Origin: Methanosarcina vacuolata Z-761
GTDB taxonomy: Archaea > Halobacteriota > Methanosarcinia > Methanosarcinales > Methanosarcinaceae
Direction of reading: 5' to 3'
Length of the DNA stretch: 64,000 bases
NCBI RefSeq assembly: GCF_000969905.1
Contig: NZ_CP009520.1
Location: forward strand, 4,340,001 to 4,404,000
How positions within the stretch are numbered: the first letter of the stretch is position 1; each line of letters opens with the position of its first letter. Made by a program: the position numbers and the translations under genes. This document shows positions 1 through 64,000 of this stretch, one piece after another. A model generated the notes under the pieces. That model saw only the letters and a list, made by a program, of their open reading frames with translations, did not search any database and had not been told where the DNA came from.

Positions 1-2
1 TG

Positions 3-209
3 GAAAGGGAAGATGTTGTAGAAGTCCGTGGAAAAGGGCTCATGATAGGAGTAGAGGTAAACCATCCCTGCAGCGATTTCGTGGACTTTGCAAGGGAACA
101 TGGAGTGCTTGTAAATTGCACATCGGAATCGGTGCTCCGTCTGGTTCCCCCACTTGTGATTACAAAAGAACAGATCGATAAGGTAGTTGATGTTCTTGAG
201 CAGGCCTGA
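3..209 (+). CDS. Acetylornithine-type aminotransferase, C-terminal end (partial)
   Basis: The last 68 codons of a gene that begins outside the window. The visible part, with the motif [13 protein letters not shown] followed by a hydrophobic [11 protein letters not shown] stretch, is typical of the C-terminal domain of class III PLP aminotransferases such as ArgD (N-acetylornithine aminotransferase, arginine biosynthesis). The PLP lysine and most of the enzyme are not visible, so the substrate is inferred only from this tail. The stop codon lies inside the start of hisC (about 20 bases of overlap), which suggests one transcript and translational coupling. Confidence 0.7.
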
Positions 210-1290
210 ATTGATAAAAAAAGAAATATTTGATATTGCAGAGTACGTTCCAGGGAAATCCATTGAAGAAATCGCTTCTGCCTATGGGCTTGACCCGGCC
301 TCAATTATTAAACTCGGCTCAAATGAAAACCCGCTTGGGCCCTCTCCAAAAGCTGTTCAGGCCCTGGTAGACACAGCTCCCTCAGCAAACATTTACCCCT
401 CAGCAGACGCGATTGAACTAAGGGAGGCCCTCTCGAAATACACAGGTTTCCCGGTTTCAAACCTCGTAGCCTCAGGGCCGGGAATGGACGGGTTACTTGA
501 CGGGCTTTGCAGGCTGGTTATTGAAAAAGGAGACGAAGTCATTGTTCCTACTCCTACTTTTGCCTATTACGAACTTCCGGCACGGGCATGCGGAGGAAAG
601 CCAGTCTTTGTCAGGAGAAGCCAGGACTTCTCGATAGATCCTGAAAAGATTCTGGAAGCTGCGTCTAGCAGGACAAAGATAATCTTCCTCTGCTCTCCCA
701 ATAATCCCTCAGGCAACCTCCTTCCCGAAAATGATCTGAGGAAAATACTTGAAAATACCAGAGCTCTTGTGTTCGTTGACGAGGCATATGTCGAATTTGC
801 GGACAGGAACCTTGCAGGGCTTGTAAGAGAATACGATAACCTTGTTGTGGGCAGAACCTTTTCCAAGGTATTTGGGCTCGCAGGCTTGCGCCTGGGCTAT
901 GGAATCATGCCCGAATGGCTGGCAAAAGAGTATATAAGAGCAGCAACACCGTTTTCAGTAAGTCTTCCGGCTTTAAAAGCAGGAATAGCTGCCCTTTCAG
1001 ATCCCGAACACCACAAAAGAAGCGTAGAAATCGCAAGAGAAGGCAGAAAATACCTGAGAGAAAAAATTCCCTTTAAGGTTTATCCTTCCCAGGCAAACTT
1101 CGTACTTGTGGATGTTTCTCCTATGAAAGCAAAAACCGTTACACAGAATCTCATGAAAAAGGGAATTATTGTACGTTCCTGTGATTCTTTCAGGGAGGCT
1201 GGAGATACGCTTATAAGGGTAACAGCTGGAACTCCGGAACAGAATGAAAAAGTTATCAGGGCTTTTGAAACTGTAAAGAAAGAGGGTTAA
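190..1290 (+). CDS. hisC: Histidinol-phosphate aminotransferase
   Basis: PLP-dependent aminotransferase (class I/II fold) that converts imidazole acetol-phosphate and glutamate to histidinol phosphate in histidine biosynthesis. The sequence shows the HisC landmarks: [13 protein letters not shown] near residue 41, the SPNNPSG loop near 169, the VDEAY segment near 196 and the PLP lysine at about K226 in [18 protein letters not shown]. The length of 366 residues is normal. The ATG at 190 has an AAGG-type ribosome site just upstream; a TTG at 196, giving an MSRPELIKK start, is also plausible. It overlaps the 3' end of the preceding aminotransferase gene. Confidence 0.92.
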
Positions 1291-1360
1291 AAGCCTTAAT
1301 TTCTTTACTTTAAGTTCTATTTTTACGTTGAGTTATGTTTTATGTTAAGATCTGTTTTTT

Positions 1361-1564
1361 ACTTTAATCCGTTTTCTACTTTAATCCGTTTTCTACTTTA
1401 ATCCGTTTTCTACTTTAATCCGTTTTCTACTTTAATCCGTTTTCTACTTTAATCCGTTTTCTACTTTAATCCGTTTTCTACTTTAATCCGTTTTCTACTT
1501 TAATCCGTTTTCTACTTTAATCCGTTTTCTACTTTAATCCGTTTTCTATTTTAATCCGTTTTCT
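1361..1564. repeat. 17-bp tandem repeat, 12 copies
   Basis: Twelve nearly perfect copies of ACTTTAATCCGTTTTCT run head to tail between the 3' ends of the convergent genes hisC and mptD, with a further partial unit. The last units carry a C to T change. There are no spacers, so this is a minisatellite and not a CRISPR array. No function is evident. It fills most of the 1291-1583 gap. Confidence 0.95.
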
Positions 1565-1583
1565 ATTTTAGAGGCTATCTATT

Positions 1584-1979
1584 TCAAACGTTTATCTCTT
1601 CGATTTCTAGAATTTTCATCAGCGGATAATTCAACTCGGAGTTATATTCCATTCCGACTTTTATCTTTGAAGAGCCGTATCTTACAGTTATTTTTACATT
1701 AAGCATAGGCCCCTGAAGCTCAGAATAACCGAATTCATCATTCAACTTGCCTTTCAACATATCTCTATCAATTTTTACGGAAATTTCTTCCACGTAGGGC
1801 TGGACTGAAATGCTTTCCTGGATAGCCTGTTCAAGGCTTGAAACAGTATTTAAATTTACAGGAGAACCCGTAAATTGATGGTAAAGGGCTCCTAGTTTTA
1901 TTCCTGCCTCAAAAAGTGCATTATCTCTATCAGTTGCTTTTTCTTGGACCAAACAAATCACTTCCTTCTTGGAATTCAT
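1584..1979 (-). CDS. mptD: Archaeal dihydroneopterin aldolase MptD
   Basis: Small protein (131 residues) matching the archaeal dihydroneopterin aldolase family (MJ1585-like). This enzyme cleaves 7,8-dihydroneopterin to 6-hydroxymethyl-dihydropterin and glycolaldehyde on the way to tetrahydrosarcinapterin or methanopterin. The family signature FEAGIKLGALYHQFTG is present, with His34 in that motif and Gln60 in SVQPYV, at the positions of the residues reported as catalytic in MJ1585 (His35, Gln61). It is the last gene of the minus-strand run artA-asd-pssA-mptD, 26 bases after pssA. No clear ribosome site precedes the ATG. The assignment is from recalled motifs and not from a search. Confidence 0.78.
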   Translation of the reverse strand: MNSKKEVICLVQEKATDRDNALFEAGIKLGALYHQFTGSPVNLNTVSSLEQAIQESISVQPYVEEISVKIDRDMLKGKLNDEFGYSELQGPMLNVKITVRYGSSKIKVGMEYNSELNYPLMKILEIEEINV

Positions 1980-2005
1980 TAATTGACGTTTCGGACAAAT
2001 TGGTT

Positions 2006-2797
2006 TTATTGTTTTTCTTTCCCGATTCTCAGTCCTTTATTTCGATATTCCTTATTACCCAGATTGCTTAAGACAGGGACTTTGAAAAAAGGACAAAAGA
2101 TGTAGATCAACATCAGGATAAAAGGCAGGATCGAGAAAATTCGCATATATTCGATATTATACAGGTAGAGAAGCATAGTTATTCCAAAAATGGAAGCTAT
2201 GAAAACGAGAACCTTGACATTCTTGATCTTCGGATAATTTACCGAACTCACCATAAGAATAGAGAGACAAAGGGTAAGTGCTAGAAGAAAGTCTATCTTG
2301 ACAAGGTTTTCACTTAACAACATATATGTGACAAGCATAACGCAGCCTGCAGTAATGGGAAGGCCTTCAAATCCAGTTTTACTGGCAGTCATGGAATTGA
2401 AGCGTGCGAGTCTGAGCACACCGCAGATAGCATAGAAAACCGGAAATACCGCAACAAGAGGGTCTGGATCTCCCACAAGAGGGTTTATTTGTCCAAACTG
2501 CAAGTATATGAGAAGAGCAGGAGCTACCCCAAAAGAAACTGCATCTGCCAGGGAATCAAGTTGTTCCCCGAGTTCTCCTCCTTTAAACCTCCTGGCAATG
2601 TACCCATCCGCTCCATCTGCAATTGCTGCAACAAGAAGTAAGATCAAAGCCAGGACAAAACCATTATGGTTTGCCCCAGTTTGAAGTGTGGCAGCCTGGA
2701 CTGTAGCCTGAGCAGCTACTGCAATTGAGCCGATTCCACAGATAAGGTTCAAAAGAGAGACCAGGTCCGGGAGTCTTAACATTTGAAATACGTTCAT
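2006..2797 (-). CDS. pssA: CDP-archaeol (CDP-diacylglycerol) serine phosphatidyltransferase
   Basis: Integral membrane CDP-alcohol phosphotransferase that joins L-serine to CDP-archaeol to give archaetidylserine. The family motif DGxxAR...GxxxDxxxD is present at about residues 66-87 (DGYIAR, then GEQLDSLAD), with several hydrophobic helices on both sides. The length of 263 residues is normal. I place the start at the ATG at 2797, two bases after the asd stop codon; an in-frame TTG at 2803 would instead overlap that stop by four bases. Either way it is coupled to asd, which acts on its product. Confidence 0.9.
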   Translation of the reverse strand: MNVFQMLRLPDLVSLLNLICGIGSIAVAAQATVQAATLQTGANHNGFVLALILLLVAAIADGADGYIARRFKGGELGEQLDSLADAVSFGVAPALLIYLQFGQINPLVGDPDPLVAVFPVFYAICGVLRLARFNSMTASKTGFEGLPITAGCVMLVTYMLLSENLVKIDFLLALTLCLSILMVSSVNYPKIKNVKVLVFIASIFGITMLLYLYNIEYMRIFSILPFILMLIYIFCPFFKVPVLSNLGNKEYRNKGLRIGKEKQ

Positions 2798-2799
2798 GT

Positions 2800-3423
2800 T
2801 CAAAAGTCCCTATCATTTTTTATTGTTGCTATAATAGTCTTGCCTGCAAGTACCCGTTCCCCTTTCCGTACTGTAATTTCAAAATCATGAGGAATCGTTA
2901 CATCAACCCTTGATCCGAAGCGAATCATTCCAATTCGCTGTCCCTGCTCGATCATATCATTTACTTGAGAATAAGAGACAATTCGCCTGGCAATAGTGCC
3001 TGCAATCTGCGTGACACTAACATCCCCATACTTGCTGTGAATAATAAACTCGTTTCTTTCGTTTCTTTCAGAGTCTTTCCAGTAAGCAGGAAGATATCCG
3101 CCTTTCTTGTAAGTGATTTCCCTGATAGTCCCCGAAATCGGAGCTCTATTTACATGTACATTCTGGAGAAACATGAAAATACAGATTTTCCGGCCTCGAA
3201 TATCTATGACAGTTCCATCAGCCGGGGAAATCATATAAGTATCCGAAACTTCAACCTTTCTTTCTGGATCTCTAAAAAAAAGAACCATAAAGAAAGTCAG
3301 TGACATTGCTAAGTAAGCAGCGTGGTTTAAGTGGGAGCTGTTCATTGCCTTAGAGAGAATTGCAAATAATGCAGTAATAGACGCAGCTGTAAAAAGCCAG
3401 GGTTCCGAACCTTTTGCAAGCAT
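2800..3423 (-). CDS. asd: Archaetidylserine decarboxylase proenzyme
   Basis: Pyruvoyl-dependent decarboxylase of the short (PSD-II-like) class, turning archaetidylserine into archaetidylethanolamine. The SPADG motif (residues 66-70), the FLQNVHVNRAPISG histidine segment (about 85-98) and the self-cleavage pair Gly170-Ser171 in RFGSRVDV are all present; cleavage there would create the pyruvoyl group on Ser171. An N-terminal hydrophobic region probably anchors it in the membrane. The length of 207 residues is typical. It sits five bases after artA and directly before pssA. Confidence 0.9.
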   Translation of the reverse strand: MLAKGSEPWLFTAASITALFAILSKAMNSSHLNHAAYLAMSLTFFMVLFFRDPERKVEVSDTYMISPADGTVIDIRGRKICIFMFLQNVHVNRAPISGTIREITYKKGGYLPAYWKDSERNERNEFIIHSKYGDVSVTQIAGTIARRIVSYSQVNDMIEQGQRIGMIRFGSRVDVTIPHDFEITVRKGERVLAGKTIIATIKNDRDF

Positions 3424-3428
3424 TTCTC

Positions 3429-4298
3429 TTAATCCCCCTCGGACCTTAGCAGAAGAGATTTCAATTCATTAGAAAGAATGACCCAGAGGCCATCAATCAT
3501 TCCGAACAGCTCGGGCAGAATCCGGAGTACTGCATATGAAATTACAAAGAGAGCAATGCCTGAACCCGCTTTTGCGATATAGTTATGCGCAATTATAAAA
3601 CTATCAGCCCCAAACCATTGCTCTCCATAAGCAACTACCACGAAAATGTCCCTGATAAGATTAAGGATATAGATCACGGGTACTGACACAATAAACGCCA
3701 TAGCCAGTCGACTAAGGGGAGCTCTTACTGCACATATAAGCCCCATAAAGAGAGCAATACTTTCAATAGCCGTACAGGCGAGAATGATTTCCACTGTATA
3801 CCCATTAAGTGATATCATATTCCAGGCTTTCATATACGCAGGAATGTCTAGATACTGAAGAACCCAGGTAACCTGAGAAGTAACCCCTCCTATAATCAAG
3901 GTATTCAGAGAGGCGAAATTCGCAAACGGGAAATAAACAAGAGCTCCGAGTGCACTGGCACTTGTAAGCATCGAGGTTATGTCAAGGGAATCAGCCTCAC
4001 TCTGATCTGAAAATTTGGAGTGCAACACTTCTCTATTATTAATTATCTTTAGAGGACCTTTTCTGTACTCCAGAAACATGATATACGCTACAAGTAGACA
4101 AAATAGGGCTACTACTATTGTTAGGAGCACATTAGCATAGTCCATAATTTTGAGATAATGAAGAGGCTGATAACTCCAGTGGATGGAAAATACACCCCAT
4201 CCAATCCCTCCAATAAGTTTACGAACCCTTGAAGTTCTGGGGATGACGGATGACGCAACCATTAACCCGACTGCGAGCCAGAGTATACTTTCTATCAT
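3429..4298 (-). CDS. artA: Archaeosortase A
   Basis: Polytopic membrane transpeptidase of the exosortase/archaeosortase family. In haloarchaea ArtA removes a C-terminal PGF-CTERM tripartite signal and the processed protein receives a lipid anchor. The expected active-site residues are visible: Cys175 in ILACTAIESIAL, Arg216 in NLIRDIFVV and His238 in IIAHNYIAKAGS, each next to a predicted transmembrane helix. The 289-residue length agrees. It heads an apparent operon with asd and pssA, the genes whose products are known to be needed for ArtA processing in Haloferax. No PGF-CTERM substrate is encoded in this window. Confidence 0.88.
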   Translation of the reverse strand: MIESILWLAVGLMVASSVIPRTSRVRKLIGGIGWGVFSIHWSYQPLHYLKIMDYANVLLTIVVALFCLLVAYIMFLEYRKGPLKIINNREVLHSKFSDQSEADSLDITSMLTSASALGALVYFPFANFASLNTLIIGGVTSQVTWVLQYLDIPAYMKAWNMISLNGYTVEIILACTAIESIALFMGLICAVRAPLSRLAMAFIVSVPVIYILNLIRDIFVVVAYGEQWFGADSFIIAHNYIAKAGSGIALFVISYAVLRILPELFGMIDGLWVILSNELKSLLLRSEGD

Positions 4299-4925
4299 TT
4301 TTCACGCACCTTTTTTGCCAGAGGTAAGGTTTAGTTTTGAATATTATTTATCTTGTTTCTGAAAGCTCAGAAAACCTCAGGCAAGTTATGAAATTTCCGG
4401 GAAGCGGCAAATAAACTTATCTAAATAATTGATAAATATTCATATAAGTTTCCAATAAGTCCAATTAGTTCATAATCGTTAGTATTTAGGAATTCAAAGC
4501 TTATGGATTTTACTTTTCGTATTGATCAGGAAATGCAGAATTATTACCTCTATCAAGATAACGATACCGAGTAATTGAGCCTGCAAATAAGATAATAGAT
4601 TCCTATTATAGAAGAATAACGTTACAAATAGAACATTACCAACATGTTCTCGTTTGTATAAAAAATATAGAGATTGAAGAATTTCAGGAACAGGAAAACT
4701 TTTGTTTCGATAAAAGGGAAACATTTAAGAGAAACAACTACATAAGAGATTTTTCTGCTTGACAGGAACTTGACTTATAATGTCAAAATTGAAATAACAT
4801 GAAGAATTTCTACGTTATGCATAATAATAATATTTCATTCTGGCGTTCCTGCCGGAAAAGCTGATTCAGAAAGGGATTGGTGGCGGAAAAAGAGATCTCC
4901 AGGAAAGGAAATATGAAGGCGTTTT
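4299..4925. other. Gene-free spacer upstream of artA and the Nudix gene
   Basis: AT-rich divergent spacer of about 630 bases that must hold the promoters of the artA operon (minus) and the Nudix-TFS pair (plus). Several TATA-like stretches occur but none can be singled out. A 76-codon minus-strand frame inside it has no recognisable features and no ribosome site, and I do not call it. Confidence 0.5.
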
Positions 4926-5342
4926 ATGAAACCCAAAACTCCTAGTTTAACCGTTGATACCGTAATCCTCTTTAAAAACAGGCTTGTGCTTGTGAAGAGA
5001 AAAAATCCCCCATATCAGGGAAAATTTGCCCTTCCTGGAGGTTTCGTAGAAATCGGGGAAACTACAGAAAAAGCAGCAGCTAGGGAAGCTTTTGAAGAAA
5101 CAGGCCTTTCTGTAGAGCTTATCAAACTTGTAGGAGTCTACTCTGATCCTGACCGCGACCCCAGAGGACATACGGTTTCAGTGTGTTACCTTGCAAAGGG
5201 ATTTGGAGAGCTGAAATCCGGGTCTGATGCCGCTTCTGCCGATCTTTTTGAGCTTGAGTCCGTTCCTGAACTGGCTTTTGACCACAATAAAATTATAAAT
5301 GATGCAAAAAGTGATATTAATGCAATTCTGCCCCAAATGTAA
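4926..5342 (+). CDS. Nudix hydrolase
   Basis: A 138-residue Nudix-fold pyrophosphohydrolase. The Nudix box is intact: GGFVEIGETTEKAAAREAF followed by EETGL fits GX5EX7REUXEEXGU at about residues 38-60, so metal-dependent cleavage of an NDP-X substrate is expected. The close match to the ADP-ribose/MutT group (PGGFVE, YSDPDRDPRG) suggests nucleotide sanitation or ADP-ribose hydrolysis, but the substrate cannot be fixed from sequence. Its 3' end overlaps the start of the TFS gene by 23 bases, so the two are probably co-translated. Confidence 0.88.
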   Translation: MKPKTPSLTVDTVILFKNRLVLVKRKNPPYQGKFALPGGFVEIGETTEKAAAREAFEETGLSVELIKLVGVYSDPDRDPRGHTVSVCYLAKGFGELKSGSDAASADLFELESVPELAFDHNKIINDAKSDINAILPQM

Positions 5343-5634
5343 AAGTATGATGTTTCCTAAAAATGGGAATTTTGAGTGTAGAAAATGTGGAAACATAATA
5401 CCTATAAAAAGTGATGAAAAAAGTTTTGTCTCCAGAGCCAAGATAGATGATCACGAAATAGTGGTTCTGGAAGGTGAGCAGACTTCAGGCCTGCCGACAA
5501 CAAGTGCAAAATGCCCAGAATGTGGGAACAATACTGCAGCCTGGTGGCTCAGACAACTGAGGTCTGCCGATGAATCCGAAACCCGCTTTTTCAAGTGTAC
5601 GAAATGCGGATTTACCTGGAGAGAATACGACTGA
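5320..5634 (+). CDS. Transcription cleavage factor TFS
   Basis: Archaeal TFIIS/RpoM-like factor of 104 residues that rescues backtracked RNA polymerase by stimulating transcript cleavage. Both zinc ribbons are visible: CPKCKSM and CRKCGN at the N-terminus, then CPECGN and CTKCGFTWREYD at the C-terminus. The acidic hairpin RSADESET that reaches the polymerase active site is intact. I start at the ATG at 5320, which gives the family N-terminus MQFCPKC; longer in-frame starts run into the Nudix gene. The overlap with the Nudix gene implies co-expression. Confidence 0.92.
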   Translation: MQFCPKCKSMMFPKNGNFECRKCGNIIPIKSDEKSFVSRAKIDDHEIVVLEGEQTSGLPTTSAKCPECGNNTAAWWLRQLRSADESETRFFKCTKCGFTWREYD

Positions 5635-5871
5635 AATTTAATTGCCCTTCTATTCCCCCTTGAAAAGTACATTTCCCGGAAAACTAGACCCATCAGGCTA
5701 CAGCTTCCTTTCTGCTTTAAGCAGAGCCTGAAGCCGCCCTGTTTTCTGACCAAGATTTATATAGTTGCCGGGAGTTTGAATCTAATGGTTTTTCCGATTC
5801 CAGAACCCTGTTTGATCACATTTGGAGAATTAATTCTTCAGATGAGCTGGAATTTAGGAATCTGTAAAGAA

Positions 5872-5881
5872 ATTTATATAT
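5872..5881 (+). promoter_or_regulatory. TATA box of pcn
   Basis: The stretch ATTTATATAT lies about 50 bases before the pcn start codon, in an otherwise mixed-sequence spacer. It is the best archaeal TATA-box candidate here and would place the transcript start near 5905. The GGAG ribosome site follows at about 5921. Inferred from position and composition only. Confidence 0.5.
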
Positions 5882-5931
5882 CTCAAGGGTAATAAATAGT
5901 TTAGACTTAAATTTATTATTGGAGAAGAAAT

Positions 5932-6669
5932 ATGTTTAAGGCAGCAATTAATGCAGAGCTTCTGAAAGACGCGGTTGCCGCACTAGCTGTAATTGTAGAT
6001 GAGGTCAGATTCAAGATAAACCCGGAAGGTATTTCGGTAAAAGCCGTTGATCCTGCCAACGTTGCAATGGGAATTTTCGAGCTTGGGTCATCTGCTTTCG
6101 ACGAGTATAACGCTGATGAATGTGAAATCGGAGTTGATCTGAACAAGATTATGGACCTGCTGGGAATCGCAGATAAGAACGACACAGTCCGGATGGAACT
6201 TGAAGAAGGGAATCACAAACTTCTGATTGATGTCGGAGGACTGTCTTATACACTCTCTCTTCTCGATCCTTCTACAATTCGGGCAGAGCCAAGAGTTCCA
6301 CAACTTGAATTGCCTGCTAAAGTCGTCCTTAACGGTACAGACCTCAGACGTGCTGTTAAAGCTGCCGAAAAAATAAGCGACCATATGCTCATGGGAGTTT
6401 CGGACGACACATTCTATATGGAAGCAAAAGGCGATACCGACAAGGTTCGTCTCGAGATGGGCAGGGATCAGCTAATCGACCTGAAGGCAGGAGAAGCATG
6501 TTCTCTTTTCTCTCTGGATTATCTGACCGATATAGTCAAACCCACGAATAAAATCAATGAAGTTACTCTTTCCCTTGGAAAAGACTTCCCAATACTCATA
6601 GATTTCGAAATTGCGAACGGTGCAGGAAGGATTTCGTACCTCCTGGCTCCAAGAATTGAGTCGGACTGA
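5932..6669 (+). CDS. pcn: DNA sliding clamp PCNA
   Basis: Homotrimeric processivity clamp for replicative polymerases, ligase and FEN1. The 245-residue protein matches archaeal PCNA along its length: an N-terminal FKAAINAELLKDAVAAL, the SVKAVDPANVAMGIFEL segment of domain 1, the interdomain loop near residues 120-130, and the C-terminal PILIDFEIANGAGRISYLLAPR. A GGAG ribosome site precedes the ATG. The stop codon is one base before the priL start, so clamp and primase large subunit are made together. Confidence 0.95.
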   Translation: MFKAAINAELLKDAVAALAVIVDEVRFKINPEGISVKAVDPANVAMGIFELGSSAFDEYNADECEIGVDLNKIMDLLGIADKNDTVRMELEEGNHKLLIDVGGLSYTLSLLDPSTIRAEPRVPQLELPAKVVLNGTDLRRAVKAAEKISDHMLMGVSDDTFYMEAKGDTDKVRLEMGRDQLIDLKAGEACSLFSLDYLTDIVKPTNKINEVTLSLGKDFPILIDFEIANGAGRISYLLAPRIESD

Positions 6670-6670
6670 A

Positions 6671-7825
6671 ATGGACGAGGAACATATCGCTCTTTACCCA
6701 TTTGCTTCAGAAGTATCTGCTTATGTAGAAAGCCTTAGAGTCTCGCTAGAGAGTTTGCTTAATTCTCCAGCTTTTCGGAGATCTCGAGTTCGCGGGATGG
6801 AAAGAGTAATGCAATCCATCGAAGGAGAGATTGAAAAATCGCTCATAAAAGATGAAAGCTGGCTTCTTTCCGAAACTCTCTCTTATCCTTTTGCTCAAAT
6901 TCTGGTCGCTTGCGTAGATGACCAGTTATTCACCAAACGATACGCACTAAAAGAAGCAGAAGCAGCCTCAAAATGGCTCGAAAAAGAAAGTACTGATTTT
7001 TTGCTTGAATTCGGGGAGGATTTTGGGATTCAAGCAGAAGCTGAAGAGTTACAGTTCAGTATGCATTTTGCAGATTATATACGCTTTTCTTCTTCGATAA
7101 GGGAACCAATATGGAAATTAACAAATCGACAGCTTCGATCCGGAATGGTCGTAGTTATGAAAAAAGACTTTGTAAGACTCCTTCAAGAAGCGATCAAAGA
7201 AAGAATAGAAAAATCATTCCCCATTCCCAAAATCCCTTCTGAAGTATCAAGTTTCTGCGCCCCTTATGTTGCTGAAATAAAAGATAAGTTTGAGGTCCAC
7301 AAGAAAAAATTCGGGACAACGGACTTTGGTGTAGTGGAACCCGAGCTCTTTCCCCCCTGTATATCCCATGCCCTTGCAAACGTACAGGGCGGAGTGAATC
7401 TTGCCCATTCTATGCGTTTTGCCATGACCTCCTTCCTGCTCAGCGTGGGAATGTCAGTGGATGAAATTCTTAACCTTTTCAATGTCTCTCCTGATTTTAA
7501 CGCGGAATTAACCCTTTATCAGATAGAACATATTGCAGGCGCAACAGGAAACGTATACAAGCCTCCTGCATGTGACACTATGAGAACATATGGGAACTGC
7601 ATAGGTAAAGACCGATTGTGTGAAAAAATCAGTCATCCTCTGGCATACTACGAGAAGAAAATATATCTGAGAAATAAAGAAAAAGAAATGGAAAAAGAGA
7701 AGGAAATGGAAAAAGGGAAGGAAAAACAGGAAAAAAAAGAGAAGGGGAAGGAAATGGAAAAAGAGAAGGAAAAACAAGAAGAAAAAGGGAAGGGAAAGGA
7801 AATAGAAAAAGAGAAGAAAAAATAA
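6671..7825 (+). CDS. priL: DNA primase large subunit PriL, with polar repeat tail
   Basis: Non-catalytic large subunit of archaeal primase, which holds a 4Fe-4S cluster and shapes primer synthesis by PriS. The conserved C-terminal domain is clear: SSFCAPYV, the helical GVNLAHSMRFAMTSFLLS segment, YQIEHIAGATG, and CDTMRTYGNC with a further cysteine in RLCEKISHPL, giving four cluster ligands. I start at the ATG at 6671, one base after pcn; the longer frame would overlap pcn. After about residue 335 the protein runs into a tail of Lys/Glu/Met/Gln repeats unlike the family. The purine repeat continues in the same frame past the TAA at 7823. Confidence 0.93.
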   Translation: MDEEHIALYPFASEVSAYVESLRVSLESLLNSPAFRRSRVRGMERVMQSIEGEIEKSLIKDESWLLSETLSYPFAQILVACVDDQLFTKRYALKEAEAASKWLEKESTDFLLEFGEDFGIQAEAEELQFSMHFADYIRFSSSIREPIWKLTNRQLRSGMVVVMKKDFVRLLQEAIKERIEKSFPIPKIPSEVSSFCAPYVAEIKDKFEVHKKKFGTTDFGVVEPELFPPCISHALANVQGGVNLAHSMRFAMTSFLLSVGMSVDEILNLFNVSPDFNAELTLYQIEHIAGATGNVYKPPACDTMRTYGNCIGKDRLCEKISHPLAYYEKKIYLRNKEKEMEKEKEMEKGKEKQEKKEKGKEMEKEKEKQEEKGKGKEIEKEKKK

Positions 7826-7900
7826 GAAGAAAAGAGGAAGGAAATAGAAAAAGAGAAGGAAAAACAAGAAGAAAAGAGGAAGGAAAGGAAAAAGGCATAA
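7675..7900 (+). repeat. Polypurine coding repeat spanning the priL stop
   Basis: Degenerate purine repeat (units like GAAAAAGAGAAGGAAATG) encoding the Lys/Glu tail of PriL and extending 75 bases beyond its stop codon. After the TAA at 7823-7825 the same frame stays open for 24 codons to a TAA at 7898-7900. The copy at the stop reads AAAAAATAAGAAGAAAA, while the later copy reads GAAAAACAAGAAGAAAA, so a single C to T change appears to have made the stop. Confidence 0.85.
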
Positions 7901-8121
7901 AATTAGAAATATTATTAGAAATATTATTAGAAAGATTATAAGAAATATTATAATTATAAAAAGATTTATATCAATTATAGACTATTTTTATTAATTATTG
8001 ATTTGATTGGATAAGATCAATATTCTTTAAGGCCAGCATCAAATTCGTGTGGGAGTTACGCATTTGATTGCACTTATGGTATTTCCTGAAGTTTTCGTGT
8101 AACCTGCATCGGAGGCTTTCA

Positions 8122-9285
8122 ATGCCGCTGGATCCTATTTGTAAAAAAATAATATCTGACAATACTGAGTATTTCTCAGATTATGGGGGAAAGAGCTATT
8201 ATTTCTGCAGTCCCGAATGCAAACAGAAATTCGATGCTCTAGAAAAAAGTGTAATCCGGCTCAAACGGAATCTTAGTGAGAAAGAGAGGATTTCCTTTGG
8301 AAAATTAAAAAAGGACATTATAAAACCAGGAATATGTACTCTATGTGGAGCCTGCGCAGCAAGTTGCGAGTATATTACGATAGAGGACGGCGCACCAAAA
8401 TTGGTAGGCCCCTGTAAAGCCTGTGGGGTCTGCTACTACCAGTGTCCGAGAACCATCACCACAGAAGAGGGACTTATAGGGAGCTTCCGCTTCGCATATG
8501 CAGCAAGATCTGCTATTCCCGAAATAAGGGGACAGGATGGAGGAGTTGTAACATCTCTGCTTTTGTATGCCCTTGATGAGGGTTTAATTGACTCTGCCGT
8601 GGTTACTACTCGCTCAAAGGAAGAGCCCTGGAAACCTGTACCAGTAGTTGCAAAAACAAGGGAAGAGGTCCTTGAGAGTAGCGGCAGCATCTATTCTCAC
8701 TCAATGACGCTTGAAGCTCTTATGAGTGCAATTAAACAGGGGATGAACAGCATTGCGTTCGTAGGGACGAGCTGTAATATTGATGCAGTCACTAAAATGC
8801 AGAAAAGTTCCTATGGATTTCTACATCTCTTCATGAGAGCAAAGGTTCTCAAACTCGGGCTCTTTTGTATGGACACTTTTTCCTATGAAGGAATTAAAGC
8901 AGTACTGAAAAGTTATGGAATTACGCTGGAAAATGTAGATGCCATGAAAATTCGGAAAGGGAAGTTTGAGATTACTCTGAAGGACGGAAAACAACAAATC
9001 CTTGACCTCAGCGAATTTGACGAATACAGAAGCTCTTCCTGTCGTTTCTGTACGGACCTTACTGCCGAAAACTCAGATATCTCTTTTGGCGGAGTTGGCA
9101 GCCCCAGAGGCTGGACTACAGTCCTTACCCGTTCAGCTCTGGGATACGAAATATTCAATGAAGCCGTAGACAACGGTTACATCGAAGCCCGACACCTTAC
9201 CGACGACGAACTTGAAAGAGTACTCAACCTCGCCAAGATGAAGAAAGTCCAAATGTATGACCTCAACAGAAGGCAAAAAAAGTAA
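8122..9285 (+). CDS. F420 hydrogenase/dehydrogenase beta-subunit family protein with YHS domain
   Basis: A 387-residue protein made of three parts. Residues 1-40 form a YHS/TRASH-type metal-binding module (DPICKK, then YYFCSPEC; Cys7, Cys29, Cys33). Residues 70-110 hold two 4Fe-4S motifs (Cys72/75/78/82 and Cys98/101/104/108). The rest is the FrhB/FdhB/FpoF-like F420- and flavin-binding region (EIRGQDGGVVTSLL, FVGTSCNIDAV, SSCRFCTDL). An F420H2- or ferredoxin-linked oxidoreductase activity is inferred; partner and substrate are unknown. A GGAGG site at 8111 fixes the ATG at 8122. It stands alone, with no hydrogenase genes nearby. Confidence 0.85.
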   Translation: MPLDPICKKIISDNTEYFSDYGGKSYYFCSPECKQKFDALEKSVIRLKRNLSEKERISFGKLKKDIIKPGICTLCGACAASCEYITIEDGAPKLVGPCKACGVCYYQCPRTITTEEGLIGSFRFAYAARSAIPEIRGQDGGVVTSLLLYALDEGLIDSAVVTTRSKEEPWKPVPVVAKTREEVLESSGSIYSHSMTLEALMSAIKQGMNSIAFVGTSCNIDAVTKMQKSSYGFLHLFMRAKVLKLGLFCMDTFSYEGIKAVLKSYGITLENVDAMKIRKGKFEITLKDGKQQILDLSEFDEYRSSSCRFCTDLTAENSDISFGGVGSPRGWTTVLTRSALGYEIFNEAVDNGYIEARHLTDDELERVLNLAKMKKVQMYDLNRRQKK

Positions 9286-9414
9286 AGACCTTAAAAATAG
9301 ATTCTGCAGCCAGTAAAAACCTACCCCGTTACACCCACGAACTCAAAGTTAAAAATCAGCTTATCTTGACCATAATTCAGCCCTCTTGAGCGAACGAAGT
9401 GAGCGAAAAGGGCA

Positions 9415-9464
9415 CCGTCCTCCCGAGACGGGACTCGGGTGACGGAACGCGGGTGACGGAATGC
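9415..9464. terminator. GC-rich hairpin and direct repeat between convergent genes
   Basis: The segment 9415-9445 folds as CCGTC/GACGG plus CCCGAG/CTCGGG around the loop ACGGGA, an 11-bp stem with a small bulge. It is followed by two copies of GGGTGACGGAAYGC. It is far more GC-rich than its surroundings. It lies between the 3' ends of the F420 gene (plus) and the OsmC gene (minus), so a two-way terminator is the simplest reading. No U tract follows directly. Confidence 0.45.
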
Positions 9465-9512
9465 GGACTGCAGTTCAGAGCCTTCAAAAGGAAAAAACTT
9501 TACTCAGCTGTT

Positions 9513-10103
9513 CTAATTAGCTTCAACTAACTCCTCAGGATGAAGAGACTCGGCTAAAGGTTCCTGATCTTCCTTCTTGAACACAATTTCAGGAATGATT
9601 GCTGTGGTCAAACAGTAATAACATGGACAACGCCGCTTTGTAATCTCATTAAATTTTTCAATTTCTTCCTTGTCCATTTCCGAATCAATTGTTATCTCGA
9701 ATTTAATATGCTCATAGATAGGAATTACAGGTTCCTGGAAAAATCCAAAACTTGCACTCATGTCCATATCAGCTTTGACCTTTACTTTGAACTGATTGAG
9801 TTCTATACCCTCCATTGCAGTCCATTTGGCAAAAGTAGCTGCAAAACAGGATGCTATCCCATACAGACCATACTGTACGGGATTGGGGGCAGTCCCTCCA
9901 CCTCCTAAAGCTATTGTTTCATCCGATTGAATTAAAAATTCTCCTCCTTTTTCGGTATTTATTTTTACGGAGAATTGAGGCCCTGTTTTGCCTATCTCCC
10001 AATTTCCTTCAAACTCAACTATTTTTTTGGTTTTTGAAAGATCATTTTCTGCTTTTTGAAGAGTCTCACCAAATTTATCAACATCTACTCTATTAACTAT
10101 CAA
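9513..10103 (-). CDS. OsmC family protein
   Basis: A 196-residue member of the OsmC/Ohr fold, whose best known members are thiol peroxidases that reduce organic hydroperoxides. The first conserved cysteine lies in YGIASCFAATFAKWTA at the head of the central helix and the second in RRCPCYYCLTT, the usual two-cysteine arrangement, with GGGGTAPNPVQY before the helix. Extra cysteines around the second site are unusual. The start appears to be a TTG at 10103, preceded by AGAGGTGA at good spacing. It is a single gene, convergent with the F420 gene. Confidence 0.85.
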   Translation of the reverse strand: MIVNRVDVDKFGETLQKAENDLSKTKKIVEFEGNWEIGKTGPQFSVKINTEKGGEFLIQSDETIALGGGGTAPNPVQYGLYGIASCFAATFAKWTAMEGIELNQFKVKVKADMDMSASFGFFQEPVIPIYEHIKFEITIDSEMDKEEIEKFNEITKRRCPCYYCLTTAIIPEIVFKKEDQEPLAESLHPEELVEAN

Positions 10104-10864
10104 TTGTTCACCTCTTTTGACAGTATCTCAAATTTGCTGTAAATTTGAAGTCAAGTTTTTGCGTACTATGGAGAAAATTAATCTTCCGAGACGTAATTTT
10201 TTACACAGTAACTTTTTGATATTTGTGACTTTACAGAAAAATTGGCACACTGCCCCTCTTTTCTAAGATAACTTTTATAGATACCAGAATTTTAAGATAA
10301 TTTCAAGAGACTTTTAAAATAATTTAGAATAACGCCAACAAAATTTAGAATTATAATTTAGAATTATAAACATGTAGATCATTAATGCAAAAGTATACTT
10401 TCAGTTAATGTGGGAATAATCTGCATTGAACACGATAGAAAAAGTCAGAATCAAAGGCATTTAACATTAAAAGCACCTTAATTGTTATTATACTTCAATC
10501 CAATCTGGAAAAAGAAAAACACTGATAATTTTACGATCGTTCGATCTCAATTACTCCAGATACATGAGTTTCAGTTAAAAAAATGCCTCTTAGTTCTCAC
10601 TGTTACTACCACTTTCAAATTTAATCTAAAGTATAAAGATTTATCGATATAATCACAAAAATTTAATATTGATTAAATATGAGAGACCATGAATGATGTT
10701 TAATAAATAAGATTTCTCAATTTTTACGAGAAGCTATGTTGAAAGCTTCCTCCTCCCCTGGTCTTTGAAAATACGAAGAATATATATTTATCACATAAAC
10801 CTATTTGTATTATGCAGCAACCAACGGCATTTATTCGGAATTATTCTATTTTTGAGGGACTTTC
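10104..10864. other. Gene-free spacer, OsmC to gatC
   Basis: A 760-base AT-rich divergent spacer. No frame, RNA or repeat stands out. Its right end carries the gatC promoter, and its left end must hold the OsmC promoter. Confidence 0.5.
10779..10792 (+). promoter_or_regulatory. TATA box of gatCAB
   Basis: AATATATATTTATC about 75 bases before the gatC ATG is a strong archaeal TATA-box candidate and predicts a leader of roughly 45-50 bases. A GAGGGAC ribosome site lies just before the ATG. Confidence 0.5.
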
Positions 10865-11146
10865 ATGATCACAAAAGAAGATGTAGAACATATCGGCTGG
10901 CTTGCTCGCATTGATATTAGCGAACAGGAAACAGTTGAATACATGGAAAAACTTAATTCAGTGCTGGGGTATTTCGGACAGCTTGACGAGTTGCCGACTG
11001 AAGATGTAGCTCCCACATACCACGTGGCTAAGATTTATAACGTGTTCAGGGATGATGTGGTGGAAGAATGTCTCCCGCAGGAAGTTGTTCTGGAAAACAC
11101 CGAACACAAACAGGACGGAGCCTTCAGGGTTCCGAAGATAGGCTGA
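10865..11146 (+). CDS. gatC: Aspartyl/glutamyl-tRNA amidotransferase subunit C
   Basis: Small subunit (93 residues) that wraps around GatA and stabilises the GatCAB amidotransferase. Family features are the N-terminal ITKEDVEHIGWLARIDIS and the C-terminal FRDDVVEECLPQEVVLENTEHKQ. It is the first gene of a tight gatC-gatA-gatB operon, with gatA starting 12 bases after its stop. Confidence 0.93.
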   Translation: MITKEDVEHIGWLARIDISEQETVEYMEKLNSVLGYFGQLDELPTEDVAPTYHVAKIYNVFRDDVVEECLPQEVVLENTEHKQDGAFRVPKIG

Positions 11147-11158
11147 GGAGTGGTTTTA

Positions 11159-12586
11159 ATGGCAAAATGGATGAGTGTTGCACAGGTAAAAGAGAAAATT
11201 GAGGAAAGCTCAGCCGAAGAAGTAACAGCTCAGTACCTCGAAGCTATAGGAAAGAGCAAAATTAATGGTTATATAACGGTCTCTGAAAAAGCTCTTGAGC
11301 AGGCGAAGAAAATTGATGTCGAGGGGCACGATGGTCCGCTTGCAGGCGTTCCAATTGCAATAAAAGATAATATTTCCGTAGTTGGACTGCCAAACAGTTG
11401 CGGTTCGAAAATTCTTGAGGACTATATCCCGCCATTCAATGCTCATGTTATTGAAAAGCTTCTCGCTGCAGGCGCAGTGATTCTAGGAAAGACCAACATG
11501 GATGAGTTTGCAATGGGTTCTTCTACTGAAACCAGCTACTTTGGGCCGACTGCAAACCCATGGGACCTTGAAAGAGTACCTGGTGGGTCTTCAGGTGGCA
11601 GTGCAGCAGCTGTTGCAGCAGGAGAAGCTCCTTTTGCCCTCGGATCTGATACAGGAGGATCTGTACGCTGCCCTGCAGCTTTCTGTGGAGTTGTTGGACT
11701 TAAACCGACATACGGAGCCGTGTCCAGATATGGAGTAGTGGCTTATGCAAACTCTCTTGAACAGGTCGGACCTCTTGCAAACAATGTGACAGACATTGCA
11801 GTGCTTATGGATGTTATAGCCGGCTATGACCGTAAGGATTCGACTTCAATTGACAGTAAAACCGAATATCAGAAAGCTCTTGTCGATGATGTAAAAGAAC
11901 TTAAAATAGGGGTCCCGAAAGAGTTTTTCGGGGAAGGCATCCATCCAGATGTTGAAAAGGCTGTCTGGAATGCCATACACAAATGCGAAGATCTCGGAGC
12001 GTCCTGGGAAGAGGTTTCTATGCCTCATATAAAATATGCCCTTGCTTCTTATTATATCATTGCAATGAGTGAAGCATCCTCAAACCTTGCAAGATTTGAC
12101 GGAACACGCCAGGGATATAGAGCAAGCGGTGAAAACTGGCATGCTATGGTTTCAAAAACAAGAGCTGAGGGTTTTGGGACAGAAGTGAAAAGAAGAATTC
12201 TCCTTGGAACCTATGCCCTTTCAGCAGGCTATCACGACAAGTATTATTTAAAAGCCCTGAAAGTCAGAACTCTTGTGAAGCAGGACTTTGACAAGGCTCT
12301 CTCAAAAGTTGATGTGCTTATGGCTCCAACTATGCCAAACCCTGCTTTTAAGATAGGAGAAAAAATTGAAGACCCGCTTACTCTCTACCTTTCTGACGTG
12401 AATACCTGCCCGATCAATCTTGCAGGAGTGCCTTCACTCTCAGTGCCTTGCGGTTTCACTGACGGCCTCCCAATAGGGCTTCAGATAATGGGCAAGCCAT
12501 TTGACGAGCCTGCTGTGCTGCGTGCAGCATATACTTTCGAGCAAAATACTGATTATCACACAAAGAGACCTCCGGAGGTGGCATAA
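11159..12586 (+). CDS. gatA: Aspartyl/glutamyl-tRNA amidotransferase subunit A
   Basis: Amidase-signature subunit that hydrolyses glutamine to supply ammonia for converting Asp-tRNA(Asn) or Glu-tRNA(Gln) to the amide. The Ser-cisSer-Lys triad is intact: the lysine in IAIKDNI, and the serines in [15 protein letters not shown] with [16 protein letters not shown]. The 475-residue length is normal. I choose the ATG at 11159 over an upstream GTG at 11150 because the GAGGAG ribosome site sits properly before it. The stop abuts the gatB ATG with no gap. In archaea that also have GatDE, GatCAB mainly serves Asn-tRNA. Confidence 0.95.
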
Positions 12587-14074
12587 ATGGTCTATCAAAA
12601 TCCTGACGGAGTAAGAATCGGGCTTGAAATCCATATCCAGCTTAATAAACTTAAGACCAAGATGTTTTGCGGTTGCTCTACAGACTATCACAATGCAGCC
12701 CCAAACACTCACACCTGTCCAATCTGTCTGGGCCTTCCGGGAACACTTCCGGTTCTGAACAAAAAAGCAGTTGAAGCTGCAATTAAAGTAGGGCTTGCCC
12801 TTGAAGGAGAGATTGCGGAAGAGACACAGTTCCACAGGAAGAACTATTTCTACCCTGATCTTCCCAAAGGTTACCAGATCACGCAGTATGATTTTCCAAT
12901 CGTAAGCAATGGAAAAGTCGTAATTGAAGGAGAAGATGGAGAATATACAGTAGGGATCACAAGAGCCCATATGGAAGAAGATCCCGGCAAACTTGTGCAC
13001 ATCGGAAGTATAGAGAAGTCAAAAGGTGTCCTTATCGATTATAACAGATCAGGCGTGCCTCTGATTGAAACTGTTACAGAACCTGATATGCGCAGCCCCA
13101 AAGAAGCTAGAAGGTTCCTTGATAAGTTCAGGAATATCCTTGAGTATCTGGATGTTTTTGACGGCAATCTTGAAGGAGCAATGCGTGTGGATGCAAACGT
13201 TTCAGTCCACTGGGGTACCCGTGTTGAGGTTAAGAACATCTCCTCGCATAAAGGAGTTGAAAAAGCTCTTCTCTATGAGATTATGCGACAGAAGAATGTA
13301 ATCCGTCGTGGAGGAAAAATCTCACAGGAGACTCGCCACTTCGATGAAGGTAGAGGTGTAACGCTCTCAATGAGGACAAAAGAGGAAGCTGAGGATTATC
13401 GTTACTTCCGAGAACCTGACCTTATGCCTATGCGCATTACCGATTGGATCCCTAAAATTAAGGAAACTCTCCCTGAACTTCCGGATGCAAAACGTGCTCG
13501 TTTCATAGATCAGTACGGAATTACAGATATGCATGCAAAGTCTCTTACATCAAAGATTATGCTTGCTGACTTCTATGAAGGCGTCTGTGCAAAAGGAGTG
13601 GACTCGAAGATTGCAGCTACCTGGACGGCTGATGTCTTCCTTGGGGAATTAAATTACCGTGACCTTGTAATCTCTTCTTATGACGGGGAGAGAATAGGGT
13701 TTATCCATGCAAAAGACCCGGAGATAAAGAATTCTATCAAGGTTTCGGCTATGGTAGAACTGGTTAATATTTTTGCCGAAGGTAAAATCAGTGATCGGGC
13801 TGCCGTTGAAGTCATTCGAACTATGCTGGACACTGTGGAGGAAAAGACCCCGTCCCAGATTATCGAAGAAAAAGGCCTTTTCAAAGCTGAAGACAACCTG
13901 GTGACTAAAGCAATTGCCGAAGCAATCGCCGAAAACGAAGCTGCAGTACAGGACTATCTTGGAGGCACGGAGAAATCCCTGAACTTCCTTGTGGGACAAG
14001 TCATGAAAAAGACAAAAGGTACGGCAGACGCAAAAACTGCACGCGAACTGATAATTAAAGAACTGAAAGGGTAA
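12587..14074 (+). CDS. gatB: Aspartyl/glutamyl-tRNA amidotransferase subunit B
   Basis: The tRNA-binding, ATP-using subunit of GatCAB that phosphorylates the mischarged aminoacyl-tRNA and adds ammonia. Visible are the N-terminal GLEIHIQL, the zinc ligands in MFCGCSTD and HTCPICLGLPG, the RKNYFYPDLPKGYQITQYDFPI core, and the C-terminal helical and YqeY-like tail ending in ADAKTARELIIKELKG. The length of 495 residues is normal. It is the last gene of the operon, followed at once by a hairpin terminator. Confidence 0.95.
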   Translation: MVYQNPDGVRIGLEIHIQLNKLKTKMFCGCSTDYHNAAPNTHTCPICLGLPGTLPVLNKKAVEAAIKVGLALEGEIAEETQFHRKNYFYPDLPKGYQITQYDFPIVSNGKVVIEGEDGEYTVGITRAHMEEDPGKLVHIGSIEKSKGVLIDYNRSGVPLIETVTEPDMRSPKEARRFLDKFRNILEYLDVFDGNLEGAMRVDANVSVHWGTRVEVKNISSHKGVEKALLYEIMRQKNVIRRGGKISQETRHFDEGRGVTLSMRTKEEAEDYRYFREPDLMPMRITDWIPKIKETLPELPDAKRARFIDQYGITDMHAKSLTSKIMLADFYEGVCAKGVDSKIAATWTADVFLGELNYRDLVISSYDGERIGFIHAKDPEIKNSIKVSAMVELVNIFAEGKISDRAAVEVIRTMLDTVEEKTPSQIIEEKGLFKAEDNLVTKAIAEAIAENEAAVQDYLGGTEKSLNFLVGQVMKKTKGTADAKTARELIIKELKG

Positions 14075-14095
14075 CCCTACAGGGTTCACCTTTTT
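14070..14095 (+). terminator. Hairpin terminator after gatB
   Basis: GGTAACCCT pairs with AGGGTTCACC (nine pairs with one bulge) around a two-base loop, directly followed by TTTTT at 14091-14095. The stem begins inside the gatB stop codon. This is a good intrinsic-type terminator. Confidence 0.65.
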
Positions 14096-14263
14096 ATTAC
14101 ATTTTAACTTATCTTACGTTTCTTAATAAAGTATTCAGTTGATTTCATAACCTGAGCTCTTCTAATCCTCAGTCTAATCCTCGTTCTAATCCTCATTCTA
14201 ACCCTAATTCAGGATTTATTTTTCAAAATGGGTCTTCTAAATGTGTATTAACTCAATCCTGAA

Positions 14264-15064
14264 TTAATAAATCTCAGGCCTCCGATCCTCTATGATGGAA
14301 CCAGTTTTTCTGATCTCTTTTAACTCTTCGAGATCGATTTCCCCTATTAGAGCACACTCTTCCTTTCCGGCTTCTGCCAGAATCCGGCCCCATCCATCGG
14401 CAATAAAAGATCTGCCTGGATAAGTTGAAAACCTATCATTTCCCGCTCTGTTACAGGCGATATGTAGCAGTTGGTTTTCAATTGCTCGAGAAAGGGACAT
14501 AATGCGCCAGGGATAGATATAAAAATCAGGCATGTCAGAAGCTGAAACCAGAAAATCCGCTCCTTCAAGGGCAAGTTTTCGGGAAACTTCCGGATACCGG
14601 ATTTCATTGCAGACCATAAGCCCCATGGAGAGACCATACTTTTTCAGCCGAATAGGATGTATATCTTCTCCAAGTGCAAAATATTCTTTTTCAAGACCAT
14701 AAAGCTGGGTTTTTCGGTGGATGCCAGCTAGCTTTCCGGACTCAATACAGAACCCCAGGTTGAACTGAGGAGGAATATTCATTTCATTACTGAATTCTGA
14801 GCCTACTCTCTGTTCTATCATCGACCCTGCAAGGATACAATCATATTCCTTTGAAAAATCACATAAGGCTCCAATGGTAGGACCGGAAGCAGTTTCAGCT
14901 AGCTCAGATATGTGGTCATAACAAAAACCGGTGGAGAAAACTTCCGGAAATGCAAGCAGTTCAGCTTCTTTCGAAACCGCTTCTTCTGCCAGGGAGAGGG
15001 CACGCTCAAGGTTTTCCTTTTTTGAACAAAGGGAGATATTCATCTGGATGCAGGCAACTTTCAT
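14264..15064 (-). CDS. Carbon-nitrogen hydrolase (nitrilase superfamily)
   Basis: A 266-residue amidase of the nitrilase superfamily. The Glu-Lys-Cys triad is visible: Glu in LLAFPEVFSTGF, Lys in GIHRKTQLYG and Cys in GLMVCNEIRYPEVS. The N-terminus KVACIQMNI and the C-terminal SFIADGWGRILAEAG are typical. The substrate cannot be told; omega-amidases and deaminated-glutathione amidases share these features. I favour the ATG at 15064 (MKVACIQ), although a GTG three codons upstream has a better-spaced AAGGA site. It has no operon partners. Confidence 0.85.
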   Translation of the reverse strand: MKVACIQMNISLCSKKENLERALSLAEEAVSKEAELLAFPEVFSTGFCYDHISELAETASGPTIGALCDFSKEYDCILAGSMIEQRVGSEFSNEMNIPPQFNLGFCIESGKLAGIHRKTQLYGLEKEYFALGEDIHPIRLKKYGLSMGLMVCNEIRYPEVSRKLALEGADFLVSASDMPDFYIYPWRIMSLSRAIENQLLHIACNRAGNDRFSTYPGRSFIADGWGRILAEAGKEECALIGEIDLEELKEIRKTGSIIEDRRPEIY

Positions 15065-15261
15065 GGTTTTCACTCTTTCCTTGCACGAATTATAAGTTAT
15101 TTTACTTCATAAAGTTACTCCATTTCATAGTGTTAGATTGGAGGCGCAATAAAAGCTGAAAAAAATTTGAAAGACCACAAACAAGGTTTTACAGGCGAAG
15201 TACACACAGGGAACATGTAAACTTCAAACTTACAGGATTCTCCTAACAAGGAAACATTGCA

Positions 15262-15345
15262 AAAGAGAGATTGAAAAAGAGAGATTGCTAAAGAGAGATT
15301 GAAAAAGAGAGATTGCTAAAGAGAAATCGATAAAAAGAGACAGTG
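15262..15345. repeat. 14-bp tandem repeat
   Basis: At least five copies of AAAGAGAGATTGnn at exact 14-base spacing (15262, 15276, 15290, 15304, 15318), decaying toward 15345. It lies in the long spacer upstream of the nitrilase gene. No function is evident. Confidence 0.85.
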
Positions 15346-15720
15346 AAAAACTTCAACCGGAAAGGACAGAAGAGAACAGGCAAATAGGATCTATCAGTAA
15401 ATTATTCAATCCGTTTTTCTGGTCTCGTTGACTAAGAGTCCACGTTTTTTGAGTGAATTAGCTTATGGAGGAAATCAATATTATTTACAACTTCTCCAGC
15501 TTTTTATAGACTTGTGCAGGAATTGGAGGTTTCGCTGATTTATGGGAGTCACTTTTGTTTGGTTTTTAAAGGGTGTTCTTCTGAGGTTTTTTGAATTTTT
15601 ACATTACTTAACAGATCGAGACTTTTGTAGAGTTACTGAGGGAATCGAAACTTTTTAAGGCATTATTACAGATTGTTTCCGAAAAGTTATTTGGCCTGTC
15701 CAAACATATGTCTTTTTCCG

Positions 15721-15768
15721 GTTTATTTCTGGGTTTATTTCTGGGTTTATTTCTGGGTTTATTTCTGG
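15721..15768. repeat. 12-bp tandem repeat, four copies
   Basis: Four perfect head-to-tail copies of GTTTATTTCTGG, ending just past the stop codon of the small minus-strand frame at 15772. The rest of the 15074-16060 spacer holds no other recognisable gene. A short frame around 15490-15575 (minus, ending PPIPAQVYKKLEKL) looks protein-like but has no start codon. Confidence 0.9.
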
Positions 15769-15771
15769 AAT

Positions 15772-15939
15772 TCAGATTTTTGTTGACCGGACAACCCCAA
15801 GGCTTTCCATAATTTTCATTTCCGCTGGTGTGATAAACATTCCGTTACTTAACAAAAACCCATGCAAAACGGGTTTGGAAGAAGTCTTATGGGTTGCGTC
15901 TTTCATTTCTGAAACTCCATTTGTTTTGTGGTAGTCCAT
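15772..15939 (-). CDS. Possible 55-residue protein next to the insertion sequence
   Basis: An open frame of 55 codons from the ATG at 15939, with mixed, protein-like composition (SKPVLHGFLLSNGMF, then ITPAEMKIMESLGVV). I do not recognise it. A TATA-like TTTATTTATACTATAA lies about 50 bases upstream on the same strand, but there is no ribosome site and a TAG lies five codons before the start. It could be a small gene or a remnant of one broken when the neighbouring insertion sequence arrived. Confidence 0.3.
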   Translation of the reverse strand: MDYHKTNGVSEMKDATHKTSSKPVLHGFLLSNGMFITPAEMKIMESLGVVRSTKI

Positions 15940-16066
15940 GATTTGACACTTGAACTACGGAAAGAAATTACCGTGTTATAGTATAAATAAATTTCCCTCA
16001 TACTGAATAAGTTAATTTAAAAAAGGTTTCACACTTTATGCAACTAACATATTTCCCAAATCTTTG

Positions 16067-17995
16067 ACTTTGCTTTCAAAGATGAGTGATTTTACGTTAT
16101 CCGGCGGCTTTATCTGTGTATGCCTAACAAAAGAATAATCCTACCAACAACGATTCCATTACGATGGCAGATATTTCTCCATATTCAGAAAAGAAAATAA
16201 CGATGCTTGTTTAGTGTCCATTTCTTCCACAATAATTTTGCTTTTTTTGGATTCTTTTTCCTGAACTACTGCAATCTTAATTTCAGACAGTTTTTCAATC
16301 AGTTGTTTCATAGAAAACCCATATATCTTTGCTTCCCAGGCCAAATATCTGTAGAAAAGCAGGCCAATCATAGCCAAAAATACATGAACCCTTATATTTT
16401 CATCCTTGTGGTGATAAACTGGTCCTACAGGGACAAGTAAATGGTCGTTCAACAGCTTAAAATCGTCTTCAACAAGGTTTTTACTGTTATATGTTTTCAC
16501 TATCTTTTTAGTATGCCACTCCTGCTTATCCGTAAACAGAATATTCTTACCAAACGTTTTTTCACACCTTTTTTCGTTTTCCCCATCAACCCAGAACTTC
16601 AACTGAGGTTTTTTCCTACCTTCAGGAGCTTCAATTATTTCGTATTTAATGACAGTCCTGAATTTTTTAAGAATAATTTCTGCAACTTCATTTTCGACAC
16701 TGCTTCTGTTTCTCTCTTTTCCTTTACTGCTTTCTAATCTTCTCTGCAGGTCTTTCAGTTGATCAATTATTTTTGATTTGTTTGTTTCATAAGTGCTTTT
16801 TTGGAGTTTGTAAGTCCCTTCATTATAGGTAATTACGGTTGTGAATTCTGTTCCGTAGAACTGATGTTTTGTCCGGCACCCAAAAATCTCGTTACCTTTT
16901 GTATTCTTATACAGGTATTCATACCTTGAAAGTGGAACATCAAGGAGATCCTCAGCTTGATTTGCTTTTGCGGCTCCTACAAAACTCATTTTTGAGATTA
17001 CCTTTTCAATGTTATCCTTAGAGTTGTTACCCTTATCGAAAACAAGAACAAGATCTTCAGAACAGATATTTAATTCAGTTAGTCGATTTATGATTTTGTC
17101 TACAATACCCGAAAATTCTTCCGAATCAGGAACATTTCCAGGATAAGTTTCGTGAATAAAGGGTATATTGTTTTCATTTACAGCCAGTGATACACAAATT
17201 TGATTTTTGTCTTTACGATGCTTTTTGTTATATCCTTTATGAAGCAGTTCACTTTTTTCATCATAATTAGTGGCAAAGGTAAACCAGTTTGATTCATCAA
17301 CAAACATTATTGATGGAGTTAACCCCTTCTCAACAAGAACCCGACAAAGGTCGTCTTCAATCTTTTTCATCGTATCTGAATCAATGTAACTCATTTGGTT
17401 CAGGAAATTCTGGCAATTTAGTTTGTGAGGAAACTTCCACATGAAAGATATTGGGGATTTTTTGAACCAGTCTTCGATCCCGTTTTCACTTAAAATGCCG
17501 TGACTTTTCCCAATTATATCGAGTAAAAGGTATTCTCCAACACTCAATCCATCTATTAATTTTTTGTCAGTATGCTTGTTTACTATGTCAATGAATCCAA
17601 GTTCTTCATTTACATGAAGGAGTGCGGCAAGCTTGCCGTACTCAAAAGACTTAAGTTTATCATAAGGCATCGATTCACATTGTTTTTTCATTTCAAGTAT
17701 TTTTTCTGCACTACCCAGATAAATCTGAAAAACAGTCTTTACCTTTCCGTTAACCCTGGCAGCTTCTACAATGTACCAGTAAGGTTTGCCTTTGATAAGT
17801 TTCTTTCTCAAAAATACCATACTCTTTAATTAGGATCAACCTTTATATATACTTTTCCAAGTAAATCATTATCAATAGACTTATTAAAGTGAATTTAGTA
17901 GTTAGGATCAACAAATCAAAGAGAAATGAAAAGGCATCTGATAGTGGTTTTGAGGAAAAATCCAGGCAAAAATCGCACTTCTTTGAAAGTAAAGT
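16067..17995 (-). mobile_element. Insertion sequence, IS1634-like
   Basis: One transposase gene flanked by an imperfect inverted repeat. ACTTTGCTTTCAAAGA at 16067-16082 matches the reverse complement of 17980-17995 in 15 of 16 positions, and similarity continues inward (AGTG, then ATTTT) on both sides. The resulting 1.93-kb length is usual for this family. I could not find a convincing target-site duplication, so the exact ends are provisional. Inside the right end, TTAGGATCAAC occurs twice 71 bases apart (17831 and 17902) and may be a transposase-binding repeat. Confidence 0.65.
16159..17820 (-). CDS. IS1634-family transposase
   Basis: A 553-residue DDE transposase. The N-terminus VFLRKKLIKGKPYWYIVEAA and the YLGSAEKIL segment match IS1634/IS4-type enzymes. 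The likely catalytic acids lie in SIMFVDESNWFT, in LVLVFDKGNNSKDN and in the late helix with RYLAWEAKIYGFS. The frame is uninterrupted and full length, so the enzyme may be active. Its lysine-rich, AT-biased codon use contrasts with the housekeeping genes around it, consistent with a mobile origin. Confidence 0.85.
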   Translation of the reverse strand: MVFLRKKLIKGKPYWYIVEAARVNGKVKTVFQIYLGSAEKILEMKKQCESMPYDKLKSFEYGKLAALLHVNEELGFIDIVNKHTDKKLIDGLSVGEYLLLDIIGKSHGILSENGIEDWFKKSPISFMWKFPHKLNCQNFLNQMSYIDSDTMKKIEDDLCRVLVEKGLTPSIMFVDESNWFTFATNYDEKSELLHKGYNKKHRKDKNQICVSLAVNENNIPFIHETYPGNVPDSEEFSGIVDKIINRLTELNICSEDLVLVFDKGNNSKDNIEKVISKMSFVGAAKANQAEDLLDVPLSRYEYLYKNTKGNEIFGCRTKHQFYGTEFTTVITYNEGTYKLQKSTYETNKSKIIDQLKDLQRRLESSKGKERNRSSVENEVAEIILKKFRTVIKYEIIEAPEGRKKPQLKFWVDGENEKRCEKTFGKNILFTDKQEWHTKKIVKTYNSKNLVEDDFKLLNDHLLVPVGPVYHHKDENIRVHVFLAMIGLLFYRYLAWEAKIYGFSMKQLIEKLSEIKIAVVQEKESKKSKIIVEEMDTKQASLFSFLNMEKYLPS

Positions 17996-18060
17996 TTGAA
18001 GTAGACATCCAAACCGACGGGAAAAAACTTTCATTTCCAGTCAACTTCATTTAACCAAAG

Positions 18061-18071
18061 ATTTTTATAAC
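18061..18071 (+). promoter_or_regulatory. TATA box of the nitroreductase gene
   Basis: ATTTTTATAAC lies about 25 bases before the ATG at 18092. At the usual TATA-to-start distance the transcript would begin at or next to the start codon, so the mRNA is probably leaderless. No ribosome site is present, which agrees. Confidence 0.5.
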
Positions 18072-18091
18072 CGTTGTTCAGAAAAAAATAT

Positions 18092-19003
18092 ATGGCCATC
18101 CCTACAGCCAGGTACTCTGAAACCGCAACTGTCAAGATAGATTATGAAAAGTGTAAGGCCTGCGGCCTCTGTGTTAAAGTCTGCAAAGGAGCCCCTCTCT
18201 ACCTTGAAAATAACAAAGTAAAGATCGACCAAACCCGCTATTTCGGCTGCATCGGCTGTGGGCACTGTGTTGCAGTTTGCCCAACAGGAGCCATTGCGGT
18301 TGAAGGAAGAGACATAACCCAGACTTCCTTTATAGATATTCCAGTGGAAGAGACCCGCGCCGGGTACGGAGAACTTATGGCTCTCATGCTTTCCAGGCGC
18401 AGCGTCCGGGAATTCGAGGACAGAGGAGTTGAACAGGAAAAAATAGACAAGATCCTGGCAGCAGCAAGCACGGCGCCCATGGGAATTCCACCTTCAGATG
18501 TTGAGGTCCTGGTTATAAAAGGAAAAGAAAAAGTAAGGGAATTTTCCGATGACATGTTAAAGCTTATAAAAAGCCAGAAATGGATATTTTCGAAACCCGT
18601 ACTTCTCCTGATGCGGCCTTTCATGAAGAGAGAAGAGTATGAAGTTGTTGACAAATTCATGTATCCGGCTATTGAAGCCTTTGAAGAAATGAGAAAAGAA
18701 AACACTGATTACCTGCTCTATGAAGCACCCCTTGCGATGTACTTCCATGTTTCTCCTTATGCTGATCCCGCAGATCCACTTATCACAGCCACCTATGCAA
18801 TGCTTGCTGCCGAAACCCTGGGCCTTGGAAGCTGCATGATAGGAACCATTGGTCCAATGCTGAAAAGTGGGGGCAAGGAAGTAAAAGAAAAGTACGGAAT
18901 CAATATCCGAAACCAACCGGGAATAGTGGTCATTTTCGGTTACCCTGCAGTAAAGTACAGACGCGCTATCCGGAGAAACCTGGCTCAAGTCCATTATTAT
19001 TAA
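18092..19003 (+). CDS. Ferredoxin-nitroreductase fusion protein
   Basis: A 303-residue FMN-dependent nitroreductase-family protein with an N-terminal two-cluster ferredoxin domain. Cys21/24/27/31 and Cys53/56/59/63 form two CxxCxxCxxxC motifs. From residue 90 the nitroreductase fold begins with MLSRRSVREFEDRGV (FMN phosphate binding), followed by AAASTAPMGIPPSD and ETLGLGSCMIGTIGP. An electron path from ferredoxin clusters to FMN is likely; the substrate is unknown. The start is set by the leaderless-type promoter just upstream. It is a single gene beside the insertion sequence. Confidence 0.9.
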   Translation: MAIPTARYSETATVKIDYEKCKACGLCVKVCKGAPLYLENNKVKIDQTRYFGCIGCGHCVAVCPTGAIAVEGRDITQTSFIDIPVEETRAGYGELMALMLSRRSVREFEDRGVEQEKIDKILAAASTAPMGIPPSDVEVLVIKGKEKVREFSDDMLKLIKSQKWIFSKPVLLLMRPFMKREEYEVVDKFMYPAIEAFEEMRKENTDYLLYEAPLAMYFHVSPYADPADPLITATYAMLAAETLGLGSCMIGTIGPMLKSGGKEVKEKYGINIRNQPGIVVIFGYPAVKYRRAIRRNLAQVHYY

Positions 19004-19046
19004 CAAAGAATTTTTTTAAATTGCTATCTGACCTTCTTCCTCAACC

Positions 19047-20150
19047 TTACAATTTAATATTCTTCAAACTCGCACTCAACTCTCTTATCCTCTCGAATTC
19101 ATTCTTCACTTCAGCCGAAACCCTGTTAAAAGGACATCCAAAATAGATACAGCGGCAGCACTCATACCTCCATATCGTTAGCAAGAAAATCGAAATAGAA
19201 ACCAGGTAAGCACCCAATAAAAACGGTTCTTTCAAAAGCCAGGGAAGCGGAAAGATAATCACGGCCATGAACCCAAGACTCGTAATGGCGAGATCGAATT
19301 TTCCTGGAGGATACGGCCTTGGCCTGAAATGTTTCGGCCAACCCCAATTCATCATGCATCTCACTTTTTTCTCACTCATTGCATAGTAAGGGCAATGGGT
19401 GCAGAAAAAACGCTGTTCCAGGACATAAAAGTGAAAGAAGACTAAGAAAAGATAGGCAAGTACCCACCCTGTTGAGTAAATGCCAATTGCAAGTCCCGCC
19501 GAAAATAGAAGAACCAGCGTTACGAAGTACCAGTAGAGAAAGTCCTTAAATTCGTGTTTTATTTTAAGGGAAACGCATCTATTTGAGCCTGACACCCTGA
19601 ATTCATTTTCAGAAAGATCAAAGTTATCTGAGAGGTCCCCTCTCTTTTTAAAATCTTTTTTGATTTTATCCGGCACCCGATTCACAGGACACTCAAAGTT
19701 AATGCATCTTACACATTCATACCGATGGGCTGTCAGAAAAAACAGTATCCAGGCAACAATATAAGCTCCCAGAAGTAGAGGGTCACTGATCAGCCAGTAA
19801 ACCGGAAAAAGAAACACGGACAAAGCCCCAAGAACAATAATAATCTTTTCAAAACGGCTGTGAGGTCCGGGACGATCTTTAAAAAGTTTTGGTACTCCAG
19901 GAAGCATCATGCACTTTACGCAGCCTTTGCTCCGGATATAGTAAAAACAATGAGTACATGCGAACCGGAGTTCTATAACCAGGAAGAAAAAAAGGGCTAT
20001 TCCTATGTAAACCGCTACCCACTTGAGCGAATCTCTGGCAATCCCTATTGAACCGATCAGGAAAGGTATCACGTTTAAGAAATTCCAGTAGAGGCGGTCT
20101 TTAATAGAATGTTCTGTTTTGAGAGGATGCATGATGCCTGAAGAGGACAT
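19047..20150 (-). CDS. Internally duplicated Cys-rich membrane protein
   Basis: An unrecognised membrane protein of 367 residues made of two homologous halves of about 175 residues. Each half has paired hydrophobic helices, then a CTHCxYY...CMM cysteine motif, a PK(L/H)F(K/R)xRP loop, two more helices, and a YEC(V/C)RCIxFxCPxNRV motif. The repeated cysteines (CxxC, CMM, CxRC, CP) suggest metal or Fe-S binding at the membrane face, possibly in electron transfer, but this is inference. The start ATG follows MSSSGIMHPLKTEHS. No partner gene is adjacent. Confidence 0.75.
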   Translation of the reverse strand: MSSSGIMHPLKTEHSIKDRLYWNFLNVIPFLIGSIGIARDSLKWVAVYIGIALFFFLVIELRFACTHCFYYIRSKGCVKCMMLPGVPKLFKDRPGPHSRFEKIIIVLGALSVFLFPVYWLISDPLLLGAYIVAWILFFLTAHRYECVRCINFECPVNRVPDKIKKDFKKRGDLSDNFDLSENEFRVSGSNRCVSLKIKHEFKDFLYWYFVTLVLLFSAGLAIGIYSTGWVLAYLFLVFFHFYVLEQRFFCTHCPYYAMSEKKVRCMMNWGWPKHFRPRPYPPGKFDLAITSLGFMAVIIFPLPWLLKEPFLLGAYLVSISIFLLTIWRYECCRCIYFGCPFNRVSAEVKNEFERIRELSASLKNIKL

Positions 20151-20340
20151 GATGAGTTTTTGGGAAAGGAAAAGGTATAAAGGTTTGGATTTTACGGTGT
20201 TTTACTGGAAAGCGGTCTTTTGAGGAGGAGTAATTTCTGAAATCGAATCAGGGTCACGTAAATAGATACAAAATAATAAACTATAAAAAGATACATACTC
20301 AAAGTTCTAAGTAGGACTAACATATTTTTTGAGTGATCTA

Positions 20341-21255
20341 ATGGCAGTTCCAGATTATCAATCCTTAATGCTTCCTCTGCTTAAATATGCAGGAGATGGA
20401 GAAGAGCATAAAATTCGCAATGCTATTGAGCATCTTGCAGAAGAGTTAAGATTAAGCGAAGAAGAAAGAAGAGAACTTTTGCCAAGTGGCCAGCAAGCTG
20501 TATTTAATAACCGTATTGGATGGGCACGTACTTACCTGAAAAAAGCTGGTTTGCTTGCTTCGGGAAGAAAAGGATATTTTTCTATTACCCAGAGAGGACT
20601 GAATGTCCTTAAAGATAATCCTGCATATATTGATGTTAATTTTTTAACTCGATACAAAGAATTTAACGAGTTTCGTCGAGGAAAACAAGTCGAGAATATT
20701 GAGTTAGGCAAAGCCCAAAATAAAACTGAGCAATTAGACCCATGGGAATCTCTTGAACTCTCATACCAACAACTTCACAATGAGCTTGTCTTAGAAATAC
20801 TCTCGGCAGTAAAGAAGTGTTCTCCCACTTTCTTTGAATCTACAGTAATCGATGTCCTGACAAAAATGGGATATGGAGGTTCAAGAGCAGATGCAGGAAA
20901 AGCAGTCGGTAGAAGCCACGACGGTGGGATCGATGGAATCATAAAGGAAGATAGGCTTGGACTTGATGTAATTTATATTCAGGCAAAACGCTGGGAAGGC
21001 ACTGTCCCAAGACCTGAAATCCAGAAATTTGCAGGCGCTCTGATAGGAAAGAAAGCAAAGAAAGGAGTCTTTATAACAACCTCTACTTTTTCAAGAGAAG
21101 CTCTTGAATATGCCAATTTCACAGGGAACATTGTATTGATTGATGGAGAAACGCTTGCAAGACTAATGATTGAGTATGATGTGGGAGTTTCAAAAGTAAA
21201 ATCTTATGATGTTAAAAAGATTGACACGGATTATTTTGATGACGGATTAACGTAA
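20341..21255 (+). CDS. Mrr-type restriction endonuclease
   Basis: A 304-residue protein with an N-terminal winged-helix Mrr_N domain (residues 5-95: LPLLKYAGDGEEHKIRNA, and the RIGWARTYLKKAGLL helix) and a C-terminal Mrr_cat domain. The PD-(D/E)XK core is readable: Glu167 in FFESTVIDVL, Asp198 in HDGGIDGII and Gln214-Ala-Lys216 in YIQAKRW. Such enzymes cut modified (usually methylated) DNA. No methylase or specificity gene is adjacent, so it would act as an orphan type IV system. The ATG at 20341 gives the standard MAVPDYQSLMLP start. Confidence 0.88.
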   Translation: MAVPDYQSLMLPLLKYAGDGEEHKIRNAIEHLAEELRLSEEERRELLPSGQQAVFNNRIGWARTYLKKAGLLASGRKGYFSITQRGLNVLKDNPAYIDVNFLTRYKEFNEFRRGKQVENIELGKAQNKTEQLDPWESLELSYQQLHNELVLEILSAVKKCSPTFFESTVIDVLTKMGYGGSRADAGKAVGRSHDGGIDGIIKEDRLGLDVIYIQAKRWEGTVPRPEIQKFAGALIGKKAKKGVFITTSTFSREALEYANFTGNIVLIDGETLARLMIEYDVGVSKVKSYDVKKIDTDYFDDGLT

Positions 21256-21814
21256 CTATATTTTTATTTTTTTCTTTGTTTACTGAATGAGTCCGTCCCA
21301 AAACTAATTTTACCCTCAAATAAGTAAAGTTTCAAAACTATTTTTGTGATGAAAAAACAATTGATTATTTTGAATATGGGATTCAAATAAACAATTTTGA
21401 GTTTTGAAAACAGTTCTTCAATAGATACATATACTTGAAGTCACAATAATAGTTTGATTTCAAACTAAATATTTGAAACATGCAAATGTAAATATATCAA
21501 AAAAGAGATATTGGTTATTGATGTAAGCTTTGAGAGGGGGAGATTCCAGAGGAAAATATAATTTCTTGAATGAGATTTCCCAATTTGAAGATAAAGTTGC
21601 CTTTTAAGAGAATTTTAAGTTGATTCAGGATAAATAAGGAAATCGAAATAACACAAATGTGATAACCTGCGCTTGCAGGAGAATAAATATATATCTATAT
21701 TCAGGTGATATAAAACTGATTCTAATCTGCTTAATTTATAAAAATAAGTTCAGAAACAAGAATCAAAGACCGAAAACCCAGACATTAGCCTGGGAGGACG
21801 TCGTGTGAGAAGTC
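21256..21814. other. Gene-free spacer, mrr to htpX
   Basis: AT-rich spacer of about 560 bases. Near its right end CCTGC-GCTT-GCAGG (21666-21679) forms a small perfect hairpin directly before an AATAAATATATATC TATA-like stretch (about 21680-21693). This is the likely htpX promoter with a possible operator palindrome. Nothing else is recognisable. Confidence 0.4.
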
Positions 21815-22672
21815 ATGAAGAACATGCTTAGAACTACAATTTTGCTTGCCGCCCTTACAGGTCTCCTGGTTCTGATAGGAAGCCACTGGGGTACAGGCGG
21901 AATGATTATTGCGTTCCTGTTTGCAATAATTATGAATCTTGGAAGTTACTGGTACAGCGACAAAATAGTACTCAAAATGTACAGGGCAAAGGAAGTTTCA
22001 CCTGCGGAAGCTCCAAACCTGCACAAGATCGTCGATGGACTGGCCATGAAAGCAGGAATCCCAAAGCCTAAAGTGTATATCGTAGAGTCCGGAATGCCAA
22101 ACGCCTTTGCAACCGGGAGAAACCCAGAGCATGCGGCTGTGGCTGCTACAACCGGAATTCTTCAGCTACTCTCTTATGAAGAAATGGAAGGCGTGCTGGC
22201 ACACGAGCTCGCACATGTGAAGAACAGGGATACCCTGATAAGTGCTATAGCTGCAACCCTTGCAGGTGTTGTCACAATGCTTGCCCACTGGGCACAGATA
22301 GCTGCAATTTTCGGTGGCTTGGGCGGCAGGGATGATGACAACGGAGGAATCATAGGCCTCATTGTAATGATCTTTGTAGCGCCTATTGCTGCAACTTTGA
22401 TTCAGCTTGCAATCTCAAGGTCAAGAGAATATGCAGCCGATGCGGAAGGAGCCAGCATATCCAGAAAACCCTGGGCTCTTGCCAGTGCCCTTGAAAAACT
22501 CGAATATGGGAACTCTCACTACAGTCCGAGAGTTTCAGACGTGCAGGCACAAGAAAGCAGCGCCCATATGTTTATTGTCAATCCATTAAAAGGAGGAGCA
22601 ATTCAGTCTCTCTTTAGCACTCACCCAGCAACCGATGAAAGGGTAAGGCGTCTTAAGGCAATGAGGTTCTGA
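21815..22672 (+). CDS. htpX: HtpX membrane metalloprotease
   Basis: M48B zinc metalloprotease (285 residues) that degrades damaged membrane proteins. Two N-terminal hydrophobic helices (residues 8-45) are followed by the zinc site HELAH at 130-134; the third ligand is the glutamate in [11 protein letters not shown]. Another helix pair lies at about 140-200. The length and the N-terminal pattern match HtpX. A GGGAGG site lies about 17 bases upstream of the ATG, rather far. It is a single gene ending in a strong hairpin terminator. Confidence 0.93.
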
Positions 22673-22700
22673 GAATATTTCTCAGACCTTTATTTTTTAA
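22668..22700 (+). terminator. Hairpin terminator after htpX
   Basis: TCTGAGAA and TTCTCAGA pair perfectly around a TAT loop (22668-22686), partly inside the last htpX codons, followed by TTTATTTTTTAA. This is a typical intrinsic-type terminator. Confidence 0.7.
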
Positions 22701-22853
22701 TTCTTTTATTCATACTTTTTTTGTTTAGTTTTCCAGGTTTTCCATCTTGATCCTGTTATTCAGATTTTGTTTTATCCGGATTTTAATTCAGTTTATATCC
22801 AACTGCTTTTTTTCTTTAGATTTTATTTACTCTCCCTTCCATATTTTTTGTCC

Positions 22854-23015
22854 GGAATTTCCATGTCCTTTATTTGCTCGGAATTTCCATATCCTTTTTT
22901 TGTCCGGAATTCCATGTCCTTTATTTGCCTGGAATTTCCATGTCCTTTATTTACCCGGAATTTCCATATCCTTTATTTACCCGGAATTTCCATATCCTTT
23001 TTTGCCCGGAATTTT
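22854..23015. repeat. 26-bp tandem repeat, about six copies
   Basis: Head-to-tail units of GGAATTTCCATATCCTTTAT plus six variable bases begin at 22854, 22880, 22906, 22931, 22957, 22983 and 23008. The overlapping frames here encode only repeat peptides and are not genes. The repeat lies between htpX and the thymidylate synthase gene. Confidence 0.9.
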
Positions 23016-23167
23016 TTTAAATCTGGTATGATATATGCTATCAATATACACAGTGAGATTTTGAATTAGATCTTAGAGAAAGCACTTATAAAAGAAAGTG
23101 GTGAATAAAGAAAAAAGAATAAATAACTACCTATGTAGAATATTGTGCCATATTTAGCTATGGGAAA

Positions 23168-23938
23168 ATGTTGTCCGAAAAATCCCAAAAATTAGAGACA
23201 TTGATCAAAGTGCTGGATTTGAGATATTTCGGATCAGGATATCAATTGTGCACACCCTATTCTGATTTTATCGGGGAATTTTCAATGGAAGATAGATTCG
23301 AAATTGGCAGGATTATCAGAGCAAAAACTATCTCTGACGCATGGTACCGCGGGCTTAACATCATCCAGAATCACGGACAGGTTATTACGGATGAAAGAGG
23401 AAGCCAGATCAGGGAATTTATGGATTTGATGATCATAATTGAAGATCCCTACACTGACAGAATCCCGCATGAGACTGCCTGGAATGAAGAAAGGCTTGAA
23501 GAGTATGCAAAGCAACTGATCTCAGGAGAAAATACACAGGACTTTGAATACACATACGGACAGCGCCTTAGGAACTGGCATGGAAAAGTAGATCAAATAG
23601 ATTATGTGATCGAAAAGCTACAGCAAAATCCTACTTCCAGACGAGCAATCGCAGTTACCTGGATTCCTCCTGTAGATACAAAAGTTAATGAAGTTCCCTG
23701 CATGATGCTCGACGACTTTAAAATAAGAGATGGAAAGATACACCTCACAACTCTCTTCAGAAGCCACGATTTTGGAGGAGCCTATCCGGCAAACCTTTAC
23801 GGGCTCTCGAAACTCCTGGAGTACGTGGCTGATAGGGTAGGAACAAAACCCGGAACGATCACAACTATCAGCATCTCAGCACATATCTATGATCATGACT
23901 GGGATATGGCAGAAAATATCGTAAAAGGGGTTAACTGA
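23168..23938 (+). CDS. thyA: Thymidylate synthase, archaeal type
   Basis: Methylates dUMP to dTMP using the archaeal folate analogue. The catalytic cysteine lies in NEVPCMMLDDF, the nucleotide-binding segment is RSHDFGGAYPANLYGL, and IYDHDWDMA closes the active site. This matches the divergent archaeal ThyA group. The frame opens at an ATG at 23168, giving 256 residues. The family is usually near 220, and an internal ATG at 23285 (MEDRFEIGRI) with GGGGA eight bases upstream would give 217, so the first 39 residues may not be translated. It is a single gene. Confidence 0.85.
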   Translation: MLSEKSQKLETLIKVLDLRYFGSGYQLCTPYSDFIGEFSMEDRFEIGRIIRAKTISDAWYRGLNIIQNHGQVITDERGSQIREFMDLMIIIEDPYTDRIPHETAWNEERLEEYAKQLISGENTQDFEYTYGQRLRNWHGKVDQIDYVIEKLQQNPTSRRAIAVTWIPPVDTKVNEVPCMMLDDFKIRDGKIHLTTLFRSHDFGGAYPANLYGLSKLLEYVADRVGTKPGTITTISISAHIYDHDWDMAENIVKGVN

Positions 23939-24055
23939 GTTCTAAATTGAGCTTTAAACTAAGTTTTAAATTGAACTCTAAACTGAGTTCTAAATTGAAC
24001 TTTAAACTAAGTTTTAAATTGAGTTCTAAACTGAGTTTTAAATTGAGTTTTAAAC
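23937..24055. repeat. 24-bp tandem repeat, about five copies
   Basis: Degenerate units of GAGTTCTAAATTG alternating with AACTTTAAACT start inside the thymidylate synthase stop region and run about 120 bases. No function is evident. Confidence 0.85.
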
Positions 24056-24192
24056 CGCCTTTAAATCATATTCAAAATATTCAATTCTGTTCAAGTTATT
24101 AGCAGCGTTGTAAAAAGGTTATTCAGAAGCTAGAAGTAAGCACCTGAATCTCATGAAAAAACCAAATAAGAAATAGAAGAGATCTGGTACAT

Positions 24193-25491
24193 ATGCGTGT
24201 TTCTATTGACAAATCCTCGATCAAAGGGGAAGTCTTTGCCCCACCTTCAAAGAGCTACACTCACAGGGCTGTAACCCTGGCAGCTCTTTCAAAAGAATCA
24301 ACCGTCGGGCGTCCCCTGATTTCGGCCGATACACTTGCCACAGTCCGGGCTTCCGAGATGTTTGGGGCCTCAGTTGAGAGGGAAGAAGACAGGCTTATTA
24401 TCCACGGAATTAATGGGAAACCCAATGTCCCGGATGATGTAATTGATGCTGCAAATTCAGGGACAACTCTTCGCTTTATGACCGCAGTAGCAGCACTTAC
24501 TGATGGAATTACAGTGCTAACCGGAGACGCCTCCCTTCGTACCCGGCCAAACGGCCCTCTTCTTGAAGTTCTTAATCAATTGGGAGTAAAAGCCTGTTCC
24601 ACTCGAGGAAACGAGAGAGCTCCACTTGTCGTAAAAGGCGGACTTAAAGGACAGGATGCGAGCATTGACGGCTCTATCAGTTCCCAGTTTATCTCAGCCC
24701 TTCTAATAACCTGCCCGCTTGCCGAAAACAGTACCACCCTTTATATTACAGGAAAACTTAAGTCCAGACCTTATGTGGATGTAACCCTTGAAATGCTTGA
24801 ACTGGCAGGCATTAAAGTTCATGTCGATGACAGTAATGGCACCAGATTCATAATCCCGGGAAAACAGAAGTATGACTTCAAAGATTATACTGTTCCCGGC
24901 GACTTTTCCTCTGCATCTTACCTCCTTGCAGCCGCAGCTATGACGAGTGAGTCTGAGGTTACAGTCAAGAACCTCTTTCCCTCAAAACAGGGGGATAAGG
25001 TAATCATTGAAATCCTGAGACAGATGGGAGCAGATATTACCTGGGATAAAGAAGCAGGCAATGTGACCGTCAGAGGAGGAAGACAATTAAAAGCTATAAC
25101 TTTTGATGCCGGAGCAACTCCTGACCTTGTCCCTACAGTTGCTGTTCTGGCTGCAGTTGCCGAAGGAACTAGCAGGATTGTAAATGCCGAACATGTCCGA
25201 TATAAGGAAACGGACCGCCTGCGAGCCCTCGCAACCGAACTTCCGAAGCTTGGGGTAGACCTAAAAGAGGAAAGAGACAGCCTGACAATTACCGGCGGAA
25301 AACTGCGTGGAGCATCAGTGCATGGCTGGGATGACCACAGAATAGTTATGGCTCTTTCAATAGCAGGAATAGTTGCAGGAAATACAACAGTTGACACAAC
25401 AGAGTCTGTATCGATTTCTTACCCGGACTTCTTTAAAGATATGCGCAGCCTTGGAGCAAAAATGGAGAAAGTCTCGGAAGAATTAAGTTGA
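24193..25491 (+). CDS. aroA: 3-phosphoshikimate 1-carboxyvinyltransferase (EPSP synthase)
   Basis: Joins PEP and shikimate 3-phosphate in aromatic amino acid synthesis. Recognised from the N-terminal PPSKSYTHRAVTLAALS, the AANSGTTLRFMTA segment, the GDASLRTRPNGPLLE loop, and the C-terminal RYKETDRLRAL and HDHR-like WDDHRIVMA. The 432-residue length is standard. The other archaeal shikimate genes in the window lie 36 kb away (ADH synthase and DHQ synthase II). The ATG at 24193 follows a purine-rich, weak ribosome site. Confidence 0.95.
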   Translation: MRVSIDKSSIKGEVFAPPSKSYTHRAVTLAALSKESTVGRPLISADTLATVRASEMFGASVEREEDRLIIHGINGKPNVPDDVIDAANSGTTLRFMTAVAALTDGITVLTGDASLRTRPNGPLLEVLNQLGVKACSTRGNERAPLVVKGGLKGQDASIDGSISSQFISALLITCPLAENSTTLYITGKLKSRPYVDVTLEMLELAGIKVHVDDSNGTRFIIPGKQKYDFKDYTVPGDFSSASYLLAAAAMTSESEVTVKNLFPSKQGDKVIIEILRQMGADITWDKEAGNVTVRGGRQLKAITFDAGATPDLVPTVAVLAAVAEGTSRIVNAEHVRYKETDRLRALATELPKLGVDLKEERDSLTITGGKLRGASVHGWDDHRIVMALSIAGIVAGNTTVDTTESVSISYPDFFKDMRSLGAKMEKVSEELS

Positions 25492-25604
25492 AAGTACAGA
25501 TTTCTAAGTGCGAATTAGCAGATTAGAAGAATATTAAATAAAGCCAGATGCCGATTTAATATGAGTTTGATAACCTATCGTAAAAGGTATCCTCATATTT
25601 TCAA

Positions 25605-25765
25605 TGTTTTTCTTGTTAATGTTTTCTTGTTAATGTTTTCTTGTTAATGTTTTCTTGTTAATGTTTTTTTGATGTTTTCTTGTTAATGTTTTCTTGTTAA
25701 TGTTTTTTTTACTGTTTTTACTGTTTTTACTGTTTTTTTGTAATGTTTTCTTGCAATGTTTTCTT
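25605..25765. repeat. T-rich tandem repeat
   Basis: Repeats of TTTTCTTGTTAATG (about 14-15 bases, six or more copies) grade into TTTTTACTG and TTTTCTTGCAATG variants. It occupies most of the gap between aroA and the methyltransferase gene and gives a long T tract on the plus strand after aroA, which could help termination. Confidence 0.8.
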
Positions 25766-25882
25766 TTTTGATAACCTCCGAGAGGTCAAAAAATTAGTTA
25801 TTTTCTAAGTGAATCTGAAATGAAATACAGAATTGATAAAAAATAACATAGTACTTATACAAAATATTCTATATTTTAGTAT

Positions 25883-26863
25883 ATGGAAATGAGGTGTAGG
25901 TGTGGAGATAGATGCATAAAGCCTATTTCGGAAGCGCTAAAAGACATTGAATTATTCTACAAACAATGCAAAGATTGCAAAACCGAAAAAATAAAGAAAT
26001 TCTCGCCTCTAGCAGAACAGATTAATTTAGATGAAATAGATAACTATTTTGGAAGTTGTAAATGCGGGAAGAGGCAACTTGATATTGTAATGGCTCACGT
26101 GCTAAAAATAATGATCGATGAAGGAATAAAAGATAAAAAAGCCAATTTAAGGAACTCATGTGTTCCTCTTGTGACTCCTGGCTATCCAAATGATACTGTT
26201 CCCTATTTGCCTAAGGGTTGTTTAGTAATATTATCTAATGAAGTGGATAAAAAATGTGCTGAAAGAATTATAAAGGAAGTTGAGGAAGTTAGAGGGGTTT
26301 TAAAGGGAGATATAAGAAAAACTGTGGGCGTAAAAGATTCTGATTCTAACCCTCATGTATATGAACTTCTTGCCGGATGCGATCTGAGATGTGATATTGT
26401 ACAGACTCCTTACGGTGCTTTAGGAACATACAAATATCAGCGTGAAATTCACATAGAGTTCCCACAGATAAAATCACCCAAAATAGAGATACTTGAAAAA
26501 GCTTTGAAAGATTATGATAAGCCTACTGTTCTTGATTGTACATGTGGCCCTGGTACTTTAGGAATCGCATGCCTTAAAGCAGGTGCACGAAAGGTTGTTT
26601 TTAATGATATATGGAACCCTGCAATAGAAACTACTTTGGTTAATTTAGAAGCTAATGGATTTCCAGTCAAACTTTCAGGCAGTGAAGGTGAATTAATAGC
26701 ATCTGGAGACAAGTTTGAAGTTTATAGTATGGACGTAAGAGAACTAGTGAATTGGTTGGATGAAAAATTTGATGTTTGTATTATAGACACATTTCCTGGT
26801 GTGGATACAACAGAATTTGTTGAAGCCGCAGGCAAATTAGGCAAAAAAGTTGTCGTTATCTAA
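25883..26863 (+). CDS. SAM-dependent methyltransferase, candidate McmA
   Basis: A 326-residue class I methyltransferase. SAM motif I is VLDCTCGPGTLG at 216-227, followed by the acidic strand-2 region VVFNDIWNP and motif IV-like FDVCIIDTFPG. The N-terminal 60 residues hold seven cysteines (5, 7, 11, 29, 32, 59, 61), suggesting a zinc or Fe-S site. In Methanosarcina acetivorans a methyltransferase gene on the mcrA side of the mcr operon, mcmA, is reported to S-methylate the McrA active-site cysteine; the position and family fit, so I propose that role. A different substrate remains possible. The ATG follows a TATA-like ATATTTTAGTAT closely. Confidence 0.62.
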   Translation: MEMRCRCGDRCIKPISEALKDIELFYKQCKDCKTEKIKKFSPLAEQINLDEIDNYFGSCKCGKRQLDIVMAHVLKIMIDEGIKDKKANLRNSCVPLVTPGYPNDTVPYLPKGCLVILSNEVDKKCAERIIKEVEEVRGVLKGDIRKTVGVKDSDSNPHVYELLAGCDLRCDIVQTPYGALGTYKYQREIHIEFPQIKSPKIEILEKALKDYDKPTVLDCTCGPGTLGIACLKAGARKVVFNDIWNPAIETTLVNLEANGFPVKLSGSEGELIASGDKFEVYSMDVRELVNWLDEKFDVCIIDTFPGVDTTEFVEAAGKLGKKVVVI

Positions 26864-27141
26864 AGTAGAATAATATGAATTGAGAATGTATCAAATTTAG
26901 TCTTTTTGTTTAATATTTTGGAATACATTATTGAAGACTCTAAGCAGCCAAAGATCTTTCCTAGTGAACCGATTCCAAAATAAATCCATTTTAGACTATT
27001 ATTTTACCAGAACTACATCTCTTTCTTATTTTATGTTCTCACATAAATAAGACTGATTTTCGTTAACTTGATTTATATATTGACTAGTCCTTTGTATTAT
27101 TCGTTTATCGAGTCGACTCTTAGTCCTCTCAACAAGCTTTT

Positions 27142-27636
27142 TCAACGACTCACCTTCAGCTTCATAGGTATATATGTTATGCCGTGCTCCGTAGTCTTTT
27201 CCCCCGTAATAACGAAGCCAAGTCTCTCATAAGCTATTACTGCATAAGGAGATGAATGTACTGAGATAAATGAAACATTCGGTTGCTCTTCTTGTACTTT
27301 AATAATTGCTCTAGCTAGAAGCTCCCTAGCGATACCATGACCACGATAATCTACAAACAAAAGAGCTATCCTGTCAGGTGGCATAAATTCTATCATACCA
27401 ACTATTTTCTCGTATCGAAAGGCTAAGAATACAAAACTGCCTGATGCAGAACGTTCTGCCATAGACACAGGGTTTGCAAAGCGATAAAACTCTTTTATTC
27501 CTTCATCATTAAAATCCGGTGCTACAAGCTTATCAAAGACTTTCCTGATCAAAGCACAGATATATTTTTCTTCACCTGATTGCATGGTTCTATAATATAT
27601 TCTTTTCATAATATTCTTTGAATGTTCCTTATTCAT
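27142..27636 (-). CDS. GNAT family N-acetyltransferase
   Basis: A 164-residue acetyltransferase. The acetyl-CoA site is visible as LFVDYRGHGIARELLARAI (motif A, variant R-x-x-G-x-A), followed by SPYAVIAYERLGF (motif B) and a C-terminal strand. Substrate unknown. Composition is more AT-rich than the surrounding genes, and it sits alone on the minus strand between the candidate mcmA and the mcr operon, as if inserted. An internal ATG giving MKRIYYRTM (27609) is an alternative start. Confidence 0.82.
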   Translation of the reverse strand: MNKEHSKNIMKRIYYRTMQSGEEKYICALIRKVFDKLVAPDFNDEGIKEFYRFANPVSMAERSASGSFVFLAFRYEKIVGMIEFMPPDRIALLFVDYRGHGIARELLARAIIKVQEEQPNVSFISVHSSPYAVIAYERLGFVITGEKTTEHGITYIPMKLKVSR

Positions 27637-28174
27637 TTATATTTCTTTTCTATATAGTAAATTTAAGTATAGACAATCTAGCATTCGATTCCAAAATTAA
27701 CTATCAACGGAAGAAGAATTCATTGATCAATGGACGAATTAAAAAGTTCAGGTTTGTGAACGTATTTTGGAATCAAAGCACTAGTGTACTTTTTTGACCC
27801 ATCTCTCAATTTACCATTACTGCTTTTACGCTCTTATTTTTCTTTTGCTTTTAAAATACTAGTGTCAAGAAAATTTAGTTATTGGTCATTTTATTGGTCA
27901 TTTAAAGCTCAGAATCATTGTGTGCTGACAAGAAACTACTAAAAATTATGTTCAATAATTAAGTTGCCATGACACTAGTACATTGAGCTTTATTCAGTTT
28001 CTTGTGAGTTTTAGAAAAGAAAATAAAGAGTTGTAGTTTCCATGAAATCATCAACTTCGTGAAAGAAAGTTCAAATTTATAATTGATACATAATATTTTT
28101 AAGACATCTTCTTAATTGAAATAAAGCTTCCTGAAAAACAGAAAGAGAAAACAAGTATAAAAAAGAGACAAAAA
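27637..28174. other. Gene-free spacer downstream of mcrA
   Basis: About 540 bases with no open frame of note between the GNAT gene start and the mcr terminator. It holds the MITE-like inverted repeat at 27857-27980 and a nearby extra copy of ACTAGTGTAC (about 27779), with little else. Confidence 0.5.
27857..27980. repeat. MITE-like inverted repeat element
   Basis: A perfect 11-bp inverted repeat TACTAGTGTCA / TGACACTAGTA bounds 124 bases. The match continues inward with mismatches for about 29 bases (TTAGTTATTGG against TTAATTATTGA). There is no coding capacity. This is the form of a small non-autonomous transposable element, although no parent element or clear target duplication is seen. 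Confidence 0.5.
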
Positions 28175-28192
28175 GTAGGCCAGAAGGCCTAC
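28165..28192 (-). terminator. mcr operon terminator
   Basis: On the minus strand GTAGGCC-TTCT-GGCCTAC forms a perfect seven-pair hairpin 30 bases after the mcrA stop codon, followed directly by TTTTTGTCTCTTTTTT. This is a convincing intrinsic-type terminator for the mcr transcript. Confidence 0.8.
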
Positions 28193-28221
28193 TCTGTTTT
28201 AAATTGTTGAATTTATTGAGT

Positions 28222-29937
28222 TTATTTTGCTGCTGGAATGACGAGGGATCTCTCACCGGCAGGCACGAACTCTCTGATTGCACCGCGGCCGAACTCTCTC
28301 CTGGGCTCTGCAAAGTTGAAGGGCATGAGGTCGTCAGCGAAGCAGACCTTGATGAGGGGGTTGACGGTGAATGCGTCTCCACGGCCTGCGTGAGCTGCCT
28401 GAGCGATACCTGCATATTCACCCTGGTGACCGACGTTCATTGCGTAGTTGGGGTAGTTTGGACCACGGAGTTCGTCTGGGAGACCTTCGTCGCCCTGGTA
28501 GGACAGAACGTTTGTGGCACCACACTGATCCTGCAGGTCGTATCCGAAGAATCCGAGCCTTCCCCATGCTTCCTTGTGCAGGTACATAGAGAGGTACCAA
28601 CCTGAGAGACCGGCATTGGCGTTTGCGGTTGCGAGGGCACTTGCAATACCAGCTGCTGCTGCGAGCACGCTTGCTCTCTGGGAACCACCGAAGTGATCTT
28701 CAAGGGCTGTTGGGAACTTCTCGTAGGTCTCGATACCGTAGAGTGTAGACTCGGTTGCGATGTCCTTTACGACTTCAAGGGTTGCCTTTACCTTGTTGTC
28801 TTTGCCAATGGTTGCAGCGCCGTTGTACTTGTCATTGATGTAGTCAATGTTGTAGTACACGTTGTTGTCGAGGATATCGTCAGTGTATGCAGCTGTTGCA
28901 TACTGTGTGAATCCGACACCACCGGACATATAGGATCCGAGCCAGATCTGGTCGTAGAGCATAGTGCCTGCACCGACGACTTCAAGGGAAATCTTTCCTG
29001 GGTCATCGGAGACACGGCTTGTCTGGACAATGTCTGACATGTGACCAAAGGACAGTCCACCGGGCTCATTAGGACCACGTGCACGCCTTGCGGGCAGCAT
29101 TTCACCCATGGAAACCAGAGCTGCGTGCTTTGCAGCAAAGGACAGGTCAGCGACGGCTGCTTCACCAGCGCACATTGCGTATGCGGAGATGAAGGACATA
29201 CCGATCTGCATGGCTGCCCACCTGGAGGTCTGAGCACCGTCAGTTGTTCTGGAGACAATTGTTGGGATGTGGATTGCCTGCCAGGTAGTCTTGCCGATGG
29301 AGGCCTTAATCTGGGCTGCCTGTTCTTCAGGGAATTCCTTGTTGATATCAATAAGGAACTGTTTGTCGATTTCGTCTGCAAGGGCGTCGTCGCCTGTGAA
29401 GACTTTCACGTAACAGTCGTCAACAAGGGCAGGGTGGGTTTCAACCATCATTTCCTGAACCACTGCTGCACCGGGCATGGCGTGGTTAAGGACTTCGAGG
29501 TAGTGGTTGATGGTTTCAGGAGTGACTTCCTTACCCAGCCTCTTCTCGAGGGTCTCGTGAGCCATGTCAAGACCGACAATACAGGTCCTTCTGATGTCAT
29601 CCCACATCTGCTGCATTGCAGCGTTGTTTACGTAGTGGAGGTCATCAGGTTCACAAACAATATCAGTGCCAGAAATGACGTAAGGAGTAATTGCACGCTG
29701 ACCAAGGGGGGCACCGGAGTGCATCATTGGGTTGTAGAATGCAATACCTCTCTTCTCAGCAATTTCTTTACCGGCTTTAATCATTTCGACTTTTCTGGGG
29801 TCCTGCTCAGGGCCTAACCTCAGGAACTTTTCAGTCTTGCCGGTGATGTCGACACCTGTCTGCTTGTTTGAACCAAATTCCTGTGCGAACTTGACTTCCA
29901 TTGAATTTTTAAATTTTGAGAAAATGTCTGCTGCCAT
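28222..29937 (-). CDS. mcrA: Methyl-coenzyme M reductase alpha subunit
   Basis: Catalytic subunit of MCR, which makes methane from methyl-CoM and CoB using nickel cofactor F430. Counting from MAADIFSKF (571 residues), the F430 axial ligand is Gln161 (VVQEMM), and the residues modified in Methanosarcina are all present: His271 (N-methyl), Arg285 (5-C-methyl), Gly465 (thioglycine, in GFFGYDLQ) and Cys472 (S-methyl). The frame is open 27 codons further upstream, but that part overlaps mcrG; the ATG at 29937 has a GAGGTGA ribosome site. It is the last gene of mcrBDCGA, 10 bases after mcrG. Confidence 0.98.
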
Positions 29938-29947
29938 TGTGGTCACC

Positions 29948-30694
29948 TCATTTCGGCTGGAAACCGAATTTTGTCCTCTGATCGAATATCCTGTGTACCC
30001 ATTCAACGACTTCTGCATCGTCCCTGAAGGCTACATTGTCCACACGGTAAATGGTGGTTCTCTTTGCGGCTTCTTCGCTGGACATGGGCTTGCCGAGGTC
30101 TACTTTCCTGTCGAGTGGAATTGCAACCTGGTCCTTGTCCATGATGATGGTGCCGTTTTCAAGTCTTCTCCTGTCGAGCATGTCGAACATTACACCGTCT
30201 TCCTGAAGACGGACAGAGTGACCGTGCACAGTTGCACCACGCACACCTGCGAGTGCATGGTCAGTGATTTCGGTTTCCATCTGAACCTTTGCGCACTGTT
30301 CCATATCTCTTTCACGGGCTTCAACGATCTGACGACCGGAAAGGGTACCTGGGTCTACACCTCTGAAGTTGATTGCTGCAAAATAGGATCTGAAATATGG
30401 GGTTGCAGGCGCGTTGTACATTGAGTCAGCAAACTGAATGTACCTTACTCTGTCTCCTGCTGCTGCACCGGGTGTAGCTGCAACATTTTCACGGGTCGAG
30501 CATGCAGGCTCTCCCATCTCTGCAAGTGGTGGGTGGGTGCTTGGATAGTCGCTTCCTGGGGCGCGGTGCCCGAGAACTGCAGTTAAGTCTTCGTCTGAAA
30601 TTTCCCTGAGTTTCTCAAGTTTTCCAGACATGTGTTTTCTTCTGTTAGCGGCAACTGATGTTGCGCCTGGATAAAATTGTCTTTCGTAAGCCAT
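29948..30694 (-). CDS. mcrG: Methyl-coenzyme M reductase gamma subunit
   Basis: Third structural subunit of the MCR hexamer, 248 residues, starting [20 protein letters not shown]. The segments [32 protein letters not shown] and RTTIYRVDN are characteristic. An AAGGAG ribosome site lies within the end of mcrC; the mcrC stop overlaps the upstream region by a few bases, so the two are coupled. The gene precedes mcrA. Confidence 0.97.
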
Positions 30695-30695
30695 C

Positions 30696-31325
30696 TCATG
30701 CAACTCCTTTATGATCTTCTAACTGGTCTAATGTAGTCTTGACGTATTTAATGATAAGATTTAGCTTGTCCCTGGGACAGGAATCACCGCGTGTAACTCC
30801 ACTCACCATATCCATCACAATTCCTTTTGTAAGAATATTTTCATCCCTTGGCATTACTAATCTCGTCTTTATCCCTGCCTCTGCAAAATCCTCAAAATCT
30901 ACCGGGATCTGGCTGACTACAATCGCCGGAATATTAGCCTGACTCAGGATTTCCCTGGTCTTTCTAACCACATGATCCTTGATATTTCCGAGGTGAATCA
31001 CGGCCAGCTTGTGCATTTCAATCTGTGCTACTTCTACTGGACTCAGTACAAAAGATCCGGTTCTCATACCTGATTCAGGGATTCCGGAGCCTGAGTAGAG
31101 TACCAGCACACTGACCTGAATGTTTTCTTTCCTCATTCCATATGTGATCTCACATACCGGTTTTGTGATATGCCTCTGGCCGGGACTCATGGCAATAGCT
31201 ACAACCTCAGCACGGCCGGCTTCTGAGAGAGTGCCTCTTTGGGCAAGTCCTCCTCCTCTGCCAAGTCCCGCACCGCATCGGCAGTCAACTACCTGTGTTT
31301 CCCGATCGATCATCATATTTTTCAC
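30696..31325 (-). CDS. mcrC: Methyl-coenzyme M reductase operon protein C
   Basis: Accessory protein linked to ATP-dependent activation and reduction of MCR in purified activation complexes. Family features are the DRETQVVDCRCGAGLGRGGG N-terminus, with two cysteines near a glycine-rich loop, and CEITYGMRKENIQVSVLVLYSGSG. The GTG at 31325 overlaps the mcrD stop by four bases; ATGs at 31316 or 31313 (giving MIDRETQ) are possible instead. 209 residues. Confidence 0.92.
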   Translation of the reverse strand: MKNMMIDRETQVVDCRCGAGLGRGGGLAQRGTLSEAGRAEVVAIAMSPGQRHITKPVCEITYGMRKENIQVSVLVLYSGSGIPESGMRTGSFVLSPVEVAQIEMHKLAVIHLGNIKDHVVRKTREILSQANIPAIVVSQIPVDFEDFAEAGIKTRLVMPRDENILTKGIVMDMVSGVTRGDSCPRDKLNLIIKYVKTTLDQLEDHKGVA

Positions 31326-31837
31326 TCATCTTTGTCCTTTATTTCTTCTTGCTCCTTTTGTTTCTCGATAAAGATGAGCTGATCTATCTTAGTTCTAGGA
31401 TCTACCATACCAAGCAACCTAGGGTCTGCTTCAGGACCAAGTTTGGCATAGTCAGTTACAGTAGGCTTTTTCCTGAGGAAATGTCCTTCCCTGAATTCAA
31501 AGGGGAACGGAAGCAATTTTTCGCACACTTCCCTTATCTGTTCTTTAGCTTCGGCGCTTGAAAGTTCAACCCTGATCCTGCCTACACAGATCTTCAATTC
31601 AATAACCTGATCTCCAATCTGAATAGGCTTTCTCAGTGGATGTTCTACTTTTTCCCCAGTACCGGGACCGGCAGACACCTTATCGGGTAGTCTGTTTCCC
31701 TGCACCATGACGCGAATTACTCCGTCCACCTTGTAGATTTCAGCAATGAGATTCTGAGCTGTTTCAGGGGACAGGATTCTACTGGGAAAAATTTCGATTT
31801 GAATAGAATCTTCCGTATTTGAAGCAGAGTCTGACAT
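31322..31837 (-). CDS. mcrD: Methyl-coenzyme M reductase operon protein D
   Basis: A 171-residue accessory protein that binds MCR and is thought to help assembly or F430 insertion. Recognised from the IQIEIFPSRILSPETAQNLI start, the VMVQGNRLPDKV segment and the GHFLRKKPTVTDYAKLGPEADPRLLG C-terminal half. A highly charged Glu/Lys tail ends the protein. It follows mcrB by 24 bases and overlaps mcrC. Confidence 0.93.
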   Translation of the reverse strand: MSDSASNTEDSIQIEIFPSRILSPETAQNLIAEIYKVDGVIRVMVQGNRLPDKVSAGPGTGEKVEHPLRKPIQIGDQVIELKICVGRIRVELSSAEAKEQIREVCEKLLPFPFEFREGHFLRKKPTVTDYAKLGPEADPRLLGMVDPRTKIDQLIFIEKQKEQEEIKDKDE

Positions 31838-31861
31838 CTTTAGACCTTTTGAATTATATGT

Positions 31862-33166
31862 TTAGAGCACTCCTGCAACTGCCTTAATTGGCTCGCGGAA
31901 TTCTGGTATTGCACCAAACACGTCACCTATCAGGCCGGATGTTGATTCGATTGTGAACATCTGGGTACCTGCATCAAGAGCTACTGCTGCGCATACACAG
32001 GGGATTGCGAACCCTCTGGAGTGTCTGGTAACGACGTGGTTACCGTTGAAGACACCAGGCCCACCGCCACCATAGATGGAGTGACTGAAGAATGAGAACC
32101 CTACCGCGGTACCTTCTACTTTACCGTAGTCGCATCCTGGAAGACCAGTTTCCTTCTCAAGGATATCGTTGAAGTAGAGAAGTGTTGAGGAAACGTTCTG
32201 AGCTGCACGGCCTGCACCACAGTTCACGAGGGTGGCTGCAAGGGTACCAACTGCTGCACAGGCATTCCACTTTGGAACGTCGTTTGCTTTATAGAAGTTG
32301 TATCCAGAAGGAGCGGTCTTGTCAACTGAGATAATACCAGCTTCAATTGCCCTGCGGACAACAGATTCGATAACGGTTCCAATGGTTCCGTCCTTACCGT
32401 TTTCCTTTACAATTTCATATAAGAGGTTGTTGGCGTTGAGACCCTGGTATGCAAGACCGAGGAGCTGATGCCTCTCGAACATACCGACTGCTCCACCCAT
32501 CTCGAAGATGCCAGACTGCTCGTAGATGGAAGAGAGAGCGGATGCGTTCATTGCATTCCTGTTGGAGATTGCTGCAACGTGGTTGGCCATAATGTTCCTG
32601 AGGGAGAAGCCAAGACCTTCATTGTTCTGGGGGATGCTGAGAATACCCTGAACCTGACCGCCCATGAGATCCATTGTCTGTGGGTAGCTTCCCCAGACAG
32701 CTGATTTTACGATAGGAGCATCATAAGGATCAGTTCCAAACATGTCCATAATAGTCTGAGTGACTGCTGCTGCACCAACTGTTGTTGCGGACATGAAGTC
32801 GGCACCTGCAATAATCCTGGATTTTGGGGACTGGATCAGGAGGCTCTTTCCGCCTTTGACTTTAATGACATTGGTATCGTCGCCTTCATCGACCTGGACG
32901 AGTTTTTTAACATTTTCTGCAATTGCATCAGCATTGCCTACAATGTCATAGTTAAGTCCGCGGCCTAAGATCTGACGGCCCTTTCCGCCCATCTTGCCGC
33001 TGGCAAGTGCACCCTGAATACCTGCGAGGTTGACTGCAACTGACCTCTTAGTGTCCATGATGATCGATTGAATTGCTGCGTTTCTTGTTGGAGCAAGGGA
33101 CATAATGTCGACATTGCTCTCGAGCAGTTTTCCTCTGTCGTCGTAGATGTCTACTGTGTCAGACAC
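31862..33166 (-). CDS. mcrB: Methyl-coenzyme M reductase beta subunit
   Basis: Second large MCR subunit, 434 residues, which lines the substrate channel. The segments VDIYDDRGKLLESNVDIMSL, the glycine-rich GGKGRQILGRGLNYD, NFYKANDVPKWNACAA and FFSHSIYGGGGPGVFNGNH are diagnostic. Translation begins at a GTG (33164-33166) with a strong GGAGG site at ideal spacing. It is the first gene of the operon, behind a leader of some 200 bases. Confidence 0.97.
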   Translation of the reverse strand: MSDTVDIYDDRGKLLESNVDIMSLAPTRNAAIQSIIMDTKRSVAVNLAGIQGALASGKMGGKGRQILGRGLNYDIVGNADAIAENVKKLVQVDEGDDTNVIKVKGGKSLLIQSPKSRIIAGADFMSATTVGAAAVTQTIMDMFGTDPYDAPIVKSAVWGSYPQTMDLMGGQVQGILSIPQNNEGLGFSLRNIMANHVAAISNRNAMNASALSSIYEQSGIFEMGGAVGMFERHQLLGLAYQGLNANNLLYEIVKENGKDGTIGTVIESVVRRAIEAGIISVDKTAPSGYNFYKANDVPKWNACAAVGTLAATLVNCGAGRAAQNVSSTLLYFNDILEKETGLPGCDYGKVEGTAVGFSFFSHSIYGGGGPGVFNGNHVVTRHSRGFAIPCVCAAVALDAGTQMFTIESTSGLIGDVFGAIPEFREPIKAVAGVL

Positions 33167-33218
33167 TTTAATTTCCTCCTTAATTTATTAAAATCATTTT
33201 GGGATTGGTCACCTATTC

Positions 33219-33234
33219 GAGTGCTTTTGCACTC
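33219..33234 (-). promoter_or_regulatory. Hairpin in the mcr 5' leader
   Basis: GAGTGC-TTTT-GCACTC is a perfect six-pair stem with a four-base loop, 53 bases before the mcrB start codon and well downstream of the likely promoter, so it should form in the mRNA. A stability or translational role is possible; the sequence alone does not show which. Confidence 0.5.
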
Positions 33235-33383
33235 AATAAATCAAGTACCGCTTTGTTTTTAAGTGTCCACTATTCCCAATGAAATCTCATTCGTTTAGAA
33301 GGTACTTAAATCTTTTGTGTTCTCCGATAAATTAATTTGTGTATTTTTTTAAAATATAATATATTAATTTGTAATCTATTTTT

Positions 33384-33400
33384 ATAAAAATATATAAAAA
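33384..33400 (-). promoter_or_regulatory. Likely mcr promoter TATA region
   Basis: On the minus strand CCGCTTTTTTATATATTTTTATAAA offers the best TATA box between mcrB and mmp10, with a transcript start expected near 33365 and a leader of about 200 bases. The whole region is AT-rich, so the choice is uncertain. Confidence 0.35.
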
Positions 33401-33552
33401 AGCGGCATCGATAGAAAAATAAAATTTTAATATACTTAAAGCTCGTCAAAAATATACCATATGACTTATAAAAAATAGTTAGTTAGAAAACGGAGAATAG
33501 ATGTCAAATTTATTAAGATGTTGTTTTATACCTGAGAGTCATACCAAAAAGA

Positions 33553-33561
33553 TTTATTAAT
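33553..33561 (+). promoter_or_regulatory. mmp10 promoter TATA box
   Basis: TTTATTAAT lies about 29 bases before the mmp10 ATG at 33586, which predicts a leaderless or nearly leaderless transcript. No ribosome site precedes the ATG, in agreement. Confidence 0.4.
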
Positions 33562-33585
33562 ACCTTGATAATACGAAAGTTTAAT

Positions 33586-34821
33586 ATGGAAGTCGTTGTC
33601 GATGTAGGCGGAAATCCAGGGGTAGACTGTAGAGGCTTTTGCAAATACTGTTATTTCAAAAAGGTTAAAGACATTCAGCCTCTGGGCTGCAAGTATTGTC
33701 TCCCTTTCAAGAAAGGATGTGACTACTGCACACGCAGTGTAAAGGAATCATATTCGGGTTTCAAGCCTCTTCAGGTAGTACTGGAGGAAACTTCAAGAAA
33801 ACTCTATTTCGCAAGTGGAGAGATTAAAAAATTCACTATTAGCGGAGGAGGAGATTTAAGCTGTTATCCTGAACTGAAGAATCTTGTCGCTTTCTTATCT
33901 CAGTTCAAGACCCAAATACATCTGGGGTATACAAGCGGAAAAGGTTTCAGCAAGCCTGATGACGCTCTTTTCTACATAGACCATGGTGTCACAGAGGTAA
34001 GTTTTACAGTCTTTGCGACTGATCCGGTTCTAAGAGCAGAATACATGAAAGACCCGGAACCCGAAGCTTCTATACAGGTTCTCCGGGACTTCTGTGCCCA
34101 TTGTGATGTATATGGGGCAATTGTGCTCATTCCGGGAGTAAATGATGGAGAGGTCCTTGATAAGACTCTCAGTGGCCTTGAAACGATGGGTGCAAAAGGA
34201 GCTATTCTGATGAGATTTGCAAACTTTTCGGAAAACGGGCTTATCCTGAATAATGCTCCTATCATTCCGGGCATAATCCCACATAACATTGAGGAATTCA
34301 CGGAGCTGGTACGTAATTCCGCAGCAAAGCACCCTTCTATGAGGATAACAGGAACTCCGCTTGAAGATCCCTTAATTGGCTCTCCTTTTGCGATCAGGAA
34401 TGTACCCGAAGCCCTTGAAAAACTTCCGAGGACAACAAAAAGAGCCACCATTATTACAGGCCAGATAGCAGCTCCAAGACTAAGGGAAATCTTTGAAGCT
34501 CTTGGAGGTTCCGTGAATGTTGTATCTCCAAAAAAAGATATTGGATGCCTCATTACTATTGAAGATCTCAAAAATATGGACCTATCTGAAGTAAGTGAGA
34601 CTGTTTTCATCCCTGGGAGGGCTTTTGTTCATGATATGGAAGTTAAGGAGATCTTTAAAAGAGATGGAGTGGACAGGCTTGTTCGCAGAGGTCCGGAACT
34701 TCTTTCCGTAGACGGCGAAATGTCAATAGGGATGAAAAAAGAAGAAGTTCTGGAACTGGAAATTAAAAACTTTACCGAGCTTATAGGGCAGATTAATTCC
34801 CTTGGGCTACCTATGAAGTAA
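33586..34821 (+). CDS. mmp10: MCR arginine C-methyltransferase (methanogenesis marker 10)
   Basis: Radical SAM enzyme that methylates carbon 5 of Arg285 of McrA. The radical SAM cluster motif CRGFCKYC (Cys15, Cys19, Cys22) is followed at once by a second cysteine group (35, 38, 45, 48), as in Mmp10. The [14 protein letters not shown] and [17 protein letters not shown] segments fit the radical SAM barrel. The length from [10 protein letters not shown] is 411 residues, and I prefer this ATG to codons further upstream. It is transcribed divergently from the mcr operon, next to its own substrate. Confidence 0.92.
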
Positions 34822-34842
34822 ACTATCCCTAAGCTAAACAAG

Positions 34843-34950
34843 CTGTCCGACAATTACTTCGGTAATAAAAGAATTCCTTCTTTTTTTATTTAAAGGCCTT
34901 ATTTGCTTTTTTTTAGCACTTTTTTATTACTACCAATAATTGCCGGACAG
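34843..34950. repeat. Inverted repeat between mmp10 and polC, MITE-like
   Basis: CTGTCCGACAATTACTTCGG with the following TAATAAAA (34843-34870) matches the reverse complement of 34922-34950 at most positions, the outer nine bases with one mismatch. The 51-base centre is T-rich and has the palindrome AAGGCCTT. It sits between the 3' ends of two convergent genes, so it could be a two-way terminator or a tiny non-autonomous element. The remaining spacer to 35347 shows nothing. Confidence 0.5.
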
Positions 34951-35347
34951 CCTGTAAAGACTCAGGGGTTTTACGCTTCGTCATATAAACCATATTATCA
35001 AAACCAGCCTAAATCGGAGTAAAAAAGCAGTGAGAGTATTAAAAAAATTACCCTGTTAAAGATACAGATAATCAAACAGATAGTATATAAATAGCATATC
35101 AATTATATAAATACGTGAAAAATATATAGAAAAAAATATCAACTTTAAGAGAGTGGACTTATCCCTGTAAGAAACAGTCAAAACCTAAAAAGAGTCTCTT
35201 TTCGAAAGGAGGACAAGACTGTTTACAGTAAAATTAGAAAACTAGTTAATAAACACTTCTGTATTTTAGGACTCTCAAAATGCCCTGCCTCCTTTCAAAC
35301 AAATAGAATAATTTATTTTAAGTGTTAAGATTTCTTGCTATTCGTTT

Positions 35348-38300
35348 TCAGCGCGCAGATCCAGACATGAAATCTGAAAGTCCCAGTTGTTTAACCCTGT
35401 GATTCTCGAATAGAGAACATATATCTTTATCCAAAAGTTCAATTCTCTGCTGGGTATAGCTAGAAACTCCGTACCGTTCCCCAATTTCTTTTGAAATCTC
35501 AAGATATTTACGGACAGCTCCTTCGTGCACGGTCAGTATTACATTACCTCCACACTTAGGGCAGGCTCCAGTTAGCGGAGGGCGCCTGAACTTCTCCCCG
35601 CATTTTATACAGCGCATCCGCTGCCTGGAAAAAGCACGGAGATTTCCTAGAAGATCAGGAAGGAAATGAGATTTGAGCACCCTTTCAGCTACATCAGGAG
35701 CATCTACCGCCCTTATTTTATTAGCAAGGGAAAGTTGTGCCTCCATTTTTTCGATCATGCTTCCGAGAGTCTTATACGAAGAATTGAGAGGGCCTGCAGC
35801 AATATCAGAAGTATCATGTGTGAACATAAAATGCTCATATTGTTCCGGAGTTCCAAGTCGACTACTCACCAGATCCATAATACCTTCAAGCTCTGTAGGA
35901 TTTTTGATCTCCTGAGTAGCCCTGTAAAATTCCAGAGGATATCTTGCAGGCACATCTATATTATGTGCCTCCTTGTCCACTTCTTTGGGATCGATTCTCG
36001 TAGTAAGTACAAGAGGAGCATCCATTTTTCCACCCCTTTTCTCCGGGAGATAAGCCCTTGAGAAATTAAGGATCCCATCCATGAGAAGCATTATGCAATC
36101 TTCGTCTCCATCGCAGTTCCTGCGTTTTGAAGCATGAAAGAAAGGATGAGCATAGCCGACTGAAGCTCTCGTAAACCCTATTAAACGCCCCAGTACGCCT
36201 GCGGAGGTGTGTGGAGCAAGTCCTATGAGCAGTACGCCTACAAGATCCTGAATTGTTTTGGCATTGTAATAGGGTTCAACCCCGTAATATTTCACAAGCA
36301 GGTCATCCACATATTGTGCGGTACGCAGCATATACTCGCCCCCGTCATAAGAAATCACGAGGTCCTGGACCTTCAGGCAGACGACCTGATCATCTCTTTC
36401 AAGAGGATTTCCGTAAACGTCTTCCACATAACCAAGTTCCTGGAGTTTAGCTGCTGTTATCCCGATTTCATCAGCCCTGATATGCGTAAGAGGAATATCT
36501 GACATGTCATAGCGGACAGTCCCGTCCTTAAAAATATAGACATCATGTTTTGCCCTCAAGATTCCCTTTTCCAGGGGTTCAGGAGTCATCTGCCCGTTCA
36601 TTAGCCGTTTTACACCTTTAATGAGGTCCGTTTTTTCTCTTTCCCCTACATTCTCAAAAGCCTGCTTGTAAATAGAATGAAAATCCAATTTGACATTTGC
36701 AACAGAAGTTAGCTTTCTACCGCATTTAGGACAGGTTTCAGAGTTTCGAACCTCAATTTTACAGCGAAGACAGAAGAGTTTGGGACGAGTATACTCTCCG
36801 CAATCACAGCGCCAGAAATAAGTCTCTTTTCCACAGGCAGGACACTCCCTGATTCCCATCTCCACTTCAATTTCGCCTATTTTCCCATTCATGGAGGCCG
36901 AATAATTTGAAGCGACTGCAAGATTCCGCGTAAGTCCTCCAGCATTACCTATAGGAAAAAGAACCTGAGCTGCAGGAGACATCTTTCTCAGGTTGGCTTT
37001 TTCCGGTCTTCCCATTCTTGCCCCTATTCTTGAAGGAGCCCTCGGAAGAACTTTAAATCCACTTAAAAGAGCCGCAGCATTTACCATGTCATCGGTATCA
37101 GGTATCTGGGCTTTCTCTTTCAGATGGCAGTCAAGCCCGAGACAAAGAATAAAAGGAAGAGCTTCTTTAATCAGGATTGTGTCAGCTTTTACCCTGTGAA
37201 GTACAAGGAGTTTTTCAAGTACGAGTTTGACACCATTTTCCATACAGGCTTTCAGAGGTAACCTGAGGATTCCATCTTCAACCGAGAAATTTCCTCTCTC
37301 GGCCACGAATTTCCTTAAAGCCTCAAACTCAGTCCGATTTATGTCATGCCATAAATACGTAAACTTCGGATGTAGAGGTACATCGTATTCTTCCGCAAGC
37401 CTGAGAGCCAGAGCCGACGATGGATCTTTCAACTCGTCTTCAGGTATTTTCTCAGAGCAAGCTGCTTCATAGTCATAATGCCACCATTCGAAAACATAAG
37501 GTGAAGGCATGAGAGGATGGTTGTTTTCCAGGAAATCCCCGTAATTAATCAGGATCTCTCCAATATCTACTATTACCTCGACCTGCGAGCGGAGCTCATA
37601 AGCTTCCTTTATGTCATCTACACGGACAAGGTCTCCTGAATGAAGGCGCACAGTTGGCCCTTCTATCGAGTCTACAGCAGACATAGCTGCAGCCTTTCCA
37701 GGCCTTTCAACCTTAAGCTGAGTCCCGTTAGTAACAAAATCGTCAAGCAGAACCATAGTAGCCGGATTGATCCCGGCGGCCGCAAAAGAAGTATTTCTGG
37801 AACGCCCGTAGCGGAGCCTGAACCCTCCTGGCCTTGAAGGATGGGAGAAAACCGGCCTGCCTGCAATCAGGTCTCTTATGTACTTATCCTTCGGCTTGAT
37901 CTTGTTTTTCTGTTCATCTTCTTCATCGCCTCCGGTTTTTGTACCCCCTATGAGGATATCCAGCCAGTCCCATCCGTCCATATGCAATTTATTAACGTGT
38001 TTCTTGACTTTGGGGGCTTTAAGGGCGAGCCCTTCGGCAAGCACAAGGCACATTCCCCCTCTGATGCGGTTTGTCCCTATTCTTTCGAGATCTCTGTGCC
38101 CTTCAACCTCAGCTTCCTCGGTTGGGTCTCCATCAATACAGACAGGGCAATTTTTGACTATCAAGCGAATCTCGTCTTCCGAGGGCATATACTGCAAGCT
38201 TGCGACTCTTTTATAAAGAACGACCTCTTCCACATAACGCTCTACTTCCTCAGGTCTTGGCTTATAGCGGTCAATCCCTATCCCACGCCTTACGTAATCG

Positions 38301-38788
38301 CCAACGAGCACGGAAAGAGCCTGGGCTGTTCCACCTGCACTCCGGATAGGCCCGGAATAAAAAATCCGGATATACTCGGAACCATCGTCATTCTTTCCCA
38401 GTTCGACCTTATTAATCCCTTCAATCGGGGCTGCAACCACTCCTTCTGTAATGACGGCCATGGAAACCCGGATCGCAGCTTCAACTGCATCCTTTTTTGT
38501 TGTGAAGTTTCCCACTTCTCCTTCTGCGACCTGCCGCCCGATTTCAAGAGCACATTCTTCTCTTGACATTTTTTCTTCAAGCACTCTAATCTTTGCAGCG
38601 ACTCCCTCCACACCTATAAGGTTCTCAACCCTATCCGCAAGATCTTTGGCAAGAGGAATTTCTACAACGGGCTTTGGGTCACCTCCACGAGCTCGAGCTG
38701 CATTTGCAATCTTGATAGCCTCTTTGAGTCTTGCTTCGAGTTCGTCAAAATATTCGTGCATTTCCGTACTTGCAATCGTTTCACCCAT
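35348..38788 (-). CDS. polC: DNA polymerase D large subunit DP2
   Basis: Catalytic subunit of the archaeal replicative polymerase PolD, 1146 residues and intein-free. The active-site region with [15 protein letters not shown], followed by [20 protein letters not shown], is intact. A four-cysteine-pair zinc region ([26 protein letters not shown]) lies in the middle, and a C-terminal zinc finger ([18 protein letters not shown]) mediates contacts with the small subunit. The N-terminal [13 protein letters not shown] and the [19 protein letters not shown] segment are family hallmarks. The small subunit gene is not in the window. Confidence 0.96.
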
Positions 38789-38817
38789 TTGAAAGCCCCT
38801 TTAAAAAAAATTGATAT

Positions 38818-39048
38818 TTACCTCTTACGAAGAGATCCAGATGCAAAAATACTTGAAATTGAGGTTATAAAAAGGACAAAAATACCTACCCAGATAAGAT
38901 AGCTCCCTTCCTTCTCCATGCCCAGAACTGTTAAAAGTAGGCCTACAGCCAGCACTACAAGGTTAATCTTGTTTATTTTTTTATTCTGATCTACGACTTT
39001 TTTGTAAGCCCGCTTTTTTTCCAGATTTTCCTTTTTCTCGGCGTTCAA
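38818..39048 (-). CDS. Small two-helix membrane protein upstream of polC
   Basis: A 76-residue protein with a charged, lysine-rich N-terminal segment (about 1-27) and two hydrophobic helices (NLVVLAVGLLLTVLG and YLIWVGIFVLFITSI). I do not recognise a family. It begins at a TTG with GGGAAG upstream and ends 29 bases before polC on the same strand, so it is probably co-transcribed. The clear amphipathic design supports a real gene. Confidence 0.6.
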   Translation of the reverse strand: MNAEKKENLEKKRAYKKVVDQNKKINKINLVVLAVGLLLTVLGMEKEGSYLIWVGIFVLFITSISSIFASGSLRKR

Positions 39049-39098
39049 AGTTCTTCCCTCTCAAACACTAACTAAATCTTCAATTTTGTATCACAACT

Positions 39099-39201
39099 GA
39101 GCTCAAACACTGTATTACACTTGGCTTAAACACGGTATTACAATTGGCTTAAACGAGGTATTACAATTGAGCTTAAACACGGTACTATAATTGAGCTTAA
39201 G
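39099..39201. repeat. 24-bp tandem repeat at the sua5 3' end
   Basis: Four degenerate units like GGCTTAAACACGGTATTACA plus a few bases end exactly in the sua5 stop codon region. They fill the gap between sua5 and the small membrane protein gene. Confidence 0.85.
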
Positions 39202-40351
39202 CAACAATCTTCATAGAGGACGCTTCCCTCAGCCGGTTGATGAGAGCTTCCCCAAGCCCAGAACGGCTGAAGGACCCATCAGCCACGATTACATCCAGCC
39301 CTTTCTTATCCAGCTTTCTGAGCCCTTCAAAGAGTTTCCTGGCAGCTACGCCCGGATCTGCCCTGGGCCCCAGCAAAAGGCACTCATCTGGACTCAGGTT
39401 TTTTAAAGCAAAGAAAGGTGCAGTCTCCTTGCTGGTTTCCTCACTGAGAAGAAGCCCAACTTTCTGCCCTTCGCTCCTGTAACTTTCAAGTAATTTGACA
39501 AGCTTTTCCGAAACAGATTTTCCTTCTCCTTCGACAAGCACAACCTTTGTATCAGGAATATAATGCCCATATTTCTGGCCTGCCTTCTTTTCCGACAGAT
39601 CCGGTTTATCCCCTGATTCGCCGCTTTTGTATCCGGACTTAACTTTTCCTATAATGCTTTCAAGCTCTTCGAGACTTACGGCTCCGGGCCTTAGCACAAC
39701 AGGTGGCTCAACAGTCATATCAATTACAGTTGACTCAAGCCCTATGGCAGCCTCCCCTCCGTCAAGAATTGCATCAATCCTGCCTGTAAGATCCGAGATG
39801 ACATGAGCTGCAAGACTGGGACTGGGCTTTCCTGACAGGTTGGCACTGGGAGCAGCAAGAGGAGTGCCTGCTCTCTTTATTAATTCAAGAGGGACTCTAT
39901 GGTCAGGCATGCGAACTCCTATTGATTTTAGTCTTCCTGAAGTAATATCGGGGACAATCTCGTTTTTCTCCAGGATAATCGTAAGAGGGCCAGGCCAGAA
40001 AGCATCCATTAGCTTGAAAGCGCTTTCGGGAATATTTTTAGACACTTTCTCAACATCTTCTCTTGAATGAACAAGCAGGCTAAGGGGATTTCCCGGAGGG
40101 CGCTTTTTTGCCTCGAAAATCTTCAGGACTGCCTCTGAGTTCAGGCCGTCAGCTCCAAGGCCGTAGACCGTTTCCGTGGGGAAGGCTACAGTCCCACCAC
40201 GCTTGATAATCGCTGACGCTCTTTCAAGGACGGAATCAAAATTTTCTTCGGAAACCCGAAAAACCAGAGTATTTACTTTACTTCCGTTTTCTGCCTGCAC
40301 AGGGGTAAACTCCTTTTCAATTATAATTTTCTGTAGTGTCGAGTCAATCAT
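39197..40351 (-). CDS. sua5: Threonylcarbamoyl-AMP synthase, Sua5 type
   Basis: Makes threonylcarbamoyl-AMP from threonine, bicarbonate and ATP, the first step of t6A37 modification of ANN-decoding tRNAs. An N-terminal YrdC domain (residues 40-220) shows KRGGTVAFPTETVYGLGAD, the FEAKKRPPGNPLS loop and PSANLSGKPSP; the linker and C-terminal Sua5 domain follow (from HYIPDT, with VGLLLSEET). The ATG at 40351 gives 384 residues; a TTG ten codons upstream is less likely. It follows the RuBisCO gene on the same strand. Confidence 0.92.
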   Translation of the reverse strand: MIDSTLQKIIIEKEFTPVQAENGSKVNTLVFRVSEENFDSVLERASAIIKRGGTVAFPTETVYGLGADGLNSEAVLKIFEAKKRPPGNPLSLLVHSREDVEKVSKNIPESAFKLMDAFWPGPLTIILEKNEIVPDITSGRLKSIGVRMPDHRVPLELIKRAGTPLAAPSANLSGKPSPSLAAHVISDLTGRIDAILDGGEAAIGLESTVIDMTVEPPVVLRPGAVSLEELESIIGKVKSGYKSGESGDKPDLSEKKAGQKYGHYIPDTKVVLVEGEGKSVSEKLVKLLESYRSEGQKVGLLLSEETSKETAPFFALKNLSPDECLLLGPRADPGVAARKLFEGLRKLDKKGLDVIVADGSFSRSGLGEALINRLREASSMKIVA

Positions 40352-40403
40352 CAAGGATTCAATAATTCCGAATAATTGCAATCGATTTTATACGACATTT
40401 TGT

Positions 40404-40416
40404 TGTTGACTCAACA
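40404..40416. promoter_or_regulatory. Palindrome between rbcL and sua5
   Basis: TGTTGACTCAACA is a perfect 13-base palindrome with a central C, 17 bases beyond the rbcL stop. It could be an operator for sua5 or a weak terminator for rbcL. No U tract follows. Confidence 0.35.
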
Positions 40417-40433
40417 GTAGTTCTTTCTCCGGC

Positions 40434-41720
40434 TTATTTCTTCAGCCACTTATCGATGGCAAGTTCAAGTTCTCTGTGGTTTTTCGCATATTCCTGCAGG
40501 CTAACTCCCTCAAGAGCTGCTTCGAGTGCCTGCCTGCAAGCAGTGGCTCCGGCTGCCGTGCCCATTGGATGGGCGTGAATTCCGCCACCGAATTGCATAA
40601 TAACATCCCTTCCGAAGATAGTGTACAGGTCAGGAATCATAGTAGGGGCAAGCCCTCCGGAAGCAACCGGGAACATAGGCTTCAACCCTCCCCAGTCCTG
40701 GGCAAGGACGTGCTGGCTTTCATCCGCAGGCACATTGTCTAACACACACTCATCACGGAGAGATAGAACCTCGTGTTTTTCTCCGTGCATTTTCCCTACT
40801 ACAGTACCAATGTGAAGCTGATCAAGCCCGACCAATCTGCAGAGCTTGGCAACGACAAGCATGCTTATCCCATGGCGTGGGTTCCTGGTATAGGCTGAAT
40901 GCATGCATCGGTGGGCATGGAGAGCAAGTCCTGCATCTTCTGCTTCTTCCCTCAGGGTCTGAAGTGCAGTCCAGCCCACAGGTACGATGTCGATCATCGC
41001 ATAGCTGGCACCCAGGTCTTTAAGAATGTTCATGCGACGGATCATTTCCTTACAGGTAGGAGCAGTAATGTTGCAGAGATACATTTTACGCTCTCCGGTC
41101 TCAGATTCTGCCTTTTCTGCAAGCTTCAGGGTAAGTTCAGCTCTTTTTTCAAATCTGTTAAATTTCTGATCCGTAAGGTTCTCGTCATCTTTAACAAGGT
41201 CGCAGCCTCCTGCAAATGAATTGTAAGCGACCTCAGCATGTTTTTCAGAGGTTAATCCAACTTTCGGCTTGACAATAGTTCCTATGAGAGGCCTGTCCTG
41301 CACACCTGTAAGTTCCTTGATTCCTGGCAACCCGAATCCAGGACCTTTGAATTCGGAGAGCATTGACTTCGGGAAAGCTATATCCTGCAGTCTGAGATTG
41401 TCAACGATTTTCATACTAAAGATATTTCCTGCAACCGCACTGAGTACCTGCGGGACAGAACCAAGTTCAAAGAGTTCTTCCGAGTAAGCTACCCTTACAG
41501 TCTGTGCATCCTCATCTACGTAAAAAACATGGGGTTTTAGCCTGGCTGCAAGTTCGGGACTGAGTGTGGCGATTTCAGTCCAGGAATCTATAGAGCTTTC
41601 CCCTGCCATATGGGTTGCAGCTTCCTCAAAATTCACTCCTGCTGACGGTTCGATATGGAACTCACATACCAGATCAGTATCCTTCGGGCTATAGTCCATG
41701 TCTATATAATCTCTTCGCAT
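40434..41720 (-). CDS. rbcL: Ribulose bisphosphate carboxylase, form III
   Basis: Archaeal form III RuBisCO, 428 residues, acting in nucleoside monophosphate breakdown (ribulose-1,5-bisphosphate plus CO2 to 3-phosphoglycerate) and not in a Calvin cycle. The catalytic lysines are at 151 and 153 (TIVKPKVG), and the carbamylated lysine with its metal ligands is Lys177-Asp179-Glu180 in GGCDLVKDDEN. HAHRCMHSAYTRNPRHGIS and QFGGGIHAHPMG complete the active site. The partner enzymes of the AMP pathway are not in this window. Confidence 0.95.
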   Translation of the reverse strand: MRRDYIDMDYSPKDTDLVCEFHIEPSAGVNFEEAATHMAGESSIDSWTEIATLSPELAARLKPHVFYVDEDAQTVRVAYSEELFELGSVPQVLSAVAGNIFSMKIVDNLRLQDIAFPKSMLSEFKGPGFGLPGIKELTGVQDRPLIGTIVKPKVGLTSEKHAEVAYNSFAGGCDLVKDDENLTDQKFNRFEKRAELTLKLAEKAESETGERKMYLCNITAPTCKEMIRRMNILKDLGASYAMIDIVPVGWTALQTLREEAEDAGLALHAHRCMHSAYTRNPRHGISMLVVAKLCRLVGLDQLHIGTVVGKMHGEKHEVLSLRDECVLDNVPADESQHVLAQDWGGLKPMFPVASGGLAPTMIPDLYTIFGRDVIMQFGGGIHAHPMGTAAGATACRQALEAALEGVSLQEYAKNHRELELAIDKWLKK

Positions 41721-41859
41721 TGTTTTCCTCCTGACTGAACAAGTTAATCTCCAGAATGAAATACGTTAGAATATACTAAATAGAATTATAGTTCTGATTG
41801 AAGGAAGTAACGGAACATAGATAAAAACTTGTTTACTTAAATTGAGTGAGCCTTGATCG

Positions 41860-41978
41860 AAAAGAAAAAAGGTGAAGGAAGAAAGTAAAATGAGGGAGTT
41901 CCTGAGAAACAAAAGAAAAAAGGTAAAGGAAGAGAATAAAATAAGGGAGTTCCTGAGAAACAAAAGAAAAAAGGAAAA
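41860..41978 (+). repeat. 51-bp direct repeat with coding-like frame
   Basis: Two 51-base units starting at 41860 and 41911, plus a partial third at 41962. The unit is a multiple of three and keeps the frame, encoding KRKKVKEESKMREFLRN and KRKKVKEENKIREFLRN. A frame from GTG 41872 to 42096 would make a 74-residue basic peptide, but there is no ribosome site and I do not call a gene. It lies upstream of rbcL. Confidence 0.7.
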
Positions 41979-42113
41979 AGAAATAAATAAAATGCTTCAG
42001 GGAATAAGAGCCAAAAAGATCCTCTCCGAATCGTGTGGAAATTCTCCATTTGATTCGAAGAGAATACGAGAAAATTGCAATCTTTTTTTCAATTAATGGA
42101 CTTATTAGATTCT

Positions 42114-42162
42114 GTTCCAGAATCCGGGAATTTTCAATCTTGTATTCACTGGATTCTGGAAC
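42114..42162 (-). terminator. Inverted repeat after the first DUF1646 gene
   Basis: GTTCCAGAATCC and GGATTCTGGAAC (42114-42125 and 42151-42162) are perfect 12-base arms around a 25-base loop, 31 bases after the stop of the minus-strand DUF1646 gene. It is probably a terminator or 3' stabilising stem. The paralogue has an analogous but different structure. Confidence 0.6.
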
Positions 42163-42192
42163 TGAATACGTATGAGCATGGGGATTTTAAGT

Positions 42193-43305
42193 TTAGAACC
42201 CAAGCACAAATATAACGGCGAAGTAGATAGCCATTGAGATAAGCCCAAGAGGCAATCCAAGCTTTGCCCATTCTTTACTATTAATACCAAGTTTTCCTGC
42301 AGAGATAATGTTCGGGATATTTCCCGGGATCAGCATCCCACCTGCAATTAAGAGACCCATAAGTATACTCTTTATCTGGACTTCGCTAAGAGCAGGTCCT
42401 ATCTCAGCAGCTGCAAGGGTAGCGTTATCAAGGATGGCTGAAACCATGTTCACCCAGTAAAGAATACCTGACGGGATTTTAATGAAGTATTCAAGTATAA
42501 GAGGTTTGAAACCATCTCCGAGAAATGTAAGAGCCATGATAAACACATAAACTTTTACAGCTCTCATTACAACATCTTTTACAGTCTCGTTATACTCGGA
42601 TGCTTTCATTCCCTGGTCTTTTGGATCAACTTTTCCAAGGAAGAACATTCCAATAATGCCATATGCAAGAATACCAGGAATAATGTATTTGCCCAGCATA
42701 TTGAATAAGAACATGAAGTCTGCATGGTAAGGTGCACCGGATAATTTTGAGATAGCAATTGTTGAAAGCGGTTCTCCAAGGGGGGTCAGTGCAGCACCAA
42801 GGCCGATGGAGAAACACGCAATAATTGTAAGGTCTATCTTTGACTTTCGAGATAGAGGCATTGCATTAACTACCTCAACGAGAATAATTGAGGCAAGAAT
42901 AGCCGACATCACACTGGAAAACAGACCAAGAATAACAATGAGAAGAAAACCTAAAACTTTTACAGAAAGCATATCAGTTAATTTTCTAATTATTTTGTGA
43001 ATCGGAGCATGCCATTTATAAATAATCAAGCCGACGACAAGCACTATCTGGAATATGCCGATTGGAATGCCAAATATGTCTCCAACATGTAGCGGTGCAG
43101 TAAATGCTTCTTCGATAATTTCCATTCGCCAGCCAGTCTCATTACCCGGGATTTCGACAAAACCTGAAAGAGTCATTGCTGCTATTCCACACACAAGCAG
43201 AAATGGTTCCAGATTTTCCTCAATAACGTGTATTTTAAAAGGGCCGAGTAACACGGCTAAGAATATTACAAGAAACCCAGCTAAAATTCCTGGTTCAAGA
43301 GCCAT
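42193..43305 (-). CDS. DUF1646 family membrane transporter (copy 1)
   Basis: A 370-residue integral membrane protein with about ten hydrophobic helices, of the DUF1646 family related to the ion transporter superfamily (ArsB/NhaD type). The conserved GLGAALTPLGEPLSTIAISKLSG re-entrant-like segment and SAILDNATLAAAEIGP suggest ion-coupled transport, for example Na+/H+ exchange or organic anion uptake, but the substrate is unknown. An AGGAGG ribosome site precedes the ATG. It is closely similar along its whole length to the protein encoded at 44306-45418, so the pair is a tandem duplication. Confidence 0.85.
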   Translation of the reverse strand: MALEPGILAGFLVIFLAVLLGPFKIHVIEENLEPFLLVCGIAAMTLSGFVEIPGNETGWRMEIIEEAFTAPLHVGDIFGIPIGIFQIVLVVGLIIYKWHAPIHKIIRKLTDMLSVKVLGFLLIVILGLFSSVMSAILASIILVEVVNAMPLSRKSKIDLTIIACFSIGLGAALTPLGEPLSTIAISKLSGAPYHADFMFLFNMLGKYIIPGILAYGIIGMFFLGKVDPKDQGMKASEYNETVKDVVMRAVKVYVFIMALTFLGDGFKPLILEYFIKIPSGILYWVNMVSAILDNATLAAAEIGPALSEVQIKSILMGLLIAGGMLIPGNIPNIISAGKLGINSKEWAKLGLPLGLISMAIYFAVIFVLGF

Positions 43306-44179
43306 TACTTTTTTCCTCCTTTAATATATTTAGACCACAACGTCTGAATAACCTACTGTGAAACAGTGTTAGAGCCTAGAATGTTTTAGTCTTATAAAGA
43401 CTTGCTCTATTTATTCTTTGGTAATATATTAGTCTTTAATATTCAATTTAATTTTTATATTTTTTACAAATAAAGGTTGTTTACTTATTGAAAATGGGCT
43501 TTACCCATAATGCATTTTTTTATATACAGAAATTACTTTCGGTCCAAAATTCGGATTAATCATATAGCTTCGCACCATTTCATTTAATAAGTAAACCTGT
43601 TAAATTGTTTTATATATAAAAGTAGACATTAAGTACAAAAATTTTAGTTCAAATAGATCCAGAACTCATAATTTGTAAAATGAGCACAAATGTAGAATTT
43701 ATTTGCCTAATTGTCCTATATTATTTTTTTAAAGACAAAATGAATATTTAAACTGCTGTCGAGTTGAGATAATATGTGTCATTTTTGTGCATATATATGG
43801 AAACATAGGAGAAAATAAAAAACAATGTATATTTTTTAACATGCACATAGTAATTATCACAAAACTGAGTATCCAAAATTATCATACAGTTAACTTTTAA
43901 CTGGTGATAATGCTCTTGAAAATAAAGACATCAAATCGGAACCTGTGTATAGTTTGTTCTGTGACGACTTCTTAGAATTAAAGCTTAAGATCATTTTTCA
44001 CGCTTTGAAACAGACCTTAATCTCACACTTAGAAAAGTTATTTCAGGTTTCTGGTGAAGGGCAAAAGCTGTTTCTTTGTTTTTATTTGCATTTGGGAAGC
44101 TTTTAGCAGGATTATGAACTGCGGGCTTCTTAAAACGAAGAAAAAGTTCTGCTAATTTAAAAGAAAAAAGAAATTAAAG
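43306..44179. other. Gene-free spacer between DUF1646 copies
   Basis: Very AT-rich, about 870 bases, with no frame or repeat that I can support. It must include the copy 1 promoter; several TATA-like runs lie at 43440-43470. A small RNA cannot be excluded. Confidence 0.45.
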
Positions 44180-44285
44180 CCTGGATGATATTCCAGGAAA
44201 AATATAAAGAACTCAAATTGAAGATTCAGTTTCAAAATCCAGTGATCTAACCTATAATTTTTCCACCATTTTGAAACTGAATCTT
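44180..44285 (-). terminator. Long inverted repeat after the second DUF1646 gene
   Basis: AAGATTCAGTTTCAAAAT (44221-44238) and its exact complement at 44268-44285 form an 18-bp stem with a 29-base loop, 20 bases after the DUF1646 copy 2 stop. A second small hairpin, CCTGGA/TCCAGG, lies at 44180-44197. This is probably a terminator or RNA-stabilising end. Confidence 0.6.
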
Positions 44286-44305
44286 ATAACTATGGGCAAT
44301 TTAGT

Positions 44306-45418
44306 TTAGAGTTTCAGCACAAAGATGACGACGAAATAGATAGCCATTGAGACAAGCCCAACAGGCACTCCAAGCTTCGCCCATTCTTTGCTTGTTATAC
44401 CCAGTTTGCCTGCAGAAATAATATTTGGAATATTTCCTGGGATCAACATTCCGCCAGCAATTAAAAGTCCCATAAGGATACCTTTTATCTGGGCTTCAGT
44501 AAGTGTGGGTCCTATTTGAGCTGCTGCTAAAGTAGCATTATCAAGAATAGCAGAAACCATGTTAACCCAGTACAGTATTGCTGGAGGTATTTGTGCAAAA
44601 TATTCAAAGATAATAGGCTTGAAACCATCTCCCAGTAATGTGAGAGCCATGATAAACAAGTAGACTTTAACAGCCCTCATTACGACATCTTTTACAGTTT
44701 CGCTGTATTCTTCGGCTTTCATTCCAGGGTCGTTCATACCAGCTTTTCCAAGGACGAACATCCCAAAAAGCCCGTAAATAAAGATACCTGGAACGATATA
44801 CATGCCAAGCATTTTCATTAAGAAATTGAACTGAGCATGGTAAGGTGCACCGGATAATTTAGAGATAGCGATTGTGGAGAGAGGTTCTCCAAGAGGAGTA
44901 AGCGCTGCACCAAGTCCAATTGAAAAACATGCGATAATTGTAAGATCTATTTTGGATTTTCGTGACAGAGGCATTGCATTAACCACCTCAACGAGAATGA
45001 TTGATGCAAGGATAGCCGACATCACACTGGAAAACAGACCAAGAATAACAATGAGAATGAAAGCCAGAACCTTAACAGACAGCGCTGAGGCAATTTTTCC
45101 TATTGCTTTTTGAATCGGCTCATGCCATTTATAGATAATTAAACCAACTATAAGAACTACCTGGAATATGCCGATTGGAATTCCAGCAATATGTAAAGAG
45201 TTCAGCGGTGAAGTCAACGCTTCTTTGATTATCTCCGGCCTCCAGCCTGTTTCTGTACCCGGGAGTTCGACAAAACCTGAAATTGTCATTGTCGCAACTC
45301 CGCATAGGAACAAAAATACTTCCAGATTCTCCTCAATAATCTTGACTTTAAAAGGGCCGAGCAGTACGGCAAGGAATATTACAAGAAATCCAGCTAAAAT
45401 TCCTGGTTCTAGACCCAT
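44306..45418 (-). CDS. DUF1646 family membrane transporter (copy 2)
   Basis: A paralogue of the gene at 42193, same length (370 residues) and collinear, with the same conserved GLGAALTPLGEPLST and SAILDNATLAAAQIGP segments. Differences concentrate in the loop after the first helices (PGTETGWRPEIIKEA) and in the central hydrophilic loop (GKAGMNDPGMKAEEYSE). A strong AGGAGG site lies before the ATG, and TAGTCTATAG occurs twice head to tail (45441-45460) just upstream, a possible operator. Substrate unknown. Confidence 0.85.
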   Translation of the reverse strand: MGLEPGILAGFLVIFLAVLLGPFKVKIIEENLEVFLFLCGVATMTISGFVELPGTETGWRPEIIKEALTSPLNSLHIAGIPIGIFQVVLIVGLIIYKWHEPIQKAIGKIASALSVKVLAFILIVILGLFSSVMSAILASIILVEVVNAMPLSRKSKIDLTIIACFSIGLGAALTPLGEPLSTIAISKLSGAPYHAQFNFLMKMLGMYIVPGIFIYGLFGMFVLGKAGMNDPGMKAEEYSETVKDVVMRAVKVYLFIMALTLLGDGFKPIIFEYFAQIPPAILYWVNMVSAILDNATLAAAQIGPTLTEAQIKGILMGLLIAGGMLIPGNIPNIISAGKLGITSKEWAKLGVPVGLVSMAIYFVVIFVLKL

Positions 45419-45460
45419 AAATTTTTCCTCCTTTACTATTTAGTCTATAGTAGTCTATAG

Positions 45461-46948
45461 TGTTCACAGTAAAGTAAGCCTGTAGACTATGCTGTATACA
45501 TTTGAGCCCTCTAAACAGCCTAAAAAGCTCTTTTTAGGGGGATAAAATAGTTGATCAATAAGTGAATGTAACAAGTATACTGTTTATTGATAAGGAAAAT
45601 CATTAATTGTGAGCACTGTAGATTACAAAATGATTGGAAATTAACTAATAAATTGACTAATAAACTAACTAATGTTAAACACTGAAAAGCCCCGAATTCT
45701 TTAGCTTTATAAAGACCTTCTATATTTTTCCATAGATTAATTCAATATCTGTCTTATAAGAAAGATCTTCAATCTGCTTCCCAATGGGGAAGCCTTATCT
45801 AACATGTTTTTTGGCTCTTGAATAGGATATTTTTGATCTTAACTTTATGAGATAATATTTTATCACCTCATAAAAGGCAACAAATATTTTGTCACTTTTA
45901 TCTTTCTTACTCGAATAATATTGAGTTTTTCTATTGAGAAGCCCTCTACATTTTCGAACTATACACGGTTATCCAGTACCTTACGCACAAGACTGATTCC
46001 GGCCTTAAGATTAGAGGAGTCAAGTTCCTCTAGCCAGATAATGACTTGAGCTTTTGTCCTCGACTATACATGCTTCGGATTATTTCGGGACTACAGATTC
46101 CCTGTTAAGCAATCATGCGTATATATTTTTTGCTTTTGTTCATGCCAAAAGTACAACTAATTATACAAAAGTCTATAATTATAAAATTTGTGACATAAAG
46201 CCACAAATTTTTTAGTTTTATTATTTGAAATCAATCGAATCATTTTTATACTATTTTAGGAGATGTTTTATTTTATTAGATATATATTTGTTAAATTATA
46301 ATATGCCATAATAATAATAGATCGATTACTGTTGAAAGCCTCAATATCCATGTTAAAAAAAGGGTATTGATATGGAGTATGAAAAGATATTACAAAAGCG
46401 CACTATAATAATATTGCAAATTCAAAATAAGGGCGACTCATAAAATAAGACACAAAATAGTAAAGTGAAGGTAAAAAATAGGAAGATAAAAAATAGGAAG
46501 ATAAAAAATAGGAAGGGAAGAAATAAAGAGGTAAGAAAGAGGGAGGGAAAAACAGGAAGGGAAGAAATAAAGAGGTAAGAAAGAGGGAGGGAAAAAATAG
46601 AGAGGTAAGAAAGAGGGAAGGAAAAATAGAGAGGGAAAACAGGTAGGGAGAAATAGAGATAAAGTAGGGCGGTAAAAAATATTAAAGTTATTAAAAGAGC
46701 GTGCACATAAATAGGATATACAAATAGCATGCGTTTAAGAGTTCAACTTCGCCTTGACAACAGAGTTATTTTTTTGTCTATAGAGAGTTCTGCACACTAT
46801 CTGTTTTCAACTACTATTCGACGTGTGATTATCAGGACTTAGGACTAAGTATTTCCAACTACAATTTTCAAACCGTTTTTCAGTATATTTTTGCACTTAA
46901 TTCTCCAATTCGATCTTCAACTCGCTCAACTCTTCAAGGCCGTTTGCG
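45461..46948. other. 1.5-kb gene-free region
   Basis: No credible gene in six frames. Visible items are a hairpin GCTTCCC-AATG-GGGAAGC (45776-45793), several very AT-rich runs, and a purine repeat at 46441-46640. A minus-strand frame through the purine repeat encodes only Phe/Leu/Ser low-complexity sequence and is rejected. The region could hold a long leader or a non-coding RNA. Confidence 0.5.
46441..46660. repeat. Polypurine repeat tract
   Basis: About 200 bases almost without pyrimidines other than T, built of units such as AAAAAATAGGAAGAT and GAAATAAAGAGGTAAGAAAG. It resembles the priL tail and the tract at 54540-54645 in composition, although the units differ. Confidence 0.8.
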
Positions 46949-47446
46949 TCAGTTAATTTCGATTTCAACGGGCCTTTCTTCAGTACAACGCTTGAAAGTA
47001 ACCTCAAGTACTCCGTTTTTATAGCTGGCTTGTGCACTCTTAGGATCCACACGGGCAGGAAGCTCTATGTCCTGAGAGTATTCGGAAGCTCCAAGAATCC
47101 TGATTTCAAGATTTTGAGCAGTCGCATGCAGAAGGAGATCTTCCTTTTCGATTTCCGGAATTTCTGCAAGTACGTGTACTAGTTCTTCACTTTCAAAGAT
47201 ATCAACTAAAGGGTCTCTTATTTCGGAGGGGAATAGATTTTCTTCATCCTCAGAACTTTCCGAAACATTTCCAAACTCTCGGAGTTCGGGGTCTTCCCCC
47301 GGGCGACGAATGATAGAAAATCCGTATACGAAGGGGACGGACTCTCCCATATCTTCCAGGAGGGCTTCGATCATTTCTTCCAGGTTGTCAAAAAGTTCAG
47401 ATCCAAACTCTTCAAAGAAATCCTTTCTTTTTCTTATGCCCACCAT
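46949..47446 (-). CDS. Small heat-shock protein Hsp20 (copy 2)
   Basis: A 165-residue alpha-crystallin-type chaperone that binds unfolding proteins without ATP. The crystallin domain runs from about RDPLVDIFESEELVHVLAEIP to the C-terminus and holds the consensus ASYKNGVLEVTFKR. A long acidic linker (SSEDEEN) precedes it. I start at the ATG at 47446 (MVGIRKRKDFFEEF); the frame is open further up but would run to within a few bases of the upstream hsp20 stop. It lies 56 bases after the first copy, on the same strand. Confidence 0.88.
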   Translation of the reverse strand: MVGIRKRKDFFEEFGSELFDNLEEMIEALLEDMGESVPFVYGFSIIRRPGEDPELREFGNVSESSEDEENLFPSEIRDPLVDIFESEELVHVLAEIPEIEKEDLLLHATAQNLEIRILGASEYSQDIELPARVDPKSAQASYKNGVLEVTFKRCTEERPVEIEIN

Positions 47447-47502
47447 TTTATTACCTCTGCTTTTCCTCGTGCTGTTACACCTGCAGTGCAATTCCCGGGA
47501 AG

Positions 47503-48030
47503 TCACTCAATATTTATTGAGGTTCGGGAAATGGATTCCAGCCTCTTAAAGGTAACTTCCAGCACACCGTTTTTGTATGTAGCTTTGGCACTCTGGGGGT
47601 CAACCTTTACCGGCAGTTCCACACGTTCGGAATATTTTGGATTCCCATCTATTGTTTCGATGTCAAGTATTAAATCAGTTGCGTTTAATCTAATATTTTC
47701 TTTCTCAATGCCCGGAATCTCGGCAATCACATGAACCGTCTCTTCGGTTTCCAGTACATCAATCAGGGGTTTTCTTGTGTCAAGATAACAATGTTCTTCG
47801 GTCTCAGTATGCTCAAACATAGGAATATTCCCGAATTCACGGATTTCAGGTTCTTCCCCTGGTCTCTGAGTTAACGAAAATCCATAGATGAAAGGGTCCT
47901 GCCCGAAATTTTCCGTACTCATACCCATTGCCCTGCTAAGACGTTCAAACATTTCATCCACGTCCTTAACCGGGTCAATTCCGAAGATTTCATCGAAAAA
48001 ATTTCTCCTTTTTTTACTATCTCTTTCCAT
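47503..48030 (-). CDS. Small heat-shock protein Hsp20 (copy 1)
   Basis: A 175-residue small heat-shock protein with the same plan as its downstream neighbour: an N-terminal KKRRNFFDEIFGIDPVKDVDEM segment, a YGFSLTQRPGEEPEIREFGN linker shared by both, and a crystallin domain ending in ATYKNGVLEVTFKR. The shared linker shows that the two arose by tandem duplication. A GGGGTAAT ribosome site precedes the ATG. The 26-bp tandem repeats begin 10 bases upstream. Confidence 0.9.
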   Translation of the reverse strand: MERDSKKRRNFFDEIFGIDPVKDVDEMFERLSRAMGMSTENFGQDPFIYGFSLTQRPGEEPEIREFGNIPMFEHTETEEHCYLDTRKPLIDVLETEETVHVIAEIPGIEKENIRLNATDLILDIETIDGNPKYSERVELPVKVDPQSAKATYKNGVLEVTFKRLESISRTSINIE

Positions 48031-48040
48031 ATAATTACCC

Positions 48041-48257
48041 CGTTATTAATTTACCCATTGATAACTCGTTATTAATTTACCCATTGATAACTCGTTATTA
48101 ATTTACCCATTGATAACTCGTTATTAACTTACCATTGATAACTCGTTATTAATTTACCCATTGATAACTCGTTATTAATTTACCCATTGATAACTCGTTA
48201 TTAACTTACCATTGATAACTCGTTATTAATTCATCCATTGATAACTCGTTATTAAGC
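48041..48257. repeat. 26-bp tandem repeat upstream of hsp20
   Basis: Eight units of CGTTATTAATTTACCCATTG plus ATAACT, two of them 25 bases long, run directly up to the hsp20 start region. The repeat occupies the place where an hsp20 promoter should be, and each unit has an AT-rich TTATTAATTTA core that could resemble a TATA box. There are no spacers, so it is not CRISPR. Confidence 0.92.
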
Positions 48258-48325
48258 GAATTTATCAAATCAGCCAGTATAAATCAGTCATTGTTTCTTT
48301 TCAGTAGTTCCTGAGTTTTTGATAA

Positions 48326-48348
48326 TAAAAAGCCGGGAGTTGCCGGCT
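48326..48348 (-). terminator. Terminator after the CDC48 gene
   Basis: On the minus strand AGCCGG-CAACTC-CCGGCT followed by TTTTTATTATC lies 16 bases after the ATPase stop codon. The GC-rich stem plus U tract is typical of an intrinsic-type terminator. Confidence 0.7.
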
Positions 48349-48363
48349 TATAAGGACGTGGGC

Positions 48364-50628
48364 TTACTGAGCCTGAAAGAAACCCGGGACATTTTCGTGT
48401 TCTATTTCTTTTTCCTGTTCTTCAGACTCGGGAGCTTCTTCTTCAAATTCAGTTGCGTATTTAGCAAAGAGTTCAGCACTCCGTTCATAAGCCACGAGGT
48501 TTTCCCTGGATGTTGTAGGCTTCACACGGCGGATTGCGCGTTCAAAGTGCTTCTTTGAAATCCTGACTTCTCCTGCCCGTTTCGCGAGGTCCTTTCTGCC
48601 AGCTCCTGGAGTGACGATTTCTCTCAGGGCCAGCATCGCAGCCTCCCTGCAAATACCCTGGATGTCTGCACCTACGTACCCTTCGGTCATATCAGCAAGC
48701 TCGGCGAGATTTACATCTTCTGCAAGAGGTTTTCCCTGCGTATGGATCTCAAAGATCTTTTCCCTGCTTGTGTTATCAGGTGGCTTGATATAGATGAGCC
48801 TATCAAAGCGGCCAGGCCTGAGGAGCGCAGGATCTACCATATCAGGCCGGTTTGTGGCCGCAACAATAATTACATCCTTGAGTTCCTCTACTCCATCCAG
48901 TTCGGTGAGGATCTGGCTAACAACTCTTTCGGACACGTGCGTATCTGAAACAGAACTTCTTTGGGGTGCAATTGAATCGATTTCGTCAAAGAAGACAACC
49001 GTCGGTGCAGCCTGTTTGGCTTTCCTGAAGGTTTCCCTAACCGCACGCTCGGATTCTCCCACATACTTGCTGAGAAGTTCTGGACCTTTAATGCTGATAA
49101 AATTGGCTTCGCTTTCACTTGCAACGGCCTTTGCAAGCAAGGTTTTACCTGTACCAGGAGGCCCAAACAGTAACACTCCTCTGGGAGGTTTTATATTGAT
49201 AGTGCTGAAGAGTTCAGGATACTTCAGGGGCCACTCAACAGCCTCAATAAGTTCCTGCTTTGCATTTTCAAGTCCTCCGATATCCTCCCATCCTACATGC
49301 GGAACCTCAACATAAACTTCCCTCATTGCAGACGGCTCGATATTCTTCAGGGCTTCCTTGAAATCATCTCTGGTGACTACGAGTTTATCAAGAATTTCCT
49401 GTGGAATTTCTTCCTCTTCGATATCGATTTCAGGTGTTATCCTTCTGAGAGCATGCATTGCTGCTTCTTTACAGAGGGAAGACAGATCAGCGCCTACAAA
49501 TCCATGAGTTACATCTGCAATTTCACTAAGGCTTACATCCTGAATAGGCATACCTCTGGTGTGAATGAGAAGAATCTGCTTCCTGCCGTTCCGATCGGGA
49601 ATTCCGATTTCTATTTCCCGATCAAATCTTCCACCACGGCGGAGAGCTTCATCTATTGAGTTCGGGCGGTTTGTGGCAGCAATTACAACTACCTCGCCCC
49701 TGGACTTTAGCCCGTCCATAAGGGAGAGCAACTGGGCAACTACCCTGCGTTCCAATTCTCCTGTTACTTCGCCGCGCTTGGGGGCGATGGAATCAATCTC
49801 ATCTATGAAGATAATAGAAGGCGCTTCCTTTTCGGCTTCCTCGAAAATCTCGCGAAGCTTCTGCTCGCTTTCTCCATAATACTTGGAAACGATTTCAGGG
49901 CCGCTAATAGTAATGAAATTTGCATCGGTTTCACTTGCGACTGCCTTTGCGATCAGTGTTTTACCCGTGCCTGGAGGCCCGTGAAGCAGCACTCCTTTTG
50001 GGGGCTCAATTCCAAGTTTCTGGAAGAGTTCAGGATGTCTCAACGGCAACTCAATCATTTCTCTGACAAGTTGAATTTCCCGTTTAAGCCCACCGATATC
50101 CTCATAAGAAATACCTTCTGGAACCCGGGCCTCCTCAACTGATTTCTCCTTAATCACTATATCAGTGTCTTTAGTAACAACAACAGGTCCTGCAGGTCTT
50201 GTAGATGCAACTACGAAAGTCAAAGGGTTATTTACAGTTTCCACCCTGATCTGCTGACCTTTGTTCAAAGGTCTTCCCTCGATAATTCTAAGGATGTAGT
50301 GAGCCCCTCCAACAAGTCTTACAGGCTGAGAAGGAGCAAGGGTAACTCTCTGGGCGTGTTTTGCCTGGACTTTCTGGATTGTAACCCTATCATCAATCCC
50401 AACTTTGGCATTACTGCGGAGGTTACCGTCAATCCGGATCCGATTTTCCTGTTCACGTTCTACATTTGGCCAGACAATTGCGTAGGTCTTAGCTTTCCCT
50501 GAGATCTCAATTATATCCCCGCTTACAAGTTCCATCTGCTGCATCAAGCGGGTGTCAATTCTTGCAATTCCCCTGCCCACATCCTTATGATAAGCTTCAG
50601 CAACTCTCAAATTAATTTCTTCAATCAT
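48364..50628 (-). CDS. CDC48/VAT-type AAA+ ATPase
   Basis: A 754-residue hexameric unfoldase of the CDC48/p97/VAT family. After an N-terminal substrate-binding domain (residues 1-170), two AAA modules follow, with Walker A motifs GPPGTGKT at 217-224 and 489-496, Walker B IFIDEIDS and VFFDEIDS, and arginine-finger segments RGGRFDRE and RPGRFDRL. The C-terminus (NVPGFFQAQ) lacks an obvious HbYX proteasome-docking motif. The start codon overlaps the stop of the upstream HTH gene (ATGA), so the two are co-translated. Confidence 0.95.
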
Positions 50629-51311
50629 TCGTTCTCAACTCCGGTCTCACGGATTTTCCAGTAATACTGGTTATTTTTGATACCATACTCAATAAACCCC
50701 CTCTTTGTAAGGCCTATCAGGTTAGCGTTAACAATACTCGGGTGCAAGCGCAGGTTGTAACATAGGGTAGCGAGAGTGGTTTCATTTTTCAGAAGTTCAA
50801 ACAGGAGCTCACACTCTACAGGATTCCTGGCTATTTCTTCAATTGAGTCAAGACAATGGTCCATAGCTTCTGTGTACTCAACCTGAAGCTGCTGCTGCAT
50901 CTGCGCAAGCTCTTCTTGCCTTTTTTTGAGTTCCTTAAGCCTGCTGCTCAATTTAAGAAATAAAGTCGAAGATTCTTCCCCTGGTGGGATCTCCTTTTCC
51001 ACAGGATCCTCTTCATTTTTCCCCCTATCAAAAGTAACATCATGGAGTGTTACCGTATAGGAATATGGGGATACTGACACTTCAAGCCGCATGTTGTTTG
51101 CGATATTGAAGTATTTACGCCTCTGTTCATCCACACTGCATTCTATAAGTCCTGCCTGCTCAAGCAGACCTAGATGACTTATTATGGCTTTTGGTCCTAC
51201 TCCCAACCTGCTAGAGATCTCACTGACATAGCAGGGACGGTTTGCAAGAAGTTGAATAATCTTCCTGCGGTTTTCATTCCCCAGAATGTCAAGTAATTTT
51301 GCCGGGTCCAT
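50625..51311 (-). CDS. ArsR-like winged-helix regulator
   Basis: A 228-residue DNA-binding protein. Residues 1-75 are a winged helix of the ArsR type ([17 protein letters not shown], then [21 protein letters not shown], then [15 protein letters not shown]). A middle glutamine-rich coiled coil ([14 protein letters not shown]) probably mediates dimers, and a second HTH-like segment ([17 protein letters not shown], then [17 protein letters not shown]) ends the protein. No metal-binding cysteine motif is seen. The four-base overlap with the CDC48 gene suggests control of that gene, perhaps in stress, but this is inference. Confidence 0.82.
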
Positions 51312-51667
51312 TATTTTCCTCTGATAATAATCTAAATTTGTGAGATATTAGGCAATAGTGCCAGACTTTTGTGATTGTATATTTTGTGATTATAAGTATC
51401 TAGCCTTGAGTAAATTAGAACAGGAAACCCTGCATGAAACTTTACCCGGAAGACTAGCTGGAAAGGAGAATGTTCATGATAGTAACCCATAGTTAGCATC
51501 AATAATATATAAATGTTTCTGTAGTTATTTGTTTTATTTCGTAACCAAAAATAAGAACGCTCGGATATGAAGCTTTAAATAACAGCAAAATTGGATTGAA
51601 GTGTAAGAAGCACAAAGCTGGACTTGAGTGTAAGCTAACAAAACAATAATAGTTGCCATTCATGAAT

Positions 51668-52333
51668 CTAGAGGATGAGCTGCTTATTGCTTTCAACAAC
51701 TCCTGGCCAATTCTTTGTTGAACCTGAACCACGAAGGAAACTTAGAGGATTCAATAAACCTTCCATTTTCTTTTTTTCATTTTCCCAGTTTATCAAAAAT
51801 ACCGCGTGAACTGTTTTTCCATTATATTCTTCTGAAGTTACCGCAATGGTGTACGTCAAATTGCAAAACTCAATTGAACCACAAAAAACCTCGCCATAAA
51901 CATAAAATTCAGCTCTACTGTAAGGTACCCCTTTAACGTGCCCGGAGTAATGACACGAGTCTCCCTTGTTGAGAACTGAAACCTCATCGAATTCTATGTC
52001 AAAATTTCTGTCCAGTAATCTAAGATTAATATTTCCACTTTCAGCCGATTCCTTGAACTTTTTAATATCTACAACAAAAGTTTCAGAGTCGTCCCAGTAA
52101 TCCTGAGAATTAACAGGGTTATCCTGAAGATTTACTTTCTGAACAATATCATTCTCGTGAAAGTCTGTAGCTTCCGTTATTGAGCTTTCGTTAGAAACGG
52201 TTTCAACAAGCTGTTTTCTGGAATATTCAGAAATAGTTTCTTCGTTGTTAACTAGAAGAAAACTTCCTGAGAAAACAACAAGTCCAAGAAAGACTGCAAG
52301 TATGAGTATTTTACAGAAAATGTTGATTTTCAT
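51668..52333 (-). CDS. Secreted protein resembling a metalloprotease propeptide
   Basis: A 221-residue protein with an N-terminal signal or anchor helix (KILILAVFLGLVVFSGSFLLV). The region from about residue 80 to 175 (FVVDIKKF, DEVSVLNKGDSCHYSGHV, VYGEVFCGSIEF, YTIAVTSEEYNGKTVHAVF) has the rhythm of the N-terminal propeptide of reprolysin-like metalloproteases: a strand with a W/YxGHV-type turn, then GxxxGSI. No HExxH catalytic domain follows here or downstream. It may be an orphan inhibitor-like propeptide or a truncated protease. The resemblance is from pattern and not from a search. Confidence 0.55.
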   Translation of the reverse strand: MKINIFCKILILAVFLGLVVFSGSFLLVNNEETISEYSRKQLVETVSNESSITEATDFHENDIVQKVNLQDNPVNSQDYWDDSETFVVDIKKFKESAESGNINLRLLDRNFDIEFDEVSVLNKGDSCHYSGHVKGVPYSRAEFYVYGEVFCGSIEFCNLTYTIAVTSEEYNGKTVHAVFLINWENEKKKMEGLLNPLSFLRGSGSTKNWPGVVESNKQLIL

Positions 52334-52663
52334 TAAGACCCCAGCTCAAAGACAAAAGTTACAAGTTTTAATATCTAGTATAAATTTAGACTCTTTATAG
52401 AATAATCTTTCGAAAGAAAAGCTAACAAATTTAGAAACAAACGAATCAGAATGTAAAATGTAAGCTGCGGTACAATGAGGAATAATTAAAAAAAGAGTTT
52501 ACAATTGAAAATAACAAAAATAGGATAAGCTAACCATATACTTCAAGCTAAAAGCACAGGCTTTTAAGCTTTGTTCTATAAGATTATTCGGAAATTATTC
52601 CTCAAAAACACCCAGGCAAGAAATTTCTGGGAAATTTTGAAAAATCTAAGTTATTTCTGCTTT

Positions 52664-53101
52664 TTAGTTTTTCTTTTTGTTTTCCTTTTGCTGGCTGAAA
52701 ACCGAGGGCAGGTGTAGAGCATAAGACCCTTCTTCCCGGATTGCCATAACGAGTTCTTTTCTTTCAAGAAGGGAGTCCAGGTTAAGTTCATAGGAGCCAG
52801 GCCCAAGGATTCTTACGGACTCTACTCTATCTTCATCTGTTTCCCTCTCGGCTTCTGGTTCCTGCTTTACGCTTTCCCGCTCAGAAGCAAGAGCCTCGTC
52901 AATATTCCTGACAACTTCATCCAGAGAGGATTCCAGATCCAGCTTTTGTCCTTCCAGAGCAAGCTTTTCCTGATTTTCCGAATCTTCACATTCTGTTTTT
53001 ACATAAAGGAATTTATTCCAACCGCAATTTGGGCAGCCGCTCAGGATGACAGAATCTCCGTCTTCAAAAATGGTTCCGCATCTGGTACATCTGTGGGGCA
53101 T
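52664..53101 (-). CDS. Zinc-ribbon protein, OapC/ArvC-like (COG3364 type)
   Basis: A 145-residue protein. An N-terminal zinc ribbon with CTRC (Cys5, Cys8) and CPNC (Cys23, Cys26) is followed by a charged, probably disordered, middle (residues 40-95) and a C-terminal segment with two similar strands, GSYELNLDSLL and GSYALHLPSVF. This plan fits the archaeal family recently named OapC/ArvC, linked by association with small GTPases in vesicle formation; I am moderately sure of the family and make no claim of function here. No GTPase gene is adjacent. Confidence 0.6.
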   Translation of the reverse strand: MPHRCTRCGTIFEDGDSVILSGCPNCGWNKFLYVKTECEDSENQEKLALEGQKLDLESSLDEVVRNIDEALASERESVKQEPEAERETDEDRVESVRILGPGSYELNLDSLLERKELVMAIREEGSYALHLPSVFSQQKENKKKN

Positions 53102-53141
53102 GAATTCACCGGTAATAGATAGTGGGTTAATTTGATGTTAA

Positions 53142-53580
53142 TGAATTAATTTATTGTAAATGAATTAATTTATTGTAAATGAATTAATTTATTGTAAATG
53201 ATGTAATTATAGTCACGCCTGTAATTGTTGCAACAAAAAACTTCATTGTACCTCATGGGCAATTGCATTATTTAGCCTAGTGACTACAATTTAGCCTAGT
53301 GACTATATGTACTCAGTTTTTTAAATCAATCTGGTATTCTGAATTTTAGACCAGTCATGTATCCTGAATCCGATCAGTTTGGCATACTGGATTTCAGACC
53401 AATCTGGTGTTCTAGATCAAGATTTTAAATGATATACAGAGTGCTATAATGATATCCTTATGGGTACTTAAAATATAGATACACTGAATAGATATGTATA
53501 TTTGTATTTTACAGCTTAACGCTTACAACTTAACGCTTACAACTTAACGCTTACAACTATAACGCTTACAACTTAACGCC
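53142..53580. repeat. Several short repeats in one spacer
   Basis: The 600-base spacer upstream of the zinc-ribbon gene holds three copies of TGAATTAATTTATTGTAAA (53142-53198), two copies of TTTAGCCTAGTGACTA (about 53270-53305), a degenerate block around 53330-53420, and five copies of CTTAACGCTTACAA variants (about 53514-53580). No gene is seen from 53102 to 53709. Confidence 0.8.
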
Positions 53581-53709
53581 TTCATTTAAACGAAAGATAG
53601 ATCGACCCAGCAAAAGTAAAAATATTCTCTTCGATTGTAGGCCCCTCCACTTTCCAGTTAGAAGCGTAAATTATTAGCCCACTTAGGAAGAAATTTATAA
53701 TAATGTTTT

Positions 53710-54384
53710 TTATAACAATCTCCAGTACTTCTTTCCATTGATTAGTTCAGAATTGACCTTGCGCACTCTCTCCATCTCCTCCAGAACTTCTGGAAGCCTT
53801 CCTGGCTGGGTGATTTCAAAGACAATAGAGTCAAGATCATGGTTTATGTAAAGGCTGTGTTTAAGATCTTCAAGATTCCAGAGTTTTGCAGGGTCTTTTC
53901 TCATGCATTTAGTCAAGATACTTGTCATATCTTCTATGAAGTTCCAGGGATAAACAATCCAGGCCCAACCCTCAAGCCGTTCGCCAATATAATCGGGGTC
54001 GATTTTAGAACTCCCCAGGTATTGTAATGAAGCGGTTCTGACTTCCATAGGCTTGTGATTTTCCACATAAGCCCTGGCACTAAGCATACTTTCTCCAGTA
54101 TCAACAATATCATCTACAATAAGTACCTTTTTTCCTTCCATCACGTTGTTTGAAAGAGGATATCGAATATAAGGCTCACCGGTATCGATAGCTGTGTCTC
54201 CGATGTAGTGCTCGATTTTCAGACTGGATAGGTCATCAAGCCCCAGGAAATCGCAGAGCACTCTCCCGGCAAACCAGCCTCCCCTTGCAAGCGCAATAAT
54301 TACGTCCGGTTCATATCCAGAACGTTTGATTTCCGCAGATATGTTTCGGCACAAACTATAAATGTAATCCCAATTCGTAAGCAC
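53710..54384 (-). CDS. Phosphoribosyltransferase (Gpt/Hpt-like)
   Basis: A 224-residue type I phosphoribosyltransferase. The PRPP-binding loop is VLIVDDIVDTGESM (residues 87-100), and the flexible-loop and pyrophosphate site region is IALARGGWFAGRVLCDFLG (30-48). The general pattern (an N-terminal WDYIYSLCRNI, and a C-terminal tail longer than in Hpt) matches archaeal xanthine/guanine-type purine salvage enzymes, but the base specificity is not certain. It starts with GTG. It is a single gene. Confidence 0.82.
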   Translation of the reverse strand: MLTNWDYIYSLCRNISAEIKRSGYEPDVIIALARGGWFAGRVLCDFLGLDDLSSLKIEHYIGDTAIDTGEPYIRYPLSNNVMEGKKVLIVDDIVDTGESMLSARAYVENHKPMEVRTASLQYLGSSKIDPDYIGERLEGWAWIVYPWNFIEDMTSILTKCMRKDPAKLWNLEDLKHSLYINHDLDSIVFEITQPGRLPEVLEEMERVRKVNSELINGKKYWRLL

Positions 54385-54539
54385 ACACTTGAATGATTTT
54401 ATGCAAAGTCCTCCATGATATGGAAATCGCGATACGCAGTCAGGATACTATCAGATAAGAAGTATCACTTTCCAAGCTCTATATTCGACTTATATAATCC
54501 GGATTATAGACTTTAAGTTTTCTTATCTTGTCAAAAGAT

Positions 54540-54645
54540 AACTCGAAAAAGAGAAAAAAGAAGAGGATAAGAGGAAAAATAGGAAAATAAGAGGAAAAAG
54601 AAGAAGGCAAGAGAAAAAAGAAGAAGAGGAGAGTAAAAAGAGTAT
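54540..54645. repeat. Polypurine tract
   Basis: About 105 bases of almost pure purine (GAAAAAGAGAAAAAAGAAGA and variants with occasional T or C) upstream of the FilR1-type regulator gene. It is similar in style to 7675-7900 and 46441-46660 and is non-coding here. The rest of 54385-54865 holds no gene. Confidence 0.75.
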
Positions 54646-54865
54646 TATAGGATTAAAAAACGAACATTTGAAGGTAGGTTATAAACTCTTGCCATACTAA
54701 AAGGACGCAATAGAAAGGAAGCGACAGAAAGGACGTGATTGAAGTTAATTTCAAATATCTTTGGGTATTTCTCGTAGAAATGAAAAGTTCTTTCAATAAA
54801 TCTTTCTGAAAACCAAAGACAAAAAGAATCTTTCGCAAAAGTGCACGATCCGGAAAGTGAAATCA

Positions 54866-55642
54866 ATGGAAAAAACCTTGATAGACCTGATTTTTATGTC
54901 CCAAAAGAGAAAAGACCTTTTGCTCCTTCTCAAAAACGGAGGTAAGCCGATAGAGGAAATAGTAAAAGGTCTGAACGTTAACCCGACGGGCATGCTTCCC
55001 CAAATCAAAAAACTGAAGGATGAAAATCTTGTTTTTCAGGAAGATCGGGAGTACAGGCTAACGCCTCTTGCAAAAATTTTGGTTGAGAAGATGGAGCCTT
55101 TGCTTGATACTCTGCAGGTCATTGAGGAGAATGCGGAATATTGGCAGGATCGTGATCTCTCCGAATTACCCAGGACATTTCTGGAAAGGCTTAATGAACT
55201 GAAGTTCTGCTTCCTTGTTAGACCTGATCCTGATAATATTTTTGAGCCTTCTTCCGTATTCCTGGATAACATAAGAAAATCAAAAAAGATACTCTGCTTT
55301 TCATCAATATTTCACCCGGTCTTTTCTGAAATATTTCTGGCAAATAAAGACAACGATACCAGAATAACCCTTGTAGTAACAGAAAAAATCTGTGAAAGAC
55401 TGAAAACTGATTTCAAAGAAGAACTGAAACTTTATTTGGCCAGAGAGAAAAGAAGGCTTTTTATCTGTAAGAACGAGATAAAGATTGCTATGCTGGTTAA
55501 GACCGAATACTTCATGGCTGCTGATTTTCTTACTTCAAATGGGATTTTTGACCAGGAAACTATTATGGGTTTCGAGCCTGCAGCTCTGAGATGGACTGAA
55601 GACCTTGTTTTGCATTACAAAGAGCAGGCTCAGCATATATAA
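54866..55642 (+). CDS. Winged-helix regulator with FilR1-type C-terminal domain
   Basis: A 258-residue transcription regulator of a type abundant in Methanosarcina. The N-terminal winged helix (LIDLIFMSQKRKDLLLLLKN, then IEEIVKGLNVNPTGMLPQIKKL) is followed by a middle hydrophobic helix (KILVEKMEPLLDTL) and a C-terminal FilR1/DUF1724 sensor-like domain (KKILCFSSIFHPVFSEIF, and ETIMGFEPAALRWTEDL). The target and signal are unknown. The ATG at 54866 is preferred to one three codons upstream. The 3' end overlaps the convergent formyltransferase gene by 13 bases. Confidence 0.82.
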   Translation: MEKTLIDLIFMSQKRKDLLLLLKNGGKPIEEIVKGLNVNPTGMLPQIKKLKDENLVFQEDREYRLTPLAKILVEKMEPLLDTLQVIEENAEYWQDRDLSELPRTFLERLNELKFCFLVRPDPDNIFEPSSVFLDNIRKSKKILCFSSIFHPVFSEIFLANKDNDTRITLVVTEKICERLKTDFKEELKLYLAREKRRLFICKNEIKIAMLVKTEYFMAADFLTSNGIFDQETIMGFEPAALRWTEDLVLHYKEQAQHI

Positions 55643-56586
55643 GGGTAAATTCGGGCAAGAAAACTCGCAGGTGAAAATGTAACATCAACATATATTTTTC
55701 CGTTTTTGCAAACTAAAAAGTTTTTTGAATTTTCCTTATAAAGTTCTCCTACTTTATATCCGGAAGTATTACATTTTTCTTTATTCAGAATTTTAATCGT
55801 GAACCCTAGTTTATGCAAATTGGGTTTTTTCATCAGAGTGTAATGATACTTCGGAGTACCACTTAAAAAATGAAATACTCTTTCAACACCCCAATCATCC
55901 CATTTTATGAGCTTACTATATTCACCAGGTTTAATCTTTCTGGCTCTCACAGTTGGAGTAGTTGAAGACTGCTTTATTCTGGGAACATCTCCACTCTCAA
56001 TCATATCCATTGTTTTTAGAAGAAATTTTATTCCTGTTAAGGATAACTTCTTAACAACTTCCTCGAGCTTGTCACCTGAACTTATAAGAATCCTTTCCTG
56101 GAAAATTATATCGCCGGTATCCTCGCCTTTGTTTATATAATGAAGAGTGACTCCTGGATTAAGTATATAATCGTAATATTCCCAGAAAAGGGGAGATGGC
56201 CCTCTGTATTCTGGAAGATGTGAATAATGAAGATTAATAGTCCCAAGTTTCGGGATAGTAAATATATTCTCCTTCAAGAGATGAGACATAGAATACACAA
56301 CTATAATATCGGGCTGTAAATGCTTCATCCATTTTTGAAAGGTTTCGTTGTCTCCTTTCCTTAAGTAGTAATAAGGAATTTTCAGTTTTGTAGAGAAGTT
56401 TTTTAAATTTAAAGGCCTGGAGGTGAATGAATAATATACGTCTGTAAAAGCCCCTCCTATAGCTTTAAGGAATGAGTTAGGTTCTCTTGTCCGGGAGCAC
56501 TCAACAATTCCCACTACCTCATGTCCTGATTCAATAATGGATTCAAAAACGTTAGAAACTCCCTGTGTAATAACTGCAATTCTCAA
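55630..56586 (-). CDS. Formyltransferase family protein
   Basis: An N10-formyl-tetrahydrofolate-dependent formyltransferase-fold protein of about 318 residues. The catalytic Asn-His-Asp set is visible: TINLHYSHLPEYRGPSPLFW holds Asn and His, and INKGEDTGDIIFQE holds Asp. The C-terminal part (from about 225) is divergent from Fmt. Archaea do not formylate initiator tRNA, so a sugar-amine formylation or similar surface-glycan role is more likely, though no glycan genes are adjacent. I favour a TTG at 56586 (MRIAVITQG) behind GGTGGG; a GTG at 56598 is the alternative. Confidence 0.75.
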   Translation of the reverse strand: MRIAVITQGVSNVFESIIESGHEVVGIVECSRTREPNSFLKAIGGAFTDVYYSFTSRPLNLKNFSTKLKIPYYYLRKGDNETFQKWMKHLQPDIIVVYSMSHLLKENIFTIPKLGTINLHYSHLPEYRGPSPLFWEYYDYILNPGVTLHYINKGEDTGDIIFQERILISSGDKLEEVVKKLSLTGIKFLLKTMDMIESGDVPRIKQSSTTPTVRARKIKPGEYSKLIKWDDWGVERVFHFLSGTPKYHYTLMKKPNLHKLGFTIKILNKEKCNTSGYKVGELYKENSKNFLVCKNGKIYVDVTFSPASFLARIYPYIC

Positions 56587-56599
56587 TTGAAATCCCACC

Positions 56600-57419
56600 T
56601 ATCTTTATTTGAGACGAGACAAGAAAAAATCTGCTATAATCACTTCTTTTAACATACATACTGAATTTATTTTAGGTATTTTCCAGGAATTCAAGATGGG
56701 ACCTCCTTAAATAGTAATTCAAAGTATTATTTTCCGCTGAGAAAAACTGTCTCTCTAAGTAAAAAGTACAAACTCTATGCTTGCTAGCAAAAAGCACAGA
56801 GTTAACACTGTTATTAGTGGTTACATGAGGTTGGCATAGTAGATAGAACTTACGCATTTGAGCAACAGAATCAATTACGGCAAAGACTGTGAATTAGAGT
56901 CATATTTTAGACAGTTTACGGTCTGATGCTGTTGGTTTTTCAGATAAACTGTGTAAGTTTTAGTATATTTTTATGAAACTGTGATAAAAATCAAAAGTTG
57001 ACTTTAGAATGGGGTTTTTAAGAATCGGACTTTAATATTGAGTTTTATCTATTTATATCCAAATATATTAAGTTTTATAAAGACATAATATTATAAAAGC
57101 TTGTTTAAAAGTGTATATCAAGCTTTTGGAAAGCTAAAATTAAAGTTTTCAAACGGCTAAAATTAAATATTTTAGACATCTAAAATTCAAAAATTTTGAT
57201 TAGATTTAATCTAAAGCTTTTGAGTTATTGAAGTTTGAAGTTTTTGAACTAGTTTGATTGATAAATTCACTATTAAACTAATTTCCAATACAATTTAAAT
57301 CAACAAAAAAGAGAACTGACCTGTAAAGCTGCAAACAGAGCTGAAGTTTAAGCAAAGGATAAATCCAAACAGACTTATCTTTCCATAAACGAATCAGAGA
57401 GAATAAGAGTAGATAGAAA
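56600..57419. other. Gene-free spacer before the chagasin lipoprotein
   Basis: About 820 AT-rich bases with repeated AAAATTAAA- and TCTAAAATT-like words (57120-57230). I see no gene. The divergent promoters of the formyltransferase and lipoprotein genes must lie here. Confidence 0.45.
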
Positions 57420-57431
57420 AAGAGGGGAAAA

Positions 57432-58298
57432 ATGAAAACAGGAACAAATAATAAGTTTTGGAAGTATACAAAAGTTACAACGTTTCTGCTTATGGCCTTT
57501 GTGATTATTCTTTCCGGCTGTGTTGGCAACGGACAGAACGAAACCGAATCAGAAAATGTAACAAATGATAGTCAGGGGATTATTGGAACAAACAGTAGTC
57601 ACGGAACCACTGGAGGAGATTACATATACGGTACTGCAAAGGTAGAGAGCATACAGATTGTGACCCTTGAGTCATTTCCCGTACAGATACAGGTAATAGC
57701 GAAAGGCTACCTCCCAGATGGATGTACTGAAATCAACGAAATAAAGAATGAAAGCGAAGGAAATGCCTTTAATATCACTATAAGTACAAAACGCCCTAAA
57801 GATGCATTCTGTACACAGGCTATAAAGAGTTTTACAGAAACAATTCCACTTGAAGTTCAGGGTCTCAAAGCAGGAAATTACACTGTAAATGTGAATGGAG
57901 TAACGGGGTCCTTTGAGCTACCTGTAGATAACGTACCTGAAGAAACTTCCGGCTCTATGTCGCCAAAACAACAGGTAATAACCGAAGCGGACAACGGAAC
58001 AAGTATAAGTCTTGAAAATGGAAGCACATTTTTCCTAAGGCTTAAGGAAAACCCAACCACAGGTTACTCATGGGAACTCAATCTGAGCCAGGGGCTCAAT
58101 AATATATCAGGGGAATACTATCCACCGGAGCAGCCTGAAGGAATAAAGCAACCTCTTGTGGGCGCGGGAGGAGTCCATTTATGGGAGATTAAAGCCGTAT
58201 CTAAAGGCAGTCAGCAAGTAACTGGAATATATAAAAGACCCTGGGAGAACGTAACCGGAGAGGAAGAGAACTTTATACTCAATGTTGAGGTTGTCTGA
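57432..58298 (+). CDS. Lipoprotein with chagasin-type (I42) protease inhibitor domain
   Basis: A 288-residue exported protein. A hydrophobic signal segment ends in the lipobox LSGC with Cys30, so it should be membrane-tethered outside the cell. Residues 65-165 form an unrecognised beta-rich domain with two cysteines. Residues 178-288 match chagasin inhibitors of papain-type cysteine peptidases: the loops NPTTGYSW (207-214), GAGGVHLWEIKA (244-255) and YKRPWE (267-272) are all present. An AGAGGGG ribosome site precedes the ATG. The target peptidase is unknown. Confidence 0.87.
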   Translation: MKTGTNNKFWKYTKVTTFLLMAFVIILSGCVGNGQNETESENVTNDSQGIIGTNSSHGTTGGDYIYGTAKVESIQIVTLESFPVQIQVIAKGYLPDGCTEINEIKNESEGNAFNITISTKRPKDAFCTQAIKSFTETIPLEVQGLKAGNYTVNVNGVTGSFELPVDNVPEETSGSMSPKQQVITEADNGTSISLENGSTFFLRLKENPTTGYSWELNLSQGLNNISGEYYPPEQPEGIKQPLVGAGGVHLWEIKAVSKGSQQVTGIYKRPWENVTGEEENFILNVEVV

Positions 58299-58402
58299 GT
58301 TGCCAGCAATACCTACCCTTTTCCAAATTTTTCCCATTCGGTAAAGAAGAAGGCATTTTTAACTTTTAATCCGGTACTGTATATTCTCTCCGGCTGGTCT
58401 TT

Positions 58403-58594
58403 TTAAAGAGATCCAAGAGCCTGTTTCAAGTCTTTAAGGCAGTTTTCGCAGATGTAGGATGTACCGATTTGTGTACATCCAAGAATTTCCGCACCTTCTT
58501 CCTTTTCTCTCTCTTCCTGGCCTCCAGGATAGCCTTCGCAGTAAACTCCACACCTAACTTCGCAATAAGCTCCGCAGAATAAGCACCTTGTCAT
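58403..58594 (-). CDS. Small cysteine-rich protein
   Basis: A 63-residue protein with nine cysteines arranged as CLFCGAYC, CGVYC, a lone C and CENC, which suggests binding of one or two zinc ions. I do not recognise a family. I start at the ATG at 58594 (MTRCLFCGAYC); upstream in-frame codons add only a hydrophobic, non-conserved-looking stretch. It lies convergent to the lipoprotein gene, and a short gap separates it from the tRNA pair. Confidence 0.62.
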   Translation of the reverse strand: MTRCLFCGAYCEVRCGVYCEGYPGGQEEREKEEGAEILGCTQIGTSYICENCLKDLKQALGSL

Positions 58595-58754
58595 AATATG
58601 ATTTAGGGTTTGAAATATCAAATATATTTCCGGAAAAGCCTGAGAAAATAAAGGGCAGAATATGAAATATGACAAATTGCAGTTAACTGAGGAATTTCTT
58701 TAGAGAAACGCCTAAATTCTACGATAAAACTCTGAAGATTAAAAGGCCAAGCGA

Positions 58755-58768
58755 AAAGTATATAAACG
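58755..58768 (+). promoter_or_regulatory. TATA box of the tRNA pair
   Basis: AAAAGTATATAAAC about 60 bases before the first tRNA is a good archaeal TATA box. The distance implies a 5' leader removed by RNase P. Confidence 0.45.
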
Positions 58769-58827
58769 ATCGTTAGTATGTTCTGATAGTTGTCCCAGGC
58801 AAGGTGGCCTGATAAATAAAACCCTGT

Positions 58828-58902
58828 AGCGGGGTGGGGTAGCCAGGAGATCCCGACGGGCTCATAACCCGTAGACCGATGGTTCGAATCCATCCCCCGC
58901 TA
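58828..58902 (+). tRNA. Initiator tRNA-Met (CAU), copy 1
   Basis: A 75-base cloverleaf. The acceptor stem AGCGGGG/CCCCGCT has the A1-U72 pair of archaeal and eukaryotic initiators. The anticodon arm ACGGG-CTCATAA-CCCGT has the three G-C pairs typical of initiator tRNA with anticodon CAU. The T arm is GATGG-TTCGAAT-CCATC. The discriminator base is A and the CCA end is not encoded. Confidence 0.95.
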
Positions 58903-58965
58903 TAGTAAAGCTCTTTTCTGAGTTTATTTGTGGTTTGACACAGTTTCAGATTTTAATTCCCCGGT

Positions 58966-59040
58966 AGCGGGGTGGGGTAGCCAGGAGATCCCGACGGGCT
59001 CATAACCCGTAGACCGATGGTTCGAATCCATCCCCCGCTA
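58966..59040 (+). tRNA. Initiator tRNA-Met (CAU), copy 2
   Basis: Identical to copy 1 over all 75 bases, 63 bases downstream. The identity extends a few bases on both sides (GT before, TATAGTAA after), which marks a recent tandem duplication. The two are probably transcribed together from the TATA box upstream of copy 1. Confidence 0.95.
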
Positions 59041-59061
59041 TAGTAAGTTTATTTATAGATT

Positions 59062-59150
59062 TTTTATGGTGTTTTTTGGTTTTATGGTGTTTTTTGGTTT
59101 TATGGTGTTTTTTGATTTTATGGTGTTTTTTGGCTTTATGGTGTTTTATG
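59062..59150. repeat. 18-bp tandem repeat after the tRNAs
   Basis: About five copies of TTTATGGTGTTTTTTGGT follow the second tRNA within 25 bases. The T-rich units could act as terminators. The remaining spacer to srp54 shows no gene. Confidence 0.88.
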
Positions 59151-59367
59151 CTTTTAAGAATCTTTCAGATAACACATTTTCAAATCTTCATACCCGGCAA
59201 TGTTTTTATAGCCGGTTACCGATTCATATATAGAATCCATTTACTTATCCCTTTTTTAAGCTACTAAACTCAAGGCTTATTAAGGAAGGTTACTTTCTTA
59301 CACAAGGTCAAAAAAGTGTGAGTATCTTTTCATTTATCCTCAAAAAAACCAGCAGGATGACTTTCAT

Positions 59368-60699
59368 ATGGTAATGGAAAAACTTGGAGACTCCTTACAG
59401 GGGGCACTCAAGAAGCTGATCGGCGCGGGGCGAATTGATGAGCGTACGGTCAATGAAGTAGTAAAAGATATCCAGCGGGCTCTGCTCCAGGCCGACGTGA
59501 ATGTAAAACTTGTTATGGGAATGTCCCAGAGAATCAAAGAGCGTGCGATGAAAGAAGACCCTCCTGCAGGTATGAACCCGAGGGAGCACGTAATCCGTAT
59601 CGTATACCAGGAATTAATGGAAATTATCGGCAAAGGAGCTGTGATTCAGCTCAAGCCGCAGATTATAATGATGGTTGGGCTTCAGGGAAGCGGAAAAACT
59701 ACCAGTACAGCAAAGCTTGCTCGATACTTCCAGAGAAAAGGACTTAAAGCAGGGGTTATCGCCGCAGATACCTTCCGACCTGGCGCATATCACCAGCTTA
59801 AAACTCTCTGTGAGAAGCTCAACGTAGCTTTCTATGGAGAAGAAAACAATCCCGATGCCGTTGAAATTACCAGAAACGGGCTCAAAGCCCTGGAAAAATA
59901 CGACGTAAAAATTGTGGATACCGCAGGCCGGCATGCTCTTGAAGCCGATCTAATAGAAGAGATGGAACAGATCAACGCCGTTGCCAAGCCAAATCACAAG
60001 TTCATGGTACTGGATGCAGGTATCGGACAGCAGGCAAGCCAGCAGGCACATGCATTTAATGATTCTGTCGGGATTACAGGCGTTATCATAACGAAACTTG
60101 ACGGCACTGCAAAAGGAGGCGGAGCCCTGTCTGCCGTTTCCGAAACAAAAGCCCCTATTGCCTTTATCGGCGTTGGGGAAACACCGGAAGATTTTGAAAA
60201 ATTCGAAGCCGACAGGTTCATTTCAAGGCTTCTTGGCATGGGAGACCTTAAAAGCCTGATGGAAAAAGCCGAAGAGACCCTTAGCGAAGAAGACGTAAAT
60301 GTCGAAGCCCTGATGCAGGGGAGATTCACCCTCAAGGATATGTACAAGCAGCTTGAAGCCATGAACAAAATGGGCCCTCTCAAACAGATTATGTCCATGC
60401 TGCCACTGGGAATGGGCGGAATGGGAGGCGCTAAGCTCTCAGATGAGATGTTCCAGGCTACAAGTGACAAGATGAAGAATTACAAGATAATCATGGATTC
60501 CATGACTGAAGAAGAAATGAATGACCCCAAGCTTATAGGCGGTTCCCGGATCAAAAGGATTTCAAGAGGCTCGGGATGCAGCCCTGAAGAAGTAAGGGAG
60601 CTTCTGAAATATCACAAAACCATGCAGACAGCTCTAAAAGGGTTTAGGGGTGGAAAATTCAATATTCAGAAAATGATGAAGAAAAGACTCGGGATGTAA
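59368..60699 (+). CDS. srp54: Signal recognition particle protein SRP54
   Basis: GTPase that binds SRP RNA and signal peptides during membrane targeting. An N-terminal helical N domain is followed by the G domain with G1 GLQGSGKT (104-111), [14 protein letters not shown]3 DTAGRH, and G4 [10 protein letters not shown]. The methionine-rich M domain (about 300-443) has GMGGMGG and the RNA-binding helix [10 protein letters not shown]. The 443-residue length is standard. The start is the ATG at 59368 with a near ATG two codons on. It ends in a hairpin terminator. Confidence 0.96.
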
Positions 60700-60720
60700 T
60701 TTATCCCGAAGATCTTTTTT
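60690..60720 (+). terminator. Hairpin terminator after srp54
   Basis: CGGGAT-GTAATTT-ATCCCG spans the srp54 stop codon and is followed by GAAGATC and TTTTTT. This is a compact intrinsic-type terminator. Confidence 0.65.
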
Positions 60721-60795
60721 ATCTTTATATAGTGTTTATTTGCGTTTATTTCTCTTTTATAATTCTAAATTTAAGGGACATTTCATTCTTGAGAT

Positions 60796-60880
60796 TAATA
60801 TCGATTGTTAATACCGATTGCTAATATCGATTGCTAATATCGATTGCTAATATCGGTTGTTAATATCGATTATTAGCATC
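60796..60880. repeat. 13-bp tandem repeat, about six copies
   Basis: Units of AATATCGATTGCT with small changes run between the convergent genes srp54 and guaA subunit A. No function is evident. Confidence 0.88.
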
Positions 60881-60884
60881 GATC

Positions 60885-61454
60885 TTAATATTTTTCACAA
60901 ATTTCAAGGAAGTTAGTAAGCAGTTCTTCTCCCTTCTCTGTGTGGGAAACCTCAGGATGCCACTGGACACCGTAAATAGGTTTCGTCGGGTGGCGCATGG
61001 CTTCAATTTCACATACATCAGAACGGGCAAGATGGATAAAGCCCTCAGGGAGGATGGCAACCTCATCTGCATGGGAAGCCCACACTGTAGTCCTGGGTCC
61101 GAGTCCACGCAGAATATCATCTTCTTCGAGAACTTCTACCTCAACCTCTGCATACCCGCCTTTTTTCCCTGCATGAACGTGCCCTCCATATGCCAGGGCA
61201 ATTGCCTGATGCCCGAGGCAAATCCCAAGAATAGGGAGATCGATTTCCCGGACGTAATCAAAACATAAACCTGCCCTATCCATTTCCGGCCCACCACTCA
61301 GGATCAGTCCGTCCGGTTCTTCTGCCAGGATATCCTCAATTGGCGTTGTATTGGGAATTATTTTCGTATCCATGTCAAGGTCTCGAACAGCCCGGTGAAT
61401 GAGATGGCAAAATTGTCCGTAGTTATTAACAACAAGAATTTTCAGCTCTTTCAT
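60885..61454 (-). CDS. guaA: GMP synthase glutamine amidotransferase subunit
   Basis: Class I glutamine amidotransferase of 189 residues that supplies ammonia to the separate ATP-pyrophosphatase subunit in archaeal two-subunit GMP synthase. The nucleophile is Cys79 in [15 protein letters not shown], and the His-Glu pair lies in [16 protein letters not shown]. The short length, with no synthetase domain, marks the archaeal split form. The synthetase subunit gene is not in the window. Confidence 0.93.
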
Positions 61455-61880
61455 AGTTCCTTCAGTTCCTGTTTTAGTCTGATTGTATTTTCTGACGCTC
61501 TGAGTTTACTCTATTAGCCGGTCTTATCCTATTTTAATTCTTGTATGTTTCCAAAGTTTAGAAATGCTAATTGTTTTCGTCGTCAGAAGGCTTGGAGCTC
61601 GGTACGTTTCTCCAATCTATGTTTCTAAGGCCTGGAATGTATTTTCAATGATACTATTTACTCATAACAAAGAATTAACTCTCAGATGTGACCATTATAG
61701 TACATTATTATACAGAAAAGTTCAAGAATATCCGTTACTATTAAAGTGCATACTTTGTCTCATAGCTAGTTGGAATAGCTTTAAATAGGTCTAGTGTGCT
61801 AACGTGTCACATGCTAGCATGGAGTTTCTTAATAAATATAGCAATAATTTGAGAACATTTTGCGCTCGAAGGAGATTATA
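61455..61880. other. Divergent spacer, guaA to ADH synthase
   Basis: About 425 bases. TTTAAATAG near 61779 is a TATA-like candidate for the ADH synthase gene, and the 10-base palindrome ATGCTAGCAT lies at about 61811. A 74-codon plus-strand frame (61564-61788) has no features of a gene. Confidence 0.4.
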
Positions 61881-62678
61881 ATGTCAGAAATCGGTAAAAA
61901 GATACGGATAGAAAGGCTGATGAACCGGGAAAGCAGAAACATGGTCATTATTCCCATGGACCATGGGATCTCAGACGGGCCTATTGACGGGCTTATCAAT
62001 ATCACTGATACAGTGAACAGAGTTGCCGAAGGAGGAGCAAATGCCGTCCTTATGCAGAAAGGAATGGTAAAATACGGGCACAGAGGATACGGCCACGATA
62101 TAGGCCTTATTGTGCATATAAGTGGTTCTTCTTCCCTGAGTCCGGACCCCAATGCTAAAGTGCAGGTCTGTACAGTAGAGGAAGTCATTAAGATGGGAGC
62201 CGATGCCGTTTCTATGCATATCAACGTCGGCTCTGAAACCGAAGCTGACCAGCTCGAGCAGCTAGGTAAAATTTCCAGAGACTGTACGGAATGGGGAATG
62301 CCTCTCCTTACTATGATGTACCCCAGAGGTAAAAAGATCACAAATCCTCACGACCCTGTAAATGTAGCGCACGCTGCAAGGATCGGGGCCGAGCTCGGTG
62401 CTGATGTTGTAAAAACGGTATACACCGGAGACCCCGATAGCTTCAGAGACGTTGTAAGAGGCTGCCCTGTACCTGTAGTTATCGCAGGAGGACCTAAAAC
62501 CTCAACGGATCTGGAACTCCTGGAGATGATTGACGGGGCGATGGAAGCAGGAGCCAGAGGTGCTGCAATTGGAAGAAATGTTTTCCAGCATAAAGACCCT
62601 GTTAGACTCACCCGGGCTATTTGCGAAATAGTACATCATAGAAGGCCTGTAGAAGAAGCCCTCGAACAGCTAAAGTGA
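61881..62678 (+). CDS. 2-amino-3,7-dideoxy-D-threo-hept-6-ulosonate synthase
   Basis: Class I aldolase (MJ0400 family, also called AroA') that condenses an aspartate semialdehyde-linked precursor with a 6-deoxy-5-ketofructose phosphate donor to give the C7 compound for archaeal 3-dehydroquinate synthesis. Active-site residues are visible as Asp27-His28 in IPMDHG, Tyr147 in TMMYPRG and the Schiff-base Lys178 in [11 protein letters not shown]. The length is 265 residues. A GGAG site eight bases upstream selects the ATG at 61881. It is followed by the gene for the next pathway step. Confidence 0.93.
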
Positions 62679-62775
62679 GAGCTAGATATTGAAAAGCAAG
62701 ACCAGAACCCGAAACAGAAGTTAAAAAAGGGAAAAGGCCTGAGTAAAAACAGAAAATATACAGGGGTTGAAGCCT

Positions 62776-63918
62776 TTGAAGAAGAAAAGCGTGTGGATAA
62801 AAGCCGATGAAGGCGGATGGGAACAACAGAAAGAAAGAATCACGACAGGCCTTGAATCAGGAGCTGACTGCGTACTTGTAAACCCAGGAGATGTCGGAAA
62901 AACCAGGGAACTGGGAAGTATTCCAGTAGCAACCTTTGGCCGTGACAATAAATCCGGGGCTGAGATTATTGTCGTTGGGAAGAGAGGAGAAGGCGACGGG
63001 ACGAAACCTTTACCCCTTGAAACTCAAGGTTCTCTTGACATAAACGCAGCAACCCTTCTCAGGGATAAAGGGGTGGCTGTTGGCGGATATGTCATAATCA
63101 AAGACAAACGCTACGAGCAATTTGCAGCCGAACTCGGAAAGGTATGCGACTTCCTGATTGTGACAGGCACGGACTGGAAGGTTATTCCTCTGGAAAACCT
63201 GATAGCTGAGCTTCAGCGTTATGACGTAAAAATAATTTTTGGGGTAAAGAGTGCTGAAGAAGCAAAGCTGGCCTTCCAGACCCTTGAGACCGGAGCAGAC
63301 GGCGTCCTTCTTGACAGTGGGAACATCCAGGAAATAAAAGATACCATCCAGGCTGCAAGGGAGCTGGAAAACGAAAGTGCTGAGCTTGAGTCTGCAGTTG
63401 TAACCCGGGTCGAGCCTCTTGGAATGGGAGATAGAGTCTGTGTGGACACATGCAATCTCATGCAAAAGGGGGAAGGCATGCTCATAGGTTCTCAGGCAAG
63501 CGGGATGTTCCTTGTAAATTCCGAATCTGATGACAGCCCATATGTGGCAGCCCGCCCATTCAGGGTAAATGCAGGTGCGGTTCACTCTTATATAAAAATT
63601 GGAGATAAAACCCGCTACCTCTCGGAGCTCCAAACCGGAGATACGGTAACCATAATCGATTCAAAAGGGAGACAGAGAGAAGGTTTTGTGGGCAGAGTTA
63701 AGATAGAAAGCCGTCCTCTCATGCTTATTGAAGCAAAAGCAGGTAATCGTATTCTGAGCGCAATCCTGCAAAATGCCGAAACTATCAAGCTGGTCGGAAA
63801 AGACGGAAATCCGATTTCAGTCGCCAAACTCAAGAAAGGCGATGAGGTTCTGGTCCGCCTGGAAGAGGGAGCCAGGCATTTCGGTAAAAAAATTGAAGAG
63901 ACAATTATAGAGAAATGA
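62776..63918 (+). CDS. 3-dehydroquinate synthase II
   Basis: Archaeal enzyme (MJ1249 family, AroB') that oxidatively deaminates and cyclises the C7 product of the preceding gene to 3-dehydroquinate with NAD+. Recognised from KSVWIKADEGGW, the GADCVLVNPGDVGKTRELG segment, KIIFGVKSAEEAKLAF, GADGVLLDSGN, and the C-terminal MLIGSQASGMFLVNSESDDSPYVAARPFRVNAGAVH. Translation probably starts at a TTG at 62776 (MKKKSVW), nine bases after AGGGG; a TTG three codons earlier is possible. 380 residues. Confidence 0.94.
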   Translation: MKKKSVWIKADEGGWEQQKERITTGLESGADCVLVNPGDVGKTRELGSIPVATFGRDNKSGAEIIVVGKRGEGDGTKPLPLETQGSLDINAATLLRDKGVAVGGYVIIKDKRYEQFAAELGKVCDFLIVTGTDWKVIPLENLIAELQRYDVKIIFGVKSAEEAKLAFQTLETGADGVLLDSGNIQEIKDTIQAARELENESAELESAVVTRVEPLGMGDRVCVDTCNLMQKGEGMLIGSQASGMFLVNSESDDSPYVAARPFRVNAGAVHSYIKIGDKTRYLSELQTGDTVTIIDSKGRQREGFVGRVKIESRPLMLIEAKAGNRILSAILQNAETIKLVGKDGNPISVAKLKKGDEVLVRLEEGARHFGKKIEETIIEK

Positions 63919-64000
63919 CCTCCTAAAAAGGAAAAATCCTGAAAAGAAACGATTGCCAGCGGGAAACAAAAACCAGAAAAAGAAACGGTTATCAGCGGAA

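Follow-up and report, generated by a model that had tools for sequence, protein, structure and literature searches.

The archaeosortase gene of Methanosarcina vacuolata Z-761 belongs to a row of four genes, artA-asd-pssA-mptD, that is old and widely conserved in the order, and that also occurs in a number of other families within the class and phylum. We consider it rather probable that this row, likely one transcription unit, serves a system in which ArtA anchors PGF-CTERM proteins, archaetidylserine and archaetidylethanolamine form both bulk lipid and the pool from which the anchor is drawn, and mptD is a passenger.

Organization of the gene row

The window analyzed here is the whole 64,000-nucleotide stretch of contig NZ_CP009520.1 (positions 4,340,001 to 4,404,000) from a host genome of 4.56 Mb in two contigs. 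Coordinates refer to the window unless a contig or locus is named. Most neighbouring proteins are 80-90% identical to genomes from the same genus group. An earlier note on this DNA had described artA, asd, pssA and mptD as packed in that order, and curated profiles confirmed their coordinates and identities:

3429..4298, minus strand: artA, archaeosortase A, 289 aa (TIGR04125, 261 bits versus a cut-off of 75)
2800..3423, minus strand: asd (pssD), archaetidylserine decarboxylase, 207 aa (PF02666, 140.6 bits; NF003685, 286 versus 183)
2006..2803, minus strand: pssA, archaetidylserine synthase, a CDP-alcohol phosphotransferase (TIGR04217, 284 bits versus 200)
1584..1979, minus strand: mptD, archaeal-type dihydroneopterin aldolase, last gene of the row, 131 aa (PF04038, 149 bits versus 25)
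1350..1570, no strand: tandem array of 13 copies of a 17-bp unit, between mptD and the converging hisC (98% matches in Tandem Repeats Finder)
187..1290, plus strand: hisC, convergent flank outside the system (TIGR01141, 335 bits; family-wide synteny)
4926..6669, plus strand: divergent flank outside the system, with a Nudix ORF (PF00293) and two ORFs named by their sequence only, one transcription-factor-S-like and one PCNA-like (family-wide synteny)

On the minus strand, five bases separate the artA stop from the asd start, the asd stop overlaps the TTG start of pssA (265 aa, or 263 aa from the alternative start ATG 2797), and 26 bases lie between the pssA stop and the mptD start. The four genes are tightly packed and most likely form one transcription unit. 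Residues typical of each enzyme were retained throughout the alignments, i.e., the CDP-alcohol transferase motif D63-G-x-D66-G...D83...D87 of PssA (24/24 sequences), D69, H90 and the self-cleavage motif G170-S171 of Asd (18/18), and E24, K28, H34, Q60, Y85 and Y118 of MptD (18/18). The repeat downstream of mptD has the unit ATCCGTTTTCTACTTTA, and this exact 17-bp unit was absent from every locus of other genomes with which it was compared. The window is rich in other simple arrays (46 rows from Tandem Repeats Finder), and a lysine/glutamate-rich low-complexity repeat (7676-7894) forms the C-terminal end of the ORF that follows the PCNA-like one (6611-7825, plus strand).

Conservation across the order and phylum

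Adjacency within the order was tallied from 186 genomes, and pairs were counted only where both genes had been located. With 1.5 kb as the limit, artA was followed by asd on the same strand in 128 of 128 genomes and pssA by mptD in 90 of 129; asd was followed by pssA on the same strand in 124 of 124. The 80 named loci agreed with the row, five Methanimicrococcus loci excepted. Two genomes (G179 and G181) in which all four genes were missing together, maybe through one assembly gap, were excluded from the argument. Outside the order, artA-asd contact was found in all inspected loci that carry an asd row, from families f6 (which we take to include Methanothrix thermoacetophila), f8 (presumably including Archaeoglobus fulgidus, A. 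profundus and A. veneficus), f10, f13, f15 and f25, and mptD followed pssA in most of the loci inspected in these families. The linkage of artA, asd and pssA is far beyond chance, and the order-wide row supports a tie of ArtA to archaetidylserine and archaetidylethanolamine synthesis. Co-operon position is in itself weak evidence of joint function.

The attachment of a methanopterin gene, which the earlier note had called unexpected, turned out to be ordinary in these lineages. mptD is a same-strand member of the row in seven families (f1, f5, f6, f8, f10, f15 and f25), its ORF often overlapping, and also occurs in the Methanoperedens row; its presence across so many families means that the attachment is old. 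This persistence could be taken to indicate that MptD is functionally part of the row, e.g., by matching cofactor supply to envelope growth. We regard that as very unlikely, since mptD has departed repeatedly (it lies out of the row in f2, f3, f4 and g10, and 5.5 kb off in g7) with artA-asd-pssA still together. To our knowledge, MptD and the enzymes of the row share no substrate. MptD would most likely be a passenger that was inherited with the row and makes a methanopterin-type cofactor.

Relation to known systems

That artA, pssA and asd are linked in Methanosarcina has been reported before. Haft 2012, as cited in PMC7157517, noted that artA neighbours pssA in Methanosarcina and in further methanogens, and Abdul-Halim 2020 added pssD. 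That synteny (Haft 2012; PMC7157517) comprises the same three adjacent genes, in the genus to which the window belongs, and was the motive for the gene tests in Haloferax. According to PMC7157517, loss of either pssA or pssD in Haloferax blocks ArtA cleavage of HVO_0405, and lipidation of SLG is lost without pssA, which agrees with the earlier note that ArtA processing there needs PssA and PssD. What does not hold up is its use of the linkage in a methanogen as a fresh argument: because the Methanosarcina synteny prompted the Haloferax work, explaining the former by the latter is circular (PMC7157517). The same source reports that archaetidylethanolamine as donor was called a speculative model by its own authors, and that archaetidic acid had once been named as the attached lipid on the basis of alkali-treated material. 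No mention of mptD in the Methanosarcina synteny was found in the consulted sections of the published account (PMC7157517). Likewise, no published description of how widely the row occurs in other families, or of its absence in asd-less lineages, was found in the literature searched.

The system in Haloferax volcanii (ArtA, HvPssA and HvPssD) resembles that of the window in its ArtA family, in PGF-CTERM substrates that include an S-layer protein, and in its PssA and PssD homologues. On the other hand, artA, pssA and pssD are unlinked in haloarchaea and adjacent in the window. In addition, unlike their H. volcanii counterparts, PssA and Asd of the window fall outside the NCBIfam haloarchaeal sorting subfamilies, scoring under the cut-offs of NF038086 (protein sorting system archaetidylserine synthase, 92 versus 200 bits) and NF038088 (protein sorting system archaetidylserine decarboxylase, 164 versus 240 bits). 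Asd is also under the cut-off of the TIGR00164 archaetidylserine decarboxylase model (181 versus 230 bits).

PGF-CTERM proteins and lipid enzymes of M. vacuolata

A single archaeosortase passed the family cut-off in the genome search. With the curated model TIGR04126, only 2 PGF-CTERM proteins exceeded the cut-off. A genus profile seeded with six tails from M. vacuolata itself gave 21 at E<0.01, the six seeds included; the curated model alone is therefore misleading as a substrate count. PF18204 was over its cut-off in 4 of 6 PGF-CTERM proteins checked, and two are S-layer proteins of the PF07752 family. The 21 matches agree with the average of about 20 PGF-CTERM proteins in Methanosarcinales (PMC9723798). 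The earlier note had proposed searching the proteome for such tails and had named their absence as an outcome that would refute its reading. With some 20 proteins found, two of them S-layer proteins, that refutation does not occur, and the ArtA/PGF-CTERM system looks functional. By analogy with the Haloferax reaction, ArtA would cut and anchor these approximately 20 secreted proteins, the two S-layer proteins among them.

As judged from their families, PssA would make archaetidylserine and Asd would convert it to archaetidylethanolamine. Methanosarcina is known to contain serine and ethanolamine ether lipids. Only one of the three CDP-alcohol transferases in the genome is a TIGR04217 match, and there is one lipid-type asd; the same enzymes thus also supply any bulk serine or ethanolamine lipid. 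A second PF02666 match (C2:4082645-4083247) is probably not a lipid asd. It lies in a 451-aa protein (C2:4082573-4083928, minus strand; L047:2074-3429) that adjoins deiminase-like and peptidase-like ORFs and is, as far as its sequence tells, probably a PSD-like small-molecule decarboxylase.

These observations lend themselves to another account, in which the row is at heart an operon for bulk lipid and includes artA by chance, PssA and Asd supply the membrane with archaetidylserine and archaetidylethanolamine, ArtA uses whichever lipid is abundant, and none of the enzymes is dedicated to anchoring. The single copies of pssA and asd, their scores under the "protein sorting system" models and the ether lipids of the genus all fit it. 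That artA, asd and pssA are invariably adjacent in several families speaks for a tie to artA itself, and we judge this bulk-lipid account to be rather unlikely. We favour the anchoring row, in which archaetidylserine and archaetidylethanolamine would probably double as bulk membrane lipids and as the ArtA pool, ArtA taking from it a lipid with an amine group to put in place of the tail it cuts off.

Relatives with ArtA and without asd

Archaetidylethanolamine is the likeliest ArtA donor in this organism in our analysis. To this extent the donor named in the earlier note is plausible, although the linkage from which it had been argued is no demonstration. The proposal cannot be extended to the phylum as a whole. 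Among 118 genomes sampled evenly from the phylum, each at least 95% complete, ArtA was over the cut-off in all 118 and PF02666 in 85, leaving 33 with ArtA and without any PSD. The 33 (presumably including Methanoculleus marisnigri, Methanoregula boonei and two Methanocella species) comprise all sampled members of f7 (7), f12 (4), f16 (2), f17 (4), f18 (1), f21 (2), f22 (3) and f23 (3), as well as 7 of the 8 from f14. With so many ArtA-bearing relatives lacking asd, archaetidylethanolamine is not universal as a donor.

Closer to Methanosarcina, a PF02666 gene was not found in any of 6 Methanimicrococcus (g6) genomes, among them that of the isolate M. blatticola DSM 13328 (G084); absence from incomplete MAGs weighs less than absence from the isolate genome and from the phylum draw. 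artA is kept in this genus at another location, and pssA and mptD are still paired. The M. blatticola system (PMC9723798) is like that of the window in its ArtA, its PssA-mptD pair and its PGF-CTERM proteins, and differs in that asd is lost, artA lies away from pssA and substrates are far fewer. A profile search still detected PGF-CTERM tails in M. blatticola, for which 5 such proteins have been reported (PMC9723798). A similar case was found among gut methanogens of the group g8. G101 carries artA-pssA-mptD with 18 bases from artA to pssA and no asd between them (L075:6364-8399), whereas artA-asd-pssA is intact in the rumen genome G102 (L076:162-3181). The trees conflict on whether asd was lost once or twice in this gut clade: the pssA tree groups G101 with the asd-bearing G102 (support 95/91), and the ArtA tree does not (87/85, with long branches).

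The donor could accordingly be archaetidylserine or some other lipid, with Asd serving only the membrane balance and the Haloferax model inapplicable to methanogens. Archaetidylserine also bears a primary amine, and it is a possible donor because ArtA and PssA outlasted the loss of Asd in these gut relatives; with Asd dispensable in ArtA-bearing relatives, a lipid other than archaetidylethanolamine may be the donor in M. vacuolata as well. The 33 genomes, the retention of artA and pssA in Methanimicrococcus and G101, and the persistent tails of M. blatticola all point this way. So does Methanospirillum (Methanomicrobiales). It has an S-layer protein with a PGF-CTERM tail, presumed to be anchored in the membrane (PMC11641113), and the head groups measured in its lipids comprise aminopentanetetrols, phosphoglycerol and sugars, with neither ethanolamine nor serine among those reported (PMC11346949). 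Against it stands the block of ArtA cleavage by pssD loss in Haloferax (PMC7157517). Moreover, most asd-less genomes belong to other lineages with a different ArtA residue pair, so that a switch of donor may have occurred in those lineages and not in Methanosarcina. On balance, we find it unlikely that the donor in M. vacuolata is a lipid other than archaetidylethanolamine.

An operon for a replacement head group around artA was considered for the asd-less lineages and rejected, as the neighbours encode RibD_C, SppA, TruD, ThiM/ThiE and Taw2. In the examined loci of f7, f14, f17, f22 and f23, artA adjoins a CDP-alcohol transferase gene, mostly tail-to-tail (L197-L202, L206-L209 and L211, with RibD_C and SppA nearby in the scanned loci). 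The transferase of L199 is closest to archaetidylinositol phosphate synthase, under the cut-off of that model, and the position of this gene on the strand opposite to artA speaks against co-transcription. In the Methanocella-type locus L203, artA follows the thiamine genes thiM-thiE (L204, with neighbours of the same size, is similar in layout), so that neighbours of artA are not always functional partners.

ArtA residues and a lineage signature

ArtA of the window retains C175 and R216, the counterparts of the Haloferax active-site residues C173 and R214, as do all 47 aligned sequences. Haloferax Arg253 would correspond by spacing, with the haloarchaea-like ArtA L216 as proxy, to N239 of the window ArtA, next to H238. 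Both H238 and K243 are invariant in a 39-row alignment, and H238 may stand in for Arg253. In the haloarchaea-like ArtA examined, H238/N239 and E179/K243 are replaced by D/R and G/Q, respectively. The structure model is fair (pLDDT 86.5), and neither sequence nor fold search found a solved structure related to ArtA.

Positions 179 and 243 (window numbering) lie near the active site and vary among the lineages. Glu179 and Lys243 occur together in 162 of 182 ArtA sequences, a group that takes in the recent asd losers and, with one exception, the asd-row ArtA that were examined. ArtA from the asd-less f7, f12, f14, f17, f21, f22 and f23 has Gln (once Thr) and Glu instead, together with a loop insertion. 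Exceptions are f18 (G201), asd-less yet with Glu/Lys, and the Gln/Lys sequences L231 and L234, the latter from f8 with asd. Since the pattern follows lineages and reflects only a few independent events, the signature suggests a change of donor and is no proof of one.

A tentative extension, which we would not yet rate above a possibility, is that donors are lineage-specific and accompanied by changed catalytic surroundings of ArtA. Under it, E179/K243 would mark the artA-asd-pssA lineages and recent asd losers, Methanimicrococcus using archaetidylserine. Q/E with the loop insertion would mark the asd-less Methanomicrobiales and Methanocella-type lineages, which would use a non-ethanolamine lipid, e.g., from the artA-adjacent inositol-phosphate-type transferase.

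Implications

For the lipid that an archaeosortase attaches there is one model only, and it names archaetidylethanolamine. On PGF-CTERM proteins of asd-less lineages, the lipid cannot be archaetidylethanolamine from a PSD-type enzyme. These ArtA-bearing lineages, most notably the cultivated M. blatticola and the Methanomicrobiales, are natural tests of the lipid used by ArtA, and the general assumption of archaetidylethanolamine thereby becomes a question that mass spectrometry can answer.

Follow-up and report, generated by a model that had tools for sequence, protein, structure and literature searches.

A survey of prokaryote satellites describes them as particularly abundant in Methanosarcina and, for those lying within coding sequences, deals mainly with surface-layer and tetratrico-repeat proteins (PMC6749651). 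The array described here resembles the coding satellites of that survey in having a tandem unit that is a multiple of three and in lying within a gene; the phrase "stop codon" is absent from the same text, and no primase was seen in it (PMC6749651). The gene concerned is priL, for the DNA primase large subunit, and we matched four solved archaeal PriL chains (9f26_B, 5of3_B, 5ofn_B and 1zt2_B); compared with these, the charged tail of 16–83 residues is extra. Two kinds of charged polypeptide offer themselves for comparison with such a tail: the ER/K single alpha-helices, which are very rich in Glu and Lys/Arg and are stabilised by opposite charges spaced at i+4, and the alternating Glu/Lys zwitterionic peptides, whose net charge is near zero.

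The window, that is, the whole stretch of 64,000 nt that was analysed, comes from M. vacuolata Z-761, whose genome (G000) comprises two contigs totalling 4,563,885 bases. The reading frame of priL begins with an ATG (M) at 6671 and ends with KKK, followed by TAA at 7823–7825. Pfam domain PF04104 matches residues 128–321 (E 2.6e-31; 109.4 bits against a curated cut-off of 22.4). Cysteines 230, 301, 310 and 317, and also 196, are invariant among 26 aligned PriL sequences, the first four being those of the Fe-S domain, which presumably include the residues that bind its cluster. The PCNA gene (5932–6669) lies directly upstream of priL, preceded by genes for a TFIIS-type zinc ribbon protein and a NUDIX protein. 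This is the NudF-TFS-PCNA-PriL order reported for Methanosarcinales (PMC2643942). The core is that of an ordinary archaeal PriL. The features of the gene and its 3′ end, all on the forward strand, are as follows:

6671–7825, + strand: priL, DNA primase large subunit, 384 aa including the tail (open reading frame; Pfam PF04104)
7661–7678, + strand: end of the conserved core, IYLRNK (genus-wide similarity just ahead of the tail)
7679–7822, + strand: predicted Lys/Glu tail made of in-frame, purine-rich repeats (sequence and predicted translation)
7718–7765, + strand: repeat copy 1, 48 nt, site codon CAG at 7727 (copy phasing)
7766–7813, + strand: repeat copy 2, 48 nt, site codon CAA at 7775 (copy phasing)
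7814–7855, + strand: repeat copy 3, 42 nt, site codon TAA at 7823, the present stop (copy phasing)
7823–7825, + strand: present stop TAA, probably a former CAA (the other phased copies read CAG, CAA and CAA)
7826–7897, + strand: 24 in-frame codons past the stop, with copy 4 from 7856 and its CAA at 7865
7898–7900, + strand: second in-frame TAA, whose context AAAAGGCATAAAAT resembles the noncoding flank of genome G014 and the working stop of genome G013
7902–7951, + strand: AT-rich 12-nt tandem repeat adjoining the array on its far side (Tandem Repeats Finder)

The phased copies start at 7718, 7766, 7814 and 7856, in steps of 48, 48 and 42 nt, and Tandem Repeats Finder returned overlapping rows with periods of 12, 48 and 90 inside 7676–7895. 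Nineteen of the 20 top autocorrelation lags of the tail array are multiples of three, and its self-identity over lags 24–99 is best at lag 90, where the value of 0.77 (shuffled means, 0.59 and 0.61) was equalled in none of 2,000 base shuffles and none of 2,000 codon shuffles. The array thus has tandem units of ~10–60 nt above chance, and these units are in frame, as in a coding minisatellite. Copies 3 and 4 have the common form AAG AGG AAG GAA, which is six bases shorter than the corresponding part of copy 2. We rejected a phase-variable (contingency) locus, since units of 48 and 42 nt are multiples of three.

The reading that we consider likely is that the mixed-charge tail of PriL is encoded by a coding minisatellite subject to gain and loss of units, and that it was cut by a nonsense mutation at 7823; translation of the tail, and the order and recency of the events, are what we infer from these sequences. 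Whole units (here of 42 or 48 nt) would be gained or lost, shifting tail length and mostly retaining the Lys/Glu frame, and nonsense mutations would trim the tail at the Gln codons of the unit (CAA or CAG), which are one C to T change from a stop; frameshifts and indels in the flank may also shift its end. In the lineage of G000, duplication of a 42-nt unit would have been followed, in one of the copies, by the change from CAA to TAA at 7823, which would have removed that codon and no fewer than the 24 still in frame behind it. As a kind of event, a nonsense cut in the coding minisatellite of a satellite-rich genus is ordinary.

A protein search of 30 Methanosarcina genomes, including G000 and with one genome per species, found PriL in all of them, and in all 30 the core is followed by a charged tail (16–83 residues, median 38.5), which is contrary to the outcomes that would have refuted the original prediction, namely that all relatives end before the repeat or lack it altogether. 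Copy number differs among close relatives at the species level, with tails of 54 residues in G000, 60 in G003 and 83 in G005. In a tree of 29 priL cores, from which G002 was omitted because its priL matched in two stretches (it is kept in the tail counts), G003 and G005 form a pair (support 100/98) that is sister to G000 (100/96). The array ends with GAATAAAATGAAAGAATACAATAAC in G003 and GAAGAAAAGAAAAGAATATAATAAC in G005, and the stretch behind the stop of G014 reads GAAGAAAAAGAAAGAATACAATAAC; comparing these two species with each other and with G014, parsimony makes the stops of G003 (GAA to TAA) and G005 (CAA to TAA) derived. The mutation in G003 would have cost the mutated codon plus the five up to the next in-frame TAA, and that in G005 a single codon. 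Additionally, the string GCGTAAAG is found in G006 and G029 in different frames, giving a stop in one and sense in the other, the tail of G013 ends in a local frameshift and is more basic there, and the first 30 bases past the stop are at least 90% purine in 5 of the 30 genomes. Turnover of the tail end is apparently common within the genus, judging from the derived stops of G003 and G005, the change of frame between G006 and G029 and the purine runs past stops. The proposal that tail length varies by slippage and point mutation therefore stands for the variation in length and for the point mutations, seen as derived stops; for slippage it stands only as one of two processes, since this is inseparable from unequal recombination.

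The 3′ surroundings of priL show some further features. In G004 and G026 (loci L014 and L016) the priL stop is TAG, a codon readable as pyrrolysine in Methanosarcina, and is followed by an unlike repeat; by eye, the next start region in these two genomes resembles that of the window ORF at 10865, from which the FrhB-like gene and those following it would be absent or elsewhere there. A TATA-like sequence, AAAAAGATTTATAT, occupies positions 7958–7971 of the window, and a conserved leader (~8010–8121) precedes the FrhB/FdhB-like gene; both are preserved in several relatives, and the leader has no Rfam match within 7500–8500. The same Rfam scan of 7500–8500 found no RNA element near the 3′ end of priL at E values up to 1.

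The frame in which the tail is read is the one with the lowest net charge in 30/30 genomes, with a mean per residue of −0.02 vs. +0.58 and +0.44 for the two alternative frames. Charge as low was reached in no more than 50 of 1,000 base shuffles for 26 of the 30 genomes, the exceptions, with more than 50 shuffles reaching the observed charge, being G022, G002, G012 and G015 (4/30); the 30 genomes do not amount to 30 independent tests, because frame and composition are inherited and ancestry contributes to the result. The charges also alternate: the share of pairs of opposite charge (Lys/Arg vs. Glu/Asp) at lags 1 to 4 is 0.72, 0.37, 0.63 and 0.38, compared to 0.51 in shuffled tails, and for lags 1 and 3 none of 1,000 shuffles of the 30 tails was as extreme. 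This alternation also holds when the 22 genomes that do not belong to the barkeri clade are taken by themselves, and in a thinner, hand-picked set of 16 genomes, four of them members of that clade; among the clade members the signal at lags 3 and 7 is weaker, 8/500 and 26/500 shuffles, respectively, being as extreme.

Changes by codon position were counted in six close pairs, hand-picked from 20 aligned pairs and after omission of 18 out-of-frame sites (3 + 15). Tail changes amounted to 42/498 at positions 1 and 2 and to 34/248 at position 3 (Fisher p 0.029), and core changes to 94/3,960 and 264/1,980, respectively. At positions 1 and 2 the tail therefore changes faster than the core (odds ratio 3.8), and at third positions tail and core did not differ detectably in the six pairs (p 0.84). 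Over all 20 overlapping pairs there were 66, 62 and 96 changes at positions 1, 2 and 3, and between G003 and G005 there were 4, 3 and 1, with no excess at the third. Nine of the 12 internal gaps in the six close pairs are multiples of three, the rest being of 1, 2 and 4 nt, and frame was kept by 4/6 gaps between G000 and G003 and by 3/5 between G000 and G005; over the 20 overlapping pairs the count is 35/68, which includes distant and unreliable alignments. Taken together, charge by frame, alternation, gap lengths and changes by codon position argue for a weak protein-level constraint on the predicted tail, and not for strong selection.

These data bear on what the tail may be for. A tentative possibility, to which we give rather less than even credence, is that an alternating Glu/Lys tail is selected at the protein level, its pattern being retained genus-wide and its length drifting, gained by units and lost by nonsense mutations often at Gln codons; this replication enzyme would then have a zwitterionic spacer whose length can evolve. 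As to its role, the tail might serve as a soluble spacer or bristle of balanced charge past the Fe-S domain, with composition and alternation perhaps outweighing length. Alternatively, the array might be a minisatellite that evolves neutrally and overlaps the 3′ end of priL by accident, with the tail as a passive by-product under zero selection. The genome does contain many tandem arrays (55 overlapping Tandem Repeats Finder rows in the 64-kb window) and purine tracts that are apparently intergenic, and both the far faster change of the tail than of the core at positions 1 and 2 and the 35/68 frame-keeping gaps over 20 pairs fit such a by-product. We nevertheless regard it as unlikely, because the frame in use is that of lowest net charge in every genome and because G has lag-6 autocorrelations of 0.16 and 0.21 in PriL tails, against a pooled value of −0.03 for 14 purine arrays in G000, taken as noncoding and of mixed periods, 3 of which reach at least 0.39. 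With its low net charge in the frame in use and its alternating charges, the tail is probably not free junk.

Returning to the cut itself, the Lys/Glu repeat had been predicted to continue in frame for 24 codons beyond 7823, and this is exact: the frame stays open for 24 codons, the last being GCA at 7895–7897, up to the second TAA at 7898–7900. This openness alone is not evidence of a former coding sequence, since purine-rich DNA seldom contains stops and two other genes of the genome, presumably RtcA-like and LarB-like, are likewise open past their ends; we dropped it as an argument, and the claim for a cut tail is based on the phase of the repeats and on the comparison of copies. The latter bears out the predicted change of CAA to TAA, as the phased copies read CAG, CAA, TAA and CAA in order. 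Copies 3 and 4 share their shortened form, so that their common source would have carried CAA, and a single C to T change is the simplest reading of how the stop at 7823 arose. In a motif scan of the seven other genomes of the barkeri clade the site carries CAA or CAG alone, the exception being G028, where two CAA are accompanied by that genome's own stop, TAA, elsewhere in the unit. The TAA-bearing copy of G000 was found in none of the other genomes examined, and the history of the codon is read from paralogous copies.

What lay beyond the present stop is complicated by the 3′ flank. The array in the window abuts GCATAAAATTAG / AAAAGGCATAAAATTAG, and a near-identical string is found ~130 bases past the stop of G014, in noncoding flank; in turn, GCA TAA is the working stop of G013. 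Either the flank was lost in G000, and separately in G013, or an extra segment was gained by the others; support is 83/74 at the fork of the tree that is key to this history. The exact former C-terminus is uncertain, because the flank is rearranged and the stop at 7898 lies within the string that is noncoding in G014, yet it follows under either history that the tail was longer before the change from CAA to TAA. The earlier existence of a longer form, as originally predicted, is thereby supported by the CAA source shared by copies 3 and 4, "recent" being a relative term with one genome per species and with copies 3 and 4 differing at too few sites to date the change.

The rearranged flank of this lineage, with its array abutting a string that in G014 lies ~130 bases past the stop, would also suit a different history, in which the stop at 7823 is old and the repeats downstream of it arrived afterwards, as noncoding DNA. 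We hold this to be improbable: copy 4 has both CAA and the form AAG AGG AAG GAA, so that its origin from the TAA-bearing copy requires a reversion, and the copies past 7823 remain in frame. As for a base-call or assembly error, the sequence is that of an assembly and A-rich repeats are error-prone, but with a frame coherent on both sides of the stop and near relatives showing like stops independently, an error at 7823 is very improbable.

The original prediction also placed the tail outside the PriL fold. The Pfam match does stop at residue 321; however, an AlphaFold model built on 26 sequences (mean pLDDT 81.3, pTM 0.60) prolongs the last helix through the tail (residues 323–383), its block confidence dropping from 77 to 55 on the way, so that the domain match agrees with the claim and the model qualifies it. 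The best solved chain reaches residue 340 of the query, about the start of the tail, through a weak second stretch, and the other three extend only to ~192–220. Glu/Lys-rich tails are frequently modelled as helices. The PriL tail is like an ER/K domain in its abundant Glu and Lys/Arg and in the helix of the model, but unlike it in that opposite charges are disfavoured at i+4 (0.38 vs. 0.51 in shuffled tails; 181 opposite and 300 same-charge pairs at lag 4 in the 30 tails) and in its content of ~8% Gly plus Pro. An ER/K single alpha-helix was rejected on account of the i+4 pattern. The tail shares with the alternating Glu/Lys zwitterionic peptides a net charge near zero and alternating charges. 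It differs from them in being natural, known from sequence, and imperfect in its pattern, which includes Gln, Gly and Met. Given the unfavourable i+4 pattern and how often such tails are drawn as helices, we lean towards a loosely helical or disordered spacer.

Charged tracts of this kind are found elsewhere in the genome. A relaxed Lys/Glu pattern gave at least 344 matches in G000 (164 forward and 180 reverse), many of them overlapping; the reversed-pattern control was uninformative because the pattern is identical backwards. We chose 19 purine-tract places among the matches listed and from other scans and inspected their surroundings: five are intragenic (L144, L145, L146, L151 and L154), one is an N-terminal stretch (L155), two have their start where a gene ends or immediately after it (L138 and L143), and eleven lie between listed ORFs or overlap just short ones (≤119 aa). 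PriL is therefore not the sole gene to meet a purine tract; what stands out next to the 19 places is its phased array cut by a stop.

Several of these places have features of their own. At L143 (contig C2, ~347,100) the presumed LarB-like gene ends in a charged tail and an open purine tract continues in frame past its stop, and at L138 (C2, ~20,510–20,562) the TGA stop of the presumed RtcA-like gene is followed by 17 in-frame Lys/Arg/Glu codons and a TAA. On purine tracts, too, are the Lys/Glu-rich N-terminal extension at L155 and the Lys/Glu/Gly stretch at L151, within a gene that we take to be topoisomerase-like. The window also has long clean tandem arrays at 1350–1570, 22844–23014 and 48041–48255, whose units measure 17 nt, and 26 nt (multiples 51, 77).

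No earlier report of the PriL tail was found among the matches listed in our literature search, most subscription journals lying outside its scope; as far as those matches go, a tail that is genus-wide, charge-balanced and charge-alternating, with its length in flux, is new. The C-terminus of a core replication protein would thus turn over between sister species, with gain and loss of units, nonsense mutation and frameshift all visible. The contrast between genus-wide alternation and free length offers a simple test of whether it is the charge pattern or the sequence that is selected in the tail. For annotators, the stops of priL in Methanosarcina would often be non-homologous between species.
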